Shown: positions 1 through 64,000 of the stretch, in pieces | Position numbering within the stretch: the stretch's first letter is position 1 | Layout of the letters: every line of letters begins with the position of its first letter | Source of the DNA: Actinomycetes bacterium | GTDB taxonomy: Bacteria; Actinomycetota; Coriobacteriia; Anaerosomatales; JAGXFU01 | Direction of reading: 5' to 3' | NCBI GenBank assembly: GCA_024637115.1 | Contig: JAGXFU010000010.1 | Coordinates: 124,001-188,000, forward strand | DNA length: 64,000 nucleotides | Notes under the pieces: model-generated | What the model was told of the DNA's origin: nothing | Databases searched by the model: none | What the model saw: the letters and a program-made list of their open reading frames with translations, nothing else | Position numbers and translations under genes: made by a program

Positions 1-806
1 CCGCGGGACACATCGATACCACGGGCAATGAGCTTCTCGGCGATATAGGGGATGACGCTTGGGAGTGCGCCGATGTCGTATTCAAGGGTGCTTTCGGGAT
101 CGAGCAGATCCTCGACGATGAAGTCGGCAAGCTCGCGCCACTGCTCTGCAGAGATACGAATGTCGTCTTCGCCCTCGCTGCGTCCACTCGTGATGAGGTC
201 GCACAGGTAGATGAGACCCGCATCGAGTTCCTTTGTCTCGCGAATGAGATCGTAGACGTGCGGCCATGTGTCCTGACTCACGGCACTCTTGATTGCAACG
301 CCGACACCTTCTTCACGCAGTATCTTGATGGCGTCGATGACTTTTGCTCGGGTGCCTGGAACTCGCACCATGGCGTCGTGGAACTCATCGGGACCGTACA
401 GGGATGTCGCGATCCAGTCGATGCCGAGACTCTTGAGGCGCTTGGCGGTGTCGCGATCGATCAGAGTGGCATTGGTGGAGACGGTCACGCGGATATCGAG
501 TTCACGGGCGCGCTCGAGAATGTCCCAGAAGTTACTGCGAACCATAGGTTCGCCACCGGACATGAACAGCAGCGGCACTCCCGCTTCGCCCATCTGCTCG
601 ACGAGGGCCATAGCCTCTTCGTCAGAGAGCTGCTCGGGCTTCTTTTGCCCGTCCGCCGCCATGTAGCAGTGGTCACACAGGAGGTTACATCGGTTCGTGA
701 TGTTCCAGATGATCTCGCTTGGGCGGCCCAGCTTAAGGGCCTTGAGGGCCTTGTTCTCGACTTCGTCGAGCGGGCCTGTGAAGAACAGTGAGCGAACGTG
801 AGCCAT
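1..806 (-). CDS. Radical SAM protein (NirJ/AhbC-like architecture), C-terminus off the window
   Basis: Minus-strand reading from ATG at 806: MAHVRSLFFTGPLDEVENKALKALKLGRPSEIIWNITNRCNLLCDHCYMAADGQ...FMSGGEP; CxxxCxxC motif CNLLCDHC and GGEP motif. Open to window edge. Confidence 0.85.
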   Translation of the reverse strand, partial: MAHVRSLFFTGPLDEVENKALKALKLGRPSEIIWNITNRCNLLCDHCYMAADGQKKPEQLSDEEAMALVEQMGEAGVPLLFMSGGEPMVRSNFWDILERARELDIRVTVSTNATLIDRDTAKRLKSLGIDWIATSLYGPDEFHDAMVRVPGTRAKVIDAIKILREEGVGVAIKSAVSQDTWPHVYDLIRETKELDAGLIYLCDLITSGRSEGEDDIRISAEQWRELADFIVEDLLDPESTLEYDIGALPSVIPYIAEKLIARGIDVSR

Positions 807-864
807 GGAGAGGGCGCCTCCCGGGTCGTTGTGTCGCCCCATGCCGGCGAGGCGCTTTGTCGTA

Positions 865-882
865 TGCGAACAATTGTATGCA
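865..882. promoter_or_regulatory. Near-palindrome upstream of the radical SAM gene (possible operator)
   Basis: TGCGAACAATTGTATGCA, imperfect palindrome centred on ACAATTGT, ~60 bp upstream of the 806 start. Confidence 0.3.
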
Positions 883-1177
883 ACTGTCGCGCCGAAGTGG
901 GCGTTTGTAACATCTATGACAATTCGACGGACAGTGCGGTATTCGTGTTCACACGGGTCGCCTCCTGCCACAGTCAAGAATCGGGTGAACGAGAGGCGTG
1001 AAAGACCACTTTTGGTGGTATCCGAGCGAAGAAAGCCACCAGATATTGTGGATTCCTTTAACCACGGTGCCGGCCGTGCCCTTGTCGGCGGTGTTTCGTG
1101 TTGGCTACGATTCTCGTAAGGGTGCACACCCCAGGGCGCAATGAGGCGCACCGCCGTTCCAGGAGGTGATCCAGCTG

Positions 1178-1246
1178 ATGCGAAGTACCGGTATCGCTAC
1201 GTTGGTCCTAACCGACGCGGACATGGCGGAGGCTCGGGCCGTCTGA
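1178..1246 (+). CDS. Putative 22-aa small ORF MRSTGIATLVLTDADMAEARAV
   Basis: ATG 5 nt downstream of AGGAGGTGATCC (full anti-SD complement); followed by a rho-independent-type terminator at ~1332 on the same strand. Confidence 0.4.
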   Translation: MRSTGIATLVLTDADMAEARAV

Positions 1247-1331
1247 CGACGGCGGCGAACCAGGCGATGGGGTCTGGGCGCCAAGCCACTCGAGTTTTTG
1301 GGAGTTTGTCGCTGTCTAGTAGCGAATCCAG

Positions 1332-1362
1332 GGGGTCGCTCCGATAAGGAGCGGCCCCTTCT
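1332..1362 (+). terminator. Rho-independent-like terminator
   Basis: GGGGTCGCTCC-gataa-GGAGCGGCCCC followed by TTCTGTCT; T-rich side only on + strand. Confidence 0.6.
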
Positions 1363-1374
1363 GTCTCCCCTGAC

Positions 1375-1746
1375 CTAGCTACCTGTGGTGAAGGGCTCCT
1401 CGGCACGCCGGGTTGAGATGTGGTTCTGCTCGTCGACAAAGACCACGCGGGGGGACCAGGTGTGCGCCTCGGCATCGTCGAGCTCGAGGTACGAGGCGAT
1501 GATCACCAGGTCACCAGGGGCGACATGATGCGCGGCAGCTCCGTTGACGCATACGACTCCCGAGTCGGCCTCGCCGGCAATCGCGTAGGTCGTGAGGCGG
1601 GCACCATTCGTGACGTCCCACACGTGAACCTGCTCATTGGGATAGATGCCCACAGCGTGTAGTAGGGAGATATCGACAGTGATGCTGCCTTCGTAGGCGA
1701 CCTGCGCATCGGTGACCGTGGCGCGGTGGATCTTGCCGCCGAGCAT
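1375..1746 (-). CDS. panD: Aspartate 1-decarboxylase
   Basis: MLGGKIHRATVTDAQVAYEGSITVD... with the self-cleavage Gly-Ser (YEGS) and NGAAAHHVAPGDLVIIASY. Confidence 0.93.
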   Translation of the reverse strand: MLGGKIHRATVTDAQVAYEGSITVDISLLHAVGIYPNEQVHVWDVTNGARLTTYAIAGEADSGVVCVNGAAAHHVAPGDLVIIASYLELDDAEAHTWSPRVVFVDEQNHISTRRAEEPFTTGS

Positions 1747-1860
1747 GGTGCGGGGGATTGATTCGCGCCAAACGGCGCGCTTTCTGCTAACCTTGCTTGC
1801 TACCCTTACGCCCCGTGTGCACAAGCGCGCGGCCTTCTATGAGTCTCGGAGACAACCCAA

Positions 1861-3672
1861 ATGCTTCAGAGTGACGTTCGAAATATCGCAATCATCGCGC
1901 ACGTCGACCACGGCAAGACGACGCTTGTGGATCGGCTCCTTCAAGAGACCCACGTGTTCCGCGACAATCAGCAGGTCGAGGAGCGCGTACTCGATAGCAA
2001 CGATCAGGAGCGTGAGCGTGGTATTACGATCCTTGCCAAGAACATCTCGATTCGTCACAAGGATGTGAAGATCAATGTGATCGACACCCCCGGCCACGCA
2101 GACTTTGGCGGCGAGGTCGAGCGCGTGCTCAAGATGGCCGATGGAGTACTGCTGATCGTGGATGCGTTCGAGGGCCCCATGCCCCAGACGCGTTTCGTGC
2201 TCAAGAAGGCACTTGAGCACCATCTCAAGCCGATGGTCGTCATCAACAAGATCGACCGTCCCGGCGCTCGTCCGCACGAAGTGATCGACCAGGTATTCGA
2301 TCTCATGCTCGATCTGGGTGCGAACGACTCGCAGCTCGATTTTCCCATCATCTACACGAGCGCCGTGAACGGCTACGCGCGCTTTGAGCCTGAAGATGAC
2401 AACATGGATATGCTGCCGCTGCTCGACGCGATACTCGAGCACATCCCAGCGCCCGATTGCGACGCGAAAGGACCTGTCGCCATGCAGGTCTGCACGATCG
2501 ACTACTCCGACTATGTTGGCCGTATCGGCATTGGCCGCGTGTTCAGCGGCACGGTCCACTCAGGCGAGAAGATCCTCGTGATCAAGAACGACGGAAGCCG
2601 CTATCAGGCCCAGATCAAAGAGCTCTATACGTTCGAAGCGCTCGGACGCAAGCAGACTGATTCAGCACATGCCGGTGACATCTGTGCAGTCGTCGGGATC
2701 GAAGACGCCGATATCGGCGACATGATCACGTGCCTGCTCGACCCGATCCAGCTCGATGCGATCCACGTCGAAGAGCCAACGATGTCGGTCGTATTCTCGG
2801 CATCGAACAGCCCGCTCGTGGGCCAAGAGGGCAAGATCGTTGGAGGACGGCAGCTTAAAGAGCGGTTGCTCAAAGAGGCCGAGGCCAATATCTCCATGAT
2901 CATCAAGGAGACCCCCGACAAGACCGGAATGGAAGTCTCCGGCCGAGGAGTACTCCACCTCTCCGTACTCATGGAGACGATGCGTCGCGAGGGCTATGAG
3001 TTCCAGGTCGGACGACCGCAGGTCATCTTCAAAGGCGAAGGTTCCAAGAGACTCGAGCCGATCGAGACCGCCGTCGTCGATGTGCCGAGCGAGTACGCCG
3101 GCAAGGTCATCGAGTCCTTTGGTGCGCGCGGTGGAGAGATGACCGACATGGTCCAGCGCGACGAGCACGTTCATCTCGAATTCAAGATCCCCTCACGTGG
3201 CGTGATGGGTCTGCGCACGCGCATCCTCAATGCAACGCGCGGCGAGGGGACGCTCTTCCATCACTTCAGCGAGTACGGTCCGTATCAGGGGGACCTGGGC
3301 GGCCGCCAGAACGGCTCGTTGATCTCGATGTCGACCGACAAAGTCGTTGCGTATGCACTTGATGCGCTGCAGCAGCGTGGTGTGTTGTTCGTAAAGCCGG
3401 GAGATCAGTGTTACGAGGGCATGGTCGTTGGCGAACACGCCAAAGCCGGAGACCTCGTTGTGAATATCGCGAAGGCCAAGCAACTCACTAACATGCGTTC
3501 GTCGAGCGCTGACAAGGGCATCATTCTCGCACCGCCTGTTGTGTTCACCCTTGAAGAAGCACTCGAGTACATCGAGGACGATGAGCTTGTGGAAGTCACG
3601 CCGCAGAGCGTTCGGTTGCGCAAGCGTGTGCTCGACGCGAGCGCGCGAAAGAAATCAGATCGCAAGGGCTAA
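1861..3672 (+). CDS. typA: Translational GTPase TypA/BipA
   Basis: [46 protein letters not shown]; full-length 603 aa. Confidence 0.96.
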
Positions 3673-3801
3673 CCAGAGGCTCAACGGATGAGAATTCTCC
3701 CAGCGATGTGCTGGCTCCGCGTTCGGCCGTGCATGCGCCGTGCTCCGATTTCCTGGGGGGGGGTACACTGTAGACAGCGGCTCAAACGCTGCGAGGGGAG
3801 A

Positions 3802-3825
3802 GTTTGCGCCCATGTGGGCGCAAAC
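3802..3825 (+). promoter_or_regulatory. 10-bp perfect hairpin just upstream of the CheB/CheR RBS
   Basis: GTTTGCGCCC-atgt-GGGCGCAAAC, ending 14 nt before GTG at 3840. Confidence 0.5.
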
Positions 3826-3839
3826 CGTTGGGAGATGCA

Positions 3840-6800
3840 GTGTCTGTCGAGGAATCACAGCCCGTTGAGCCACCCGTCGAACAGGCAACGGGCAGCGAAC
3901 CAGATATACTTCACCCGGCGATCACGCAACACTCCGGCGGATTTCCCGTTGTTGGAATCGGTTCGTCGGCCGGTGGACTTGCCGCGCTAGAGGCGCTTTT
4001 TTCGAGCCTTCCCACTGATACGGATCTTGGCATGGCATTCGTGCTCGTTCAGCATCTGGATCCTGATCACAAGAGCCTCTTGACCGAACTGCTTGGCAGG
4101 CACACCACCATGGACGTTCATGAAGTCCAAGATGGCGTACGGGTCGAGCCGAATAGCGTGTACGTCATCCCTCCCAATCACGGTCTGTCTATCATGAATG
4201 GTGTGCTTCACCTCTTTGGGCGTGAAGCAAATCCTGGATTATGGCTTCCGATCGACAGCTTCTTCCGATCGCTCGCCGAGGATATGTGCGAGCGGGCCAT
4301 CTGCGTTGTGTTATCGGGAACCGGATCCGACGGCACGCTGGGCCTGCGCGCGGTCAAAGGCGCTGGCGGTACAGCATTTGCCCAGGACCCCGATACTGCT
4401 GACTACGATGGCATGCCTTGTAGCGCGATCGCTACGGGTCAGGTCGACTTCGTGTTGCCCCCTTCGGATATCGCCGTGCGCCTTGTGACGTATGCGACGG
4501 GAATGCTCGTTCGATCCACCGCAGAGAAGAGAACCCGGCTGCCGGATGGCTTTGGCAAGGTACTTGTCTTGCTGAGAGAGCGAACGGGGCATGACTTCTC
4601 AGGCTACAAGTCGAGTACGATACATCGACGGATTGAGCGAAGGATGGCCCTTTCGCAGATCGAGCAGTTCGAAGGATATGTCGAGTACCTACGCCGCGAA
4701 CCGCAGGAGATTGATTCTCTCTATCGCGATCTCCTCATAGGCGTGACGAGCTTCTTTCGCGATCATGAGGCATTCGAGCTCCTCGCGCAGAGCGCCATCA
4801 GCGAGTTGTTGGCACGCGAAGATCCTTCGATCGCAATGCGCGTGTGGGTTCCGGGTTGTTCGACGGGCGAAGAGGCCTACTCGATTGCCATGTTGATCCG
4901 GGAGCAGATGGATGCACTCAGTATTCAGTCCCGGGTCCAGATATTCGCCACCGACATCGATGAAGTTTCTGTGAGCAAGGCGCGCGCGGGTCGATTTCCC
5001 CAAAGCATTGCCGCCGATGTGTCGGCCGAACGCCTTCAGCGGTTCTTTCTGCCACAGGATAAGGCCGACGGATTCTACCGCATAAATTCATACATCAGAG
5101 AAATGATCATCTTCTCTGAGCATGACGTCCTCAGTGACCCGCCGTTCTCCAGGGTCGATCTGATCAGTTGTCGCAATCTTCTGATTTACATGGAAGGTGC
5201 ACCGCAGCAGAAGTTGATGTCGATCTTTCATTACGCGCTGAATCCCGGGGGTTTCTTGTTTCTCGGCACTTCTGAGACCGTCGGCGCTGCTGACAGCTTC
5301 TTCTCAGTCATTGACAGGAAGCAGAAGCTCTACCGTTCTCTGGATGATGCCCCCGGGGCCGGCCGCGCTATCTCTGGGAGCTCGCGAGCACGAGTGTGGC
5401 ACGAGGCTCAACCGAAGGCGGCACAGACCATTGAGCCCGCGAGCGGTGAGGGATGGCGCGTGTTTGCGGAGCACGCTCTCGTTCAACACTGTGCGCCCGT
5501 TGCCGTACTCGTGGATGAGCTCGGAGACGTGCTGTATTTGCACGGTCGGACTGGGGATTATCTCGAGCCTGCTCCGGGCGAAGCTGGGATGAATGTACAC
5601 ACGATGGCGCGGGATGGTCTGCGCGATGAGCTCTCCTCGGCACTGCTCAGCGCGGTCAGCAGTGGGGGGATCGAGCGACGAGAGGGTGTGCGCGTCAAGA
5701 GTAGCGGCACCCACACTGAACTGACACTGATTGTTCGCCCCGTTCCTGTAGCAGGACAGCCCAGATCTACCCGCAGGGTCTTTCTTGTCGTGTTCGACTC
5801 CGCAGACGCTCACACAGGACCTTCGAGCTCTCGGTCCGTGTGGAGTACCGCGATCGGAGGACGGCGCGCATGGACTGCGCACATCGATGGGCACGTTGAG
5901 GAACTTGAGCGGGAGCTAGTCGCCAAGGAAGAGCATCTTCAGGCAACGCTCGAAGAGATGCAAACCACCAACGAAGAGCTGAGTTCCACAAATGAGGAAA
6001 TGCAATCGGTAAACGAAGAGCTTCAATCGACCAACGAGGAAATGGAGACTTCACGAGAGGAGCTCCAGTCGGTTAATGAGGAGCTCATCACGGTCAACGT
6101 TGAGCTTGAGCAGAAGTTGGTCGATCTCGCGCACGTGAACAACGATCTCAACAACCTGATGAGGTCGACGGATATCGGGACCATCTTCGTGGATCAAGAG
6201 CTGTACATTCGGCGGTTCACTCCCGCGATGACGCGAATCATGCGCTTGATAGACACCGATGCCGGCCGACCGGTTGGCGATATCGCATCCAATCTGATGG
6301 ATTACGACGAGTTCCAAGACGACATTCAGGCCGTGTTGGATACGCTTGAGGTGCGAGAGCTTGAGCTGCAGGCCATCTCCGGCGCCTGGTATCTGATGCG
6401 TATTCGTCCGTACCAAACGACAGAGAATGTGATTGACGGCGCAGTGATTACATTCAGCGATGTCACGGAGCTGAAGCTCACGCAGCGCACTCTTGAGGAT
6501 GTGCGAGCATCTGATCGGCTCAAGGTTGTGCTTGATGACTCCCGTGATGCCATCACGGTTCAGGACTTAAAGGGTCGGATTCTCGCCTGGAACCACGGGG
6601 CAACGAGAGTGTATGGCTGGACTGAGGCTGAAGCGCTTGCCATGAACGTGAGTGAGCTCATTGCCAGTGATGACAAGCAATCGGAGTTGGAGCGGGTTCT
6701 TGCGTTGAGTCAATCGTCCAAGCTCGAGCCCTATCGAACCTGGCGGAAGAGCAAGGAGAACGGGCCGCGGGAGGTCATGATGACTGCCACCGCGCTTCTG

Positions 6801-6866
6801 GACAAAGACGGCGAGACATATGCCATCGCTACCACCGAGCGTGAGGTGGGCCCGGATGCCCGATGA
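3840..6866 (+). CDS. CheB methylesterase / CheR methyltransferase / PAS fusion protein
   Basis: GIGSSAGGLAALEALFSSLP, SGTGSDGTLGLRAVKGAGG (CheB); WVPGCSTGEEAYSIAMLI, DIDEVSVSKARAGRFP (CheR); coiled-coil TNEELSSTNEEMQSVNEELQSTNEEM; PAS region at C-terminus. GTG start preceded by gggag. Confidence 0.93.
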   Translation: MSVEESQPVEPPVEQATGSEPDILHPAITQHSGGFPVVGIGSSAGGLAALEALFSSLPTDTDLGMAFVLVQHLDPDHKSLLTELLGRHTTMDVHEVQDGVRVEPNSVYVIPPNHGLSIMNGVLHLFGREANPGLWLPIDSFFRSLAEDMCERAICVVLSGTGSDGTLGLRAVKGAGGTAFAQDPDTADYDGMPCSAIATGQVDFVLPPSDIAVRLVTYATGMLVRSTAEKRTRLPDGFGKVLVLLRERTGHDFSGYKSSTIHRRIERRMALSQIEQFEGYVEYLRREPQEIDSLYRDLLIGVTSFFRDHEAFELLAQSAISELLAREDPSIAMRVWVPGCSTGEEAYSIAMLIREQMDALSIQSRVQIFATDIDEVSVSKARAGRFPQSIAADVSAERLQRFFLPQDKADGFYRINSYIREMIIFSEHDVLSDPPFSRVDLISCRNLLIYMEGAPQQKLMSIFHYALNPGGFLFLGTSETVGAADSFFSVIDRKQKLYRSLDDAPGAGRAISGSSRARVWHEAQPKAAQTIEPASGEGWRVFAEHALVQHCAPVAVLVDELGDVLYLHGRTGDYLEPAPGEAGMNVHTMARDGLRDELSSALLSAVSSGGIERREGVRVKSSGTHTELTLIVRPVPVAGQPRSTRRVFLVVFDSADAHTGPSSSRSVWSTAIGGRRAWTAHIDGHVEELERELVAKEEHLQATLEEMQTTNEELSSTNEEMQSVNEELQSTNEEMETSREELQSVNEELITVNVELEQKLVDLAHVNNDLNNLMRSTDIGTIFVDQELYIRRFTPAMTRIMRLIDTDAGRPVGDIASNLMDYDEFQDDIQAVLDTLEVRELELQAISGAWYLMRIRPYQTTENVIDGAVITFSDVTELKLTQRTLEDVRASDRLKVVLDDSRDAITVQDLKGRILAWNHGATRVYGWTEAEALAMNVSELIASDDKQSELERVLALSQSSKLEPYRTWRKSKENGPREVMMTATALLDKDGETYAIATTEREVGPDAR

Positions 6867-7072
6867 AGAGCCCACGCAGGGTGCAGGCGGTGAGTTTCGG
6901 GTGCATCAAGTCCAGCTTGAGATGCAGAACGATGAGCTTCGCCGCGTGTACGCCGAGGCGGAATCGTCTCAGGAGCGCTATCGCGAGCTCTACGAGTTCG
7001 CGCCGGTTGGCTATGCAACACTCGATGAAGCCGGTCTGATCATTCAGTTGAATCTCAAGGCAGCCAGTCCTC
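6856..7072 (+). pseudogene. Truncated PAS-domain sensor gene (5' fragment)
   Basis: MPDEEPTQGAGGEFRVHQVQLEMQNDELRRVYAEAESSQERYRELYEFAPVGYATLDEAGLIIQLNLKAA, then homology-like sequence stops abruptly at the 3' end of the opposing azlD gene. Confidence 0.7.
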
Positions 7073-7402
7073 TTAGCCCAGGAGCGCTTGCCCCACCCAC
7101 AGCACCACCATGCCGCTGATCATCGTTGCAATGACGTTCTTGGTGCGCACGGCAACAACGAGCGCGGCAAGGGCTGCAACGATGCGTGCGGGTGCCAGTT
7201 CGTAGATGCCCGCATCCTTGATGTAGAGCGATCCCGGCACCACGAGCGCGGTTAGCGCGGCGGCGGGCACGTAGCGAAGCAACCGTTCGACCCAGGTGGG
7301 CATCGGGGTGCGCCCGTAGAGCCAGATCGGAAGACTGCGCAGGAGAAACGTGCCCACGGTGAGCACGACGATGATGATCCAGAAGCGAGCGGTCTCGCTC
7401 AT
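7073..7402 (-). CDS. azlD: AzlD family branched-chain amino acid transport protein
   Basis: 109-aa membrane protein, ...FLLRSLPIWLYGR...LLRYVPAAALTALVVP..., paired with azlC. Confidence 0.88.
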   Translation of the reverse strand: MSETARFWIIIVVLTVGTFLLRSLPIWLYGRTPMPTWVERLLRYVPAAALTALVVPGSLYIKDAGIYELAPARIVAALAALVVAVRTKNVIATMISGMVVLWVGQALLG

Positions 7403-8127
7403 CCGGCTTCACCTTCTTGTGCAAGCTCGGTGTCATGATGGCGCATCGCGCCCCACGCCATTCCCGCTACGATGGCGACCAGGAGCCCGGTCTGCATGGG
7501 AAGTACCGGGACGAGCAGCGCCGCAGCGAACGCCGTGATGAGCGCAACCTCGACGTCGGTATGGGTCTTGAGCGCGGGGACGAGCATCGCAAGGAACACG
7601 AGCGGCACCGTGAAATCGAGTGACCACGCAGGAGGCACGAACGATCCTGCAAGCGCACCCACGATGTTCGCTATCTGCCACACGCTCGCGAGAATCGCCC
7701 AGGAGCCCACGTAATACGGGACGACGTCGATGTCATCGCGAAAACGTCCCTGGGTCATGGTCGCCGCATATGCCTGGTCCACGAGTGGGTGACCCAGGAG
7801 TATCTTTCCTCGGCGTGTCGCTTTCGGAGCGAGAATGGGCGCGAGTGACGCGCTGTAGATGAGCATGCGCGCATTGATCACGAGTGCGGTACCGATTGCT
7901 ACCCAGAGCGGAGCACCCTCGGCAAACAGCGCAGTAGCTGCGATCTGCGAGGCTCCCGCATTCACGAACAGGGACATACCGATCGCCTCGGGAAGTCCCA
8001 GTCCGGCCTCGATCACTGCCGCTCCGGCTACGAGTCCGAACGGGATGATACCAAGGATGATCGGGGAGACGTCCTTTGCTCCCGCGAGCATACTGCGGCC
8101 GGTTCGATTCACGCGGTCTTCCACCAT
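7399..8127 (-). CDS. azlC: AzlC family permease
   Basis: PFGLVAGAAVIEAGLGLPEAIGMSLFVNAGASQIAATALF...INARMLIYSASLAP; 4-nt overlap with azlD. Confidence 0.9.
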   Translation of the reverse strand: MVEDRVNRTGRSMLAGAKDVSPIILGIIPFGLVAGAAVIEAGLGLPEAIGMSLFVNAGASQIAATALFAEGAPLWVAIGTALVINARMLIYSASLAPILAPKATRRGKILLGHPLVDQAYAATMTQGRFRDDIDVVPYYVGSWAILASVWQIANIVGALAGSFVPPAWSLDFTVPLVFLAMLVPALKTHTDVEVALITAFAAALLVPVLPMQTGLLVAIVAGMAWGAMRHHDTELAQEGEAG

Positions 8128-8981
8128 CCGGCATGCTCGTGAACGTAGAACTCAAGCGCCCCGGCGTTAAGCATGTCGCCGAGGAACCCTTTCACGGTGG
8201 TGACCGCGAGCCAGTACGAGGCGGGGTTCTCCCTCAGTCCGCGCTCCCTGGACACAAGAGCGATGGCCTCTTCAGTGGTGTGGGGCTTGACCAGTCGAGT
8301 CAGGAGCAGCTCTTTGATCGCGCGTATCTGTTCAACGTGATAGTCGATGTGCTCCTCGGCAACTGCGCGCTCGATGGGGTAACCGTGACCCGGCACGAGC
8401 CAGCTGCAGTCAAGGGCGCGGATTCGCTCGAGCGAGCGGACGACCTCGCCGGGATCGATCGCGTACGGCAGCGGATGGCGCTCCCACAGGTCCTTGAGGT
8501 AGAGCGCATCACCGGTGAAGAGCGCTCCGTCCGCGGTGAGAAAGCCGTAGTGCCCGAGGGTGTGCCCCGGGAGCGGGACCGGGGTCGCGCGCGCATCATC
8601 CCAATCCTCGACGTAGTCATCGACTGCGCACGGCTCTCCTCGGAAGAGCTTCGTGGTGAGAAAGTCGCCCGGCTTGGCCCATGAGAACATGCCTCGGATG
8701 TTGATGTCGGGATTCTCGACCAGGGAGGCGTCGTCGCGGCCCACAGACACGCGGGCACCGGCGTCGCGCAAGACGTGGCCGATCGCGAAGTGATCCGCGT
8801 GGCCATGCGTGATGGCGAGACGATCGACTCCGATGCCTGCGAACGGGGCTTCATCCTCGCAGGTATCTACCGCAAGCCCGCGAATGAAGCCGGAGTTCGT
8901 GAGGCCGGGAACCACATAGGTGTCGCCGACAAGATGAGTGGCGTTGTATGGAATCGAACGTTCAACCACAGGATTGGTCAC
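8109..8981 (-). CDS. MBL-fold metallo-hydrolase
   Basis: THGHADHFAIGH, PLPGHTLGHYGF, FTGDALYLKD, LVPGHGYP. Confidence 0.9.
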   Translation of the reverse strand: MTNPVVERSIPYNATHLVGDTYVVPGLTNSGFIRGLAVDTCEDEAPFAGIGVDRLAITHGHADHFAIGHVLRDAGARVSVGRDDASLVENPDINIRGMFSWAKPGDFLTTKLFRGEPCAVDDYVEDWDDARATPVPLPGHTLGHYGFLTADGALFTGDALYLKDLWERHPLPYAIDPGEVVRSLERIRALDCSWLVPGHGYPIERAVAEEHIDYHVEQIRAIKELLLTRLVKPHTTEEAIALVSRERGLRENPASYWLAVTTVKGFLGDMLNAGALEFYVHEHAGWWKTA

Positions 8982-9096
8982 TCCTTGGCACGGGCGGATT
9001 CATCGATTATGTACTACTCACGCGGGTTGCGTGTAGTGGAGGGCGAGCCGGGCGATACACTAGGGAGAATGAGGCGCAGCGATCTGGGAGGCCAGC

Positions 9097-9774
9097 GTGG
9101 CACGAATGAGGATCACGGTCGGCAAGGACGGGCCGTATATCGTACGTGGCGGGGTGCCGCTGCTGCGTGCCGAGATCGTCACAAACGATGATGGCGAATC
9201 CGTCGCATGGCGCGAGACCGACGTCGTTGAGGTCGGGGAGACCTATCGACTCTGCCGGTGCGGCAAGTCATCGACTAAGCCGCTGTGCGACATGACACAT
9301 GCCGCGGTGGGCTTTGATGGCACCGAGACCGCCATTCACGACGGATACTTTGAAACGGCGGTCACCATCGACGGGCCGGGTATCCAGCTCAAAGATGCGC
9401 GTCCGCTGTGCGCCGAAGCCCGCTTCTGCGATCGTGCGGGTGGACTCTGGAATCTCATTGAGGGGTGCGACGACAGCGAGACCCGAGATTTGGCGCGCGA
9501 GGAGGCGGAATTATGTCCCTCCGGCCGCTACGTGGCGTGCGACGCCGTTACCGGCGAGCCCTATGAGCCTCACTACGAGCCGTCGATCGTACTGGTCGAT
9601 GATCCTCAACTTGGCGTGAGCGGCCCGCTGTGGGTGCGTGGGGAAGTCGAGATCATCGGCGCGGATGGTACTCCCTATGAGACGCGAAACCGCGTGACGC
9701 TGTGTCGATGTGGGCACTCCAAGAACAAGCCGTTTTGCGATGGCTCCCATGTCGGCGCGAAGTTCCACGAGTGA
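9097..9774 (+). CDS. CDGSH iron-sulfur domain protein (two CDGSH-type modules)
   Basis: CRCGKSSTKPLCDMTHAAVGF and CRCGHSKNKPFCDGSHVGAKF. Confidence 0.9.
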   Translation: MARMRITVGKDGPYIVRGGVPLLRAEIVTNDDGESVAWRETDVVEVGETYRLCRCGKSSTKPLCDMTHAAVGFDGTETAIHDGYFETAVTIDGPGIQLKDARPLCAEARFCDRAGGLWNLIEGCDDSETRDLAREEAELCPSGRYVACDAVTGEPYEPHYEPSIVLVDDPQLGVSGPLWVRGEVEIIGADGTPYETRNRVTLCRCGHSKNKPFCDGSHVGAKFHE

Positions 9775-10727
9775 GTATCGATCCCTTTCGCGTGCCCGCT
9801 GACGCGCTCGTGGTCGTTGTCGGAGGCGCGAATCTGGACACCGTGGGATTCAGCGAGAATGCCCTTGCAATGAACGACTCCAATCCCGGACAAGTTCGCT
9901 CGAATCCCGGGGGTGTTGGTCGCAATATCGCCGAGAATATCGCCCGACTGGGTGTCCGGGTCGAACTCGTGACGGCGGTCGGTTCCGATGAGGCATCGCG
10001 CGACCTGGTGGCGCGTACACGCGCGACAGGGGTCGGTATGGATGCGGCAGTCGTTGCATTCGATGTGCCCTGCGCCCGCTACCTGGCTATCAACGACGAG
10101 CGTCATGAACTCGTGGTCGCGATCAATGACATGCGCGCGCTTGAGGCACTCACGCCGGAATGCCTTGCCGAGGAGCCCCGTGTCGGGCTGCTGGCCGCGG
10201 CCGACCTCGTGGTGGTTGACGCCAACGTGTCCGTTGCCACGATCGAAGCGATTCCATCGCTGACGCACGCACCGCTGTTGCTCGATCCGGTGTCGTCTCC
10301 CAAAGCGCCCCGCTTTGAAGGCATCCTGAGTCGTGCTGCCGCGATCAAGCCCAATGGCCATGAGGCTGCCGCCCTCCTGGGCTATGCGGTCGAAACTCTC
10401 GACGATGCTCAGGCGGCGGCTCGAGAACTCGTTGCCCGGGGAGTAGGAGCGGCCTTCGTGACGCCGGCGGAGCGAGGCGTGGGATGGGCTGATGCCCGTG
10501 GCTCGGGATGCTTTGACCTTCCGGCTACGTATGTGGCGAACAGCATCGGTGCGGGGGACTCGTATGTAGGCGGACTCGCCTATGCGATGCTCGCAGGGGT
10601 AGATACCGTGCAGGCAGCGCGTTTTGCCTCGGCATGTTCAGCGATCACGCTGGGCAGCGTGGATTCGGTCAGCGAAGAGATGACGCGTGAGCGCGCGCTT
10701 GCAACCATGAAGGAGATGTACCGATGA
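9771..10727 (+). CDS. psuK: PfkB-family kinase, likely pseudouridine kinase
   Basis: VVGGANLDTVG...SNPGGVGRNIAENIARLG...NSIGAGDSYVGGLAYAML; overlaps psuG. GTG start overlaps upstream stop. Confidence 0.85.
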   Translation: MSIDPFRVPADALVVVVGGANLDTVGFSENALAMNDSNPGQVRSNPGGVGRNIAENIARLGVRVELVTAVGSDEASRDLVARTRATGVGMDAAVVAFDVPCARYLAINDERHELVVAINDMRALEALTPECLAEEPRVGLLAAADLVVVDANVSVATIEAIPSLTHAPLLLDPVSSPKAPRFEGILSRAAAIKPNGHEAAALLGYAVETLDDAQAAARELVARGVGAAFVTPAERGVGWADARGSGCFDLPATYVANSIGAGDSYVGGLAYAMLAGVDTVQAARFASACSAITLGSVDSVSEEMTRERALATMKEMYR

Positions 10728-11650
10728 GTGCAGTGGTGGAGTTTGGCGATCATCTGGCGATCGCGCCTGAGGTGAGAGAGGCGTTGGCGAGCGGAGTACC
10801 CGTGGTCGCGCTGGAATCGACGATCATCAGTCACGGCTTTCCGTACCCGACCAACGTGGAGTGTGCGCTCGAAGCAGAGCGCGTGGCGCGGGCGGCCGGT
10901 GCGGTGCCTGCAACGATCGCCATCATTGGCGGCACGCTCACGGTCGGGCTGTCAGGTGATCAGATCGAACACCTGGCGAGTGCCGGCCCCGCAGGCGTGG
11001 AGAAAGCATCTCGTCGTGACCTTGCTGTGCTGGTGGCTCGCGGGGCGGACGGAGCCACCACGGTGGCTGGCACGATGGCTGTCGCCGCGATGGCCGGCAT
11101 TCGCGTCTTTGCCACCGGAGGGATCGGCGGAGCCCACCGCGGAGCCGCTGCGTCGTTCGATATCAGCGCGGATCTGCTCGAGCTGGCTCGCACCGAGGTC
11201 GCAGTCGTGTGCGCCGGCGCGAAATCGGTGCTCGATCTCGGGCTCACGCTCGAGGTCCTCGAAACGCACGGCGTTCCGGTCCTCGGCTATCGGACCGATG
11301 AGTTCCCGGCCTTCTACACACGAACGAGTGGCCACGGCGTGGACGCCCGATTCGAGACTGCCGAGGAGATCGCGGACGTGCTGCGGGCTCGACACGAACT
11401 CAAGCTCGGAGGCGGTACGGTCATCGCGAATCCGATTCCCAAGGAGTACGAGATCGAGACGGAACTCCTCGGCAGGTGGATCGATGAGGCACTCGCCGAG
11501 GCGGACGCCATCGGAGTGCATGGCAAGGAAGTCACGCCGTTCCTGCTCGCGCGTCTTCACGAGTTGTCGGTCGGAGTGACCGCCGAGGCGAACAAGCAGC
11601 TCGTGTACAGCAACGTTGCTCTCGCCGCCGCGATTGCGAAGGCGCTCTAA
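10724..11650 (+). CDS. psuG: Pseudouridine-5'-phosphate glycosidase
   Basis: VVALESTIISHGFPYPTNVECALEAE...GVEKASRRDLAVLVARG...FATGGIGGAHRGA...ANPIPKEYE. Confidence 0.95.
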   Translation: MSAVVEFGDHLAIAPEVREALASGVPVVALESTIISHGFPYPTNVECALEAERVARAAGAVPATIAIIGGTLTVGLSGDQIEHLASAGPAGVEKASRRDLAVLVARGADGATTVAGTMAVAAMAGIRVFATGGIGGAHRGAAASFDISADLLELARTEVAVVCAGAKSVLDLGLTLEVLETHGVPVLGYRTDEFPAFYTRTSGHGVDARFETAEEIADVLRARHELKLGGGTVIANPIPKEYEIETELLGRWIDEALAEADAIGVHGKEVTPFLLARLHELSVGVTAEANKQLVYSNVALAAAIAKAL

Positions 11651-11800
11651 CTGCGCTGCCGAACAGCCTGAGTGCAGTGTGAGACGTGATGAATCACACA
11701 GTGTTTCATTCAATTCGCAAATAAGACACGTGCATGCAACCACGGGCGCGACGAAATCCTGCTGAATGTAGGCAAGGACACTTCGCCGGAGAGGCACCCC

Positions 11801-14218
11801 GTGGCAAGAGTAGACCTACACTGCCATTCACGGTTTTCAGATCGACCTTCTGATTGGTTCCTGCAGCGTATCGGAGCTGCCGAGTCGTACACTGATCCGG
11901 AGACGGTCTACGCCACGGCCAAGTCGCGTGGCATGGACTTCGTCACTCTCACCGACCACAACAGCATCGCCGGTACGATACAACTCATGCATGCCCATCC
12001 GGGAGATGTGATTGTCGGTGTTGAGACAACCACCTACTTTCCTCGCGATAGGTGCAAGATCCATTTGCTTATGTGGGGTATCGACGAGAATCAATTCGAC
12101 ACGATCCAAGACGTCCGTCAGAACATCTTCGATCTGCGCGACTATGTCCGTGAACAGAGAATCGCGCACTCCGTTGCGCACGCGACCTATGCCGTGAACG
12201 ATCGCCTCGAAGTCCACCACCTGGAGCAACTCATCGTGCTCTTTGACAACTTCGAGGTCGTCAACGGTGCCCGGACCCGACGTCAGAACGAACTCTGGCG
12301 CCATATGCTCGACAGTCTCACCCCTACTCGGCTTGCCGAACTGTGCCGCATGTATGGACTTGAGCCGTTCGGTGAGAGGCCCTGGGAGAAGGGGTTCACC
12401 GGCGGATCCGACGACCATGCGGGACTTGTCACCGGCAGATGCTGGACCGAGGCGAGTGCCGACTCTCCTGAGGAGTTCCTACGTCACCTGAGACAACGCG
12501 AGATTCGTGCGCTTGGGCGACACAACGACTATCGCACCCTTGCGTTCTCGATCTACAAGATCGCATGTGATTACGGCCGCACCGGACGAGCGCCGGCCAC
12601 CCACGCGCTCCTTTCGACTCTCGGAGACACGCTTTTCTCTGCTGAGGAGGCAGCGCCCAGGAAGAGTCTTCGCGAGCGGGCGCGCAGCGTGCGACTGCGT
12701 TCGAGCAAAGTCGGGGCCGCGGTGTTCGATCTTGCCGATGCGCTCAAGGAGAACTCGAGTTCCTCGCTCGACGAGCGACTCGATACCGCGTATGACCGAA
12801 TCGCGGTGATAGCCGATGACTTCTTTCTCTCCCTGGTGCAGTCTGCGCGAGCACACGTCATGAGCGGAGACATTGCGGCGTTCGCTCGAGACGTATCTGC
12901 AACCATTCCGGCACTCTTCCTGGCTGCGCCGTTTCTGTCGACGATGCACGTACTCAACAAAGGGCGTGTCGTTGCCGAGGAGGCAGCCCGCCGCTTTGGA
13001 GTTCCGGAGAGTGCCCGTCCCAAGCAGGTCCTCTGGTTCACCGACACGCTTACCGACTTGAATGGCGTGTCCGTGACGCTGCGGGGGATGGCTGACGTAG
13101 CGCTGCGCAGGGGGCATGATATTCGGATTGCAACCTGCGAGGACGGATCAACGCTGAGCCCCCATGATCCTCGGTTGCTCCTGTTGCCGTCCGTTCTGGA
13201 AGCATCACTGCCCTTCTACGATCAACAGAGTATTCAGGTTCCATCGGTCCTCAACGCTTTGCGCAAGATTCAGGACTACGATCCGGATGAGATCGTTATT
13301 TCGACTCCCGGGCCCGTCGGGTTGCTCGGTTTGCTGTCTGCGAGACTACTCGGCGTTCAGGCACGTTCGGTCTATCACACGGACTTTGCGGCTCAGCTCG
13401 AGCATATCGGCGGTCTTGAGTCAGCGCCCGTCGATATTGTTGAGGCGTACGTGTTGTGGTTCTACGGCCAGGCGGACGTGGTCTACGCTCCCACGAGGGC
13501 GTACGCGCGCATCCTGGAGGAGCGAGGAATCTCACCCAGCAAGATCGACCTCTTCGCGCGTGGCGTTGACACGAACTTGTTCGAGCCGATGCCCGCAGCT
13601 GCGGCCGCGGTGCGCCGTGAGTTCAGGTTGTCGGCAGGTCCCGTGCTCGCCTACGCCGGCCGGGTCTCGCGAGATAAGCGTCTTGGGTTGCTGCTTGATG
13701 CGTTTGCCGAAGTTCGCACGTCTCGACCCGATGCCAATCTCTTGATTATCGGAGACGGCCCACACATGACGGAAGTGCGTGAGCGCGCCGACCGTGTTGG
13801 AGGGGTCGTCCTCACGGGGGCACTGGAGCATGGCGATGTCGCGGCAATATACCCCGGCTGTGATGTGTTCGTGTTTCCGAGCGTAACAGACACATTCGGC
13901 ATGGCGGTGTTGGAGGCGCAGGCCTGCGGTGTTCCAGCTGTCGTGAGTGCGTACGGCGGTCCCTGCGAGGTCATTCAATCGAATCGGACGGGACTGGTCG
14001 TTGAAGGGGATTCTCCGACCGAGTGGTCTCGCGCAATCTCCACTCTTCTTGAGATGCGTGAACATAGTCCAACGGCGTATGCCGCGATGCGTTCTGCTGC
14101 ACGAGAGAACGCCCTGCTCAATTCATGGGATGGCGTACTCGATGACCTGATGAAGAGACGGTCGTGCGAGCCGGTCAACCTGCGTTCGCGACCAGTTTCA
14201 GCGAACACGCGGCGCTAG
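11801..14218 (+). CDS. PHP-domain protein fused to GT4-type glycosyltransferase
   Basis: N-term VDLHCHSRFSDRP, TLTDHNSIAG, GGSDDHAG (PHP); C-term AYAGRVSRDKRLGLLLDAFAEV, FVFPSVTDTFGMAVLEAQACGVPAVVSAYGGPCEVI (GT4). Confidence 0.9.
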   Translation: MARVDLHCHSRFSDRPSDWFLQRIGAAESYTDPETVYATAKSRGMDFVTLTDHNSIAGTIQLMHAHPGDVIVGVETTTYFPRDRCKIHLLMWGIDENQFDTIQDVRQNIFDLRDYVREQRIAHSVAHATYAVNDRLEVHHLEQLIVLFDNFEVVNGARTRRQNELWRHMLDSLTPTRLAELCRMYGLEPFGERPWEKGFTGGSDDHAGLVTGRCWTEASADSPEEFLRHLRQREIRALGRHNDYRTLAFSIYKIACDYGRTGRAPATHALLSTLGDTLFSAEEAAPRKSLRERARSVRLRSSKVGAAVFDLADALKENSSSSLDERLDTAYDRIAVIADDFFLSLVQSARAHVMSGDIAAFARDVSATIPALFLAAPFLSTMHVLNKGRVVAEEAARRFGVPESARPKQVLWFTDTLTDLNGVSVTLRGMADVALRRGHDIRIATCEDGSTLSPHDPRLLLLPSVLEASLPFYDQQSIQVPSVLNALRKIQDYDPDEIVISTPGPVGLLGLLSARLLGVQARSVYHTDFAAQLEHIGGLESAPVDIVEAYVLWFYGQADVVYAPTRAYARILEERGISPSKIDLFARGVDTNLFEPMPAAAAAVRREFRLSAGPVLAYAGRVSRDKRLGLLLDAFAEVRTSRPDANLLIIGDGPHMTEVRERADRVGGVVLTGALEHGDVAAIYPGCDVFVFPSVTDTFGMAVLEAQACGVPAVVSAYGGPCEVIQSNRTGLVVEGDSPTEWSRAISTLLEMREHSPTAYAAMRSAARENALLNSWDGVLDDLMKRRSCEPVNLRSRPVSANTRR

Positions 14219-14240
14219 CCCCGCGACCCAGGAGTATTCA

Positions 14241-14450
14241 ATGAGTGAGTTCTACAACCTGTGTACGAAGGTCTCCTCACACCTTGAAGAGAGCTTCTCT
14301 CAAGATCCACTGGGGCTTATACGCGCCAAGGGAGAAGTCGCAACGCGGACCGGCTTCCTCGTCTCACTCGTTGGTCCGGGTGATCCAGATGATCCTGCCA
14401 AGATCCGGTTGCTCCAAGATGTGGCCAAGAGCCTCGATATTCCCGTCTAG
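14241..14450 (+). CDS. Small conserved-looking protein of unknown function (69 aa)
   Basis: ATG with caggag RBS; MSEFYNLCTKVSSHLEESFSQDPLGLIRAKGEVATRTGFLVSLVGPGDPDDPAKIRLLQDVAKSLDIPV. Confidence 0.6.
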   Translation: MSEFYNLCTKVSSHLEESFSQDPLGLIRAKGEVATRTGFLVSLVGPGDPDDPAKIRLLQDVAKSLDIPV

Positions 14451-14466
14451 GAACAAGGAGTGTGTC

Positions 14467-15510
14467 GTGAATCTCACGGTCAAGACAAGAATCGCCGTAT
14501 CTATGTCAATCGTGCTTCTGATGAGTGTCGCGACCGGAGGACTCTCGTGGTTCTATCACGCCCGTGCAGCTGAGTACGCTGCGCTGTCCCGCGCCGCCTT
14601 TGAACGTTCCGCGTGGATTGAAACGCTTTCGAACCAGGCGACGACGTTCTTTGGTGAGGCGAACGATCTTGCGCTTGGTCTTGACGCGGCAACCACCGCT
14701 GAGAGTTCAGCTGAGTACGGTGAGGTGATGGGGGTGGACAACGACATCAGTGTCTTCTTGAGCCGCCCTGTGGAAGGGTTTGGCGAGGGCGAACTCGAGA
14801 AGGTTACCGGTGAATGGGGAGCTCTTCGGCTGGCTGTCTTTGCTTGGGTGAACGAGCACGCGGCGCAGGGAAGCCTGCCAACGAGACTCACGCTCAACCC
14901 CGACGGGAAAGTACGTGCGAGTATCGACACGAATATCCCCATGCCAGACGAGTTCGAGGCACTCGACGAGAACGAGATGCGCACCACCGTCAGAAGCAAG
15001 GCAGAGGCATTCACGTTGCGAACGCTCCGCGGACTTGGTGTTGACGCTTCGGCGGAGGCTCAGGCCGCTCAGCGACTCGAACTAGAAGCCCGCCAACGAG
15101 CTCTCACTGTGATGATTGTCTCGTTCATGCTGAGCGCAATTGTTGTGCTGATCGCCGCAGTGTGGCTCTACCGAACAATCGCAACGCCACTCAACCAGGT
15201 CCGGAACACCGCTGAGAGAGTCTCGTCCGGCGATTTCGAGCTGTCGTTCGCGTATCACGGCGATGACGAGATCGGCGCACTGGTTCATGCTATCGAGGAG
15301 ATGCGCGACGCGGTGATTATGCGCGTCAAGGTCATGCAGGAGATGGCAGGTGTTGTAACCGTAACGGCTGAGTCGATGAGGGTCGCAATCGACCACGCGC
15401 ATGAAGTCGCGGTCGCGGATGACAACATCGTCCTAGTAGAGGCGCTCGATGAAGTTGGGAAGAGAGCATCTGTTCTCAAGCAACTCGCGTCGCAGATGCT
15501 CGATAGCTAG
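14467..15510 (+). CDS. HAMP-domain transmembrane protein lacking a recognisable output domain
   Basis: TM at N-term, ~150-aa extracytoplasmic segment, second TM (VSFMLSAIVVLIAAVWLY), HAMP-like IATPLNQVRNTAERVSSGDFELSFAYHGDDEIGALVHAIEEM, then ~65 aa. GTG start with aaggag RBS. Confidence 0.75.
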   Translation: MNLTVKTRIAVSMSIVLLMSVATGGLSWFYHARAAEYAALSRAAFERSAWIETLSNQATTFFGEANDLALGLDAATTAESSAEYGEVMGVDNDISVFLSRPVEGFGEGELEKVTGEWGALRLAVFAWVNEHAAQGSLPTRLTLNPDGKVRASIDTNIPMPDEFEALDENEMRTTVRSKAEAFTLRTLRGLGVDASAEAQAAQRLELEARQRALTVMIVSFMLSAIVVLIAAVWLYRTIATPLNQVRNTAERVSSGDFELSFAYHGDDEIGALVHAIEEMRDAVIMRVKVMQEMAGVVTVTAESMRVAIDHAHEVAVADDNIVLVEALDEVGKRASVLKQLASQMLDS

Positions 15511-15691
15511 TTTCAGGCAGTCGCTCCTCCGTGCGACTAGGTGGGCTGTGTCCGCTTGAACGATACGACCGTACCATCAGCTCTCCGGTGCTCTCCAAAC
15601 TCTTTGGTCAACGCGAATCTAGGTGTATGTTGGATGGAGGTGTCGCGCGGGGAGCGTGACCCTTCCACGATACCCAGGAGGAGCTTTGCCG

Positions 15692-16435
15692 ATGTCAGCA
15701 CCCGCACCAACGAGTCCGGTCGCAACCGATCTCGCCATTCAGACGTCCGATCTCGTCAAGACATATGGTGAGGGCCACGCGGCCGTCACTGCGCTCGATG
15801 GAGTATCCCTCGAGATTCCGGCAGGCGAGTTCGTGGTGCTGCTTGGACCCAGCGGCTCGGGCAAGACAACGCTCCTCAACCTGATCGGCGCACTCGAAGC
15901 GCCCACCAGCGGATCACTCAAGGCCTTTGGCAGCGAGCTTGGCGAGCTCGACGACGACGGGCGTACAGCGTACCGGCTCGACAGCGTTGGGTTCGTGTTC
16001 CAGTTCTACAACCTCGTTCCCACTCTCACGGCGCGTGAGAACGTCGCGCTCATGGCTGAGCTTACGGGCTCAGATGCTGAGCAGCGCACCGCCGATGTGC
16101 TCACAGCTGTGGGACTTGGTGATCGGATGGATCACTTTCCCTCCCAACTCTCAGGCGGTGAGCAACAGCGTGTTGCGATCGCGCGCGGCATTGTGAAGCA
16201 CCCTCGTCTATTGCTCTGTGATGAGCCGACCGGGGCTCTGGATGTCGAAACCGGCAAGCAGGTGCTCGGGGTCTTGCGCGAGCTCGCAAATGGGAGTGAC
16301 CGCACGGTCGTGATCGTCACGCATAACGCGGTAATCGGAAAGATGGCCGATCGGGTGATTCGTTTGCGTGATGGTTCTGTGGTCGATGTCGCACTCAACG
16401 AACGCGTCGGCTCTGCCGAGGAGCTCGACTGGTGA
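15692..16435 (+). CDS. ABC transporter ATP-binding protein (LolD/MacB type)
   Basis: GPSGSGKTTLLNLIGAL, LSGGEQQRVAIARGIV, LLLCDEPTGALD. Confidence 0.94.
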   Translation: MSAPAPTSPVATDLAIQTSDLVKTYGEGHAAVTALDGVSLEIPAGEFVVLLGPSGSGKTTLLNLIGALEAPTSGSLKAFGSELGELDDDGRTAYRLDSVGFVFQFYNLVPTLTARENVALMAELTGSDAEQRTADVLTAVGLGDRMDHFPSQLSGGEQQRVAIARGIVKHPRLLLCDEPTGALDVETGKQVLGVLRELANGSDRTVVIVTHNAVIGKMADRVIRLRDGSVVDVALNERVGSAEELDW

Positions 16436-18807
16436 GCTATCTCAATGTGAAGCGGCGTCGCGATCTGAAGCGTCGCAGATGGCAGTATGGTGCCGCTGCG
16501 CTCACGATATTCCTTGGCGTGATGATCTTCGCAACGAGTTACGACGCATATCGAAACCTCGACCTGTCCTACCGCGGAACCTACGACCGGCTGGCGTTCG
16601 CCGATGTCACCGTGACGGGGGCTCAGTCCGGGTTTGCGAGTGATGTGCGAGCCATTGACGGGGTAGCCGTTGTCGAACCGCGCGTGCAGGCGGATCTCCC
16701 CATGCGCGTCAACGGAGACAAGACTTTCATCGGTCGCATGGTGGGCATGCCGGCAGGCGAGCAGCCGCAGATCAATCGCGTCGATGTGCTCGTTGGCGAG
16801 TATCTCGGCCCTGATTCGTCGCGCTCGGCGCTCGCAGAGACCCACATGTTTGATCATTTCGCACTGCAACTCGGGGACACCGTCGAGTACTTCGATGGGG
16901 AGACATGGCGCGGCCTCGACATCAGTGGCTCCGCGTTGTCTCCGGAATACGTCTGGCCTGCACGGAATGCACAAGACGTGCTCTCGCTGCCCGGTTCTTT
17001 CGGGGTGCTCTTTGTCGATGAGGGCGTACTCGATTCGATACCCACTCCACTCGTTGAAGAGCAGGACCTCGTGCTCTACGACAACGATGTGATCACCGAG
17101 GATATCGATTCGGCTGTTCGCCGGGCAGCGAGCGATGCGAATGCGGCGTCTGTTGTGGTGCTCGCGGATCAGCCCTCCAACAAGGTGCTGCAGCTCGATG
17201 TGACCGGTTTTGAGCAGATGGCCATCGCGTTCCCGGTGATGTTTCTGCTCGCAGCCGGAATGGCGACCTACACACTCATGACCCGACTCGTATATCAGGA
17301 ACGAGAGATCATCGGCACGCTGCGGGCCAATGGTTTGAGCAGACGAGAAGTGGTGCGCCACTATCTCTCATATGGCTTGTGGCTCGGGGGTATCTCAGGC
17401 GTGCTCGGTGTGGTGGTCGGTATGCCGCTCGGCTGGCTCTCCACCGAGGCATACACGGCTGAGCTCGGCATTCCGGATACGGTTCGCGGCTTTTACTGGA
17501 CGACTATCGTGATCGGTATTCTGTTCGGAGTCGCCACAGGGCTCGTCTCAGCGTGGGTGCCTGCTCGTTCGGCCTCGCGACTCGACCCGGCAGAGGCGAT
17601 GAGGGGAGACATGACGGCCGTGGTCGGCCACACAAGCCTGGTCGAGCGGCTGTTTCCTGTCGTTCGTCGCATTCCCACGCGGTGGCGGATGGTCGTGCGC
17701 GGAATCGGTCGAAACAAGCGACGCAGTTTCTCCACGGTACTCGGAGTGGTGCTCGCCCTTGTGCTGATCATGGCTTCATGGGGACTCATCGACTCGATGC
17801 GCTATCTGTTGACCAGGCAGTACACCGAGATACAGCACGATGATGCGACCATCATCTTTGACTCTGAAGTCAGCGCATCGAAGGTCGGTCTTGTAGACGG
17901 GGTTCCAGGAGTCTCGCGAGCAGAATCTGTCCTCGCTCTGGGAGTAAGCGTGAAGGGGCCGGATGACAGCTACACAACGCAACTATTGGGCTTTGATGCC
18001 ACGACCGAGATGCATCAGTTCGAAGTTCCCCTCCCGGACCAGGGCGTGCTGCTGGGCCGAACGCTACGCGACCAACTCGGGCTCAAGGTCGGGGACGTGG
18101 CAACGATCTCCTGTACCGGGCTCGACACCACGTTCGAGGTGCCGGTAGCCGGCTTTCTCAGTGAGCCGCTCGGCACATTCGCATATATGCGCAAGGACGT
18201 ACTCACGAACGCTCTGGCACAAGCTACTCCCGCGGTTGCCGAGGAACGATTGACGCAGCCGGATTCCACGGTTGTGATGGCTCTATTCGACGACGGTGCT
18301 GACCGACAGAGTGTGCTCGACGATCTGGGTAGTGTGCCCGGCGTTGCTTCAGTAACCGACTCACGCGAGCTCTTCTTGCTCGTCCAGGACTACATGGGGC
18401 TCTTCTATGTGTTCGTGGGTATGATGCTTGCCTTCGGAGGTCTCCTCGCCTTCGCGCTGATCTTCAATACGATGTCAGTGAACCTGGCCGAGCGTGCGAC
18501 CGAACTTGCAACTATGCGCGCCAATGGGCTTTCGCGCGGTCAGGCTGCACGGCTTGTAGTGTGGGAGAATCTCCTGCTGACTATCATCGGTATCCCGTTT
18601 GGGCTTGCTGCAGGCTACTGGGCTGCCAGCGTAATGATGGCGAGCTACTCAAGTGATCTGTTCGTGTTCGATCTGCATTTCGAGCCGCTCACGTATCTGT
18701 GGTGCGCCCTGTCGATGATCGCCGTGACGCTGATCTCGCTCTGGCCGGGAGTGCGCGCCGCGCAGCGAGTCGACATCGGCTCGATCGTACGGCAGCGAAG
18801 CATGTAG
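16432..18807 (+). CDS. FtsX-like permease
   Basis: Translationally coupled to the ATPase; two FtsX-type membrane modules (IIGTLRANGLSRREVVRHYL; ELATMRANGLSRGQAARLVVWENLLL). Confidence 0.9.
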   Translation: MSYLNVKRRRDLKRRRWQYGAAALTIFLGVMIFATSYDAYRNLDLSYRGTYDRLAFADVTVTGAQSGFASDVRAIDGVAVVEPRVQADLPMRVNGDKTFIGRMVGMPAGEQPQINRVDVLVGEYLGPDSSRSALAETHMFDHFALQLGDTVEYFDGETWRGLDISGSALSPEYVWPARNAQDVLSLPGSFGVLFVDEGVLDSIPTPLVEEQDLVLYDNDVITEDIDSAVRRAASDANAASVVVLADQPSNKVLQLDVTGFEQMAIAFPVMFLLAAGMATYTLMTRLVYQEREIIGTLRANGLSRREVVRHYLSYGLWLGGISGVLGVVVGMPLGWLSTEAYTAELGIPDTVRGFYWTTIVIGILFGVATGLVSAWVPARSASRLDPAEAMRGDMTAVVGHTSLVERLFPVVRRIPTRWRMVVRGIGRNKRRSFSTVLGVVLALVLIMASWGLIDSMRYLLTRQYTEIQHDDATIIFDSEVSASKVGLVDGVPGVSRAESVLALGVSVKGPDDSYTTQLLGFDATTEMHQFEVPLPDQGVLLGRTLRDQLGLKVGDVATISCTGLDTTFEVPVAGFLSEPLGTFAYMRKDVLTNALAQATPAVAEERLTQPDSTVVMALFDDGADRQSVLDDLGSVPGVASVTDSRELFLLVQDYMGLFYVFVGMMLAFGGLLAFALIFNTMSVNLAERATELATMRANGLSRGQAARLVVWENLLLTIIGIPFGLAAGYWAASVMMASYSSDLFVFDLHFEPLTYLWCALSMIAVTLISLWPGVRAAQRVDIGSIVRQRSM

Positions 18808-18979
18808 GTCAGCTCGACAGGCTCGCCGGTGCGACCGTAGATCCACTTGACTCTGAGTTGCTCCGGCAGACGTGGCGGCAAGGTGAGAAGGCATCGCCTC
18901 GTTGTGGCTCAGCACGCATTGATTATCATCATGCGAGTACCTGCACCCAAACAGAATCCGACGGGCGGGAGCAGCCGGT

Positions 18980-19366
18980 CTAGCGATTCATCACTGTGAT
19001 GCTGAACTGCAGGACTGTAGCGATGCACACCCAGATGAGATACGGAATCAACGCAGCCGACGCGAGCCAGGAAAACGGCCAGATCGCCCACATCGACCAG
19101 CCGATGGTCAGCAGTGTGAGAATGATGTCCACGAGCGCCAGTTCGAAGTTTCGCAGACCGAATTGAATCGGGGTGAAGGCGAAGTTCACCACCAGGTTGA
19201 TCACTATTGGAATGAGTACCGCTTTAGGGATATCACCCGTGAGCGCACGGTAAGCAACATAGCCATACACCAGGAATATGATCGGGTAGAGAACGCTCCA
19301 CACCGTGCCAAACAGAGCCGCTGGAGGAGCCCAGGCTGGTTTGGCGATCTCCTCGTACCAGCTCAT
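18980..19366 (-). CDS. TspO/MBR family tryptophan-rich protein
   Basis: MSWYEEIAKPAWAPPAALFGTVWSVLYPIIFLVYGYVAYRAL...NFAFTPIQFGLRN. Confidence 0.9.
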   Translation of the reverse strand: MSWYEEIAKPAWAPPAALFGTVWSVLYPIIFLVYGYVAYRALTGDIPKAVLIPIVINLVVNFAFTPIQFGLRNFELALVDIILTLLTIGWSMWAIWPFSWLASAALIPYLIWVCIATVLQFSITVMNR

Positions 19367-19514
19367 TCCAGTGTTCTCCCTGCTTCTGAGTGGTTCTGTT
19401 GTGCTCGTGTTGATGCCCGACAGAAAGCGTAGCACTACCGAGATCTCTTCGAGATAACCGAGCTCGCCGGATGGTATCTTTTGGGTGACGGCGAGGAACC
19501 GGGAAGCAGGGTCG

Positions 19515-20378
19515 GTGGACAAGCAGCTTCAAGCACGCATATCGATCGCCCGAGATCCGTATCTTGAGGTGTTCGGCCACTTCTGGGACGGCATGTCGTT
19601 TCTGATTGCTTCGACACGCGGTGTCCTTGATCTCGTAGCGGTGGATGGCGCCGTCCCGCGATTCACCACGCATTCCGCGACCGACGCTCTCGAGCGCTAT
19701 ATGCGTGCGCTCCAGTCGGGAGAGGCTGAATGGCCAAGCGAGTATCTGCTGTGGCAATCCTTTGCTCACACGATCATCGAGTCGCACGGCTTGCTTGACG
19801 AGTACATGCGCGCCTCATTCGAACTACTCACGCTTGCCGATCTTGTGGCCACCGAGATAGGGCCGGATCAAGTCTGGGATCCCGAGGCTGCTGAGCTCAT
19901 ACGTGACGTTGAGGATCGGGTGAGGCGGGAGAGTGACCGCTTCGAGCGGATGACGCTCTGGAGTCGTGTCCTGAGGATCCGAAAGCGTCATGGCGTGCGG
20001 ATTCGTTTTGGCCGCCAACTCGAGGCCGCGCTCAAGCACCATCGCAACATCCGCAACGGTCTCGTTCATGGACGACTTACGCCGCATGCCGTCATGCCCG
20101 ATGGCACGGTGGCACGTATGCGCGCCTACCCTCCTCCGCCCTATATCCCGCTGGGGCCACACGTGGTGCGGGGTGCAGTAAGTGTTGCTCTGGCGGCGCA
20201 CCGGGCGATCGACCGAGCGCTCATGGAGCACTTCTGCATTGAGGAAGACCCGGTTGCAGCGCAACTCATTGAGGTTGAAATCGCGCGCGGTCGCGATCAG
20301 TGGCTCGTTGATCCGTGGGTGTCTGACCCCGAGCATCTCTTCTCCGCGGATGTCCTGAGGGACTGGAAGCCTATCTAG
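19515..20378 (+). CDS. Hypothetical protein with HEPN-like RX4H motif
   Basis: ...ALKHHRNIRNGLVHGRLTPHAV...; R-NGLV-H at a helix position. GTG start is a guess (ORF open from 19485). Confidence 0.6.
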   Translation: MDKQLQARISIARDPYLEVFGHFWDGMSFLIASTRGVLDLVAVDGAVPRFTTHSATDALERYMRALQSGEAEWPSEYLLWQSFAHTIIESHGLLDEYMRASFELLTLADLVATEIGPDQVWDPEAAELIRDVEDRVRRESDRFERMTLWSRVLRIRKRHGVRIRFGRQLEAALKHHRNIRNGLVHGRLTPHAVMPDGTVARMRAYPPPPYIPLGPHVVRGAVSVALAAHRAIDRALMEHFCIEEDPVAAQLIEVEIARGRDQWLVDPWVSDPEHLFSADVLRDWKPI

Positions 20379-20995
20379 GGAAGCGTGAAGTCGAATCGGC
20401 CGAGTAGTCCTCCCTCGCCAAAGTTGATGCGAAGATTCGGGTCATCTGTGCTTCCGCCCGCAAGGTCGCCCGTGGCATAGATAGTGCTGCCGATACCCTC
20501 TGGTGAGGTCCAAGCATAGCCCCGAGTGAGTTGCGGCTCTCCACCGGCTGCAGTTACGATCTCGCCGGCCAGATTGTCCCAGGCAAGCAGCTGCTCGCCG
20601 GTCGGCTCAAGCTCGGTCACACCGTTGGCCTGAACGCCTTCATCGACGTAGGTCCATTCTTCGGGCTCACCGGTCACGTAGCGACGCGCAACGATGATGT
20701 TGCGGTCCTCGGCATCGGTCCAGCGCAGCGAGCCGTAGCCCTCCATGTTCTCCACGATGACAATCTCGCCATTCGCGAGCCCGATCTGGTATGAGAAGTC
20801 CAGACCTGCGGCAAGCACTCCGAGATAGAGGTCCTCGTCCGGCAGAGGTGCACTCTCGGTGTCGACCTCAGCCTGCTCGGTCGGGGTGTCCGGGGACGCT
20901 GCTTCAGGCGCATCTTCGCTTCCGCAGCCGAGAAGTGACATGGCGAGAATAGCGCCAAGGATCAGCGAGAATACGTAGCGGGTTCGCCTGTGCAT
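20375..20995 (-). CDS. Predicted lipoprotein, unknown function
   Basis: MHRRTRYVFSLILGAILAMSLLGCGSEDAPEAAS: signal peptide plus LLGC lipobox. Confidence 0.8.
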   Translation of the reverse strand: MHRRTRYVFSLILGAILAMSLLGCGSEDAPEAASPDTPTEQAEVDTESAPLPDEDLYLGVLAAGLDFSYQIGLANGEIVIVENMEGYGSLRWTDAEDRNIIVARRYVTGEPEEWTYVDEGVQANGVTELEPTGEQLLAWDNLAGEIVTAAGGEPQLTRGYAWTSPEGIGSTIYATGDLAGGSTDDPNLRINFGEGGLLGRFDFTLP

Positions 20996-21050
20996 AGACA
21001 ATCCCCTTTCGATCGGATGGGCCAATCCTAGCGCAACGGCCGGGACTTGT

Positions 21051-22142
21051 TTACGCACCCAAGCCGGTCTGAAGCGCTGAGTCCTCATCCATGAGCTCAA
21101 CCCCGGCATGTCGACCGCTACCCTGGAAGACGACCTTCCCCTCAGCGCGAAGTGTGACCTCTATCGTTGCTTCGAGGCTCTCCCACACCGTCCCGCTCAT
21201 GGCCCCCATCACAGGCGAGCGAAGCTCGCCGGGCCGGGCACCGCTGATGGATATGTCGATCTCGATGTCTCGCCGGGAGAGTGTCATCGAGGCGCAGCCG
21301 TCCACGAGTTCGAAGCGAGTGATGCGCGCGCCGTTGTGAGTGGTGAATTCGTGGAGCGTGCCGTTGTGCAGCAGGCCTACGATGTGGCCAATGAACGACC
21401 CGCGCATCCATGGGATGCGAGCAACGGAGACGCTCACCGACGTGCCCGGTGAGTCGAAGTGATTACTCTGGCCCCATACCCACGCGCTTGGAAAGGAGCG
21501 CCCCCAGTCCTTTTCGGTGTAACCCCGACCACCTGCGAAATCAATCGATTCTCCGTTGATGTTGAGGGCGCCTTCTACCGAATGGTCGAGACTGAGTACG
21601 CCGTGATACGCCTCCATGAAGGGGACGAAGCGATACCACCCCATGATTCCAGGCGACAGCGCCCGCACCGGCCACGGCACCGGCGGACCCATCTGAAGCG
21701 AGCCGCTCACGTACCCCGGTTCGCCTTCAAGCGACAGCTCGATGCTCTCAAGAGTGAATCTATTGGGCCCGATCTCCACGAGGAAACGGTCGGGATCATA
21801 GCGGAATGCCGATACCGGATACTCCCAGTAGGCGGTCTCACCGCCGGCGTGAATCAACTGTACGAATGCGTGTGATGTGGCCTGGGCGCGATCAAGAGAG
21901 ATGCCGGGGATGATGGCAACGGCATGATCCCCGCCGCGATCCACGCACTTGAAATACCAGCCCTCGAAATAGCCGTGAGTCTTGCGACCATCCTGGAACA
22001 CTGCGGGTCGCCAGATTCGGCGAAGTCGACTCAGGAGCGAGGGACGGGGGCCTGCGAGCGGCCTGGACGCGTACTCGTAGTGTTCGCGATCCTCATGTTG
22101 CTGTGGCATTCGCATCTCCAGGCTCGGTAATCGAGGTCGCAT
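21051..22142 (-). CDS. Tocopherol cyclase-like family protein
   Basis: GYFEGWYFKCVDRGGDHAVAIIPGISLD...GGRGYTEKDWGRSFPSAWVWGQSNHF. Start codon uncertain (ORF open to 22199). Confidence 0.8.
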   Translation of the reverse strand: MRPRLPSLEMRMPQQHEDREHYEYASRPLAGPRPSLLSRLRRIWRPAVFQDGRKTHGYFEGWYFKCVDRGGDHAVAIIPGISLDRAQATSHAFVQLIHAGGETAYWEYPVSAFRYDPDRFLVEIGPNRFTLESIELSLEGEPGYVSGSLQMGPPVPWPVRALSPGIMGWYRFVPFMEAYHGVLSLDHSVEGALNINGESIDFAGGRGYTEKDWGRSFPSAWVWGQSNHFDSPGTSVSVSVARIPWMRGSFIGHIVGLLHNGTLHEFTTHNGARITRFELVDGCASMTLSRRDIEIDISISGARPGELRSPVMGAMSGTVWESLEATIEVTLRAEGKVVFQGSGRHAGVELMDEDSALQTGLGA

Positions 22143-22177
22143 TGGTAAGTATCTACCCGACCGGTGATCTCTCCACC

Positions 22178-22235
22178 TTGACACGGGAGGTACACGCATC
22201 TATTGTGTATGCAAGTAAGCACTTGCACGCATACG
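22178..22235 (+). promoter_or_regulatory. Promoter TTGACA-17-TATTGT and operator palindrome before tetR
   Basis: TTGACA 22178-22183, TATTGT 22201-22206, GCAAGT-aagc-ACTTGC 22211-22226. Confidence 0.65.
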
Positions 22236-22248
22236 CCGAGGAGAGTGA

Positions 22249-22875
22249 ATGAGTTCCACACCGGACACCGCGACGCGAATTCTTGATGCGGCTGCAGAAC
22301 TCTTTGCTTCTCGTGGCTACGCAGGAACATCGACCCGCGCGATAGCCGATCTCGCCTCGGTCAATGAGGTCACGCTGTTCCGGCGCTTCGAGAACAAAGC
22401 GGGCATTCTCCAGGCGCTCGGAGCACGGATGGCGCAGCGGCAGGCAGGACATGCGGCGGCTGCCGCACCCGATTCCGAGGACGTCCGCGAGACTCTGCTC
22501 CGTCTCGCCCGCATGGAGATCGCCGGAGCGCTTGAAGGCGGAGGCCTCGCGCTACGACTCGCATTCGATGCAACGACCGTTCCGGAAGTCGCCGAGCTCC
22601 TGGGCGAGGGGATCCCGGGCAATCTTGATGGACTTGCGGAGTTCATGGCGGAACATCAGGCCACAGGCGAACTGCGCAGCGATATCGAGCCTCATGTGAT
22701 GGCCGAGGCGTTCTTTGGGCTTACCTCGAGCTACGTGATGTACCGGATGGTGATGGGGGTCGGTGCGCCGCCCAGCGATGTTGCCACCGACAAGGGAATC
22801 GAGCAGCTGTTCGACCTGTTCTGGTCGGGAGCTTCGGCAAGTGAGACCACGTCTGTGATGGAGGAGAAGAGATGA
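22249..22875 (+). CDS. TetR family transcriptional regulator
   Basis: RILDAAAELFASRGYAGTSTRAIADLASVNEVTLFRRFENKAGIL. Confidence 0.93.
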   Translation: MSSTPDTATRILDAAAELFASRGYAGTSTRAIADLASVNEVTLFRRFENKAGILQALGARMAQRQAGHAAAAAPDSEDVRETLLRLARMEIAGALEGGGLALRLAFDATTVPEVAELLGEGIPGNLDGLAEFMAEHQATGELRSDIEPHVMAEAFFGLTSSYVMYRMVMGVGAPPSDVATDKGIEQLFDLFWSGASASETTSVMEEKR

Positions 22876-23378
22876 GCAAGGTGTTAATTGTGTACGGGAC
22901 CAAGACCGGTTGCACCAAAGGTGTTGCGGAAGAGATCGGAAAGACGATGACCGCACTTGGCGCGACTGCCGATGTGGTGGCCGCCGTCGACGAGGTTGAT
23001 GTAGCCGGCTACGACGCATTCGTTGTTGGAAGCGGGGTACGCGCAGGGAGTTGGCATGGTTCGGTGAAGAAGTGGGTCGCCGAGAACGCCGAGACGCTCA
23101 AGTCCGTGCCCACGGCTTTCTTCACGACCTGCCTCACGATGGGCACGGAACCAGAGAAGGCTCCCGAGGTACGGTCCTATACCGACAAGCTGATCGAGGA
23201 CACCGGGGTACGGCCTGTCGACATTGGTCTGTTCGCAGGAATGAATGACCCGAGCGCGTTCAACCTCCCTGAGCGCCTCGTCCTCAAGGCGATAAAGGCT
23301 CCTCAAGGCGACTTTCGGGATTACGAGGCCGTCGCTGCCTGGTCGCAGGAGGTCACAGGAAAGCTGGGTCTGGTATGA
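22872..23378 (+). CDS. Flavodoxin-domain protein
   Basis: VLIVYGTKTGCTKGVAEEIGKTM...YDAFVVGSGVRAGSWHGSVKKWV. Confidence 0.9.
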   Translation: MSKVLIVYGTKTGCTKGVAEEIGKTMTALGATADVVAAVDEVDVAGYDAFVVGSGVRAGSWHGSVKKWVAENAETLKSVPTAFFTTCLTMGTEPEKAPEVRSYTDKLIEDTGVRPVDIGLFAGMNDPSAFNLPERLVLKAIKAPQGDFRDYEAVAAWSQEVTGKLGLV

Positions 23379-24250
23379 GCGCGCACAAAGGCATTGCCAC
23401 ACTCTGCCTGGTGATCGCGTTGGCAGTAGCCGTTGTTGCGGCAATCGGTGTCTTTGGCCGGGGCGGCATGGAGACCGAGACCGTCACTTCGGTACGCGGC
23501 GAAACGTACGAGATGATCACTGACGGCATTTATGCGTTCAACTCGGAGCGCATGGTGGCCGAAGGAGTCGGCTGGGATATCTTCACACTATTCCTGGCGG
23601 TTCCCGCATTGCTCGCGGTCGTTCCGGCCGTGTGGAGGGGTTCACTCAGGGGTCGGCTCATCGCCATTGGTCTGCTGGCGTACTTCTTCTATCAGTATCT
23701 GATGTACGCGATGGCCTGGGCGGTCGGACCTCTCTTTGTGCCGTGGATCGGTATCTACGCAGCGAGCATGGCCGGCATCGTGTGGACCGTATCCACGATC
23801 GACGTCGCGGGGTTGCCGGGCGCGTTCACTGAGAGATTTCCGGCGCGCGGGATGGCGGTGTTCAGTTGTGTGATGGGGATACTTCTGATTGGCATGTGGG
23901 CCCAACGCATCAACATCGTGCTTTCGGGGAATCTGAACGATTCCATGCTGTATGGGCAGACCACCCTTGTGGTTCAGGCGCTGGACCTCGGCTTGGTGGT
24001 ACCGCTGGCACTGTTCACGGCTGTCACCGCGTGGCTCCGCAGGCCGACCGGCTATCTGCTCGCTTCCGTGCTCGTAGTGAAGGCGATCGCGATGAGCGGA
24101 GCCATCACCGCCATGCTGGTCGGTGCCTGGATCGTCGAAGGAAACCCTGACGTGGTTGGTCTTGCGATCTTTGTCACTGCGGCTCTCGGTTCGCTCCTTC
24201 TGGCGGGAAGAATGTCGGCATCTGTGCGACCTGCGCCGACAATGGGGTAG
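23375..24250 (+). CDS. Integral membrane protein of unknown function
   Basis: Multiple hydrophobic helices; translationally coupled to the flavodoxin. Confidence 0.75.
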   Translation: MSAHKGIATLCLVIALAVAVVAAIGVFGRGGMETETVTSVRGETYEMITDGIYAFNSERMVAEGVGWDIFTLFLAVPALLAVVPAVWRGSLRGRLIAIGLLAYFFYQYLMYAMAWAVGPLFVPWIGIYAASMAGIVWTVSTIDVAGLPGAFTERFPARGMAVFSCVMGILLIGMWAQRINIVLSGNLNDSMLYGQTTLVVQALDLGLVVPLALFTAVTAWLRRPTGYLLASVLVVKAIAMSGAITAMLVGAWIVEGNPDVVGLAIFVTAALGSLLLAGRMSASVRPAPTMG

Positions 24251-24273
24251 CCTGTTGCAAGGAGGTATCTCAC

Positions 24274-24540
24274 ATGACTGACCCACCCACTCCAGCAACA
24301 AAGGCTCCTCGGCCATCGCCGATCAACGGCCCTGCATTCCTGGTGTTCGGAATGATGTTCGTGATTCTCGGCCTCTCGATCGATGGCGTGATCCTCTTTT
24401 CTGTGATGGGTATCTCGCTCGCGCTCATCGGTGTGGCGGCGATAATCTGGCAGCGTCGCTATGAGAAGGCAGCCGGTATCGAAGAGGTGCTGCCCGGCAG
24501 ATTGAGAACGCATGACAAATCCGACGCTACGGATGACTGA
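24274..24540 (+). CDS. Small two-TM membrane protein
   Basis: caaggagg RBS, FLVFGMMFVILGLSIDGVILFSVMGISLALIGVAAIIW. Confidence 0.7.
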   Translation: MTDPPTPATKAPRPSPINGPAFLVFGMMFVILGLSIDGVILFSVMGISLALIGVAAIIWQRRYEKAAGIEEVLPGRLRTHDKSDATDD

Positions 24541-25195
24541 TCTCACCACCGCGTTCGTGCCGTCCCGGCACGGATGGATGTTCCCCAACGCCTGGGAAAA
24601 TGGTGCCTGGGATATCACGCTGGGTGGTCATTCCTACACCATCGGACTCCGAGGCAGGTGCGGCGGCATGGCGTTCGCCGCACTCGACTTCTTTCGTTCC
24701 GGTATTGAAGCGGCTGATCTGCACGGGCGCGAGATGCCCGAGGGTTCCTCGGCATTGGCGCGCTACTTGATGCGCAGGCAGATCGAGAGCATCGGCACAG
24801 GCCTTGGGAGCAATATCGGCAAGTTCGCCCTCATGACGTATCTGCCTACCGGTGGACCGATCGGCGCGGCGGCACTTACCCGCAAGCGGGAACTCGGCAA
24901 TGTGCTCGTGTCGATGTCGGCCGGTAATCCTGTTCCGCTGGGGCTGATCGTGGCGGAGCGCTTCAGCGGCATCGGGCTCAATCACCAGGTCGTTGCGTGG
25001 GGCGCCGTGCGATCTGAAGACGGCATGCGCATCCGCATCTACGACCCGAACTTCCCAACGCGCGATGATGTAGAGCTCCGCGTTGAGTGGGCGGGTGAGG
25101 GGCGTATCCTCGAGTACGTTGCGGGCACACCGCGCAAGGAATGGCGCGCCCTCTTTGTCGCGCACTACACACCACGGACACCGCCAACGCTCTAG
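24512..25195 (+). CDS. Hypothetical protein, candidate papain-like (C39-like) fold
   Basis: GRCGGMAFAALDFF ... LNHQVVAWGA ... IYDPNFP: ordered Cys/His/Asp-Asn motifs. Confidence 0.65.
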   Translation: MTNPTLRMTDLTTAFVPSRHGWMFPNAWENGAWDITLGGHSYTIGLRGRCGGMAFAALDFFRSGIEAADLHGREMPEGSSALARYLMRRQIESIGTGLGSNIGKFALMTYLPTGGPIGAAALTRKRELGNVLVSMSAGNPVPLGLIVAERFSGIGLNHQVVAWGAVRSEDGMRIRIYDPNFPTRDDVELRVEWAGEGRILEYVAGTPRKEWRALFVAHYTPRTPPTL

Positions 25196-25214
25196 CGAGC
25201 ACGGCTCTAAAGTA

Positions 25215-25263
25215 GTTGCGAGCGCAACCAAACCGTGCGATACTAGTTGAGTTTGCAACTAGT
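25215..25263. promoter_or_regulatory. Twin palindromes overlapping the marR promoter
   Basis: GTTGCG-ag-CGCAAC (25215-25228) and ACTAGTTG-agttt-g-CAACTAGT (25242-25263); TTGCGA-17-GATACT promoter overlaps both. Confidence 0.65.
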
Positions 25264-25295
25264 GCGCACGCCATTGCAACTCACCCGGAGCCCTC

Positions 25296-25772
25296 ATGGA
25301 TACCGTTCACAATCCCATCACGCGTTTGAACGCGATTCTGCATCGCAGGACGCACATGTACTTCGAGCGCCATCTCAAGCCCTACGGATTGAGCTTCACG
25401 CACTTCAGGATGCTGATGTACTTAGCGCATCATGATGCCGTACGCCAGGAAGACATCCGCTCGTTTATCGATGCGGACAAGGGCGGCGTGGCGCACTCCA
25501 TCAAGCGGCTCGTTGAACTCGATCTGGTCGAGCGGCTGCCTCACCCGGAAGACGGCCGTGCGTATGTGATCGACATGACTCCCAAAGGGCGCGATCTGCT
25601 CGAAGAGATCGCGGAGATCGCTCGCACGTGGAACGACCAGATAATCCAGGGCTTTTCTGAGTCGGAACTTGAGATTTCGGAACAACTCCTGCAGCGAATG
25701 GCCGACAATGCCTGCGCGCTGCTTGATAACGAATGTGAGGATCGGCCCGCATGCAGCAACAAGCAAGACTGA
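25296..25772 (+). CDS. MarR family transcriptional regulator
   Basis: winged-helix region ...DADKGGVAHSIKRLVELDLVERLPHPEDGRAYVIDMTPKGRDLL. Confidence 0.9.
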   Translation: MDTVHNPITRLNAILHRRTHMYFERHLKPYGLSFTHFRMLMYLAHHDAVRQEDIRSFIDADKGGVAHSIKRLVELDLVERLPHPEDGRAYVIDMTPKGRDLLEEIAEIARTWNDQIIQGFSESELEISEQLLQRMADNACALLDNECEDRPACSNKQD

Positions 25773-27133
25773 CTACAGGCCCTGTAGCATCCACGCTTGC
25801 ACGCCTGTCGCTTCCCATGGTCATCGCGATGTTCGCGATGATGGGACTCAATATCGTGGACACGTATTTCATTGGCCAGCTCGGTACCGAGCAGTTGGCG
25901 GCGATGGGCTTCACGCTCGCCGTGGTCATGGCGGTGAACTCGGTGAGTATGGGTATCGGTATGGGCACCTCGGCGCTCGTGTCTCGCGTGATCGGACGCG
26001 GAGATGCGGTCGAAGCGCGCCGACTCACGGTTGATGCGATCGCGCTCGGCGTCGCCGTGGCCCTTGGTATTGTCACAATCGGACTCCTCACCATCGATCC
26101 GCTGTTCACGTCGATGGGAGCCGAAGGGGACGTACTTGAGTACGTGCGGCAGTACATGATGATCTGGTACCTGGGTTTGCCGCTCGTGATCATCCCGCAG
26201 GTTGGAAACAGCGGTGTCCGGGCCGCCGGAGACACCAAGACGCCCGCGAAGATCATGTTGACCGTTCTGACCATCAACGCGATTCTCGATCCGCTGATGA
26301 TGTTCGGCTACGGACCTTTCCCGGAACTCGGTTTGCGCGGTGCCGCGATCGCAACGGTGATATCGCAGGGTATCGCCATGGTCATCTCGCTGATCGTGCT
26401 CCGTCGGATGGGCCTTTTTGCGCTCGAATCACAGCGGATGAGCGAAGTGCTCAGTGCGTGGAAGCGCATTCTCACCATCGCGATTCCAGCTGGCGTGACG
26501 CAACTCATCACGCCGATCTCAACCGGCGTGATCACGTCGATCGTGGCTACATACGGGGTGGCGGCGGTCGCAGGGTTCGGAGTTGTCAGCCGCCTTGAGA
26601 TGCTCTCGATCATGCTCGTGATGGCGATGGGTGCTGCGCTCGTGCCCTTCATTGGCCAGAATTGGGGCGCCGGCCACAAGTCGCGTGTCTCCCAGGCGGT
26701 CAAGGCTGCGCTCATCTTCGCCATGAGCTGGGGAGTGTTCGTGTGGCTGGTCGCCCTCGTCTTTGGCAGGCAGATCGCCTCCGTCTTCAACGACAATCCT
26801 GAGGTGATCGCAGTCGTAACGGCATATATGGCGATCGTGTTCCCCTCATATACGATGCTCGGTGCGTTGCAGACCGTCACAAACTCACTCAATGCGCTCC
26901 ACAAGCCCCTGCGATCACTCGTGCTCTCGCTGCTTCGCATGTTCGTTCTCTATGTACCATTCGCGTTCCTGGGCTCTACCGTCTGGGGCCTGACCGGAGT
27001 GTGGTGGGCGGGCTTTGGAGCCAACATGGTTGCGGGCGTCATTGCGATTCTCTGGTTCCGCCACACCCTGCGCCACATGCCTGCCGAGGAGCTCGCGCCT
27101 CAGCCGGGACTGCTCGGCATCGACCCGGCGTGA
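25751..27133 (+). CDS. MATE family efflux transporter
   Basis: LSLPMVIAMFAMMGLNIVDTYFIGQLGTEQLAAMGFT...; 12-TM pattern, 460 aa. Confidence 0.94.
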   Translation: MQQQARLTTGPVASTLARLSLPMVIAMFAMMGLNIVDTYFIGQLGTEQLAAMGFTLAVVMAVNSVSMGIGMGTSALVSRVIGRGDAVEARRLTVDAIALGVAVALGIVTIGLLTIDPLFTSMGAEGDVLEYVRQYMMIWYLGLPLVIIPQVGNSGVRAAGDTKTPAKIMLTVLTINAILDPLMMFGYGPFPELGLRGAAIATVISQGIAMVISLIVLRRMGLFALESQRMSEVLSAWKRILTIAIPAGVTQLITPISTGVITSIVATYGVAAVAGFGVVSRLEMLSIMLVMAMGAALVPFIGQNWGAGHKSRVSQAVKAALIFAMSWGVFVWLVALVFGRQIASVFNDNPEVIAVVTAYMAIVFPSYTMLGALQTVTNSLNALHKPLRSLVLSLLRMFVLYVPFAFLGSTVWGLTGVWWAGFGANMVAGVIAILWFRHTLRHMPAEELAPQPGLLGIDPA

Positions 27134-27289
27134 GGCCGAACGAGGTGCTGCTCGCACTCGAGGGGGCTACACTGTTCCTACGGGGACACCATTGCTGCTT
27201 TTCGCAGTAGCCCAAGCGAGAATCATCCTCGCCTGATCAGCAGAGCTAGGATCAGGAGAGCGCCATCATGTAACGGGGGGGAGGTTGAC

Positions 27290-29935
27290 GTGCCGGACGT
27301 GCTCGACATCGGCCCAAAGGCGGCAACGCTGCGCATGCTTTCGGCTGCAGGTCTGCCCGTTCCCGAAGCCCGCTATCTTGGCATTTCAGCGTTCCATGCT
27401 CATGCGCGATCTGCGGGTGTTGACCGACTCCTGGACCAGGCCGATGGCGCTCCCATCGACGCCGACGCGATCCACGCTGCCATTCTCAATACTCCCGTGT
27501 CCCTCCAGACTTCTACACAACTCACGGTGTGGTACAGGGAGCTCGGCGGAGGACACATGGCGGTGCGTTCCTCGGCGAATGCGGAGGATCTGCAGGGAGC
27601 GAGTTTTGCCGGGCAGCATGGGACGTATTTCGTGGCAGACGCTCCAACCCTCGTTGACCGTGTTCGACAGTGCTGGGCGTCCCTCTATTCAGAACGGGCC
27701 ATGGCCTACCGCGCCCGCGCCGGAATCTCTCATGAGTCTGTTGCAATGGGCGTGATCGTGCAGAAGCTCGTGCCCGCAGTGGCCGCGGGCGTTGCGTTCA
27801 CCGTCAACCCTGTTGATGGATCGCCCGGCATCTACATCGAGGCCTGTCTTGGTCTTGGTGAGATGCTTGTTTCGGGGAAAGTCACACCGGACGTGTTCAT
27901 CTTCGACCGAGAAGACCTTGCCCTGCGAGGATGCACTCCCGGCTCCAAGCATGTGCAGCTTGTCTCGGATGGCGCGACGGCCGTGGCGCAGGTTCCGGTT
28001 GATGAGGATCGTGCGCGCACGCTCGCCATTGAGACGTCCGATGCGCGCGAAGTCGCCAAACTGGCGCTACGTGCCGAGGAGATCTTGGGGGGCCCGGTAG
28101 ACATAGAGTGGGCATTCGACGGATCCGGGGTGTGTCTGCTGCAGGCCAGGCCCATCACGGGGATGGTGGAGCAGGAGCCGGTTGCACAACCCGTTCCGGC
28201 ATCTACTGAGACGCCCGTACCGTCTGCGTCCGATGCTGATCACGTGCCTGGTGAAAGCCCGGACGCCACACCCGACGTGCAAATCGTGTGGAGCAACGTC
28301 AATACCGGGGAGATCCTGCCCGATGTTGTCTCGCCCATGACCTGGTCGATCATCTATGGGAACGCGGATCTCATCTTTGGCGGCATGTTTGGTGCCTTTG
28401 GCACGCGGATCGATGCCCGAAAGATCGTTGGCCTCATTGGCGGGCGCGTCTACTTCAACCTGTCGCTCATGCGTGACTCATTCAGCCACGTGCCCGGTAT
28501 GGATATCGATCGTGTGCTTGGCGGCATGCAGGGCTTTGTCGAGCTTCCGGACATCCCTCCTCGGAGCGGAAGGAGCCAGTGGCGAGGAGTTCTGCGGGCT
28601 GTCGTCGCCTTGCCGGGGTACCTTGTCCGTCATCGTCCAAGTCGTGCCGAGCGATTTGAACGCACCATGCGAGACGCGACCGACCGCGCGCTTGCCTTGC
28701 CCACGCCGACTTCGCCCGCTCAGGCAGTCGAGAGGATTCGCGCGCTCGTTGGTCGCTTCGAAGAGTTCAGTGACGCCCTCGCCTTCGCACTTACGGCGAT
28801 GGTTGGTTTTGGCGTTCTTGGTACGACGACCCGCCGGTGGCTCAGGGACGAGACAGGAGCACTCGCGAACCGACTTGTCGCCGGACGTGGTGATGTCGCA
28901 TCGGCGCAGGCCGGGCATGCACTGTGGGCGCTTGGCGAGTTTGCAGCAGAGAATCCTACGGTTCACGACGTGGTCGTAACAGCCGCCGACTGGCATGAAG
29001 TGCGAGAGAGACTCGAGAACCTGGAGGACTCCTCGGCAGGGGAGTTCCTGCAGTGTTGGGATGCGTTCATGGTCGAGCATGGCCATCACTGTCGCGGTGA
29101 ACTGGAGTTCGCCAACGCCCGGTGGAGCGAGCGACCCGACTACGTGTTCCAGATCGTGCGGCGCATCGTGAAACGAACTCCGGGCGACGATCCGATGGAA
29201 GATTACGCGCGGCGCGTGGTCGAATCACAGGAGGCTGCCGAGGAGAGCTGTGCGCAGCTTCGCAATCCGATCAAGCGAATGGTATTCAGGCGTGCGCTCG
29301 CGTGGGGTCGCAACAGTGTACGCATACGAGAGAACATCAAGAGCGAGGCGGTCCGTTGGATGTTCGCCATCAGACACGAGATGCGTGCACTGGGTGAGCA
29401 ACTCGTTCAGCGGGGTGATCTTGAGCGTGTCGACGATGTGTTCTTCTTGCGCTACGACGAGATCGAAGGCATAGGGCCACAACTCGAGGATGCCTGGCGT
29501 GAGCTCGTGGAGACGCGCCGACGCGAGCATGATAGGCTCACCGTACTTTCGCCTCCTCCGGTCGTTGTGGGTAATTGGTCCGAAGACGACGAGATATGGA
29601 GACTCACGGAGCCTCCGAGCGAGCTGTACGGAATCACTGTGAGTGCGGGAATCGTGCGGGGCCCCGCCCGTGTGTTCGTTGATGCGAACTGTGAGGATGA
29701 GGTGTTGCCGGGAGAGATACTGGTCGCACCGTTCACTGACCCGGGATGGACCCCCTATTTCGTGCCGGCTGCCGGGATAGTCGTGGACATGGGGGGCATG
29801 CTCAGTCACGGTTCAATCATTGCGCGCGAGTATGGGATTCCTGCGGTGGTCAACGTTGGTCCGGCAACACGGCTCATCAAGACAGGTCAGATGATCGAAG
29901 TCGATGGCGATGCGGGGGTCGTGCGCATACTGTGA
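27290..29935 (+). CDS. PEP/pyruvate-dikinase family enzyme with rifampin-phosphotransferase-like domain order
   Basis: N-term ATP-grasp (VRSSANAEDLQGASFAGQHGTY), C-terminal swivelling His domain (GGMLSHGSIIAREYGIPAVVNVG); no PEP/pyruvate barrel after the His domain. Confidence 0.85.
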   Translation: MPDVLDIGPKAATLRMLSAAGLPVPEARYLGISAFHAHARSAGVDRLLDQADGAPIDADAIHAAILNTPVSLQTSTQLTVWYRELGGGHMAVRSSANAEDLQGASFAGQHGTYFVADAPTLVDRVRQCWASLYSERAMAYRARAGISHESVAMGVIVQKLVPAVAAGVAFTVNPVDGSPGIYIEACLGLGEMLVSGKVTPDVFIFDREDLALRGCTPGSKHVQLVSDGATAVAQVPVDEDRARTLAIETSDAREVAKLALRAEEILGGPVDIEWAFDGSGVCLLQARPITGMVEQEPVAQPVPASTETPVPSASDADHVPGESPDATPDVQIVWSNVNTGEILPDVVSPMTWSIIYGNADLIFGGMFGAFGTRIDARKIVGLIGGRVYFNLSLMRDSFSHVPGMDIDRVLGGMQGFVELPDIPPRSGRSQWRGVLRAVVALPGYLVRHRPSRAERFERTMRDATDRALALPTPTSPAQAVERIRALVGRFEEFSDALAFALTAMVGFGVLGTTTRRWLRDETGALANRLVAGRGDVASAQAGHALWALGEFAAENPTVHDVVVTAADWHEVRERLENLEDSSAGEFLQCWDAFMVEHGHHCRGELEFANARWSERPDYVFQIVRRIVKRTPGDDPMEDYARRVVESQEAAEESCAQLRNPIKRMVFRRALAWGRNSVRIRENIKSEAVRWMFAIRHEMRALGEQLVQRGDLERVDDVFFLRYDEIEGIGPQLEDAWRELVETRRREHDRLTVLSPPPVVVGNWSEDDEIWRLTEPPSELYGITVSAGIVRGPARVFVDANCEDEVLPGEILVAPFTDPGWTPYFVPAAGIVVDMGGMLSHGSIIAREYGIPAVVNVGPATRLIKTGQMIEVDGDAGVVRIL

Positions 29936-30005
29936 TGAGAGTCCCCAGCACTGAAGGGTGGCATCGGAGATGCCGACAGTGCGGGGAGATGTGAAGGAGC
30001 CCCCG

Positions 30006-30956
30006 GTGAGTGAGAACGGCAGCAACCAGTGGACGCGGAGTGCGCCACCAACCGCCATGGATAGAGCCGACGGGCTACTCTCACGCGCAATGGTCCGTCT
30101 GGGGGAGTTCCCGCGTGCAGGTCGACTGGCTCTTGCGCTCTCGCTCGTTGCGCTCGTTGCGCTGCTCGATGTGGCTACCGGTGCCGAGATCAGTTTCTCG
30201 ATCATCTACCTCGCGCCCGTTGCATTCGCGGGGTGGTTCATGTCAAGGAGAGACGGAGCCGTTGTCGCGGTTCTCGGCGCGTTTGTGTGGGGCTATCTGG
30301 AGGTTACAACCGGTCGCGCGTATTCCGCCGATTGGATTCCGGTGTGGAACACCTCGGTTCGGCTGGGCTTCTTCCTGCTTGTAAACGAGCTTCTGGAGCG
30401 TCTGAGGCGGGCCCACGTACGGGAGCAGCAGCTTTCCCGTCAGGACTCGCTCACGGGCATCGCAAATGCGAGAGTGTTCGAAGAGCGCGCCCGTGAGGTG
30501 ATAGCCCGAAGCAGACGTACCGGATCGCCCACAACGTTGGTCTATTTGGATCTTGATCATTTCAAGCGGGTCAACGATGAGATGGGCCATTCAGAGGGAG
30601 ATCGTGTTCTCAAGGCTGTGGCTTCTTCGCTTGAGCGCAGTGTCCGCGAGACAGATATGGTCGTGCGCCTGGGCGGCGACGAGTTTGCGGTGCTTATGCC
30701 AGACACCGACCAGCCTGCAGCCCGGGTCGCACTCGATCGAGCACTGGACGCCATCGAGCGAGAGGTAGGCTCACGCTGGCCCGTGGGAGCCACCTTTGGG
30801 GCTGTCACGTTCGTTGAACCGCCAACGAGTGTGGACTGCGCGGTCCGCGCAGCCGACGGGCTCATGTATGAGGGCAAGGCAGCTGGGCGTGGTCAGACCT
30901 TGTACTCGTTGTGGCCATCCGACGATGCGCCAACGTGCGAAGAGCTCGCTACCTGA
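30006..30956 (+). CDS. GGDEF diguanylate cyclase with N-terminal membrane region
   Basis: RLGGDEFAVLMPDTD, DSLTGIANARVFEERA. GTG start probable; ORF open from 29958. Confidence 0.9.
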   Translation: MSENGSNQWTRSAPPTAMDRADGLLSRAMVRLGEFPRAGRLALALSLVALVALLDVATGAEISFSIIYLAPVAFAGWFMSRRDGAVVAVLGAFVWGYLEVTTGRAYSADWIPVWNTSVRLGFFLLVNELLERLRRAHVREQQLSRQDSLTGIANARVFEERAREVIARSRRTGSPTTLVYLDLDHFKRVNDEMGHSEGDRVLKAVASSLERSVRETDMVVRLGGDEFAVLMPDTDQPAARVALDRALDAIEREVGSRWPVGATFGAVTFVEPPTSVDCAVRAADGLMYEGKAAGRGQTLYSLWPSDDAPTCEELAT

Positions 30957-30994
30957 TCACGATGGCGCGTGCCGTCTCGGGGGTCATGCGGCGC

Positions 30995-31657
30995 TTAGCC
31001 GATCCCGGGTACCACGAGCCCGCTCTCGTAGGCCATCACCACGAGTTGAGCGCGATCGCGTGCATGCAACTTCATCATCACGCGAGAGACGTGCGTCTTG
31101 GATGTCGCGGGGCTGATAACGAGTTTCTCTGCGATCTCGGTGTTGGAGAGCCCTTGTGCCACGAGCCCGAGAATCTCGAGTTCGCGTTCGGTAAGCGCTT
31201 CGAGTTCCGCCGGGTGCGCTTTGCGCACCTCCGGACGAGAGGCGAACTCTTTGATGAGGCGGCTCGTGACGCTCGGAGCCAGGAGCGCATCGCCCGCGGC
31301 AACGACCCGTACGGCCTCGGCGAGTTGCGCCGGTTCAACATCTTTGAGCATGAATCCGCTGGCGCCGACTCGGAGCGCCTCGTAGACGTACTCATCGGCG
31401 TCGAATGTTGTGAGTACCAAGACGCGCGAACCCTCGGTCTCCGACAGGATGCGTCGGGTCGCTTCGAGTCCGTCCAATCCAGGCATACGGATGTCCATCA
31501 GCACGACATCGGGAGAAAGATCCTTAACGAGGGACACCGCCTCAAGACCGTTCTCTGCTTCACCGACCACCTCAATGTCACCGGCGGCGTCAAGAAGCAC
31601 TCGAAATCCACCACGGACCAGGGCCTGGTCGTCAACGATGACGACGCGGATGCTCAT
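30995..31657 (-). CDS. NarL/LuxR-family response regulator
   Basis: MSIRVVIVDDQALVRGGFRVLLD...LMDIRMPGLDGLEATR...LTERELEILGLVAQGLSNTEIAEKLVIS. Confidence 0.95.
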   Translation of the reverse strand: MSIRVVIVDDQALVRGGFRVLLDAAGDIEVVGEAENGLEAVSLVKDLSPDVVLMDIRMPGLDGLEATRRILSETEGSRVLVLTTFDADEYVYEALRVGASGFMLKDVEPAQLAEAVRVVAAGDALLAPSVTSRLIKEFASRPEVRKAHPAELEALTERELEILGLVAQGLSNTEIAEKLVISPATSKTHVSRVMMKLHARDRAQLVVMAYESGLVVPGIG

Positions 31658-32913
31658 AAGGTACTCCTTGAGATTGGGATTGAGGCAGCAACCTGAAATC
31701 CACCAGCGGGAAGCGCGGAGGTGCTGAACGATCCACCGAGTGCTTCGGCTCGTTCGCGCATGCCATGAATGCCGTGACCGGGCAGAGACGCCTCATCTTG
31801 GATTGTGGCACCGGTGCCGTTGTCACTGATTGCCACGGCGAGTGTCTCGGCGCCGACCGTGATCTCCACGAGCGCACTTGACGCTCCTGAATGACGCACC
31901 ACGTTAGTGAGTGCCTCCTGGACGATTCGATATGCGGAGACTCCCGCATATGCGGGTAGCATGCTCAAATCGCCGTGAGTAACGACGTCGACGTCAACGC
32001 CGGCGTCGCGCACGGTGGCAGCGAGCTCATGGATGCGCGTGATGTCAGCGGCCGGCGTGAGCGGAGCATCGCCCTCGCCGGTTCGCAGCACGTCGAGCAT
32101 CGATCTGAGTTCGGCGAGCGCGCTCTTTCCAGTCGCGCGCACGTTCTGGATGGCCTCGCGGGTCTTGTCTGTTTCGCCGGCATCGAGCAACGCCTCGGCG
32201 GCGCTTGCCTGAACCGTGACAATGGAGAGCGAATGGGCAACGATGTCGTGGACTTCACGCGCGATTCGAATGCGCTCCTCATCGACTCTGCGCAGTGCCT
32301 CTTCTTCTCGTGTTCGCTCTGCTTCGGCAACGCGGGCTTCGACTACCGCAATGTACTCTCGACGGTTGCGCTCGGCTTCGCCCAGGAGCGCCGCAGCCGC
32401 GAGCATCACAAAGGTGCCCACCAACTCGGCTACCCATCGAACGCTGGAGGAGAATGCGAATACCGGAACGAGTGCCACCACCGCTGAGACCAGGAGGGCC
32501 ATGAGCCCCGAGCGGCGCTTGGTGGCGGCTGCTGCGAATGTGTAGAGCGCGAGCATGGGAGCGAATACGACGGGCATAGGGGGAGTCGAGGGGGACAACG
32601 TGTAGGCAAGCGCAAAGCTGCCGCTCAGTACGAGCGCGAGCCAGGGCACTCTGCGTCGGAGTGCCAGCGGCATGAACGTCCCGACGGCGAGGACGTAGGC
32701 GAGCCAGGGCGTTCGAGGCTGCATCTGCTGCATGAAGCGCTGACCCATCCGCATGTTTGGCACGTTCGGTATGGGCGGACGTTCCAGGGTGAACGCGTAG
32801 ATCAGTCCACAAATAAGTACGGTGAGTACCACGGCCACGGTCGTGTCGACCACGAGCGGATCTGCGTTGGCAATCCTTGTGCGCATGTTCTTGAGGCTAT
32901 CCATGTTCCTCAT
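31654..32913 (-). CDS. Two-component sensor histidine kinase (HisKA_3 type)
   Basis: RIAREVHDIVAHSLSIVTVQASAAEALLD; ISDNGTGATIQDEASLPGHGIHGMRERAEALGG. Confidence 0.94.
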   Translation of the reverse strand: MRNMDSLKNMRTRIANADPLVVDTTVAVVLTVLICGLIYAFTLERPPIPNVPNMRMGQRFMQQMQPRTPWLAYVLAVGTFMPLALRRRVPWLALVLSGSFALAYTLSPSTPPMPVVFAPMLALYTFAAAATKRRSGLMALLVSAVVALVPVFAFSSSVRWVAELVGTFVMLAAAALLGEAERNRREYIAVVEARVAEAERTREEEALRRVDEERIRIAREVHDIVAHSLSIVTVQASAAEALLDAGETDKTREAIQNVRATGKSALAELRSMLDVLRTGEGDAPLTPAADITRIHELAATVRDAGVDVDVVTHGDLSMLPAYAGVSAYRIVQEALTNVVRHSGASSALVEITVGAETLAVAISDNGTGATIQDEASLPGHGIHGMRERAEALGGSFSTSALPAGGFQVAASIPISRSTL

Positions 32914-33147
32914 GGTAGCCCTGCCATGGCAGCACCGAAAGCCACCTCAGGAGTATGTGCGTCTGCGACCCGGGTAGTACGTGCGTCCAGATGATCGGTA
33001 TCCGAATTCGGGACCGCTACTCGGGCTCAGGCAAGAGGATGTGTTCCTGATATGTGGAAATCAGCGGTAGGACACTGAAGTATCCGGATTGCGGTACCAT
33101 CGTGCACGGCAAAGGACCGAACAACCAGGCAACGTGGGGGACGACAC

Positions 33148-33387
33148 ATGCGCAAGGTACTCATTGGGACGGGCATCGCCGTGCTGTTCGCGGCCACGTT
33201 GCTGTTGGGCGGATGCCGCGGTGCATATGTGGGCTCATCGATGTCGCATCGCTACCATGACCCCGATTGCATGTGGGCAAAAGAACTGCCCCGTGATCGC
33301 CAGGTCTGGTTCGCAACGATCGACGAAGCAGTAGCTGCCGACTATGAGCCGTGCTCGACGTGCACGCCTGATGTTGTTACGGAGTAG
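33148..33387 (+). CDS. Small lipoprotein with Ada-like metal-binding motif
   Basis: LLLGGC lipobox; HRYHDPDCMWAKELPRDRQVWFATIDEAVAADYEPCSTCTP. Confidence 0.8.
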   Translation: MRKVLIGTGIAVLFAATLLLGGCRGAYVGSSMSHRYHDPDCMWAKELPRDRQVWFATIDEAVAADYEPCSTCTPDVVTE

Positions 33388-33955
33388 CGGAGCCCGACGG
33401 ACCTAAGACTGCCGAGCGTTCGCTTTCGAGTAACTCTCGCTTTCGCTGCGTGCCCCACCTATAGCCGCCAAGAGCTCCGTCGGTGCGAATGACCCGATGG
33501 CAGGGCACGGCGACGGCAACGTGGTTTCGCGCACATGCGCTCGCCACGGCCCGCATCGCTCGCGGTCGGCCGATTCGATTCGCGACCTGCGCATACGTCG
33601 CGGTCTCGCCCGGGGGGATTCTGCGCAGTTCGGCCCACACCTCCTGTTGGAACGGTGTGCCGACAAGGTCGAGCGGGATCTCACCTTCTGGAGCGTGCCC
33701 CGCGAGCAAACCAACGATACGGGCAACGTGCTCTGCGACCTGATCCGCATCTTGCATGAGCTCCGCTTCAGGGAACTCGGCGCGTAGTGCCTGTTCGGCG
33801 GCAAGATCGGTGTCGGCAAAGAGGATCGCGCATATCCCCAGGGTGGTTGCGCCGACCAACATGCGCCCCACATCCGAGTCGGCGGTATCCCAGGCGATCA
33901 GCATTCGCGGCTTCGCGGCGGCCTGAGTCTCGATGTCGGTGTCGTCCGGGTTCAT
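33377..33955 (-). CDS. ogt: Methylated-DNA--[protein]-cysteine S-methyltransferase
   Basis: PFQQEVWAELRRIPPGETATYAQVANRIGRPRAMRAVASACARN...VPCHRVIRTDGALGGYRWG. Confidence 0.94.
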   Translation of the reverse strand: MNPDDTDIETQAAAKPRMLIAWDTADSDVGRMLVGATTLGICAILFADTDLAAEQALRAEFPEAELMQDADQVAEHVARIVGLLAGHAPEGEIPLDLVGTPFQQEVWAELRRIPPGETATYAQVANRIGRPRAMRAVASACARNHVAVAVPCHRVIRTDGALGGYRWGTQRKRELLESERSAVLGPSGSATP

Positions 33956-34030
33956 AGACCAATAATGCCAGCCATCGGTCCGCAATACCATCCGATTCGT
34001 ATCGTCTCCACTCGAATTCCTGTCAAAGAC

Positions 34031-34058
34031 TTGCTATGCACTATTGTTGTGATATTAT
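34031..34058 (+). promoter_or_regulatory. Predicted promoter TTGCTA-16-TATTAT
   Basis: AT-rich island in GC-rich context upstream of the leader ORF. Confidence 0.55.
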
Positions 34059-34117
34059 CCAACGGAATTGACGGAGAGACCCCAGAGGTCTCAAGCGCGC
34101 ACTAAGGAGGTGGCACT

Positions 34118-34198
34118 GTGAATCAAGAAGTACCGACGAAGGCGACCTGTTCGCCTGCACCCATGAGTGTCCGTATTCCGGTGCGCCGCGCCGTCTGA
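34118..34198 (+). CDS. Putative 26-codon leader peptide (M)NQEVPTKATCSPAPMSVRIPVRRAV
   Basis: aaggaggtggcactGTG: strong SD; stop 11 nt before a 10-bp inverted repeat. Confidence 0.5.
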   Translation: MNQEVPTKATCSPAPMSVRIPVRRAV

Positions 34199-34208
34199 TC
34201 ATCTGAAC

Positions 34209-34253
34209 CAGACATCGCGGCCACCCCTAGGGGGAGGAACCCTGCGATGTCTG
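34209..34253 (+). promoter_or_regulatory. Attenuator-like hairpin sequestering a start codon
   Basis: CAGACATCGC (34209-34218) / GCGATGTCTG (34244-34253), perfect 10 bp; right arm contains the ATG at 34247; SD ggggagg is in the loop. Confidence 0.55.
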
Positions 34254-34462
34254 AATTAAACGCGAGAGTTCTCGCGCACAACACGTACTCACTCGATCTC
34301 TCCGGCGTGCTCACGCATCTGCGTGACACTGCTGCCGCGTACCTGTCGAGCGCCGCACGTTCAGGGCGCCCTGCAGCACACGGAGTGCCCCGGAGCCGTG
34401 TCGGTCCCGGTCGCACTGTGGCCGAGCAACACCATGTGACCGATGCCTGGCGGATCCGATGA
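34247..34462 (+). CDS. 71-aa protein of unknown function, overlaps the ORF of rsgA
   Basis: MSELNARVLAHNTYSLDLSGVLTHLRDTAAAYLSSAARSGRPAAHGVPRSRVGPGRTVAEQHHVTDAWRIR; good SD. Confidence 0.45.
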   Translation: MSELNARVLAHNTYSLDLSGVLTHLRDTAAAYLSSAARSGRPAAHGVPRSRVGPGRTVAEQHHVTDAWRIR

Positions 34463-34485
34463 GGTCCGCCGGGTATCATCCACAC

Positions 34486-35577
34486 ATGGACGAATCCGCA
34501 CCCGACACGCTCGCGGCGCTCGGCTGGTCTCCTCGGTGGGAGGCGCTCTTTGCGCCCTATGCCGAGGAAGGCCTCGTGCCGGCCCGGGTGATCCGCGCGG
34601 ATCGCGGAAGTGTGCTCCTGACAACTGCCGAGGCAACACTTCGCGCAGAACTCGCCACGCGCCTGCTCAAAGAGACGGTCGCGGCTGTCGATCTTCCGAC
34701 GGCAGGTGACTGGGTGGCGCTTCGCATACCCCCGGGTCATGACGCGGGAATCGTCGAGGCAGTGATAGATCGTTCCTCGGCATTCACACGGGGGGATCCG
34801 AGCGTACAGGGCGGCGGGCAGGTGCTCGCGGCCAACATCGACACCGTGTTCGTGGTGCATCCGATCGAGGACGGCGCGAACCTGCGTCGCATCGAGCGGG
34901 AGCTGGCGCTTGCGTGGGAGAGCGGCGCGATTCCGGTTGTCGTGCTCACCAAGGCCGACCTAGCCGAGGACCCCGAGCAGGTGCAGCTTGATGTCGAGGG
35001 AGTCTCGCCCGGCGTTGACGTGATCCTCGCGAGTCCGCCCACCGGGTTGGGGCTCGATGAGATCGCGTCGCGCGCTCATGAGGGCGCGACGATTGCGCTG
35101 ATCGGCCCCTCGGGCGCGGGCAAGTCCACGCTCATCAACGCGCTCGTTGGCGAGGAGCGGCAAGAAACGCAGGGTGTACGCGAAGGCGACAGCAAGGGCC
35201 GCCACACCACCGTCGCTCGCGAGCTGATCTTGCTGCCGACCGGTGGTGTGCTTGTGGACACACCGGGGCTTAGGGCGGTTGCCGTGCATGAACTCGGCGA
35301 GGGTCTCGACGCGGCGTTTCCTGAGATCGCAGCGCTATCCGAGCAGTGTCGCTTCGGCGACTGTTCGCACACAGATGAGCCCGGTTGTGCGGTCGTTGCT
35401 GCAATCGAATCCGGTGAGATGGATGCGGGGCGTTTGGGCAGTTACCATAAGCTGCAGCGCGAGGCGGTCGTTGCCGCGATGAAGACCGATGCACACCTTC
35501 GTGCCGAAGAAGTGCGCAAGTGGAAGATGGTCTATAAGAGCTTGAAGCATCATCCCAAGTATCAGAATCGAGGCTGA
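34486..35577 (+). CDS. rsgA: Ribosome small subunit-dependent GTPase A
   Basis: Circularly permuted GTPase: VVLTKADL ... GPSGAGKSTLINALVG ... VDTPGLR; Cys/His zinc motif CRFGDCSHTDEPGCAV. ORF also open from 34459. Confidence 0.94.
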   Translation: MDESAPDTLAALGWSPRWEALFAPYAEEGLVPARVIRADRGSVLLTTAEATLRAELATRLLKETVAAVDLPTAGDWVALRIPPGHDAGIVEAVIDRSSAFTRGDPSVQGGGQVLAANIDTVFVVHPIEDGANLRRIERELALAWESGAIPVVVLTKADLAEDPEQVQLDVEGVSPGVDVILASPPTGLGLDEIASRAHEGATIALIGPSGAGKSTLINALVGEERQETQGVREGDSKGRHTTVARELILLPTGGVLVDTPGLRAVAVHELGEGLDAAFPEIAALSEQCRFGDCSHTDEPGCAVVAAIESGEMDAGRLGSYHKLQREAVVAAMKTDAHLRAEEVRKWKMVYKSLKHHPKYQNRG

Positions 35578-35584
35578 CCCGCAC

Positions 35585-36331
35585 ATGCCGACTCGCACAA
35601 ACCCGTTCACAGCGCTCGCCGAGCCCGGCTACCGCTCGATCTACCTGCGGTGGATCGGCGCCAACGCGATCGCCGAGTTCGTGGGCCTCGGCTCGAGCCT
35701 TGCGCTCGGCGCCGGGCTCTTTGTCGCAAGCGACGGCGCGTCGCTCGGTCTCGCCATCGCCTACGCGCTCGCCATCGCGGCCCTCTCGGCGGTTGTCGAG
35801 GGCACGATGGTCGGCGGCCTGCAGTGGCGCGTCCTGCGCGGTCCGCTGCCGGGACTCAAGCCCAAGCGCTACATCGTGGCCACTGCGCTTGGCGCCTTCA
35901 TCGCCTGGGTGCTTGGCATGCTGCCCTCCACGATCATGTCCACGCTCGCTGACCCCGCCGCAGCCGACGCGTCCGCGGCTACCTTTGACCCTTCGCTCGG
36001 ATTGCAGATGCTCCTCGCGGTCGGCATGGGCCTCGTGCTCGGGCCGTTCCTCGGCATCCCGCAGTGGCGTGTGTTGCGCGAGCACCTGCCGAAAGCAGGC
36101 TGGTGGATTCCCGCCAACATGACCGCGTGGGCGCTCGGCATGCCCATGGTGTTCCTCGGCACCTCATTCATTGCCGAGGATTCCTCGACGCTGCAGATCG
36201 CCGCTGCCGTGCTCGCCGGTGTGCTGGCGGCCGGCATCGTCGTGGGTGCGGTGCATGGTCTCTGGCTTGTGTGGCTGCTCGTCCTGCGCGACGATGCATC
36301 CACGACCGAACGCAAGAAGGAGCTCCCGTGA
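35585..36331 (+). CDS. Integral membrane protein of unknown function
   Basis: 248 aa, several hydrophobic helices with internally similar VGGLQWRVLRGPLPGLKPKRYIVATALGAFIAWVLGM / LGIPQWRVLREHLPKAGWWIPANMTAWALGM. Confidence 0.75.
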   Translation: MPTRTNPFTALAEPGYRSIYLRWIGANAIAEFVGLGSSLALGAGLFVASDGASLGLAIAYALAIAALSAVVEGTMVGGLQWRVLRGPLPGLKPKRYIVATALGAFIAWVLGMLPSTIMSTLADPAAADASAATFDPSLGLQMLLAVGMGLVLGPFLGIPQWRVLREHLPKAGWWIPANMTAWALGMPMVFLGTSFIAEDSSTLQIAAAVLAGVLAAGIVVGAVHGLWLVWLLVLRDDASTTERKKELP

Positions 36332-36630
36332 TCAAGCACATCGTCTTCTGGAAACTTGCCGAGGAGGCCCTTGGCGGGACGAAACTCGAGAACGCCGCGC
36401 GCATCAAGCGCGAGGCCGAAGGACTCGTAGGCAAGGTGCCGTGTGTGCGCGAACTCGAAGTCGGACTCGATATCGAGGGTTCACCTGCCGCATGGGACGT
36501 CGCGCTGTACTCGACGTTCGATTCCGTTGATGCCCTCGCGGAGTACCAGGTACACCCGGCTCACCAAGAGGTTGCCGCACTTGTGAAGCAGCTCGTGATC
36601 GACCGCGCGGTCATCGATTACGAGGTCTAA
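36328..36630 (+). CDS. Dabb family (stress-responsive A/B barrel) protein
   Basis: VIKHIVFWKLAEEALGG...DVALYSTFDSVDALAEYQVHPAHQEVAALV; GTG overlaps upstream stop. Confidence 0.85.
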   Translation: MIKHIVFWKLAEEALGGTKLENAARIKREAEGLVGKVPCVRELEVGLDIEGSPAAWDVALYSTFDSVDALAEYQVHPAHQEVAALVKQLVIDRAVIDYEV

Positions 36631-36633
36631 CGG

Positions 36634-37191
36634 GTGTCCCGCTGGGTCGCCATCGATTTTGAGACAGCCACGCGCGAGAAGGCGAGCGCATGTGCGCTCG
36701 GAATCGCCGTGATCGAGGACAACCATGTGGTCGAGGAGAGAGCATGGCTCATCCAGCCACCGGGCAACATCTTTGAGCCACGCAACATCTGGGTGCACGG
36801 CATCGACGAGGACATGGTCGCCCAGGAACCCGAATTCGATGAGGTCTGGGTTGAGATCGAACCGTACCTGCGTGGGGCAACTTTGCTCGCGCATAACGCA
36901 CCATTCGATGTTGCGGTGCTGCGCTCGTCGATCGCACGCTACGAGATCGAGCCGCTGGTGTCTCACGGGTATCACTGCACCGTCTCGATGGCGCGTAAGG
37001 TGTGGCCGGCGCTTGCAAACCACAAGCTCAACAGTGTGTGCGACCACTGCGGGATAGAATTGCAGCACCACGATGCGGCGTCAGACGCCGCGGCATGCGC
37101 ACGGATTGCGCTCGCAGGCCAAAGACAGATCGGCTCGCCGACACTCGAAGAACTCGTGAGGCAACTTGGACTGCGAAGGCACGATCTCTAG
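36634..37191 (+). CDS. DEDD-type 3'-5' exonuclease (DNA pol III epsilon-like)
   Basis: WVAIDFETA...LLAHNAPFDVAVLRS...HHDAASDAAACARIAL. Confidence 0.88.
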   Translation: MSRWVAIDFETATREKASACALGIAVIEDNHVVEERAWLIQPPGNIFEPRNIWVHGIDEDMVAQEPEFDEVWVEIEPYLRGATLLAHNAPFDVAVLRSSIARYEIEPLVSHGYHCTVSMARKVWPALANHKLNSVCDHCGIELQHHDAASDAAACARIALAGQRQIGSPTLEELVRQLGLRRHDL

Positions 37192-37210
37192 TCGGCGCGT
37201 CGGCAGTGAA

Positions 37211-37804
37211 TCAGTCGTCTGCCGCGTGAAGTGAACTTCCGCTCGGTTCCCCATCGCAGGTCAGCACGAATCGCGGATCGCGCGGAGGATTGGTGAGCGG
37301 ATTATCGATCGCATAGCGCGTGAGCAGGACGCCTTCGTGCTCCAACGTGCCGTCTGGCACCATGCCGAGGCGACCTGCCACGGCAGCAGAGCGCTCGTTT
37401 GCCGGGTCGATGGCCGAGACGATCTGCGCAAAGCCGACAACGCCAAACAGATAGTCGAGGGCGGCGCGAGCGGCTTCGGTCGCGTATCCATGACCCCACA
37501 GGTCGTGACCGAGCGTCCATCCGAGTTCGATGTCGGGAGCGAACGTGCATCCCACCCCACAGAAACCGGCGAGCCGATCTGGCTCCTCGGCAATCTCAAT
37601 CGCCCAGCGACACCATCCGCGCTCGTTCTGGATGCGGATGTAGCGTTCGATGAAGCGCTCAGCTTGCTGAAGCGTGATGGGCTTGCCGTCGTTCACAAAG
37701 CGGTTCACGTCGGGGTGCTCAAAGAGTTCGACGAGTGCGGGCGCGTCGGCGAGCGACCATGTCCGCAGACGGAGGCGTTCGCTTGTGATGATTATCGGTC
37801 CCAT
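37211..37804 (-). CDS. GNAT acetyltransferase (RimJ/RimL type)
   Basis: ITSERLRLRTWSLADAPALVELF...ELGWTLGHDLWGHGYATEAARAALDYLF. Confidence 0.9.
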   Translation of the reverse strand: MGPIIITSERLRLRTWSLADAPALVELFEHPDVNRFVNDGKPITLQQAERFIERYIRIQNERGWCRWAIEIAEEPDRLAGFCGVGCTFAPDIELGWTLGHDLWGHGYATEAARAALDYLFGVVGFAQIVSAIDPANERSAAVAGRLGMVPDGTLEHEGVLLTRYAIDNPLTNPPRDPRFVLTCDGEPSGSSLHAADD

Positions 37805-37922
37805 AGGGACATGATAAGCCACTGGAGTACAGCGTGCCCGTAGGGGGCAGGGCTCCGCTGCTTGACGACACTCATGCACGGGTATATCGTTCGCCCTGCT
37901 AACTATTAGGAGGACGAACTAA

Positions 37923-38456
37923 ATGTTCTACATGGATCCCGGAAACTCAGGGAGCGAATCATCATCCGAATCACAGGTCGAGCGAGTTGCTCGGAGAACC
38001 GCGCGTACCGTGCCATGGATCATGGGAACGCTTGCCGCCGGCATGCGCGAACAGGGTGAAGGTCTGCATCCATCGCAGCTCAAACTGCTGATGAGCATGC
38101 ACCATGCCCCGGTCTCGCCGACAGAACTCGCCGAGCGCATGGAAGTCTCCATGCCAACGATCTCAAAGACACTCGATGTGCTCGAGCGCAGAGGGCTTGT
38201 CGAGCGCGCTGCCGATGAAGCAGATCGGCGTCGCGTTGTACTCACGATGACCCAGGATGGGCGCTCCACATTGAGCCGCGTTCTCAGTCGCGGCATCGAG
38301 CAGCTTTCCGAGAGTCTCTCCTCGGCAACGCCAGAGGAGCTCGAACGCATCGAGCAGGGAATGAAAAGCCTGAGCGACGTATTCACGCGCGCTCATCCCG
38401 AACACAAAGGTCGCCACTGCAAGCGGCCTGCACAAGAGGGTGACGCCACAACATGA
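37923..38456 (+). CDS. MarR family transcriptional regulator
   Basis: APVSPTELAERMEVSMPTISKTLDVLERRGLVERAADEADRRRVVLTMTQDG. Confidence 0.9.
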   Translation: MFYMDPGNSGSESSSESQVERVARRTARTVPWIMGTLAAGMREQGEGLHPSQLKLLMSMHHAPVSPTELAERMEVSMPTISKTLDVLERRGLVERAADEADRRRVVLTMTQDGRSTLSRVLSRGIEQLSESLSSATPEELERIEQGMKSLSDVFTRAHPEHKGRHCKRPAQEGDATT

Positions 38457-40186
38457 TCGGACTTCTCACAACCTATCTCAAGCCGTATTGGAAGCAACTC
38501 ATCTTTGTCATGGTGCTGCTTCTGATTCAGGCGATCGCCAACCTCTATCTGCCTGAGCTGAATGCGGAGATCATCAACCAGGGCGTGGCCAAGGGCGATA
38601 CGGATTTCATCGCGCGTACCGGAGCGCTCATGCTTGGGGTGACGCTTGTGCTCGGAGTCATCTCGATCATCTCCGTGTACTGGGGATCGAAGACGGCCAT
38701 GGCGTTCGGGCGCGACCTGCGTCACGGCCTGTTCCGTCGCGTACAGAGCTTCTCACTTGCTGAGCTCAACGTGTTCGGCGCACCGTCGCTGATCACGCGC
38801 AACACCAACGACGTGCAGCAGGTCCAGATGGTGGTGCTGCTCGCGCTCAACGTGATGATCACCGCGCCGTTCATGGCGGTCGGTGGCGTGATCATGGCGC
38901 TTCGCCAGGACGTACCGCTCACGGGGCTCCTTGCGGTGATCTTGCCGGTTATGGCGATCTTCATCGGCACCGTGCTCAGGCATGCGCTGCCGCTCTTCAA
39001 AGAGATGCAGGTGCGCGTGGACCGCGTGAACCAGGTGATGCGCGAGAAGCTCTCGGGCATCCGTGTCATTCGCGCGTTCGTGCGCAGCGACTTCGAAGAG
39101 GCCCGCTTCGCCGTTGCCAACGAGGAGCTTTACGAAACCGCACTCGCAGTCGCACGTCTGTTCGCGGTCATGATGCCCGCGCTCATGGCGATCTTCAATC
39201 TCTCGCTCGTGGCCGCGATGTGGTTCGGCGGCTTGCGCATTGAGAGTGGCGCCATGCCGATCGGCAACCTCACGGCATTCCTGACCTACATCATGCAGAT
39301 CCTCATGTCGGTGATGATGGCGACGATCATGTTTGTCATGGTCCCGCGCGCAGCTGCTTCGGCCGAGCGCATCAACGAGGTTCTCGATGTCGAACCCGAG
39401 ATCAGCGATCCCGAGGTGCCCGCGAAGGAGTCTGAATCCCACGGATTCATCGAGTTCCAGGATGTCGAGTTCCGTTATCCCGGTGCCGAGGAGCCCGTGC
39501 TCTGTGGCGTCTCATTCAAAGCAGGGCCAGGCCAGACAACTGCGATCGTAGGAAGCACGGGCAGCGGAAAGTCCACGCTGATCAATCTGATTCCGCGCTT
39601 CTACGACGTGACCGGCGGGCGCATTCTCGTTGACGGCGTCGATGTCCGCGAGATGACCCAGGAAAGCCTCTGGCGCAAGATCGGCTTCATTCCTCAGCAG
39701 GCGTTCCTCTTCACGGGGACCGTTGAGAGCAACCTGCGATACGGCAAGGAAGACGCGACCGAAGAAGAGCTCTGGCATGCCCTCAAGATCGCGCAGGGCA
39801 AGGAGTTCGTCTCCGAGATGTCCGAGGGGCTCGAGGCACCGATCAGCCAGGGCGGCATGAACGTATCCGGCGGTCAGCGCCAGCGCCTGGCCATTGCTCG
39901 CGCTCTCGTGAAACGTCCCGAGATCTACGTGTTCGACGATAGCTTCTCGGCGCTCGACTTTGCCACGGACGCGCGTTTGCGCACCGCGCTCAAGAGAGAC
40001 ATCACCGGCTCGACCGTGCTCATCGTTGCGCAGCGCGTCAGCACGATCATGCGGGCTGACAATATCGTCGTGCTCGACAAGGGCAGAGTCGTGGGCACGG
40101 GCACGCACGAGGAACTTCTGCGAACGTGTGAAACGTACCAGGAGATCGTCGAGTCACAACTCACCGAGGAGGAGGCTGCATCGTGA
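38453..40186 (+). CDS. ABC exporter, fused permease/ATPase subunit A
   Basis: GSTGSGKSTLINLIPRFYD, VSGGQRQRLAIARALVKRPEIYVFDDSFSALD. Confidence 0.95.
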   Translation: MIGLLTTYLKPYWKQLIFVMVLLLIQAIANLYLPELNAEIINQGVAKGDTDFIARTGALMLGVTLVLGVISIISVYWGSKTAMAFGRDLRHGLFRRVQSFSLAELNVFGAPSLITRNTNDVQQVQMVVLLALNVMITAPFMAVGGVIMALRQDVPLTGLLAVILPVMAIFIGTVLRHALPLFKEMQVRVDRVNQVMREKLSGIRVIRAFVRSDFEEARFAVANEELYETALAVARLFAVMMPALMAIFNLSLVAAMWFGGLRIESGAMPIGNLTAFLTYIMQILMSVMMATIMFVMVPRAAASAERINEVLDVEPEISDPEVPAKESESHGFIEFQDVEFRYPGAEEPVLCGVSFKAGPGQTTAIVGSTGSGKSTLINLIPRFYDVTGGRILVDGVDVREMTQESLWRKIGFIPQQAFLFTGTVESNLRYGKEDATEEELWHALKIAQGKEFVSEMSEGLEAPISQGGMNVSGGQRQRLAIARALVKRPEIYVFDDSFSALDFATDARLRTALKRDITGSTVLIVAQRVSTIMRADNIVVLDKGRVVGTGTHEELLRTCETYQEIVESQLTEEEAAS

Positions 40187-42165
40187 GCGATCATACGAGC
40201 AACACAAAGCCAGCAGCCGGCCCCGGCTCGGGTCGTGGACCCGGAGGACCGGGCATGGGTTTTGGCCGCGGGATGGCTCCGGCTGCCAAGAGCAAGGACT
40301 TCAGGGGATCGCTCAAGCGACTGGCCCGGTATCTGAAGCCGTTCCAGTGGGTGATCGCATTCATCATCGCGCTCGCTGTGATCAGCGTTTCGTTCAGCAT
40401 TGTGGGACCAAAGATCCTTGGCGAGGCTACCAATGTGCTATTCGAGGGCGTGATCAGTGCGCAACTTCCCGAGGGCGTGACACAGGCTCAGGCGGTTGAG
40501 GGTCTCAGGGCGCAGGGCCAGGACCAGCTCGCCGAGATGATCTCGAGCATGAATCTGACTCCCGGGCAGGGTGTGGACTTCAGCGCCATCAGCACGCTCA
40601 TGATGTGGCTCATTGGCGTATACGTGCTGAGCGCGCTCTTTGGATGGCTCCAGCAGTACCTCATGGCCGGCGTTGCGCAGCGTACGGTGTATCGACTTCG
40701 CGAAGAGGTCGACCTCAAGCTGGCCAGGTTGCCACTCAAGTACTTCGATGACAACTCGCGCGGCGACACGCTCAGCCGCGTGACGAACGACATCGACAAC
40801 ATCTCGAACACGCTCTCCCAGAGCGCGACGCAGATCATCACGTCGGTGCTCACGATCGTTGGCGTCCTTGGGATGATGTTCTGGATCAGCCCGCTTCTCG
40901 CCATGATCTCGCTGCTGGTGATTCCCGCGAGCCTTGTGGTCACGATGTTCATCGCCAAACGCTCGCAAAAGCAGTTTGCTGCGCAGTGGGAAAAGACCGG
41001 CACGCTCAATGGGCACATCGAGGAGATGTTCACCGGTCACGGTGTGGTGAAGGTCTTTGGTCACCAGGAAGAAGCAATCGAAGTCTTTGATATCGAGAAC
41101 GAAGGGCTCTACGAAGCGAGTTTCAAGGCACAGTTCATCTCGGGCACGATCATGCCGACATTGAGCTTCCTCAACAACATCAACTACGTAGGAGTCGCGG
41201 TTATCGGTGGCCTCCGCGTGGCGAATGGCATGCTCTCGCTTGGTGACGTGCAGGCATTCATCCAGTATTCGCGCCAATTCACGCAGCCGATCATTCAGAC
41301 CGCGAGTATCGCGAACACGCTGCAGTCAACGGTCGCCTCGGCAGAGCGCGTGTTCGAGCTGCTCGATGCTACCGAGGAGGAGCCCGACACGGCGACCCCG
41401 CAGGTGCTCGAGCGCGCTGAGGGCCACGTTGAGTTCCGTAACGTGTCGTTCCGCTACATCGAGGACACGCCGCTGATCGAGAACCTCGATCTCGAGGCTG
41501 AGCCCGGGCAGACCGTGGCGATCGTTGGCCCGACCGGTGCCGGCAAGACCACGCTGGTCAACCTGTTGATGCGGTTCTACGAGATCGACGAGGGTGCCAT
41601 CCTTGTGGACGGCATCGACATTCGAGACATGACGCGAAACAACCTACGCCGCACGTTCGGCATGGTGCTGCAGGATACGTGGCTGTTCAAGGGCACGATC
41701 CGCGAGAACCTTGCATACGGACGTGAAGATGCAACACCCGAACAGATCGACCATGCGGCGACCATGGCGCACGTCGATCACTTCGTGCGCACACTGCCGG
41801 ATGGCTACGATACCGAGCTCAACGATGAGAGCTCGAACATCTCGCAGGGCCAGCGTCAGTTGCTGACCATCGCCCGGGCGTTCCTCGCCGATCCGCGTAT
41901 CCTCATCCTCGACGAGGCCACGAGCTCGGTCGACACACGTACCGAGGCGCTGATCCAGAAGGCCATGACAGAGCTCATGAAGAACCGCACGAGCTTCGTG
42001 ATCGCGCACAGGCTCTCAACGATTCGCGATGCCGACACGATCCTTGTCATGAACGACGGCCAGATCATCGAGAGCGGGAATCATACCGACCTCATGGCCG
42101 CAGGCGGCTTCTACTGCGACCTGTACAACAGTCAGTTCACCGCTCCGCTCGACGAAGCGGTGTAG
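40183..42165 (+). CDS. ABC exporter, fused permease/ATPase subunit B
   Basis: GPTGAGKTTLVNLLMRFYE, ISQGQRQLLTIARAFLADPRILILDEATSSVD. Confidence 0.95.
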   Translation: MSDHTSNTKPAAGPGSGRGPGGPGMGFGRGMAPAAKSKDFRGSLKRLARYLKPFQWVIAFIIALAVISVSFSIVGPKILGEATNVLFEGVISAQLPEGVTQAQAVEGLRAQGQDQLAEMISSMNLTPGQGVDFSAISTLMMWLIGVYVLSALFGWLQQYLMAGVAQRTVYRLREEVDLKLARLPLKYFDDNSRGDTLSRVTNDIDNISNTLSQSATQIITSVLTIVGVLGMMFWISPLLAMISLLVIPASLVVTMFIAKRSQKQFAAQWEKTGTLNGHIEEMFTGHGVVKVFGHQEEAIEVFDIENEGLYEASFKAQFISGTIMPTLSFLNNINYVGVAVIGGLRVANGMLSLGDVQAFIQYSRQFTQPIIQTASIANTLQSTVASAERVFELLDATEEEPDTATPQVLERAEGHVEFRNVSFRYIEDTPLIENLDLEAEPGQTVAIVGPTGAGKTTLVNLLMRFYEIDEGAILVDGIDIRDMTRNNLRRTFGMVLQDTWLFKGTIRENLAYGREDATPEQIDHAATMAHVDHFVRTLPDGYDTELNDESSNISQGQRQLLTIARAFLADPRILILDEATSSVDTRTEALIQKAMTELMKNRTSFVIAHRLSTIRDADTILVMNDGQIIESGNHTDLMAAGGFYCDLYNSQFTAPLDEAV

Positions 42166-42227
42166 TGCAATCGCAAACAGGGCGCTGGGTGCGCTGCGCT
42201 TGCGGTTGTGACCGATGATTCGTAGGA

Positions 42228-42239
42228 TAGGTTGACCTA
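42228..42239. promoter_or_regulatory. Palindrome before tetR (42261)
   Basis: TAGGT-TG-ACCTA. Confidence 0.4.
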
Positions 42240-42260
42240 CAGAATGGAGATTCGGTTCTC

Positions 42261-42845
42261 GTGACGAACGCAACTGCAGATACCGGCACGGTCCGTGACC
42301 GAATCCTTGCCTCGGCCCAACACCTCTTTGTGGACAAGGGCTTTCACAACACGTCCATTCCCGACATCGTCTCAGCCTCGGGCACGAGTATTGGTGCTGT
42401 TTACCACCACTTCACGAGCAAAGATGAGCTTGCGCACGTGCTGCACAGGCAACTCGTGGATCAATTCGTGGTGCTCTCCGCCACAGAGGTACTCGCGTTC
42501 CCCGATGCACAGTCGCGAGTGCGCGGCTATGTGTCGATGCTCTTTCGTCTCACTGAAGAAGATCCGTACTTTGTCTCCTACCTGATCTTTGCTAGGCCCA
42601 GCAGCGTGGTCGAGGACAACCTGACCGTGTGTTCGCGAGAGGGTCTCGAGGTCACCCGGCACATTATCGTTGACGGGCAGCGCGCAGGGGAGGTGCGCGA
42701 TCTTGATGCTCGCGTGCTCTGCGGAGTGATATCGGGAGCGATTATGCGTCTGATCGACCTCCGGCTTGATGGGGTCATTACCGAGCCGCTCACCGGCATG
42801 GTAGATGATACAGCCGCTGCCATCTGGGCCAGCATCAGCGCCTGA
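42261..42845 (+). CDS. TetR family transcriptional regulator
   Basis: DRILASAQHLFVDKGFHNTSIPDIVSASGTSIGAVYHHFTSKDELAHVL. Confidence 0.93.
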   Translation: MTNATADTGTVRDRILASAQHLFVDKGFHNTSIPDIVSASGTSIGAVYHHFTSKDELAHVLHRQLVDQFVVLSATEVLAFPDAQSRVRGYVSMLFRLTEEDPYFVSYLIFARPSSVVEDNLTVCSREGLEVTRHIIVDGQRAGEVRDLDARVLCGVISGAIMRLIDLRLDGVITEPLTGMVDDTAAAIWASISA

Positions 42846-42892
42846 ACTGCACTTTCCTCCGAGTTCCTGAAGAACCCTTGCGCTATCGCTGT

Positions 42893-42931
42893 CAGAACGA
42901 CTATTCTTTCTGTATGACAGAACGAACATTC
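42893..42931. repeat. Direct repeat pair CAGAACGACTATTC / CAGAACGAACATTC, 25-bp register
   Basis: 42893-42906 and 42918-42931, upstream of the FAD/Fe-S oxidoreductase. Confidence 0.6.
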
Positions 42932-42971
42932 GGTCGGAACAGGTCGTCGGTGCGAGCGGAAGGAATGAGCC

Positions 42972-45647
42972 ATGTTGAGCGAGATCAAGGAACTGTTTGG
43001 TGAACGGGCGAGCGATGATGCCTTGCGGCGATTCGTGTACGGACACGACATGGGCGCGCTCCCCGATGCGATAGGCCGCTTCATTGACAACGTCCCTTCG
43101 CTCGTGGTCCAGCCACTCACCGAGGCCGAAGTCGTTGCCCTCGTGAACAGCGCTCGGGCATCCAAGACGCCGCTGGTTCCCCGCGGCGGCGCAACTGCCG
43201 GATTTGGCGGAGCCGTGCCAGCCAAGAGCGGTATCGTGCTGGATTTCGTGCGCATGGCGGCAGTGACATCGACCGACAAAGCGAACCTGAGCGTCACTGT
43301 CGAGCCGGGCGTCGTCTTTGCGGATCTGGAGAAGCAGTTGAGAAGCCAGGGGCTCCGACTTCCCCTCTATCCCACAAGCGCGCTCTCAGCGACCGTGGGT
43401 GGCTGGGTCGCACAGGGCGGAGCGGGAATCGGGAGCCGTGCAGAGGGTGACCTGCTCGACAGCATCATCTCGGTGCGAATCGTTCTTGGTACCGGCGAGG
43501 TGCGCGAACTCAGCAATGGGGACCTTCGACTCTGTTACGCCATGGAGGGAATCACGGGCATCATCACGAGTGTCACTCTTGCCGTGCTTCCTGCAGCCGA
43601 GCTCACGCCCAAGCTGTACGCGTTCTCCTCGGCATCGTCGGCACAGGGCTTTGTAGATTCCACCGCTGATCTCGATGTCTGGCACCTCAACGTGCAGCCG
43701 CCGCACTTCGTTGCGCTCAAGAACCGTGCTACAGGGGAGCACCTTCCCGAGGAGTGGCTTGTGTTCGCTGCGTTCGTTGAGTCAGCGGACACCGCTGCAG
43801 GCCTTAAAGAGCGAGCCGCTGCTGCAGGTGGACGTGCGCTCTCTGCCCACGACGCAGAGCATGAGTGGGGCGAGCGCTTCTATCCGCTGCGCGGCAAGAA
43901 GTTCGGCCCTTCGATCGTGGCGACCGATGTCGTGATTCCCGCGGACAAACTCACCGAGTTCGCGAAGAAGATCGCCAACAAGTTCGGTGATGAACTCATC
44001 TATGAGGCGACTGCGGTGGGCGTCAACGAGTACGCCATCATCGGCTTCATGCTTGCCGATGAGCGAAAGCTTAGCTTCACCGTGCTCTTCTCCAACTCGC
44101 TTGCCGTCAACGAGATCGCTAAGAAGGTCGGTGGACGTGCCTTTGCAAGCGGCATGTATCTCACGCCAGAGTCAGAGGCGATCTTTGGGAAGGCGCTCCT
44201 TGAGCAGGTTGTGGCGTTCAAGCGCGAAACGGATCCGGCGGGCATCCTCAACCCCGGCAAGGTGCTGCCGATCAAGTACGACCCGACCTCTCCGGTCAAG
44301 TTGATTGCGCGTGCCGTGGGTTCAGCCCGTGGCGTCTCGGGTATCGGTGGGGCGCTGGGCAAGGTCATGAACGGCAATGGCAACAGCGCCAAGAAGATCT
44401 CTGATCTGCCCAACCACATGGAGGACGGTGCGTTCGCCTGCGCGAGCTGCGGTTTCTGTCGCGGCGTGTGTACGGTGTTTGCGCCAGACCCCTGGGAGGA
44501 CAACTCGCCGCGTGGTAAGTGGTACATGCTCAAGGAGTATGCCAAGGGCAACCTGGAATTCGATCAGGCAATGGCCACCAAGATCAACCTCTGCACGACC
44601 TGCAAGCGCTGCGACACCGTGTGCGAGGTGTCGCTTCACATGGCGCACGAGTTCATGGGCGTGAAGCCCTACCTGCTCGATGCGAAGGAGTTCGAGAACA
44701 CCGGCCTCTCTGATGTGCGCGCTAACGTGCTCACGACCGGCAACTTCTGGGGCGCGCCGAGCGAGGGCACCGAGTGGCGGACAGACGATATGCGCTTCTC
44801 AAGCGACAGCGGTGTTGGCTACTGGCCGGGATGCTGGTCGAGCGTAGTGACCAAGAACGCACCGCAGAACGCTGTTCACCTAATGAACGCCGCAGGCGTC
44901 GAACCCGTGTACCTGGGCGATAAAGAGGTATGCTGCGGCCTTTACCATGCCCTTGGCGGATATGCCGAGGATTTCGCCAAGCGTGTCGCCGACAACCTCA
45001 CCCTCATGAATGAGCGGGGCATCAAGACGATCATCACCTCGTGCCCCGGCTGTTTTGCAACGTTCACCGAGAACTACAAGAGCGTTGCACAGGAACTCGG
45101 GATCCCGTGCGACATCGAGTTCAAGCACGTGGTCGTCTACCTGAGCGAGCTGGTGGAGCAAGGCAAGCTCTCGTTCCCTGAGGCCCAGCCTGTGTCGGTC
45201 ACCTACCACGACTCGTGTCATCTCGGTCGCTGGTTTGGTAAGTACGAGGAGCCACGCACCGTGCTCAATGCGATGCCCGGACTCGAACTGAGGGAAATGG
45301 ATCACAGCAAGGAAGATGCTCAGTGCTGCGGGCTGGTGGGAGCGTTCTATCATCTCCCCACAGTCGAGCACTCTGCCGTTACCCGCGTGACAGAGGCGGA
45401 GTCGACCGGTGCAGAGTACCTTGTGACCAACTGCGCGGGCTGTGCATCGCAGTTCAACGCGGCAACGAACGCGATGGGCACGGCTATCAAGCAGAAGGAT
45501 CTGACCGACCTGGCCGCCGAGGCACTTGGCTACGAGGTCTACGATCCAACCGACGCCATCGCCGGTGCCATGCAGGGTGCGGTACAGATGCTCACAGGAT
45601 CAATCACTGCTCCACGCAAATGCGAGATGTGCGGGGCGTGCGAGTAG
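42972..45647 (+). CDS. FAD-binding oxidase fused to Fe-S/CCG domains (GlcD-GlcF / D-lactate dehydrogenase type)
   Basis: PRGGATAGFGGAVPAKSGIVLDF...; CASCGFCRGVCTVFAPD, CTTCKRCDTVCEVS; CCG motifs CCGLYHALGG and CCGLVGAFYHLP. Confidence 0.92.
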   Translation: MLSEIKELFGERASDDALRRFVYGHDMGALPDAIGRFIDNVPSLVVQPLTEAEVVALVNSARASKTPLVPRGGATAGFGGAVPAKSGIVLDFVRMAAVTSTDKANLSVTVEPGVVFADLEKQLRSQGLRLPLYPTSALSATVGGWVAQGGAGIGSRAEGDLLDSIISVRIVLGTGEVRELSNGDLRLCYAMEGITGIITSVTLAVLPAAELTPKLYAFSSASSAQGFVDSTADLDVWHLNVQPPHFVALKNRATGEHLPEEWLVFAAFVESADTAAGLKERAAAAGGRALSAHDAEHEWGERFYPLRGKKFGPSIVATDVVIPADKLTEFAKKIANKFGDELIYEATAVGVNEYAIIGFMLADERKLSFTVLFSNSLAVNEIAKKVGGRAFASGMYLTPESEAIFGKALLEQVVAFKRETDPAGILNPGKVLPIKYDPTSPVKLIARAVGSARGVSGIGGALGKVMNGNGNSAKKISDLPNHMEDGAFACASCGFCRGVCTVFAPDPWEDNSPRGKWYMLKEYAKGNLEFDQAMATKINLCTTCKRCDTVCEVSLHMAHEFMGVKPYLLDAKEFENTGLSDVRANVLTTGNFWGAPSEGTEWRTDDMRFSSDSGVGYWPGCWSSVVTKNAPQNAVHLMNAAGVEPVYLGDKEVCCGLYHALGGYAEDFAKRVADNLTLMNERGIKTIITSCPGCFATFTENYKSVAQELGIPCDIEFKHVVVYLSELVEQGKLSFPEAQPVSVTYHDSCHLGRWFGKYEEPRTVLNAMPGLELREMDHSKEDAQCCGLVGAFYHLPTVEHSAVTRVTEAESTGAEYLVTNCAGCASQFNAATNAMGTAIKQKDLTDLAAEALGYEVYDPTDAIAGAMQGAVQMLTGSITAPRKCEMCGACE

Positions 45648-45671
45648 CTCGGCCATTGGTGTAGCACGCAG

Positions 45672-45707
45672 CAGAGCGCTCGCGGGGGGTAGTCTGCGAG
45701 CGCTCTG
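45672..45707. terminator. 12-bp perfect stem-loop downstream of the oxidoreductase
   Basis: CAGAGCGCTCGC-ggggggtagtct-GCGAGCGCTCTG. Confidence 0.55.
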
Positions 45708-45743
45708 TGCGTTCATGCTCTCGACGTAGGCGCGCCGATCGGT

Positions 45744-46145
45744 CTAGTGGTGCAGCCGTGTGAGCGAAATGATATTGCCTTCACTGTCTGTGAACCAGGC
45801 GGAATCACCGTTGGGTAGGGATGCGACTCCATGCACGGTTTTGAGTTCCGGCATGTCGTATTCAGCGAACCTCACGCCGTGGTGGCGCATTTCAGTCATG
45901 GCCGCCGACAGGTCATCGACCATGAGCACCGCCGCAGTATGCGTCGCTTTGGTGCGTTCGCGTTCGTAGACCAGAATGCGGGTATCATGCCCCGCATGGA
46001 TCATGAACTGGTGGCCCTCTGGCATATCCTCTACCTCGAAACCGAGCGTATCGTGGTAGAACTTTCGGGCTCTCGCGAGATCCTCGGCCGGCAGGACCGG
46101 GAAGGCCGACGCGGTGCTGACACGCGTCTTTGTCTCTGGCGTCAT
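45744..46145 (-). CDS. VOC/glyoxalase family protein
   Basis: AFPVLPAEDLARARKFYHDTLGFEVEDMP...WFTDSEGNIISLTRL. Confidence 0.88.
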   Translation of the reverse strand: MTPETKTRVSTASAFPVLPAEDLARARKFYHDTLGFEVEDMPEGHQFMIHAGHDTRILVYERERTKATHTAAVLMVDDLSAAMTEMRHHGVRFAEYDMPELKTVHGVASLPNGDSAWFTDSEGNIISLTRLHH

Positions 46146-46296
46146 CGTGAACACCTCCTTCACTCGACCTCCCGTTTGTTCCATCATGTGCCCGACGCGA
46201 AACACCTGCAGGTGAGCGTGCGGTCTTGCGGTGGTCGTGGAGTGCCCCTATGCTGTATGAACTACACTTAACATCTGCGTCAGCCGGGGAAATCGC

Positions 46297-49200
46297 GTGT
46301 CGGAATATCTTCTCTTTATCCGACAATGCCGTCGTCTGGTCCTCCGATCGGGCCACACGCTTCTATTCGTATGTGTCATTTCGGCGCTTGCCGCGCTCCC
46401 CAATGTTGCTTATGCGGTATCGCCACACCTTGGTGGCGGAGGGAGCGATACCTGTAGCACCTGCCACGTACCGCATCAGGCAGCTACCACGCGGAGCATA
46501 CTGGGCGGTGTTGACGATCCGAGTGGCGAGGTACCGCTCTGCCTGTCGTGCCACGACGGTAGTGGGGCTTCCTCGGATATCGAGGACGGTCCGGACTCGT
46601 TCGGTCTGTCGAGCGGGCACGTGTTGGAAGATGTCGACGATCCGTTATCCATGGATCTCACCAACGCATGTTCGGGCTGTCACTCACCCCATGGCGATCC
46701 CGCTCTCAAGCCCAAACTACCTGGTTCCTCGGTCAATTCCGTGACCGCTCTGACCGCTGACAACGAGTGGTGTTTCGCCTGTCACAATGACGCCCAGGAC
46801 TGGTACGCCAAGAAGGGCTCGTATCCCGCGCTCGAATCACCCTCGCTTGATGCCTCGGGCTATCCGGTAGCCGGAGTGTTCGCGGGACGCTCGGTATATG
46901 TCGACCCTGCCGCCAATGCCCACGTGTCGATTCCCGCCTCAGGGAGCATCCGTGAGACCGGCGACTGCCTGTACTGCCACAACGCGCATGGCTCGGCAAG
47001 TAGCTACGACTCCCTCGTTGCGACATTTGCGCCGTCCACACCTTCGAGCGCTGCCCAAGATCGTGCTACCGGGGCCTATGCCGCCCTCTGCCTTGGTTGT
47101 CATGATGGCGGCTCGTGGGAGACCTCGGGAGCGGCAAACGTCAAACAGTATGTGACGCAGGGTGCCGCCGATGAGGGCTGGAATGCCACAGGCGGTCACC
47201 GCATCAAGAGCGCTGGTGGCAAGCTGCCCGTCAACGCTCCGCTGCCCTGCTACGACTGCCACAATCCGCATGGCTCCAACCGAGGAAACACGACGCTCCT
47301 CTCCGATGCGCTCGGCGGGAGTCTGGATACGAGTTCGACCCCCGAAGGCGTTCGGCAGTTTTGCCTGAGCTGCCACGTCACATCCGACGTACTCGGCTGG
47401 GACAGCGCGGGCGGGACCTACGCCGCAGTCTCATCGACTGCAACCGTTGAGGGGCTGCTCCGAAATGGGGGAGCATCCGGTTCCGGTCCTGATGGTGGAT
47501 ACAACTGGCTTCGGCTAAAGCCCCTGCCGGGACACCAGGGCGTGGATGTGGCGGAGAGCTGCTATGACTGCCACGGAAACGACTATGCCGATGAGACTTC
47601 AAAGAACGTGCATGCGCCGGGTCTCTACAACGCGGAGCAGCATACGCCCGGTGGGCCGTGCGTGACGTCGGGCTGTCACGCCGCCGACGCGAACACGATC
47701 CACGCAGCAGGACCCCGCTGCACCGCGTGTCATGCGATAGATGTCACCCCGTCACTCGTGTGCGCGGAGTGCCATGTTGGCGATCAGCATCCAAGTGCGA
47801 ACCACGTGAACAGCACGCTGTGCTACGGGTGCCATGCCGAGGAAAACCTCATGTCGGTTCACGGCGACGACTGCTCGACATGCCATCCGGCACCCGCCGA
47901 GGGCATGACATATGCCGGAGGTTGTAGTCAGACTGGCTGCCACGCGAGCGCGCATCCCGACCCGTGGCCAACGGCGACCTATCAGCAGGGCCACTCGCAG
48001 ATCGGGTGGGGGCACTCGAACTACGGAAGCGACTGCTGGGAGTGCCACGAGGTCAACTCCTGGGAGGGAACCTCGTGCACCACGCCCTTCTGCCATCCGC
48101 ACGTGTACGAGAAGGTTGCGCCCACCACGACCTCGGATGCAGCAGGACCATATGTGGGGGGTGCTGTGATCCTCCTGACAGCGACCGACGCTGGTGGGTA
48201 CTGGGGTGGGCCTGATCCCCAATGGTTCATCTCCGGAGTCCGTCAGACGTACTTCCAGGTCAACGGTGGTGAATTGCAGACGGGGACAACGGTCATTGTC
48301 ACTCCGCCGTCGACGGGCACAGCGGTCAACACGATCGAGTTCTGGTCAACCGACAACAACTACAACACTGAGGCTCACAACATCATCAAGGTAGCAACGA
48401 TGGCTGTAGACGGCGGCGACAAAGACCCGCCAATGGGCACCATGTCGGTCAACGCAGACGCTATATACTCGGGGGTGACCGCTGTGACCGTTGGCTCGGC
48501 GGTGACCGACCCGGGATCCGGTGTGTGGCTGATGCGCCTCGATCCGGGAACCGGCTTCTACGGGTCATGGACCACCTACGCAACCTCTCGGGCGGCCACA
48601 TTGGCCTCCGGTGATGGCGTTAAGACAGTGCGAGCACAGTACATGGATGGCGGAGGGAACGTACTTACCTTCTCGGATTCGATCGTGCTTGACTCAACAC
48701 CTCCAAGCGGAAGTGTGGTCGTGAACGGTGGTGCTGCGGACACCGCTGTCACTGGCGTGACGTTGAATTCCTCGGTTTCCGATGTCTCTTCTTCGGTATC
48801 TCAGATGCGGTTCAGCAACAACAACATCACATGGAGCTCGTGGGAGGCCTATTCCTCCACCAAGAGCTGGACGCTTACTGCGGGCAACGCGGTGAAGACC
48901 GTTTACGCTCAGTATCGCGATGTCGTTGGTAACACGAGCGTTACCTACTCCGACACCATTCTCCTGTATGACGGAGTCGATCTGATCCCTCCAACGGGCT
49001 CGGTGACGGTCAACTGGTCTGCACCCTATGCAACGAGCACTGCTGTGACTCTGCAGTCTTCTGCAACAGACACCGGTGGCTCGGGGCTCTCTCAGATGCG
49101 GTTCAGCAACGACAACTCCACCTGGAGCAGCTGGGAGACGTACGCAACCACAAAGAGCTGGACCCTGACGTCGGGTAACGGAGCCAAAGCCGTGTATGCA

Positions 49201-49833
49201 CAGTACCGCGACGGCACCGGAAACAGTAGCGCGACGTATGTGGACACAATCACTCTCGACGCTGCGGCGCCCACCGGCTCCGTGGTAATTGCCGGTGGCG
49301 CAGCCAACACGAGTATGACGCAGGTCTCTCTCACGCTCGCGGCAGTCGACACGGGTGGCTCGGGGCTCTCTCAGATGCGGTTCAGCAACGACAACACCAC
49401 GTGGAGCACCTGGGAGACGTATTCATCCACCAGGGGCTGGGCGCTTACCCTGGGCGACGGGGTCAAGACGGTGTACGCGCAATACCGCGACGCGGCCGGC
49501 AACGTCAGCTCGACCTACTCCGACACGATCACCTTCACAGCGGGCACCACAGCGACTCTGGCATTCCGCTGGTGGGGGTATGGTGACGCCGATCTTCGCG
49601 TAGAGAACTCATCCGGCGTCACGATTGCGAGTACGCATGTGGCTGGATCCCTGGAGGATCTTAGTTGGTACGTGAATGTGCCTGCGGGTCAGAACTACCG
49701 GATGATATGTGACTACTACTGGGATGATGATCGGGGCGACGAGGGCGGCGGCTACGGCATATGGAGCAACGACGTCTCCATCAACCCTGATGGCGTCCTA
49801 TCTCCTGGCGAAACGGTCACCTGGAACTACTAG
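46297..49833 (+). CDS. Secreted multiheme c-type cytochrome with C-terminal Ig-like repeats
   Basis: Signal peptide; 14 CXXCH and 3 CX4CH sites in the first ~600 aa; then repeated QMRFSN(N/D)N..WS.WE.Y..T..W.L..G..VKTVYAQYRD..GN modules. GTG start. Confidence 0.9.
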   Translation: MSEYLLFIRQCRRLVLRSGHTLLFVCVISALAALPNVAYAVSPHLGGGGSDTCSTCHVPHQAATTRSILGGVDDPSGEVPLCLSCHDGSGASSDIEDGPDSFGLSSGHVLEDVDDPLSMDLTNACSGCHSPHGDPALKPKLPGSSVNSVTALTADNEWCFACHNDAQDWYAKKGSYPALESPSLDASGYPVAGVFAGRSVYVDPAANAHVSIPASGSIRETGDCLYCHNAHGSASSYDSLVATFAPSTPSSAAQDRATGAYAALCLGCHDGGSWETSGAANVKQYVTQGAADEGWNATGGHRIKSAGGKLPVNAPLPCYDCHNPHGSNRGNTTLLSDALGGSLDTSSTPEGVRQFCLSCHVTSDVLGWDSAGGTYAAVSSTATVEGLLRNGGASGSGPDGGYNWLRLKPLPGHQGVDVAESCYDCHGNDYADETSKNVHAPGLYNAEQHTPGGPCVTSGCHAADANTIHAAGPRCTACHAIDVTPSLVCAECHVGDQHPSANHVNSTLCYGCHAEENLMSVHGDDCSTCHPAPAEGMTYAGGCSQTGCHASAHPDPWPTATYQQGHSQIGWGHSNYGSDCWECHEVNSWEGTSCTTPFCHPHVYEKVAPTTTSDAAGPYVGGAVILLTATDAGGYWGGPDPQWFISGVRQTYFQVNGGELQTGTTVIVTPPSTGTAVNTIEFWSTDNNYNTEAHNIIKVATMAVDGGDKDPPMGTMSVNADAIYSGVTAVTVGSAVTDPGSGVWLMRLDPGTGFYGSWTTYATSRAATLASGDGVKTVRAQYMDGGGNVLTFSDSIVLDSTPPSGSVVVNGGAADTAVTGVTLNSSVSDVSSSVSQMRFSNNNITWSSWEAYSSTKSWTLTAGNAVKTVYAQYRDVVGNTSVTYSDTILLYDGVDLIPPTGSVTVNWSAPYATSTAVTLQSSATDTGGSGLSQMRFSNDNSTWSSWETYATTKSWTLTSGNGAKAVYAQYRDGTGNSSATYVDTITLDAAAPTGSVVIAGGAANTSMTQVSLTLAAVDTGGSGLSQMRFSNDNTTWSTWETYSSTRGWALTLGDGVKTVYAQYRDAAGNVSSTYSDTITFTAGTTATLAFRWWGYGDADLRVENSSGVTIASTHVAGSLEDLSWYVNVPAGQNYRMICDYYWDDDRGDEGGGYGIWSNDVSINPDGVLSPGETVTWNY
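48430..49545 (+). repeat. About four tandem Ig-like modules, ~93-97 codons each
   Basis: CTCAGATGCGGTTCAGCAAC occurs at ~48800, 49091 and 49370; a diverged copy precedes. Confidence 0.8.
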
Positions 49834-49858
49834 GCCCGCTGAATCCAAGCGGCGTGAG

Positions 49859-50674
49859 TCAGCGACCACGCCGCACGGGCGCGTCGATGAGTATCGGGAC
49901 ATCGCCGCCGCGGATCGGCGTGCGGTGCAGGTGGCTCCCAAAGTGCTCGAACCCCGTGATAGTCACGAGCCCGTCGACCCTGCCAGCAATCCTTGCGAGT
50001 AGCGTCTCATCCGTGAGCTCGGCGTCGAAAGCAAGCATGACCAGGTTGCGTGACGCGTCGCCCTCGTTGTCCGCACTCTCGACCACGAACACGCGTACGG
50101 AGCGCCACACGTTGCTCAGCGTCCGGTAGATGCTGCGAGCCTCCCTGCTGTGCGATCCCTGGAGAGAGCCGATGACGTTGATGGCGAACGCGCCATCAGG
50201 CGAGAGATGGTCGCGGGCCGCGCGAAAGCACTCCTCGGTGGTGAGGGGTCGGGGGACGCGGTCATCGGCAAAGGCATCGACGATGATGATGTCGTAGGTC
50301 GCGCTCGTGGCCTCGAGGTAGTCACGGCCGTCACCCACGATCACGGTGATGCGCGGGTCACTGGGCAGCTCAAAGAGCACGCGGGCGATCTCCACGACCG
50401 CGGCATCGAGTTCGATCGCATCGAGGTGCATCGCGGGATAGTCGCGCCACATCCGCTTCACGAGCATGCCGGCGCCAAGTCCGATCACGAGGGTGCGCTC
50501 CGCGCTCGGTATCACTGCGAGCGGGAGGTGCAGGTATCCCACGTATTCGAGGTCGGTCTCGAACGGGTCGTCGAGACGCATCGAGGACTGCTGGTTGCGC
50601 TCAAAGCGCAGCGTGCGAACGCCGTTTGCCTCGGCAACCTTGATGCGATGGTAGGGCGAATCCTCGACGTACAT
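49859..50674 (-). CDS. Spermidine synthase-like methyltransferase-fold protein
   Basis: MYVEDSPYHRIKVAE...TLVIGLGAGMLVKRMWRDYP...DAIELDAAVVEIA...VGDGRDYLEATSATYDIIIVDAFADD. Confidence 0.85.
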   Translation of the reverse strand: MYVEDSPYHRIKVAEANGVRTLRFERNQQSSMRLDDPFETDLEYVGYLHLPLAVIPSAERTLVIGLGAGMLVKRMWRDYPAMHLDAIELDAAVVEIARVLFELPSDPRITVIVGDGRDYLEATSATYDIIIVDAFADDRVPRPLTTEECFRAARDHLSPDGAFAINVIGSLQGSHSREARSIYRTLSNVWRSVRVFVVESADNEGDASRNLVMLAFDAELTDETLLARIAGRVDGLVTITGFEHFGSHLHRTPIRGGDVPILIDAPVRRGR

Positions 50675-50864
50675 TCCGGGTCGATCCTCCCGATCTCGCT
50701 GGGGCGCTGCGCTGTTGCGCCCGCATCTCAGCCTGGCACACCCACGCCTGAGATCCAACCGCGTGACCGCATGGCGCTCCTCGGCGATAATGGCAGTACG
50801 CGCACGTGCAACGGAGACACATTCGCGCGCGCACCATTCGCCAACGCCTGAGGAGTCGCTACTC

Positions 50865-52208
50865 ATGATCCCCCGCTATACTCGCCCCGAAATGGGCCGC
50901 ATCTGGGAACTCGAGAACAAGTACGAGATCTGGCAGGAGATCGAGATCCTCGCGTGTGAAGCGCAGGCGCAGCTCGGTCACGCCGGGATCACGCCTGAGG
51001 ACGCCGCGATCATCCGCGAGAAGGCCGACTTTGACGTGGACCGCGTGGCCGAGATCGAAGCGACCACCAACCACGATGTGATCGCATTCCTCACCAATAT
51101 GGCCGAGTACATCGACGCCGGGCTGGGCGCAGATGACCCCAAGCCGAGCCGCTGGGTGCACTTTGGAATGACCTCGAGCGATCTGGGCGACACGACGCTG
51201 TGCTACCAGATGGCGCAGGCGATGGACATCATCATCGAAGACGTCCGCCGCATGGGCGAGATCTGCAAGCGTCGCGCGTTCGAGTTCAAAGATGTGCTCT
51301 GTGTGGGGCGCACCCACGGCATCCACGCCGAGCCCATGACGTTCGGTATGAAGTACGCGCGCTGGGCCTGGGCCTTCAAGCGCTCGCTCGACCGCCTCGA
51401 GCGCACCCGCGAGATGATCGCGGTGGGCGCCATCTCCGGTGCGGTGGGCAGCTACAGCAACATCGATCCGTTCGCTGAGACCTACGTCTGCGAGAAGCTC
51501 GGACTCACCCCTGACCCGCTCTCCACGCAGGTCATTGCGCGCGATCGTCACGCGCAGTACCTCGCCGTGCTCGCCACCGTGGCAGCCACGTGCGAAGAAG
51601 TCGCCACCGAGGTCCGCGCGATGCAAAAGTCCGACACCATCGAGGCCGAGGAGCCCTTTGCCAAGGGTCAGAAGGGCTCGAGCGCCATGCCACACAAGCG
51701 CAATCCGATCACCGCCGAGCGCGTCTGCGGGCTCGCGCGCGTGATCAAAGCCAACGCGCAGGTCGGTTTCGACAACGTAGCGCTCTGGCATGAGCGCGAC
51801 ATCTCGCACTCAAGCGCTGAGCGCGTGGTGCTTGGCGACTCGACCATCGCGCTCGACTACATCCTCTCGAAGCTCGAGTGGATCCTCGACGGGCTGCAGG
51901 TCTATCCCGAGGTCATGATGGCCAACCTGAACAAGTCGCGCGGCCTCATCTACTCGAGCCGCGTGCTGCTCGCACTCGTGAGCGCCGGCATGAAGCGCGA
52001 GGACGCCTACGAAATCGTCCAGCGCAACGCCATGCAGGTCTGGGATGACATCCAGCACGCGCGCGACGGCAAGTCCTACCGCGAGATGCTCGACGATGAC
52101 CCCGACTTCCCGATCTGTGCCGAGGAACTCGACGCGATCTTTGACCCGTGGGCGTTCCTGTCGCGAGTGGACGTGGTCTTCGAGAAGCTCGAGGGCTGCG
52201 AGTTCTAG
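50865..52208 (+). CDS. purB: Adenylosuccinate lyase
   Basis: MIPRYTRPEMGRIWELENKYEIWQEIE...GQKGSSAMPHKRNPITAERVCGLARV (fumarase/ASL signature). Confidence 0.96.
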   Translation: MIPRYTRPEMGRIWELENKYEIWQEIEILACEAQAQLGHAGITPEDAAIIREKADFDVDRVAEIEATTNHDVIAFLTNMAEYIDAGLGADDPKPSRWVHFGMTSSDLGDTTLCYQMAQAMDIIIEDVRRMGEICKRRAFEFKDVLCVGRTHGIHAEPMTFGMKYARWAWAFKRSLDRLERTREMIAVGAISGAVGSYSNIDPFAETYVCEKLGLTPDPLSTQVIARDRHAQYLAVLATVAATCEEVATEVRAMQKSDTIEAEEPFAKGQKGSSAMPHKRNPITAERVCGLARVIKANAQVGFDNVALWHERDISHSSAERVVLGDSTIALDYILSKLEWILDGLQVYPEVMMANLNKSRGLIYSSRVLLALVSAGMKREDAYEIVQRNAMQVWDDIQHARDGKSYREMLDDDPDFPICAEELDAIFDPWAFLSRVDVVFEKLEGCEF

Positions 52209-52238
52209 GGTGGCTTCGTTGGCAATCCGGAGAACACA

Positions 52239-52658
52239 GTGACACCCACCGACAGCACCCCCACGCCTGATCCCAACGCCGAGAACTGGCAGCTCTGCCA
52301 TGACTGTGGCGGACTGTGTTGCTGCCTCTATCTTGCGCACGATGAGGACGGCACCTACATCGGCGACGACTGGCTTCCCGCTTACATCGAGCTGTGGCTC
52401 GAGCGATTCGTGGAGAGCGGCGCGCTCGTGCAAGAGGGCGACCGCTACGTTGCGGGCGCACATGGCATTGAGCCGTATCACGACCCGCGCATGAGCCATC
52501 TCCCCACACCAGAGGGCGAGGCCTGCCGGGCTGCGCTCCCTGACTGGGTCGATGTGCGCAAATGTCAGTTCTGCCACCCCGAGCACGGCTGCCAGCTTCC
52601 GCACCAGTACCGCGCGCCGATCTGCAGCGAGTACACGTGCGAGCTCTGGTCCGAGTAA
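52239..52658 (+). CDS. Cysteine-cluster (YkgJ-like) protein
   Basis: LCHDCGGLCCCL ... CQFCHPEHGCQLPHQYRAPICSEYTCELW. Confidence 0.7.
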   Translation: MTPTDSTPTPDPNAENWQLCHDCGGLCCCLYLAHDEDGTYIGDDWLPAYIELWLERFVESGALVQEGDRYVAGAHGIEPYHDPRMSHLPTPEGEACRAALPDWVDVRKCQFCHPEHGCQLPHQYRAPICSEYTCELWSE

Positions 52659-52683
52659 CATTCGAAAACCTCATGGAAACTAC

Positions 52684-52712
52684 TTGACAATCGAGTTTCC
52701 ATCATGGAAACT
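52684..52712. promoter_or_regulatory. TTGACA box plus 19-bp palindromic operator before tetR
   Basis: TTGACA 52684-52689; AGTTTCCAT-C-ATGGAAACT 52694-52712. Confidence 0.7.
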
Positions 52713-52788
52713 ATGACTGCGATGAGTTTCCGCGACGCGGATTCGCGCAAGACAGGTACGCAGGCGACGGGCCCGAGGGAGGTGCACG

Positions 52789-53325
52789 ATGGCAACCAAG
52801 CAAGAGATCGCGGATGTCTTTGAGAAGCATGTAAGCCGGTTCGGCTACGCCAAGACCTCTCTCGATGAGATTGCGCGTTCGATGCACATCTCCAAGAAGA
52901 CCATCTATGTGCACTTTGAGGGCAAGCGCGAGCTCTACGGTTACATCGTTGAGCGGCAAGCCGATCAGCAGAAGCGTCAGCTCAAGGAGAGTGTGAGCGC
53001 GCTGACGGGTACTCGCGCAAGACTCGAAGCGTTGGTGAAGCTCGTGATCTCGCAGGCGCGTGCACACATAGACGCGACGACCAAGGACGAATGGATGCAA
53101 GAATTCGAGATAGCAGCGGATGCGTTCCGCAAGGCCAATGGAGATCTGATTCGTGAGCTCGTTGCAGACGGGATGTCCGCCGGAGAGTTTCCGAGTGGCG
53201 ATGCGGATCTCGTTGAGAAGATGGTCGCTGCGATGATCGTCGAGTATGCGGTCACGGTGAATGCCGATCCTGACTACGACAGAGATGAGGAACTCGTCGA
53301 GCGCATCATGCGCTTCGTTGGCTGA
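52789..53325 (+). CDS. TetR family transcriptional regulator
   Basis: EIADVFEKHVSRFGYAKTSLDEIARSMHISKKTIYVHFEGKRELY. Confidence 0.9.
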   Translation: MATKQEIADVFEKHVSRFGYAKTSLDEIARSMHISKKTIYVHFEGKRELYGYIVERQADQQKRQLKESVSALTGTRARLEALVKLVISQARAHIDATTKDEWMQEFEIAADAFRKANGDLIRELVADGMSAGEFPSGDADLVEKMVAAMIVEYAVTVNADPDYDRDEELVERIMRFVG

Positions 53326-53478
53326 TCAAAGGGCCGCATTCGCGTGTGCGAGGCGGCCATTGTTGGGCCGTATGGAAACTGGAAACCCATAGAGTTTCGA
53401 AGGGCTACACGAAGGACCAGGACGAGGTATCGGTGAGACAGCGGGCGCATGAGGCGCCCCGAGTAGAAGGAGAGGGTC

Positions 53479-53670
53479 ATGAGTATGTTGTTGTGGATCG
53501 GAGCTGCAGTGCTGTTGCTATGCAGCGTGGCGTGCGGCATCAACCTCGGCGCCCGAGTGTCCAAGGGAGCAGAGAGGGCGTGGAGCCCGCAGATACTGAG
53601 CTGGGCCGTTGGGTTTCACGGCACTGCGGGAACCGCGGCGCTCCTGTTGGTCAGTCGAGTGAGAGGCTAG
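53479..53670 (+). CDS. Small membrane protein (63 aa)
   Basis: gaaggagag RBS; MSMLLWIGAAVLLLCSVACGINLGARVSKGAERAWSPQILSWAVGFHGTAGTAALLLVSRVRG. Confidence 0.65.
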   Translation: MSMLLWIGAAVLLLCSVACGINLGARVSKGAERAWSPQILSWAVGFHGTAGTAALLLVSRVRG

Positions 53671-53901
53671 GTGGAGGCGATGAGGACAGCAATGAGAGTC
53701 GCGGGCTGGTCACTTCGAGCGAGCGCGCTCGTCTGCATGATGTGGATCTGTGCTCAGGTACTGAGCGGCGAGATCGACACGCTGGGTATGCTGATGAGTT
53801 CCGTGGCATGGCACGCTGCCTTCGCACTCTCAGGGGTCGCGTTGGTGGGTGCGGCCGCGCAGCCAACGGCTGCCAAGGAGAGCGTGCCGTCTGTGGGGTA
53901 A
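53671..53901 (+). CDS. Small membrane protein (76 aa)
   Basis: Abuts the previous stop; MEAMRTAMRVAGWSLRASALVCMMWICAQVLSGEIDTLGMLMSSVAWHAAFALSGVALVGAAAQP. Confidence 0.6.
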   Translation: MEAMRTAMRVAGWSLRASALVCMMWICAQVLSGEIDTLGMLMSSVAWHAAFALSGVALVGAAAQPTAAKESVPSVG

Positions 53902-53911
53902 TACGAGTACG

Positions 53912-54526
53912 CTAGCTCTTGGAGTGGCGCACTCCGTACCGCAGCACCGTCTTGAGTTTCTCAGCTGCGGCCCGGTTCGGATCGCCGAGGTAGATCTCGT
54001 GATGCTGCCCGGCGATCTAGTAGCCGCGCTCCTCGGCGAATCCAAAGAGTCGCTCGACCGTTGCGGGCTCCTTCGCATAGGGACCGATGTGGAGGATCTG
54101 AATCGACGTCCCTTCCGAGAAGGTCTGAAGCCGGATGTCATGCAGGCGCGGAGGATTCTTCCTGGCGGCGACCTTCTCGCGCATCTCCTCGATGAGCTCG
54201 CCATCGACCTCTTCGGGCACCATGATCATGAGCCGCCAGTTGAGTGTGGCGCGGTCCTCGGGGGTGAACTCGCGGCTGCCGTCGGCGTGCCAGTAGAGCC
54301 CTTCGAGCGGGGAGACCTTGTACGCAAGGCCGAGCTGCTTCCTGGCCGCGAACTTCACCGGGTAGGCAAGGCCGTAGAGCGCGGCGACCGCTTCCTGGAA
54401 CGTCTCGCCGCCGATATCGCCCACTCCCTCGAGCTGTAGAAAGCGCATCGGCGGCACGTCGATCAGAACCGGCGTGGTGCCCGGCTTGTAGAGTGCCTTG
54501 AGTTGATGTGGGTCGAGTGGGGTCAT
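53912..54526 (-). pseudogene. GyrI-like domain protein with in-frame amber codon at 54017-54019
   Basis: MTPLDPHQLKALYKPGTTPVLIDVPPMRFLQLEGVGDIGG...LFGFAEERGY[TAG]IAGQHHEIYLGDPNRAAAEKLKTVLRYGVRHSKS[TAG]; uninterrupted frame on both sides. Confidence 0.75.
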
Positions 54527-54642
54527 ACGACAAGCTCCCTCGTAGGAATGTGTGTTCCTCGGATCCAAGTGTAGCGAAGGCGAAGGCATGGTGGCGGCTG
54601 GTTCTTGCACGTGTCGCGCCATCACAGTAATATGAGACGATG

Positions 54643-54661
54643 GTTTACAACGGTTGTAAAC
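54643..54661. promoter_or_regulatory. 19-bp perfect operator palindrome before the RHH antitoxin gene
   Basis: GTTTACAAC-G-GTTGTAAAC. Confidence 0.75.
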
Positions 54662-54675
54662 GAGGTGAACGGGCG

Positions 54676-54927
54676 ATGGCTCGTACGGCTACAACGATCG
54701 GCTTCTCGGTTCCACCTGAGCTGGCGGCCGAGGTCGAGCACATGGCACAGCTCGAAGGGCGGACAAAGAGCGAACTCTTTCGAGAGATGGTTCGCGTCTA
54801 CAGACGGGAGCGCGAGCTGCTCGTCTTTGAGGATCTGGCTGCCTATGGACGTGCCAAGGCCCGCCAGGTTGGCGCGCTGACAGAGGATGACATCGAGCGA
54901 CTCATCCATGAGGCGCGGGGTGTCTAG
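54676..54927 (+). CDS. Ribbon-helix-helix antitoxin
   Basis: MARTATTIGFSVPPELAAEVEHMAQLEGRTKSELFREMVRVYRRE; overlaps downstream PIN gene. Confidence 0.85.
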   Translation: MARTATTIGFSVPPELAAEVEHMAQLEGRTKSELFREMVRVYRRERELLVFEDLAAYGRAKARQVGALTEDDIERLIHEARGV

Positions 54928-55312
54928 AGTCGTACTCGATACGAACGTCTATGTCTCGGCGTACGGATTCGGTGGCAAGCCGGCAGATGTGATGCGCGCC
55001 GCGATTACAGGAGAGTTCGAGCTTGTCTCGTCGCCTGCAATCCTGGTCGAGGTCGCAGACAAGCTCGAGACCGTGCTCGGATTCGACCGCGAGCACACCG
55101 AGGCGGTCATTCTTCAGATCACACGAGTGGCAACTATCGTGCGCCCGTCAGAGCAGCTCGCCGTCGTTGACGATGAGGCAGACAATCGCATTCTCGAGGC
55201 GGCCGCGCTCTCGGGTGCCGAGTACGTTGTCTCTGGCGACCACCATCTGCTCGATCTTGGCACGTGGAGTGGCGTGCGCATGCTCGCAGTCGCTGACTTC
55301 CTGAGCCGGTAG
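54908..55312 (+). CDS. PIN-domain toxin (VapC-like / putative toxin of PIN family)
   Basis: RVVLDTNVYVSAYGFGGKPADVMRAA...SPAILVEVADKLE...DEADNRILEAAALSGAEYVVSGDHHLLDL. Confidence 0.9.
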   Translation: MRRGVSRVVLDTNVYVSAYGFGGKPADVMRAAITGEFELVSSPAILVEVADKLETVLGFDREHTEAVILQITRVATIVRPSEQLAVVDDEADNRILEAAALSGAEYVVSGDHHLLDLGTWSGVRMLAVADFLSR

Positions 55313-55338
55313 TACTGATCCACAGGCGTGCCGCCGCG

Positions 55339-55686
55339 CTACCCCAGCTCGCCCTTCTTGATGCCCATACCGCGAAGTGCGGCGGAGATGTTCTCGACCT
55401 CGCAGAGCAGCTCGGCGTACGTGAAGGTGCGACGGTCGCCGCCCTCGTTGAAGTAGATGAGTGCGTCTTGATCTCCTCGGCCATTGTTCACGTGGTGGTC
55501 GAGGGCGTTGTACGCGAGGTTGGTTCGAGCGCCGACAAACCAGCGAAACGATGGCTCATCTGCCTCAAAGACGCGATCCTATGTGCGGAACCACGGCAGT
55601 TCGTTCGCGACGCGCTCCCAGAGGCCCTCGGAATCCTCGATACCATCTTGGATCCATCGGTTGATGACGGGATTGATGAGTTCCAC
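55339..55686 (-). pseudogene. N-terminal remnant of an acyl-CoA (acetyl/propionyl-CoA) synthetase
   Basis: Minus-strand reading VELINPVINRWIQDGIEDSEGLWERVANELPWFRT[TAG]DRVFEADEPSFRWFVGARTNLAYNALDHHVNNGRGDQDALIYFNEGGDRRTFTYAELLCEVENISAALRGMGIKKGELG[TAG]. Confidence 0.8.
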
Positions 55687-55863
55687 GTGTCTTCTCCTCT
55701 ATGGTGCTTTGCGCGCGAACGATTGAACCAGATTATGCAGGGAAATGTATCGTTCTGTGGGAATTCAGACCGTGAGCGGCCGCGGATTCGCCTTCTGGGT
55801 GGCGTGAGAGTGTCACCTTCGCGCATACTCTCGATGCGAACGAAACCGAGATAGGAGACTCAT

Positions 55864-56142
55864 ATGGCTACCGCCCAAGCACGTCACATCCTCGTTCCGA
55901 CCGAGGAAACGGCCAACGAGATCAAGCAGCAGATCGCCGATGGCGCCGACTTCGCCGAGATGGCCCGCCAGCACTCGTCGTGCCCCTCAAGCCGGGATGG
56001 TGGCAACCTGGGCGAGTTCTCGCCCGGTCAGATGGTCAAGGAGTTCAACGACGTCTGCTTCAACGAAGCGGTCGGCGTTGTGCACGGCCCGGTCAAGACG
56101 CAGTTCGGCTATCACCTCATTGAGGTGACCAAGCGCGACTAA
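55864..56142 (+). CDS. Parvulin-type peptidylprolyl isomerase (PpiC-like)
   Basis: ARHILVPTEETANEIKQQIADGADFAEMARQHSSCPSSRDGGNLGEFSPGQMVKEFNDVCF. Confidence 0.94.
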   Translation: MATAQARHILVPTEETANEIKQQIADGADFAEMARQHSSCPSSRDGGNLGEFSPGQMVKEFNDVCFNEAVGVVHGPVKTQFGYHLIEVTKRD

Positions 56143-56179
56143 ATCGGTGTGTGGTGTACGGGGCCGGGGCGGTTCAACG

Positions 56180-57307
56180 CTACCGAAGTTGACCGCCGGC
56201 CCAGTCGCCCAGCACGGCAGTCTTGCCCAAGAAGTTTCCATACTGCTCGGCTGCAATCGCGAGCGTCTCGCGTTCAAGAGCGGTCAGCGCTCTGAAGGTG
56301 CGCAAGCCGATGTCGACGGTCTCGTCCTTGATGGTTCGCTTCCACGTTCCGGCGATCTGACCGTCAATGAGCAGTGTCGGTGAGGACATCTCGTTGGCGG
56401 TGACGATCGAGCCGTGCGCCTCACGCTGGTCGTCGAGCTGGAGACCGCGGTCGGTGTAGCCGAGCATGTACTCATCAAAGCCCGGGAGCAGGTGCATCGT
56501 GGGGCGGGACTCGGAGTACGCCGCCTCAAGAGTATCCGGCGCTACCCAGTAGGAGTCATTCGACGTCACGATCTGCTCCAGGTCGTGGGCGACAGCATCG
56601 AGTCCGCGCTGCGCCTCTGTGCTTGTCACGCCTGCCCACCACTCGAAATCCTCGAGGGTAGCCGGCCCGTGACCGGCAAAGTAGCGTGCGGCGAGCCGCG
56701 CGAGTGCTTCATTGCGCTCGAGGGGCTTCTCGCCCGTGGGCGGAACCCAGTCATCAAAGAGCACAAAGGTCTGCTCGTTGCCTTTCATAGGTCCGATACA
56801 GAGCACGGCTTGTTGCGAAAGCGTCCACAGGATGTGAGATCCGCGCTGTCCGCTGGTCAAAACGCCTTCGGCTTCCAGTGCGGCCAGCGATTCGCTCCGG
56901 GTGAAGACACCTCCGCCTTTGAGGTTCTCGGTGAATATCTCGCGTGCGCGTGCAAAGACCTCCTCGGTAAGGCCGAGTTGGGAGTGGCGCGTGGTTGCGA
57001 GAGCGACAACGTGGGGCGCGGTGAGTTCAAGCATCCAGCGCACGTCTTCTGGTGCGACCAGGTGCAAGGTGCCGCGCAGTGGCCAGGTTCGGATGATGCG
57101 TCGTTCCGCAACGGCCTGCTCTACGCCCTGCTCAGTGACGTTCACGGATCGCAGGCCCACAGCCCACAGTACGCCCGCATAATCCTGGGCCTGCATTGCG
57201 CACAGGTGCCGAACTACCTCCGCCGGGTCGACGGTATCCGTGCCCGTAGGGTGCTCTATCTGTTGTCTGCGCAGCCGTAGCCGCAGTATGTCTTCTGCTT
57301 GAGTCAT
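56180..57307 (-). CDS. Winged-helix DNA-binding protein (HTH_42 / AlkZ-like family)
   Basis: RRQQIEHP...AMQAQDYAGVLWAVGLR...RIIRTWPLRGTLHLVAPEDVRWML. Confidence 0.85.
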   Translation of the reverse strand: MTQAEDILRLRLRRQQIEHPTGTDTVDPAEVVRHLCAMQAQDYAGVLWAVGLRSVNVTEQGVEQAVAERRIIRTWPLRGTLHLVAPEDVRWMLELTAPHVVALATTRHSQLGLTEEVFARAREIFTENLKGGGVFTRSESLAALEAEGVLTSGQRGSHILWTLSQQAVLCIGPMKGNEQTFVLFDDWVPPTGEKPLERNEALARLAARYFAGHGPATLEDFEWWAGVTSTEAQRGLDAVAHDLEQIVTSNDSYWVAPDTLEAAYSESRPTMHLLPGFDEYMLGYTDRGLQLDDQREAHGSIVTANEMSSPTLLIDGQIAGTWKRTIKDETVDIGLRTFRALTALERETLAIAAEQYGNFLGKTAVLGDWAGGQLR

Positions 57308-57385
57308 GCCACTAGCATCTCACGTAATGCGATGCGAAGTAATGGATGGCACTGGAAATCGTATTCTAGGGGGATTAGAGGAGCG

Positions 57386-57868
57386 CTATAGACCCAGCGC
57401 AGCACGCTTCTCGGCGATCGTGAGCACGTGCCCCTCAAGGTGCTCCACTGCGTGGTGAAAGACCTCCTGCAGGGTCTGCGTGCCATTCTCCGAATGCTCA
57501 GCGGTGCGTGCCCACGTCTCCGGCGAGAGGCGCACAAGGTCGGCTGCGAGCTGTTCGCGCTGGACCTCGAGTAGACGCAGGTCAAGCTCCGGATCCCTGC
57601 GGTGATAACTCAGAGGTTCGGGATAGTCGGCCGACTCCACACCCATGAGCGTCGGGTTCGTTGTCGCGATGGTGCGCTTTACCCGGTCACACATGAACTG
57701 GTCGGAATCCACGATATGGCAGAGCACCTCAAGCGAGCTCATCTTGCCGGCGATCGGCCGCGCGCGGAGCGCATCAGCGTCAAGCTCTGAGACTGCCTCG
57801 CGCAGGATGGCCGCACCATCCCGATACGCGCCGATGAGTTCCGCAGGAGTTGCCGACGACGAGATCAT
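57386..57868 (-). CDS. DinB family protein
   Basis: 160 aa; LEVLCHIVDSDQFMCDRVKR...LQEVFHHAVEHLEGHVLTI (His ligands). Confidence 0.85.
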   Translation of the reverse strand: MISSSATPAELIGAYRDGAAILREAVSELDADALRARPIAGKMSSLEVLCHIVDSDQFMCDRVKRTIATTNPTLMGVESADYPEPLSYHRRDPELDLRLLEVQREQLAADLVRLSPETWARTAEHSENGTQTLQEVFHHAVEHLEGHVLTIAEKRAALGL

Positions 57869-58575
57869 GAGTTCTCCTCTGTTCGGGACATTAGAAGACC
57901 TTTGGCAAGTGCGCGCACGCCGAACTCAAAGTCTCGGGCAAAATCTTGCGAACACATCGCGGATTCAGTCAGGTGCGGGAATTCGTCTGCGGGGAACGTC
58001 GCAGCAAGGGCCTCTAGTTGTTCGGGAGTAGGCGGCTCGGTGCCGGAGGCGCCCACCATGGCCGCGGCACCTCGCACCGCCGAAGCAATGGAATTCATGC
58101 CGGCGAGTGCCTGGCTTGGAGACAGTCCCGCATCACGCAGAACCCCGATGAGGAACTCGACCGGACGTGCGGCCTCAGGTGTGTTCGGTCCCCGAGTGAG
58201 CATGATCGGCATTGCGTTGGCATGCGCGAGCATCGCCCCCAGGTAGGCGTTGGCCGCGAACATGATGCGCTCCTCGGCGGGTGCATCGGGAGTGTCGGCG
58301 GTGCAGTCGATCTCGGTCATCACGGCCTCGACGATGGCATCGAGCAGCGCGCCTTTGTTGGGGATGTGGTAGTAGATCGCCATAGGATCAACGCCCAGAT
58401 CAGCCCCGAGGCGACGCATCGAGAGCGCGTTGAGTCCCTCTGTGTCTACGAGCGCCAACGCTGTGGCAACGATCCTTTCACGGGTGAGGGGAGTCGCAGG
58501 ACCGGTACGCCTCGCGGCGCGGCTCCTGGCTTGCTCGGTTCGCGACTCCGCGCGCGCGGGTTTCTTTTCAGACAT
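57865..58575 (-). CDS. TetR family regulator with TetR_C-type C-terminal domain
   Basis: LTRERIVATALALVDTEGLNALSMRRLGADLGVDPMAIYYHIPNKGALLDAIVEAV. Confidence 0.93.
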   Translation of the reverse strand: MSEKKPARAESRTEQARSRAARRTGPATPLTRERIVATALALVDTEGLNALSMRRLGADLGVDPMAIYYHIPNKGALLDAIVEAVMTEIDCTADTPDAPAEERIMFAANAYLGAMLAHANAMPIMLTRGPNTPEAARPVEFLIGVLRDAGLSPSQALAGMNSIASAVRGAAAMVGASGTEPPTPEQLEALAATFPADEFPHLTESAMCSQDFARDFEFGVRALAKGLLMSRTEENS

Positions 58576-58597
58576 CGATCCCTCTTCAGATACGGAG

Positions 58598-58656
58598 TTG
58601 ACAGTTCCATTCTACGGTGTAGAATCATCGTTGTCACGTGTTCTACAGTGTAGAAC
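58598..58656. promoter_or_regulatory. Promoter with twin 17-bp operators between tetR and flavoprotein operon
   Basis: TTGACA 58598 and TAGAAT 58620 (16-bp spacer); ATTCTAC-GGT-GTAGAAT 58609-58625; GTTCTAC-AGT-GTAGAAC 58640-58656. Confidence 0.85.
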
Positions 58657-58676
58657 AACCAGGCCGAGGAGAGACT

Positions 58677-59228
58677 ATGAACGTAGTGATACTCAATGGG
58701 GAGCCGATCACCGGATCGGTGTTCGACACCTACATCCATGACATTGCCGAGCGGATGAGCGCATCGGGGCACGAGGTTCGCGTGCTCGAACTTCGTGACC
58801 TTGATATCAAGGGCTGCTCCGGGTGCTGGGGCTGCTGGGTCAAGACCCCCGGTGAGTGCGTCAAGCGCGACGACACCGAGCAGATATGCCGTGCGGTCAT
58901 CAATTCCGACCTCTACGTGCTCGCTTCTCCGATGGTCATGGGATTCACCACCGCGCTCCTGAAACGCGCTGCCGACCAGATCATTCCGCTCGTGCATCCC
59001 TACATCGTGATTGAAGGAGGCGAGATGCATCACCTCCCTCGCTACAAGCGCTATCCCAAGATGGGACTGCTGCTCGGCGCGGATGCCGACACGGACGCCG
59101 AGGATCTCGCTCTCACCGAGCAGATGTGGTCACGCATGGCGCGCAATCTCAAGTCACAACTCGTTCTTACTGCGGTCACGAACCGCCCGACTGAGGAGGT
59201 AGCACGTGAGCTCGCTACTGTTGCTTAA
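58677..59228 (+). CDS. NADPH-dependent FMN reductase / flavodoxin family protein
   Basis: MNVVILNGEPITGSVFDTYIHDIAERM...DIKGCSGCWGCWVKTPGECVKRDD. Confidence 0.9.
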   Translation: MNVVILNGEPITGSVFDTYIHDIAERMSASGHEVRVLELRDLDIKGCSGCWGCWVKTPGECVKRDDTEQICRAVINSDLYVLASPMVMGFTTALLKRAADQIIPLVHPYIVIEGGEMHHLPRYKRYPKMGLLLGADADTDAEDLALTEQMWSRMARNLKSQLVLTAVTNRPTEEVARELATVA

Positions 59229-59871
59229 CGGTTCGCCCAGGGGCGAGCGCTCCAATTCGATGAAGATGCTCTCTCGTGTGGCCGAAGGGTGGGTGCAGGC
59301 CGGCGGAGCAGAACCCGAGGTGCTTCATCTGACCAAGAAGGCTGATTCGCTCCGTGCGATAGAGGCGTTCGGCACCGCGGACACCGTGATGCTCGGCATG
59401 CCTCTCTACACCGACTCGATGCCGGCGCTCGTCAAAACCTATATCGAGGCTCTCGCCCCGTACGTGGGCCGTGACGACAATCCACGGATAGGCTTTCTGG
59501 TCCAGTCCGGATTCTCAGAAGCACTACATTCGCGGCCGCTCGAACGCTATCTGACAAAGCTCGCCGCCCGTCTTGGGTGCGAGTATGCCGGAACCATCGT
59601 TCGCGGTGGAGGTGAGGCGCTCCAGGCCATGCCTGACGAAGCGAGCAAGCGGCTGTGGGAGAGACTTCGTGGACTTGGTGAATCGCTTGCGCGGGAAGGC
59701 CGCTTTGATGTCGAGCTCCTCACCCAGGTGGCAGGCCTGGAGCGTCTGTCTCCGTGGGGCGCCCGATGGATGTCGCTTGCATCTAACCTTAGGCTTATCG
59801 ACTTCTACTGGAACGGACAGCTCAAAAAGAACGGCGCATGGGACACACGCTTTGCGGCGCCCTACGTCTGA
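59206..59871 (+). CDS. NADPH-dependent FMN reductase-like flavoprotein
   Basis: LLLLNGSPRGERSNSMKMLSRVAEGW...DTVMLGMPLYTDSMPALVKTYIEAL; overlaps upstream gene. Confidence 0.88.
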   Translation: MSSLLLLNGSPRGERSNSMKMLSRVAEGWVQAGGAEPEVLHLTKKADSLRAIEAFGTADTVMLGMPLYTDSMPALVKTYIEALAPYVGRDDNPRIGFLVQSGFSEALHSRPLERYLTKLAARLGCEYAGTIVRGGGEALQAMPDEASKRLWERLRGLGESLAREGRFDVELLTQVAGLERLSPWGARWMSLASNLRLIDFYWNGQLKKNGAWDTRFAAPYV

Positions 59872-61025
59872 GATCGTGTGGAGGCGGCTCGGAACTCCTT
59901 GGCCAGCAGTGCCACGCCTGTGTGTATCTGCTCGGGACTGGCGTGTGAGAAGTTGATCCGCATGTAGCCGATCGCCGGAGCGGTTGACGGAAAGAACACC
60001 TCTCCGGGCATGAAGGCAACGCCGCGCTCCAACATATCGGGCAACAAGGGACGGGTGTCTATCGCCTGCTTGAGGCGGAGCCAGAAGAAGAGCCCGCCCG
60101 CCGGGGTGTTCCACTCAGCCAGTTCAGCAAAGTGCTCAGAGAGTGTCTCGGCCATGATGGCGCGCTTCTCTGCATAGGCCGTGCGCAATCCATCAAGGCG
60201 GGTTTCGAGATCTGGATCAACGAGCTGCCGGTAGGCGAGCCACTGCCCCATGCGGTTCGTGTGCAGGTCGGCTGCCTGCTTGAGACGCACCAGGTGCGGT
60301 ATCAGGTCAGGTGATGCGATGAGATATCCGACCCTGATGCCGGGCATGAAGGACTTGGAGAAGCTGCTCTGGTAGATCCACGATGCAGTCTTGATGTGGG
60401 AGCAGATCGGAGTACGGTCGACGGCCTCATACACGAGTTCGCGATAAGGGTCGTCCTCAAAGATGGTCAACCCGGTCTCATCGGCCACGCAGGCAACAGC
60501 CGCGCGCGCATCTGCCGAGTAGCAGGTACCGCTCGGATTCTGGAACGTCGGAATCAGGTAGGCGAGTCGCGCTCCTGTGCTGCCGGCCAAGGTGTCGAGC
60601 TGCCCGGCGTCTATGCCGTCCGAGGAAAGCGTGACCCCGTGGCACTCTGCGCCAAAGAGCTCGAATGCTTGAAGGGCCGCAAGGTACGTTGGTGCTTCGG
60701 TGATCATGGGCGTGCCCGGATCGATGAACAACTTGGCCACGAGGTCGATGCCTTGCTGAGAGCCCGAGACCACCAGTACCTGTGAGGCGTCACAGTCCAT
60801 ACCCAGGTCACGGGCGTGTCCCGCGATTGCCTCCCGCAGTTCCGGTTCGCCCTCGCTTGGTCCGTACTGCGCCACGGCTGCGGGCACGCCACTCCAGTCG
60901 GGTACGGGGAGCTCGCCCGGTGCGGGGAGGCCCCCCGCGAATGAGATCATGCCGGGACGCTGGGTTGCTGCCAGGATGTCTCGAACGAGTGAGGAGTTCA
61001 GTCGGCTGATGCGTTCTGAAAACAT
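59862..61025 (-). CDS. PLP-dependent aminotransferase, class I (2-aminoadipate/MocR-like)
   Basis: MISFAGGLPAPGELP...QVLVVSGSQQGIDLVAKLFIDPG...IYQSSFSKSFMPGIRVGYL. Confidence 0.92.
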   Translation of the reverse strand: MFSERISRLNSSLVRDILAATQRPGMISFAGGLPAPGELPVPDWSGVPAAVAQYGPSEGEPELREAIAGHARDLGMDCDASQVLVVSGSQQGIDLVAKLFIDPGTPMITEAPTYLAALQAFELFGAECHGVTLSSDGIDAGQLDTLAGSTGARLAYLIPTFQNPSGTCYSADARAAVACVADETGLTIFEDDPYRELVYEAVDRTPICSHIKTASWIYQSSFSKSFMPGIRVGYLIASPDLIPHLVRLKQAADLHTNRMGQWLAYRQLVDPDLETRLDGLRTAYAEKRAIMAETLSEHFAELAEWNTPAGGLFFWLRLKQAIDTRPLLPDMLERGVAFMPGEVFFPSTAPAIGYMRINFSHASPEQIHTGVALLAKEFRAASTRSQT

Positions 61026-61113
61026 GGGAGACCTCTCTGGCGGATCGGTGGTTGCCTCGGTAGAATGGCAATAGTATTGACCTATATTCGCGCCAGCGAT
61101 TGGATATGTCAAC

Positions 61114-61542
61114 ATGGTTGACTCATCGCGCGAGCAGCAGCTCAACGAGTCCCTCGAGCTCTTCTTCTTTGCCTATCGAGAGTTCACCGCATATCCCGAC
61201 ACGATCCTGGCCGCCCGTGGGCTCCAGCGCGTGCACCATCGCATCCTGTACTTCGTTGGTCGCAACCCGGGTATCACGGTCAGCGCACTCCTGGGCACCC
61301 TCGGTGTCACCAAGCAGGCACTCAATGCACCACTGAGGCGTCTCCTGGAGGCAGGCTTGGTGGACAGCATCAAGGGAGAGAGCGATCGGCGTGTCAGGCA
61401 TTTGGAGCTCACTGAGACAGGCGCGGCGCTCGAACACGAGTTGAGCGCGTCACAACGTGAGCGGATGGCAACGGTGTTCGATCGGTCCGGCCCTGAAGCC
61501 GAGGCGGCGTGGCGCGCTGTTATGAGCGGGGTCGCCGGCTAG
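61114..61542 (+). CDS. MarR family transcriptional regulator
   Basis: NPGITVSALLGTLGVTKQALNAPLRRLLEAGLVDSIKGESDRRVRHLELTETG. Confidence 0.9.
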   Translation: MVDSSREQQLNESLELFFFAYREFTAYPDTILAARGLQRVHHRILYFVGRNPGITVSALLGTLGVTKQALNAPLRRLLEAGLVDSIKGESDRRVRHLELTETGAALEHELSASQRERMATVFDRSGPEAEAAWRAVMSGVAG

Positions 61543-61551
61543 CGAACGGAT

Positions 61552-62085
61552 CTAGTGATCCGCGAGAGCGATCTCGATGTCCACGTTGACCTGCGCTGCC
61601 GCCTCGGCAAGCGTGGCGGTCCAGTCAACATCGGCGAGTCCCGGCGGCACCATCACGAGCGCGTTCATCATGAATAGCGGCGTGCCGCTATTGGGAGCAG
61701 GTATTGTGCCCGTCTCCATCGATTCGATGTTGATGCCACGCGCGGAAAGCCCGGCAACTATCTCGTGAATGATTCCCTCGTGGTCAGCTCCCTCTACCTC
61801 GATGCGATAAGGAAGCCAGCCCAGGAATGTACTGGTGTCTGTCTCGAGTGTTCGTGAGGTCGTGACCTTGTAGCCCTGATCGGCGAGATGCGCAAAGGCG
61901 CTTTCGATGTCGTCCATGTGATCCTCGGGCATAAGCGCCAGCATCAACACCGCGAACTCACCACCCAGCCGGGCCATCCTGCTCGTCTCAACATTGGCGC
62001 CAAGGCCGAGAAGGATCTTGGTGACTTCTTCAACGATTCCGACCCGGTCAGGTCCGGTCAGGGTGAAGACGATGCCAATGCGCAT
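61552..62085 (-). CDS. ACT-domain protein (GcvR-like)
   Basis: MRIGIVFTLTGPDRVGIVEEVTKILLGLGANVETSRMARLGGEFAVLMLALMP...; second ACT VEGADHEGIIHEIVAGLSARGINIESMETGT. Confidence 0.88.
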   Translation of the reverse strand: MRIGIVFTLTGPDRVGIVEEVTKILLGLGANVETSRMARLGGEFAVLMLALMPEDHMDDIESAFAHLADQGYKVTTSRTLETDTSTFLGWLPYRIEVEGADHEGIIHEIVAGLSARGINIESMETGTIPAPNSGTPLFMMNALVMVPPGLADVDWTATLAEAAAQVNVDIEIALADH

Positions 62086-62168
62086 TGGTGTCCCTTTCGA
62101 GAGGATCCTCACAGTATCTCGCCACGACGAAGTACCCGCTAGACCCAGAGTACACGCTCAAGCGGCCT

Positions 62169-62666
62169 CTAGCCTACTGCGGTTGCGAGTAGGGCACCCC
62201 ACTCACGTGCGCGTTCGAGTTCACCATCTTTGAGCGGACCGTAGGCACTCTCAACGACGAAACGCTCAGCCGGCGCCACAGCTTTGTATCCGCGTGCGGC
62301 GAGCTTCTTTTCTATCGTCCCGGTCGCGCCACGGGGCGACCACCAGATGCGTGATTCGAAGGCCGCTGCATGACCACTGCCGGGCTCGAGTGCGTCGAGC
62401 CAGGTGCGCAGAGCGGGGTGTGAGCGATCCGGGGGTGTGGGAGCCTTCGTCTCGTACGCGCCCAGGTTCGCTCGCGCCTTCTCTGTTGGGAGTTGGAAGG
62501 CGATCACCGGTGAGCCTGCCACGATGAAGTCGACACCTTCAAGTGCTTCGGCGGTTGCCTCGGCAGTAGAAAGAGCCGGCGTGTCCTCACCGATTCCTTC
62601 TGCTATTGCTCTGGCGATTGCGGCGGTGTTACCCCACATCGACTCGTAGACAACGATAGCTTTCAC
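62169..62666 (-). CDS. Flavodoxin-family protein
   Basis: VKAIVVYESMWGNTAAIARAIAEGIGED...VDFIVAGSPV; GTG start. Confidence 0.87.
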   Translation of the reverse strand: MKAIVVYESMWGNTAAIARAIAEGIGEDTPALSTAEATAEALEGVDFIVAGSPVIAFQLPTEKARANLGAYETKAPTPPDRSHPALRTWLDALEPGSGHAAAFESRIWWSPRGATGTIEKKLAARGYKAVAPAERFVVESAYGPLKDGELERAREWGALLATAVG

Positions 62667-62700
62667 GGTTCCCCCTACGTGTCGCACGTCCAGTCAGATG

Positions 62701-63804
62701 CTACCCATCGATAAGCCGGGCCAACACGAGTGCGTCGATGAACTCGTCACTGACCAAGATGGCTTCGCGACGACGTCCTTCCTCGACAAACCCGTGACGC
62801 TTATAGAGAGCTACCGCGCGCGGGTTGTTTGCAAAGGCGTTCGCCTCGATGCGTCGGATTCCATGGGCGCCGGCCCATGAAATGATCGCCTCAAGCAGCG
62901 CAGAGCCGATTCCTGACCCGCGGTGTTCACGGTCGACCGATATGCCGAATGCCCCGCCGTGCGCCTCCTGCGGCACCGTCCTGCCCAGGAAGTCCATCAC
63001 CCCCACGATCTCCTCGCCTGCGATGGCCAGAAGCAGCGTGCAGTTGGCGGGAGTGATGCGTGACGCGATGAACTCCTCTTCTTCTTCGAGGGTCGGCACG
63101 TCACGCGTGTAGATACCGGGGAGGTTCTCGCTAAAGAGGCGGGATGCGAAACGCTGCAGTGCGGCCGCATCGTCGTGTGTGGCGACCCGCACGATGAAGT
63201 CGCGATCGTCTGAAGGCTCGGGCTTCCAGAGCACCGGCAGCGCATCGGCCGCGAGATGGCGTGCATAGTCGCGCACGTCTGCGGGCCAGGTGGCGCTGTG
63301 GGTCTCGAAGGCCTCGGCATCACCGGCAAACAGCGCGCGGGTCGCCTCTTCGAATCCTGTCAGGTCGCCCGTCAGCGCGTTCATGAAGCGGAAGGCCACC
63401 TCCTGGGCGTGGCGAACGCGGTCCGCGGGCTCACTCTCGCGCTGCGCTGTCTCAACGAGTTTGCGCAGCGTCACCGATGCGCCACCGCGCTGGTTCCCGA
63501 GCCACTCCCAGTGGCGGGGGAGCAGAGTGATTTCCTTGCCCACCACCCCGAGCTTGGGGCGGCCTGCACCCCTGGGTTCCGGATCGATCGCCGTTGGTTC
63601 CAGACGCGCCAGTATCTCCTCGGCAGATCCACGGAGGTCGAATTCGACAGGGCGGGCATCGGTGTCGTTGAACACGAGGATGGTGCGGGTGTCGCCCTGG
63701 TCGAGCAACGATTTGAGGGCGAGGGCGACAGTGCCGGGCGCGCCCGAGGCGACACGGCTGGTATCAGCGAAGGCGGTGCATGAGTCGATGGTGCGAGCAT
63801 CCAT
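62701..63804 (-). CDS. DUF2239-GNAT fusion protein
   Basis: N-term ILVFNDTDARPVEFDLRGS...GRPKLGVVGKEITLLPRHWEWLGNQRGGASVTLRKLV; C-term GAFGISVDREHRGSGIGSALLEAIISWA (GNAT). Confidence 0.85.
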   Translation of the reverse strand: MDARTIDSCTAFADTSRVASGAPGTVALALKSLLDQGDTRTILVFNDTDARPVEFDLRGSAEEILARLEPTAIDPEPRGAGRPKLGVVGKEITLLPRHWEWLGNQRGGASVTLRKLVETAQRESEPADRVRHAQEVAFRFMNALTGDLTGFEEATRALFAGDAEAFETHSATWPADVRDYARHLAADALPVLWKPEPSDDRDFIVRVATHDDAAALQRFASRLFSENLPGIYTRDVPTLEEEEEFIASRITPANCTLLLAIAGEEIVGVMDFLGRTVPQEAHGGAFGISVDREHRGSGIGSALLEAIISWAGAHGIRRIEANAFANNPRAVALYKRHGFVEEGRRREAILVSDEFIDALVLARLIDG

Positions 63805-63841
63805 GAGTGGTCTCCCGGGGTAGAGGCGGTATCTGACGCGT

Positions 63842-63884
63842 ATTCTACCCTGGTAAAAACACTCAAGTCAATATTGCCAGGGTA
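63842..63884 (-). promoter_or_regulatory. Minus-strand promoter TTGACT-18-TAGAAT with paired TACCCTGG operators
   Basis: Minus strand ATTTTACCCTGGCAATATTGACTTGAGTGTTTTTACCAGGGTAGAATA; two inverted TACCCTGG(T/C)AA sites bracket the promoter. Confidence 0.7.
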
Positions 63885-63912
63885 AAATCATTCGCAGGGG
63901 CTGCGGTCGCCG

Positions 63913-64000
63913 CTACAGGTTTCGCTCAAGCTTGCCCAGGAGGGCGCTCACCCAGAATTCAAGTATCTGGTCGTAGTTCTCAATGAACTGTCCGGTTTCC
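63913..64000 (-). CDS. C-terminal end of a partial CDS (possibly TetR family)
   Basis: ...ETGQFIENYDQILEFWVSALLGKLERNL*; N-terminus beyond window. Confidence 0.45.
   Translation of the reverse strand, partial: ETGQFIENYDQILEFWVSALLGKLERNL

Follow-up and report, generated by a model that had tools for sequence, protein, structure and literature searches.

A putative leader-ORF translational attenuator 5' of a 71-aa ORF and an accessory rsgA, with related elements elsewhere in the order

In an Actinomycetes bacterium, a short ORF followed by inverted repeats lies just 5' of a 71-aa ORF (ORF71) and an rsgA gene, and the question is whether this arrangement forms a regulatory element and, if so, what it senses and which genes it controls. 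We analysed a stretch of 64,000 nucleotides (positions 124,001 to 188,000 of contig JAGXFU010000010.1), hereafter the window. The reading that we prefer, with a probability of roughly 0.6, is a ribosome-sensing translational attenuator controlling ORF71 and, via an ATGA overlap, the accessory rsgA; it is drawn from sequence alone, without expression or footprint data. The features of the locus, in window coordinates, are as follows.

34031-34058, + strand: promoter-like TTGCTA-16-TATTAT, the sole promoter-like site in 33950-34600 (0.2 expected by shuffling)
34076-34092, + strand: inverted repeat GAGACC-ccaga-GGTCTC in the 5'-UTR, read from the sequence
34094-34120, + strand: segment 0, comprising the leader SD AAGGAGG (34104-34110) and the start codon; partner of segment 1
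34118-34198, + strand: leader ORF of 26 codons with a GTG start, VNQEVPTKATCSPAPMSVRIPVRRAV
34140-34156, + strand: mid-leader hairpin AGGCGA-cctgt-TCGCCT, predicted at the same place in relatives with changed bases
34180-34197, + strand: segment 1, the leader end GGTGCGCCGCGCCGTCTG; partner of segment 0 or segment 2
34209-34225, + strand: segment 2, CAGACATCGCGGCCACC, 3' of the leader stop; partner of segment 1 or segment 3
34209-34218 with 34244-34253, + strand: 10-bp stem, with the ATG of ORF71 in its right arm and the SD GGGGGAGGA in its loop
34230-34253, + strand: segment 3, the target SD GGGGGAGGA (34230-34238) and start region, predicted to be sequestered by segment 2
34247-34462, + strand: ORF71, encoding a small basic protein of unknown function, with homologues in seven other genomes
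34459-35577, + strand: accessory rsgA (PF03193), with a possible start at ATG 34459 and an alternative at ATG 34489

The promoter-like site, inverted repeat, SD, GTG leader ORF and 10-bp stem were all found where a sequence-only reading of this DNA had placed them, and the positions that it gave for the ORF71 ATG (right stem arm) and its SD (loop) are correct. The gap between leader stop and stem, however, is 10 nt and not 11 nt as claimed. The proposed pairing of GTCTG (34193-34197) with CAGAC (34209-34213) is present, but it is merely the top of a longer helix joining 34180-34197 to 34209-34225. That reading had included neither the helix between leader SD and leader end, nor the mid-leader hairpin, nor the overlap of the ORF71 stop with the possible rsgA start as ATGA (34459-34462). 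Hexamers resembling TTGCTA/TATTAT were seen by eye at a comparable distance 5' of the leader in several relatives. The 5'-UTR inverted repeat is not general, being found only in the window and in genomes G051 and G039, there as GAGACTGAAGGGTCTC. The window also contains, at 33148-33387 (+), an ORF of 79 aa that matches an Ada-type metal-binding domain and begins like a lipoprotein; it adjoins a convergent O6-methylguanine-DNA methyltransferase gene (33377-33991, -).

ORF71 has no family match in Pfam, NCBIfam or PDB, and PHROGs returned a single non-significant match, to one ORF71 homologue (E=0.12). It is absent from the phage and plasmid collections searched, as is the leader pattern from viral contigs. 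The AlphaFold model of a homologue was poor (mean pLDDT 67, pTM 0.34), with one confident helix at about 18-46. The homologues belong to the same order, those first aligned having about 33-42% identity to the window protein, and they show selection at the protein level (pN/pS 0.20-0.61). The leader ORF has exactly 26 codons in all eight ORF71-type loci (the window and the seven other genomes, from several genera), a strong leader SD is present 5' of every homologue, and the leader stop lies 45-48 nt 5' of the target start. Since the neighbours of ORF71 vary from one genome to another and none of those inspected has rsgA as the following gene, the ORF71 unit is free-standing in those relatives. 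In five genomes (G050, G039, G042, G060 and G057) a leaderless rsgA is followed on its own strand, 3-28 kb further downstream, by the ORF71 element, which may be the remnant of an earlier leader-ORF71-rsgA order or mere synteny. The homologue of G061 (L049 on G061:C188, L051 on C54) is apparently split over two contig ends with one in-frame TGA, and represents either a pseudogene or an assembly error.

The link to rsgA, which the sequence-only reading had offered tentatively, was strengthened by a covariance model (R1) built solely from the eight ORF71-type elements and blind to rsgA. Besides its eight, R1 recovered the same element at six other places, directly 5' of rsgA, in G062, G045, G009, G051, G039 and G014 (E 8e-7 to 8e-4). 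The leaders of these rsgA-type loci are 24-25 codons long and finish with PVxR followed by one or two residues, with 34-45 nt between leader stop and rsgA start, and G051 and G039 carry elements of both types. The conservation of leader ORF and stems in close relatives, which had been named as a check on the original proposal, thus extends to 14 loci of the order, where leader, SD, spacing and hairpins are kept. In the window, a single element is followed by ORF71 and then rsgA. The comparison supports the earlier idea of an attenuator gating ORF71 and possibly rsgA, but ORF71 and rsgA appear as separable targets, which occur together only in the window genome. Because the element precedes ORF71, whose stop overlaps the possible rsgA start, we infer that the window rsgA is probably coupled to ORF71, and so to the element, through the ATGA.

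The product of the window rsgA contains an RsgA_GTPase domain (PF03193, E=4e-44, 150.9 bits). Two rsgA matches over the cut-off were found in the window genome, G000 (G000:C1:130396-130926 and G000:C15:158765-159283); the one on C1 is a further copy, and the window rsgA is the accessory one. A tree of 106 RsgA proteins places it with the leader-bearing rsgA of G062, G051 and G039 (support 100/98), and the 27-row clade of housekeeping type that holds the other G000 copy has no leader. A second covariance model (R2), run on 401 genomes of the class, revealed no further strong case except in G048. There, L164 (G048:C65:6777-6916, minus strand) is a 24-codon rsgA-type leader, MHRTQIGVLTAPTWSYASIPVHRV, with the segments of helix 1:2; the gene that follows after a few hundred bases encodes a SAM-dependent methyltransferase, and G048 gave no rsgA match over the cut-off. 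Codon 4 of the rsgA-type leaders is the rare Ile codon ATA in all six loci (ATA makes up 7 of the 95 Ile codons in the rsgA genes of these loci), and it is a possible early pause site there.

The four segments can form three helices: 0:1 (leader SD with leader end), 1:2 (leader end with post-leader segment) and 2:3 (post-leader segment with target SD). Helix 1:2 shares segments with both of the others and is mutually exclusive with each. Native and swapped pairings were compared over 11 non-redundant loci in 20000 permutations, and swaps matched or beat the native pairing in 1/20000 cases for 0:1, 0/20000 for 2:3 and 697/20000 for 1:2; permutation within type only gave p=0.0016, p=0.0033 and p=0.09, respectively. 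The native pairing has a clear advantage in 0:1 and 2:3, and a weak one in 1:2. Relatedness among loci is not fully removed in these tests. The first eight loci alone gave weak results for 0:1 and 1:2, and 0:1 and 2:3 became clear once the rsgA-type loci were added.

Helix 2:3, the hairpin that would sequester the target SD and start, is present in all loci, with 88.1% of its pairs kept against 40-57% when the segments are slid; four pairs changed on both sides, and the covariation score was not reached in 500 shuffles. Segment 2 variants are matched by their partners: in G062, CGCAGG is accompanied by CCTGCG in segment 3, its partner in segment 1 being shifted, and in G045, CGTGGG is accompanied by CCCACG. 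Helix 1:2 is 98.2% paired, compared with 36-59% when slid, and shows little covariation of its own. RNAalifold selected 0:1 and 2:3 in one alignment and 1:2 in a wider one, as expected for alternative folds. No Rfam covariance model matched at its gathering score, nor at E up to 5. At the level of sequence comparison, these data establish the conservation of the leader ORF, the segments and both targets, and the covariation of 0:1 and 2:3.

The substitutions in the leader end indicate what is conserved there. Codons 18-26 of the eight ORF71-type leaders show no synonymous changes, four non-synonymous kinds (R/H, I/T, R/C, V/A) and conserved wobble bases. The base that changes freely in the rsgA-type leaders lies in the codon before a conserved CGC, gives R, H or P, and corresponds to the bulge of helix 1:2. 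Because the only changes are non-synonymous and the free base is at this bulge, the conserved leader end is explained by pairing; judged by this pattern, codons 18-26 are constrained as RNA and not as an arrest peptide. Codons 2-17 show no protein-level selection in the eight ORF71-type leaders, and leader translation, which is inferred, therefore rests on the fixed length, start, stop and SD. Amino-acid-specific attenuation was also considered and was rejected, as no residue is common to the variable part of the leaders.

The attenuator that we propose would work as follows. At rest, helix 0:1 would be formed and segment 2 would hide the target SD and start in helix 2:3, keeping the genes off. 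If a ribosome were held at the leader start or close to it, it would block segment 0 and leave segment 1 free to capture segment 2 in helix 1:2, and the exposed target SD would turn the genes on. Ribosomes running through the leader would instead cover segment 1, and 2:3 would re-form. The likely signal would be stalling caused by ribosome-targeting inhibitors or another translation stress. The direction of the switch, the stall position and the signal are all inferences. In an equilibrium model of stall position, opening of the target SD changes little with the position of the ribosome and no clear window appears; switching would therefore have to be kinetic.

Several other explanations have to be weighed against this one. 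A ribosome positioned on the final codons of the leader or at the stop might simply melt or mask segment 2 and open the target SD, so that the leader couples translation and senses termination or nothing particular. The rsgA-type loci, in which segment 2 closely follows the leader stop (34-45 nt from stop to start), would suit such a scheme, as would the modelled opening, which is easier at codon 24 in G050, G051b and G014b. However, segment 2 lies further from the stop in the ORF71 type, other loci show no such codon-24 effect in the model, and the covarying 0:1 helix would be left without a role. We regard this explanation as unlikely, while keeping it in consideration. We find it still harder to believe that the leader ORF is incidental and that the folds sense temperature, a small molecule or a protein. 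The retention of codons 18-26 as RNA and the lack of peptide selection in codons 2-17 are compatible with such a switch, and an undescribed aptamer is not excluded since no Rfam family fits. An incidental ORF, however, does not account for a length fixed at 26 codons in eight loci that also retain start, stop and a strong SD, nor for short upstream ORFs at rsgA of other phyla despite unrelated RNA sequence.

Stalling of the ribosome by the conserved IPVxR end of the leader is suggested by the presence of PVxR in 14/14 leaders, but it has little to recommend it in view of the exclusively non-synonymous changes in codons 18-26 and of a free residue that maps to the 1:2 bulge, as a pairing constraint predicts; a peptide-arrest motif was set aside on this substitution pattern. 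As for a small ORF and inverted repeats without any function, SD-bearing short ORFs are not rare, and shuffling predicts them upstream of 11.6 of 108 rsgA genes. Both leader and folds are found again in relatives from different genera and families, with covariation, and on this comparative evidence the whole observation is more than chance, an explanation to which we attach almost no weight.

The proposed attenuator has partial counterparts among known systems. Translational attenuators of the erm/cat type combine a leader ORF with alternative helices that exclude each other, the target SD being hidden in one of them. The window resembles them in its target-SD hairpin (2:3) and mutually exclusive alternative helix (1:2), and differs in that its targets are an ORF of unknown function and an accessory rsgA rather than a methylase or acetyltransferase, that the leader end has the leader SD itself as a pairing partner, and that no arrest peptide is apparent. 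In the ToiL uORF of topAI-yjhQ of Escherichia coli, a stalled ribosome relieves the structure over the target SD; a response to several drug classes has been reported, with tetracycline stalling ribosomes at the uORF start codon (PMC12121999). Our proposed mechanism resembles this tetracycline response, although sequence and target are unrelated and Rho-dependent termination contributes in ToiL. The HflXr gene of Listeria monocytogenes, like the window rsgA, is an additional gene for a ribosome-associated GTPase with a short leader ORF in front of it (PMC6310831); HflX, however, is not RsgA, its control is a transcriptional attenuator with an RLR leader, and resistance was demonstrated experimentally. 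The RsgA pair SCO6149/SCO5211 of Streptomyces coelicolor appears in a list of paralogues where one copy depends on WblC and tetracycline (PMC7157823), in that case by transcriptional control with no leader described.

Short leaders were also found at accessory rsgA genes of Actinomycetota, Bacillota, Gammaproteobacteria, Cyanobacteria and Fusobacteria. These short ORFs, most of them with SDs, lie just 5' of rsgA in Herbidospora, Nonomuraea, Rhodococcus, Nocardia, Streptomyces plasmids, Acetobacterium, Brevibacillus, a plasmid labelled Stenotrophomonas, Nostoc and Leptolyngbya plasmids, Vibrio, Photobacterium, Shewanella, a Listeria record, Peptoclostridium and Cetobacterium. An automatic rule detected a short upstream ORF in 41 of the 108 rsgA loci, against the 11.6 expected, and some of the 41 are false. 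The leader calls at the housekeeping-type rsgA L082, L083, L098 and L103 look false, as they have in common a WPNL.ADTA stretch resembling the end of an upstream gene. The sample is uneven, since L007-L042 were fetched by similarity to the window rsgA. Complementarity between leader end and spacer exceeds chance in a set of 19 loci (Fisher p=1.6e-5), reaching for example 15 bp in Nostoc, and together with the leaders themselves it counts in favour of the attenuator reading. For pairing of the 0:1 type, 19 loci outside the order gave no significant result (Fisher p=0.15), though single cases are striking, such as Brevibacillus, with GCAAAGGAG and CTCCTTTGC. In Cetobacterium (L178), Acetobacterium (L022) and the Listeria record (L176), a G-rich stretch in the leader end and the rsgA SD compete for a single anti-SD segment, with modest single-locus P values (0.02-0.41). 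The leader label, set by hand on the tree, requires 8-11 changes, and repeated gain or loss of leaders is therefore likely. No published description of a leader peptide for rsgA was found, in a literature search made mostly without subscription papers.

Short leaders of this kind often mark genes induced against ribosome inhibitors, and their recurrence before spare rsgA copies suggests that a response to ribosome-blocking stress or drugs has been overlooked. We put forward, as a conjecture that we would not yet bet on, that accessory RsgA proteins are a widespread and unrecognised class of stress- or drug-inducible 30S factors, silenced by leader attenuators that arose several times across phyla, and that in this lineage one attenuator was also recruited to ORF71, which would work with RsgA on ribosomes. 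The leaders found in several phyla point to RsgA copies as inducible factors of ribosome stress or resistance, as for HflX, and in two of the plasmid records, labelled Lysinibacillus (L142) and Stenotrophomonas (L143), the accessory rsgA adjoins a FosB/FosM-type fosfomycin-resistance gene. The RsgA proteins of these two records are 97% identical, so one of the host labels may be wrong. In L143, a hairpin and T run, terminator-like by eye, lie 3' of the leader.
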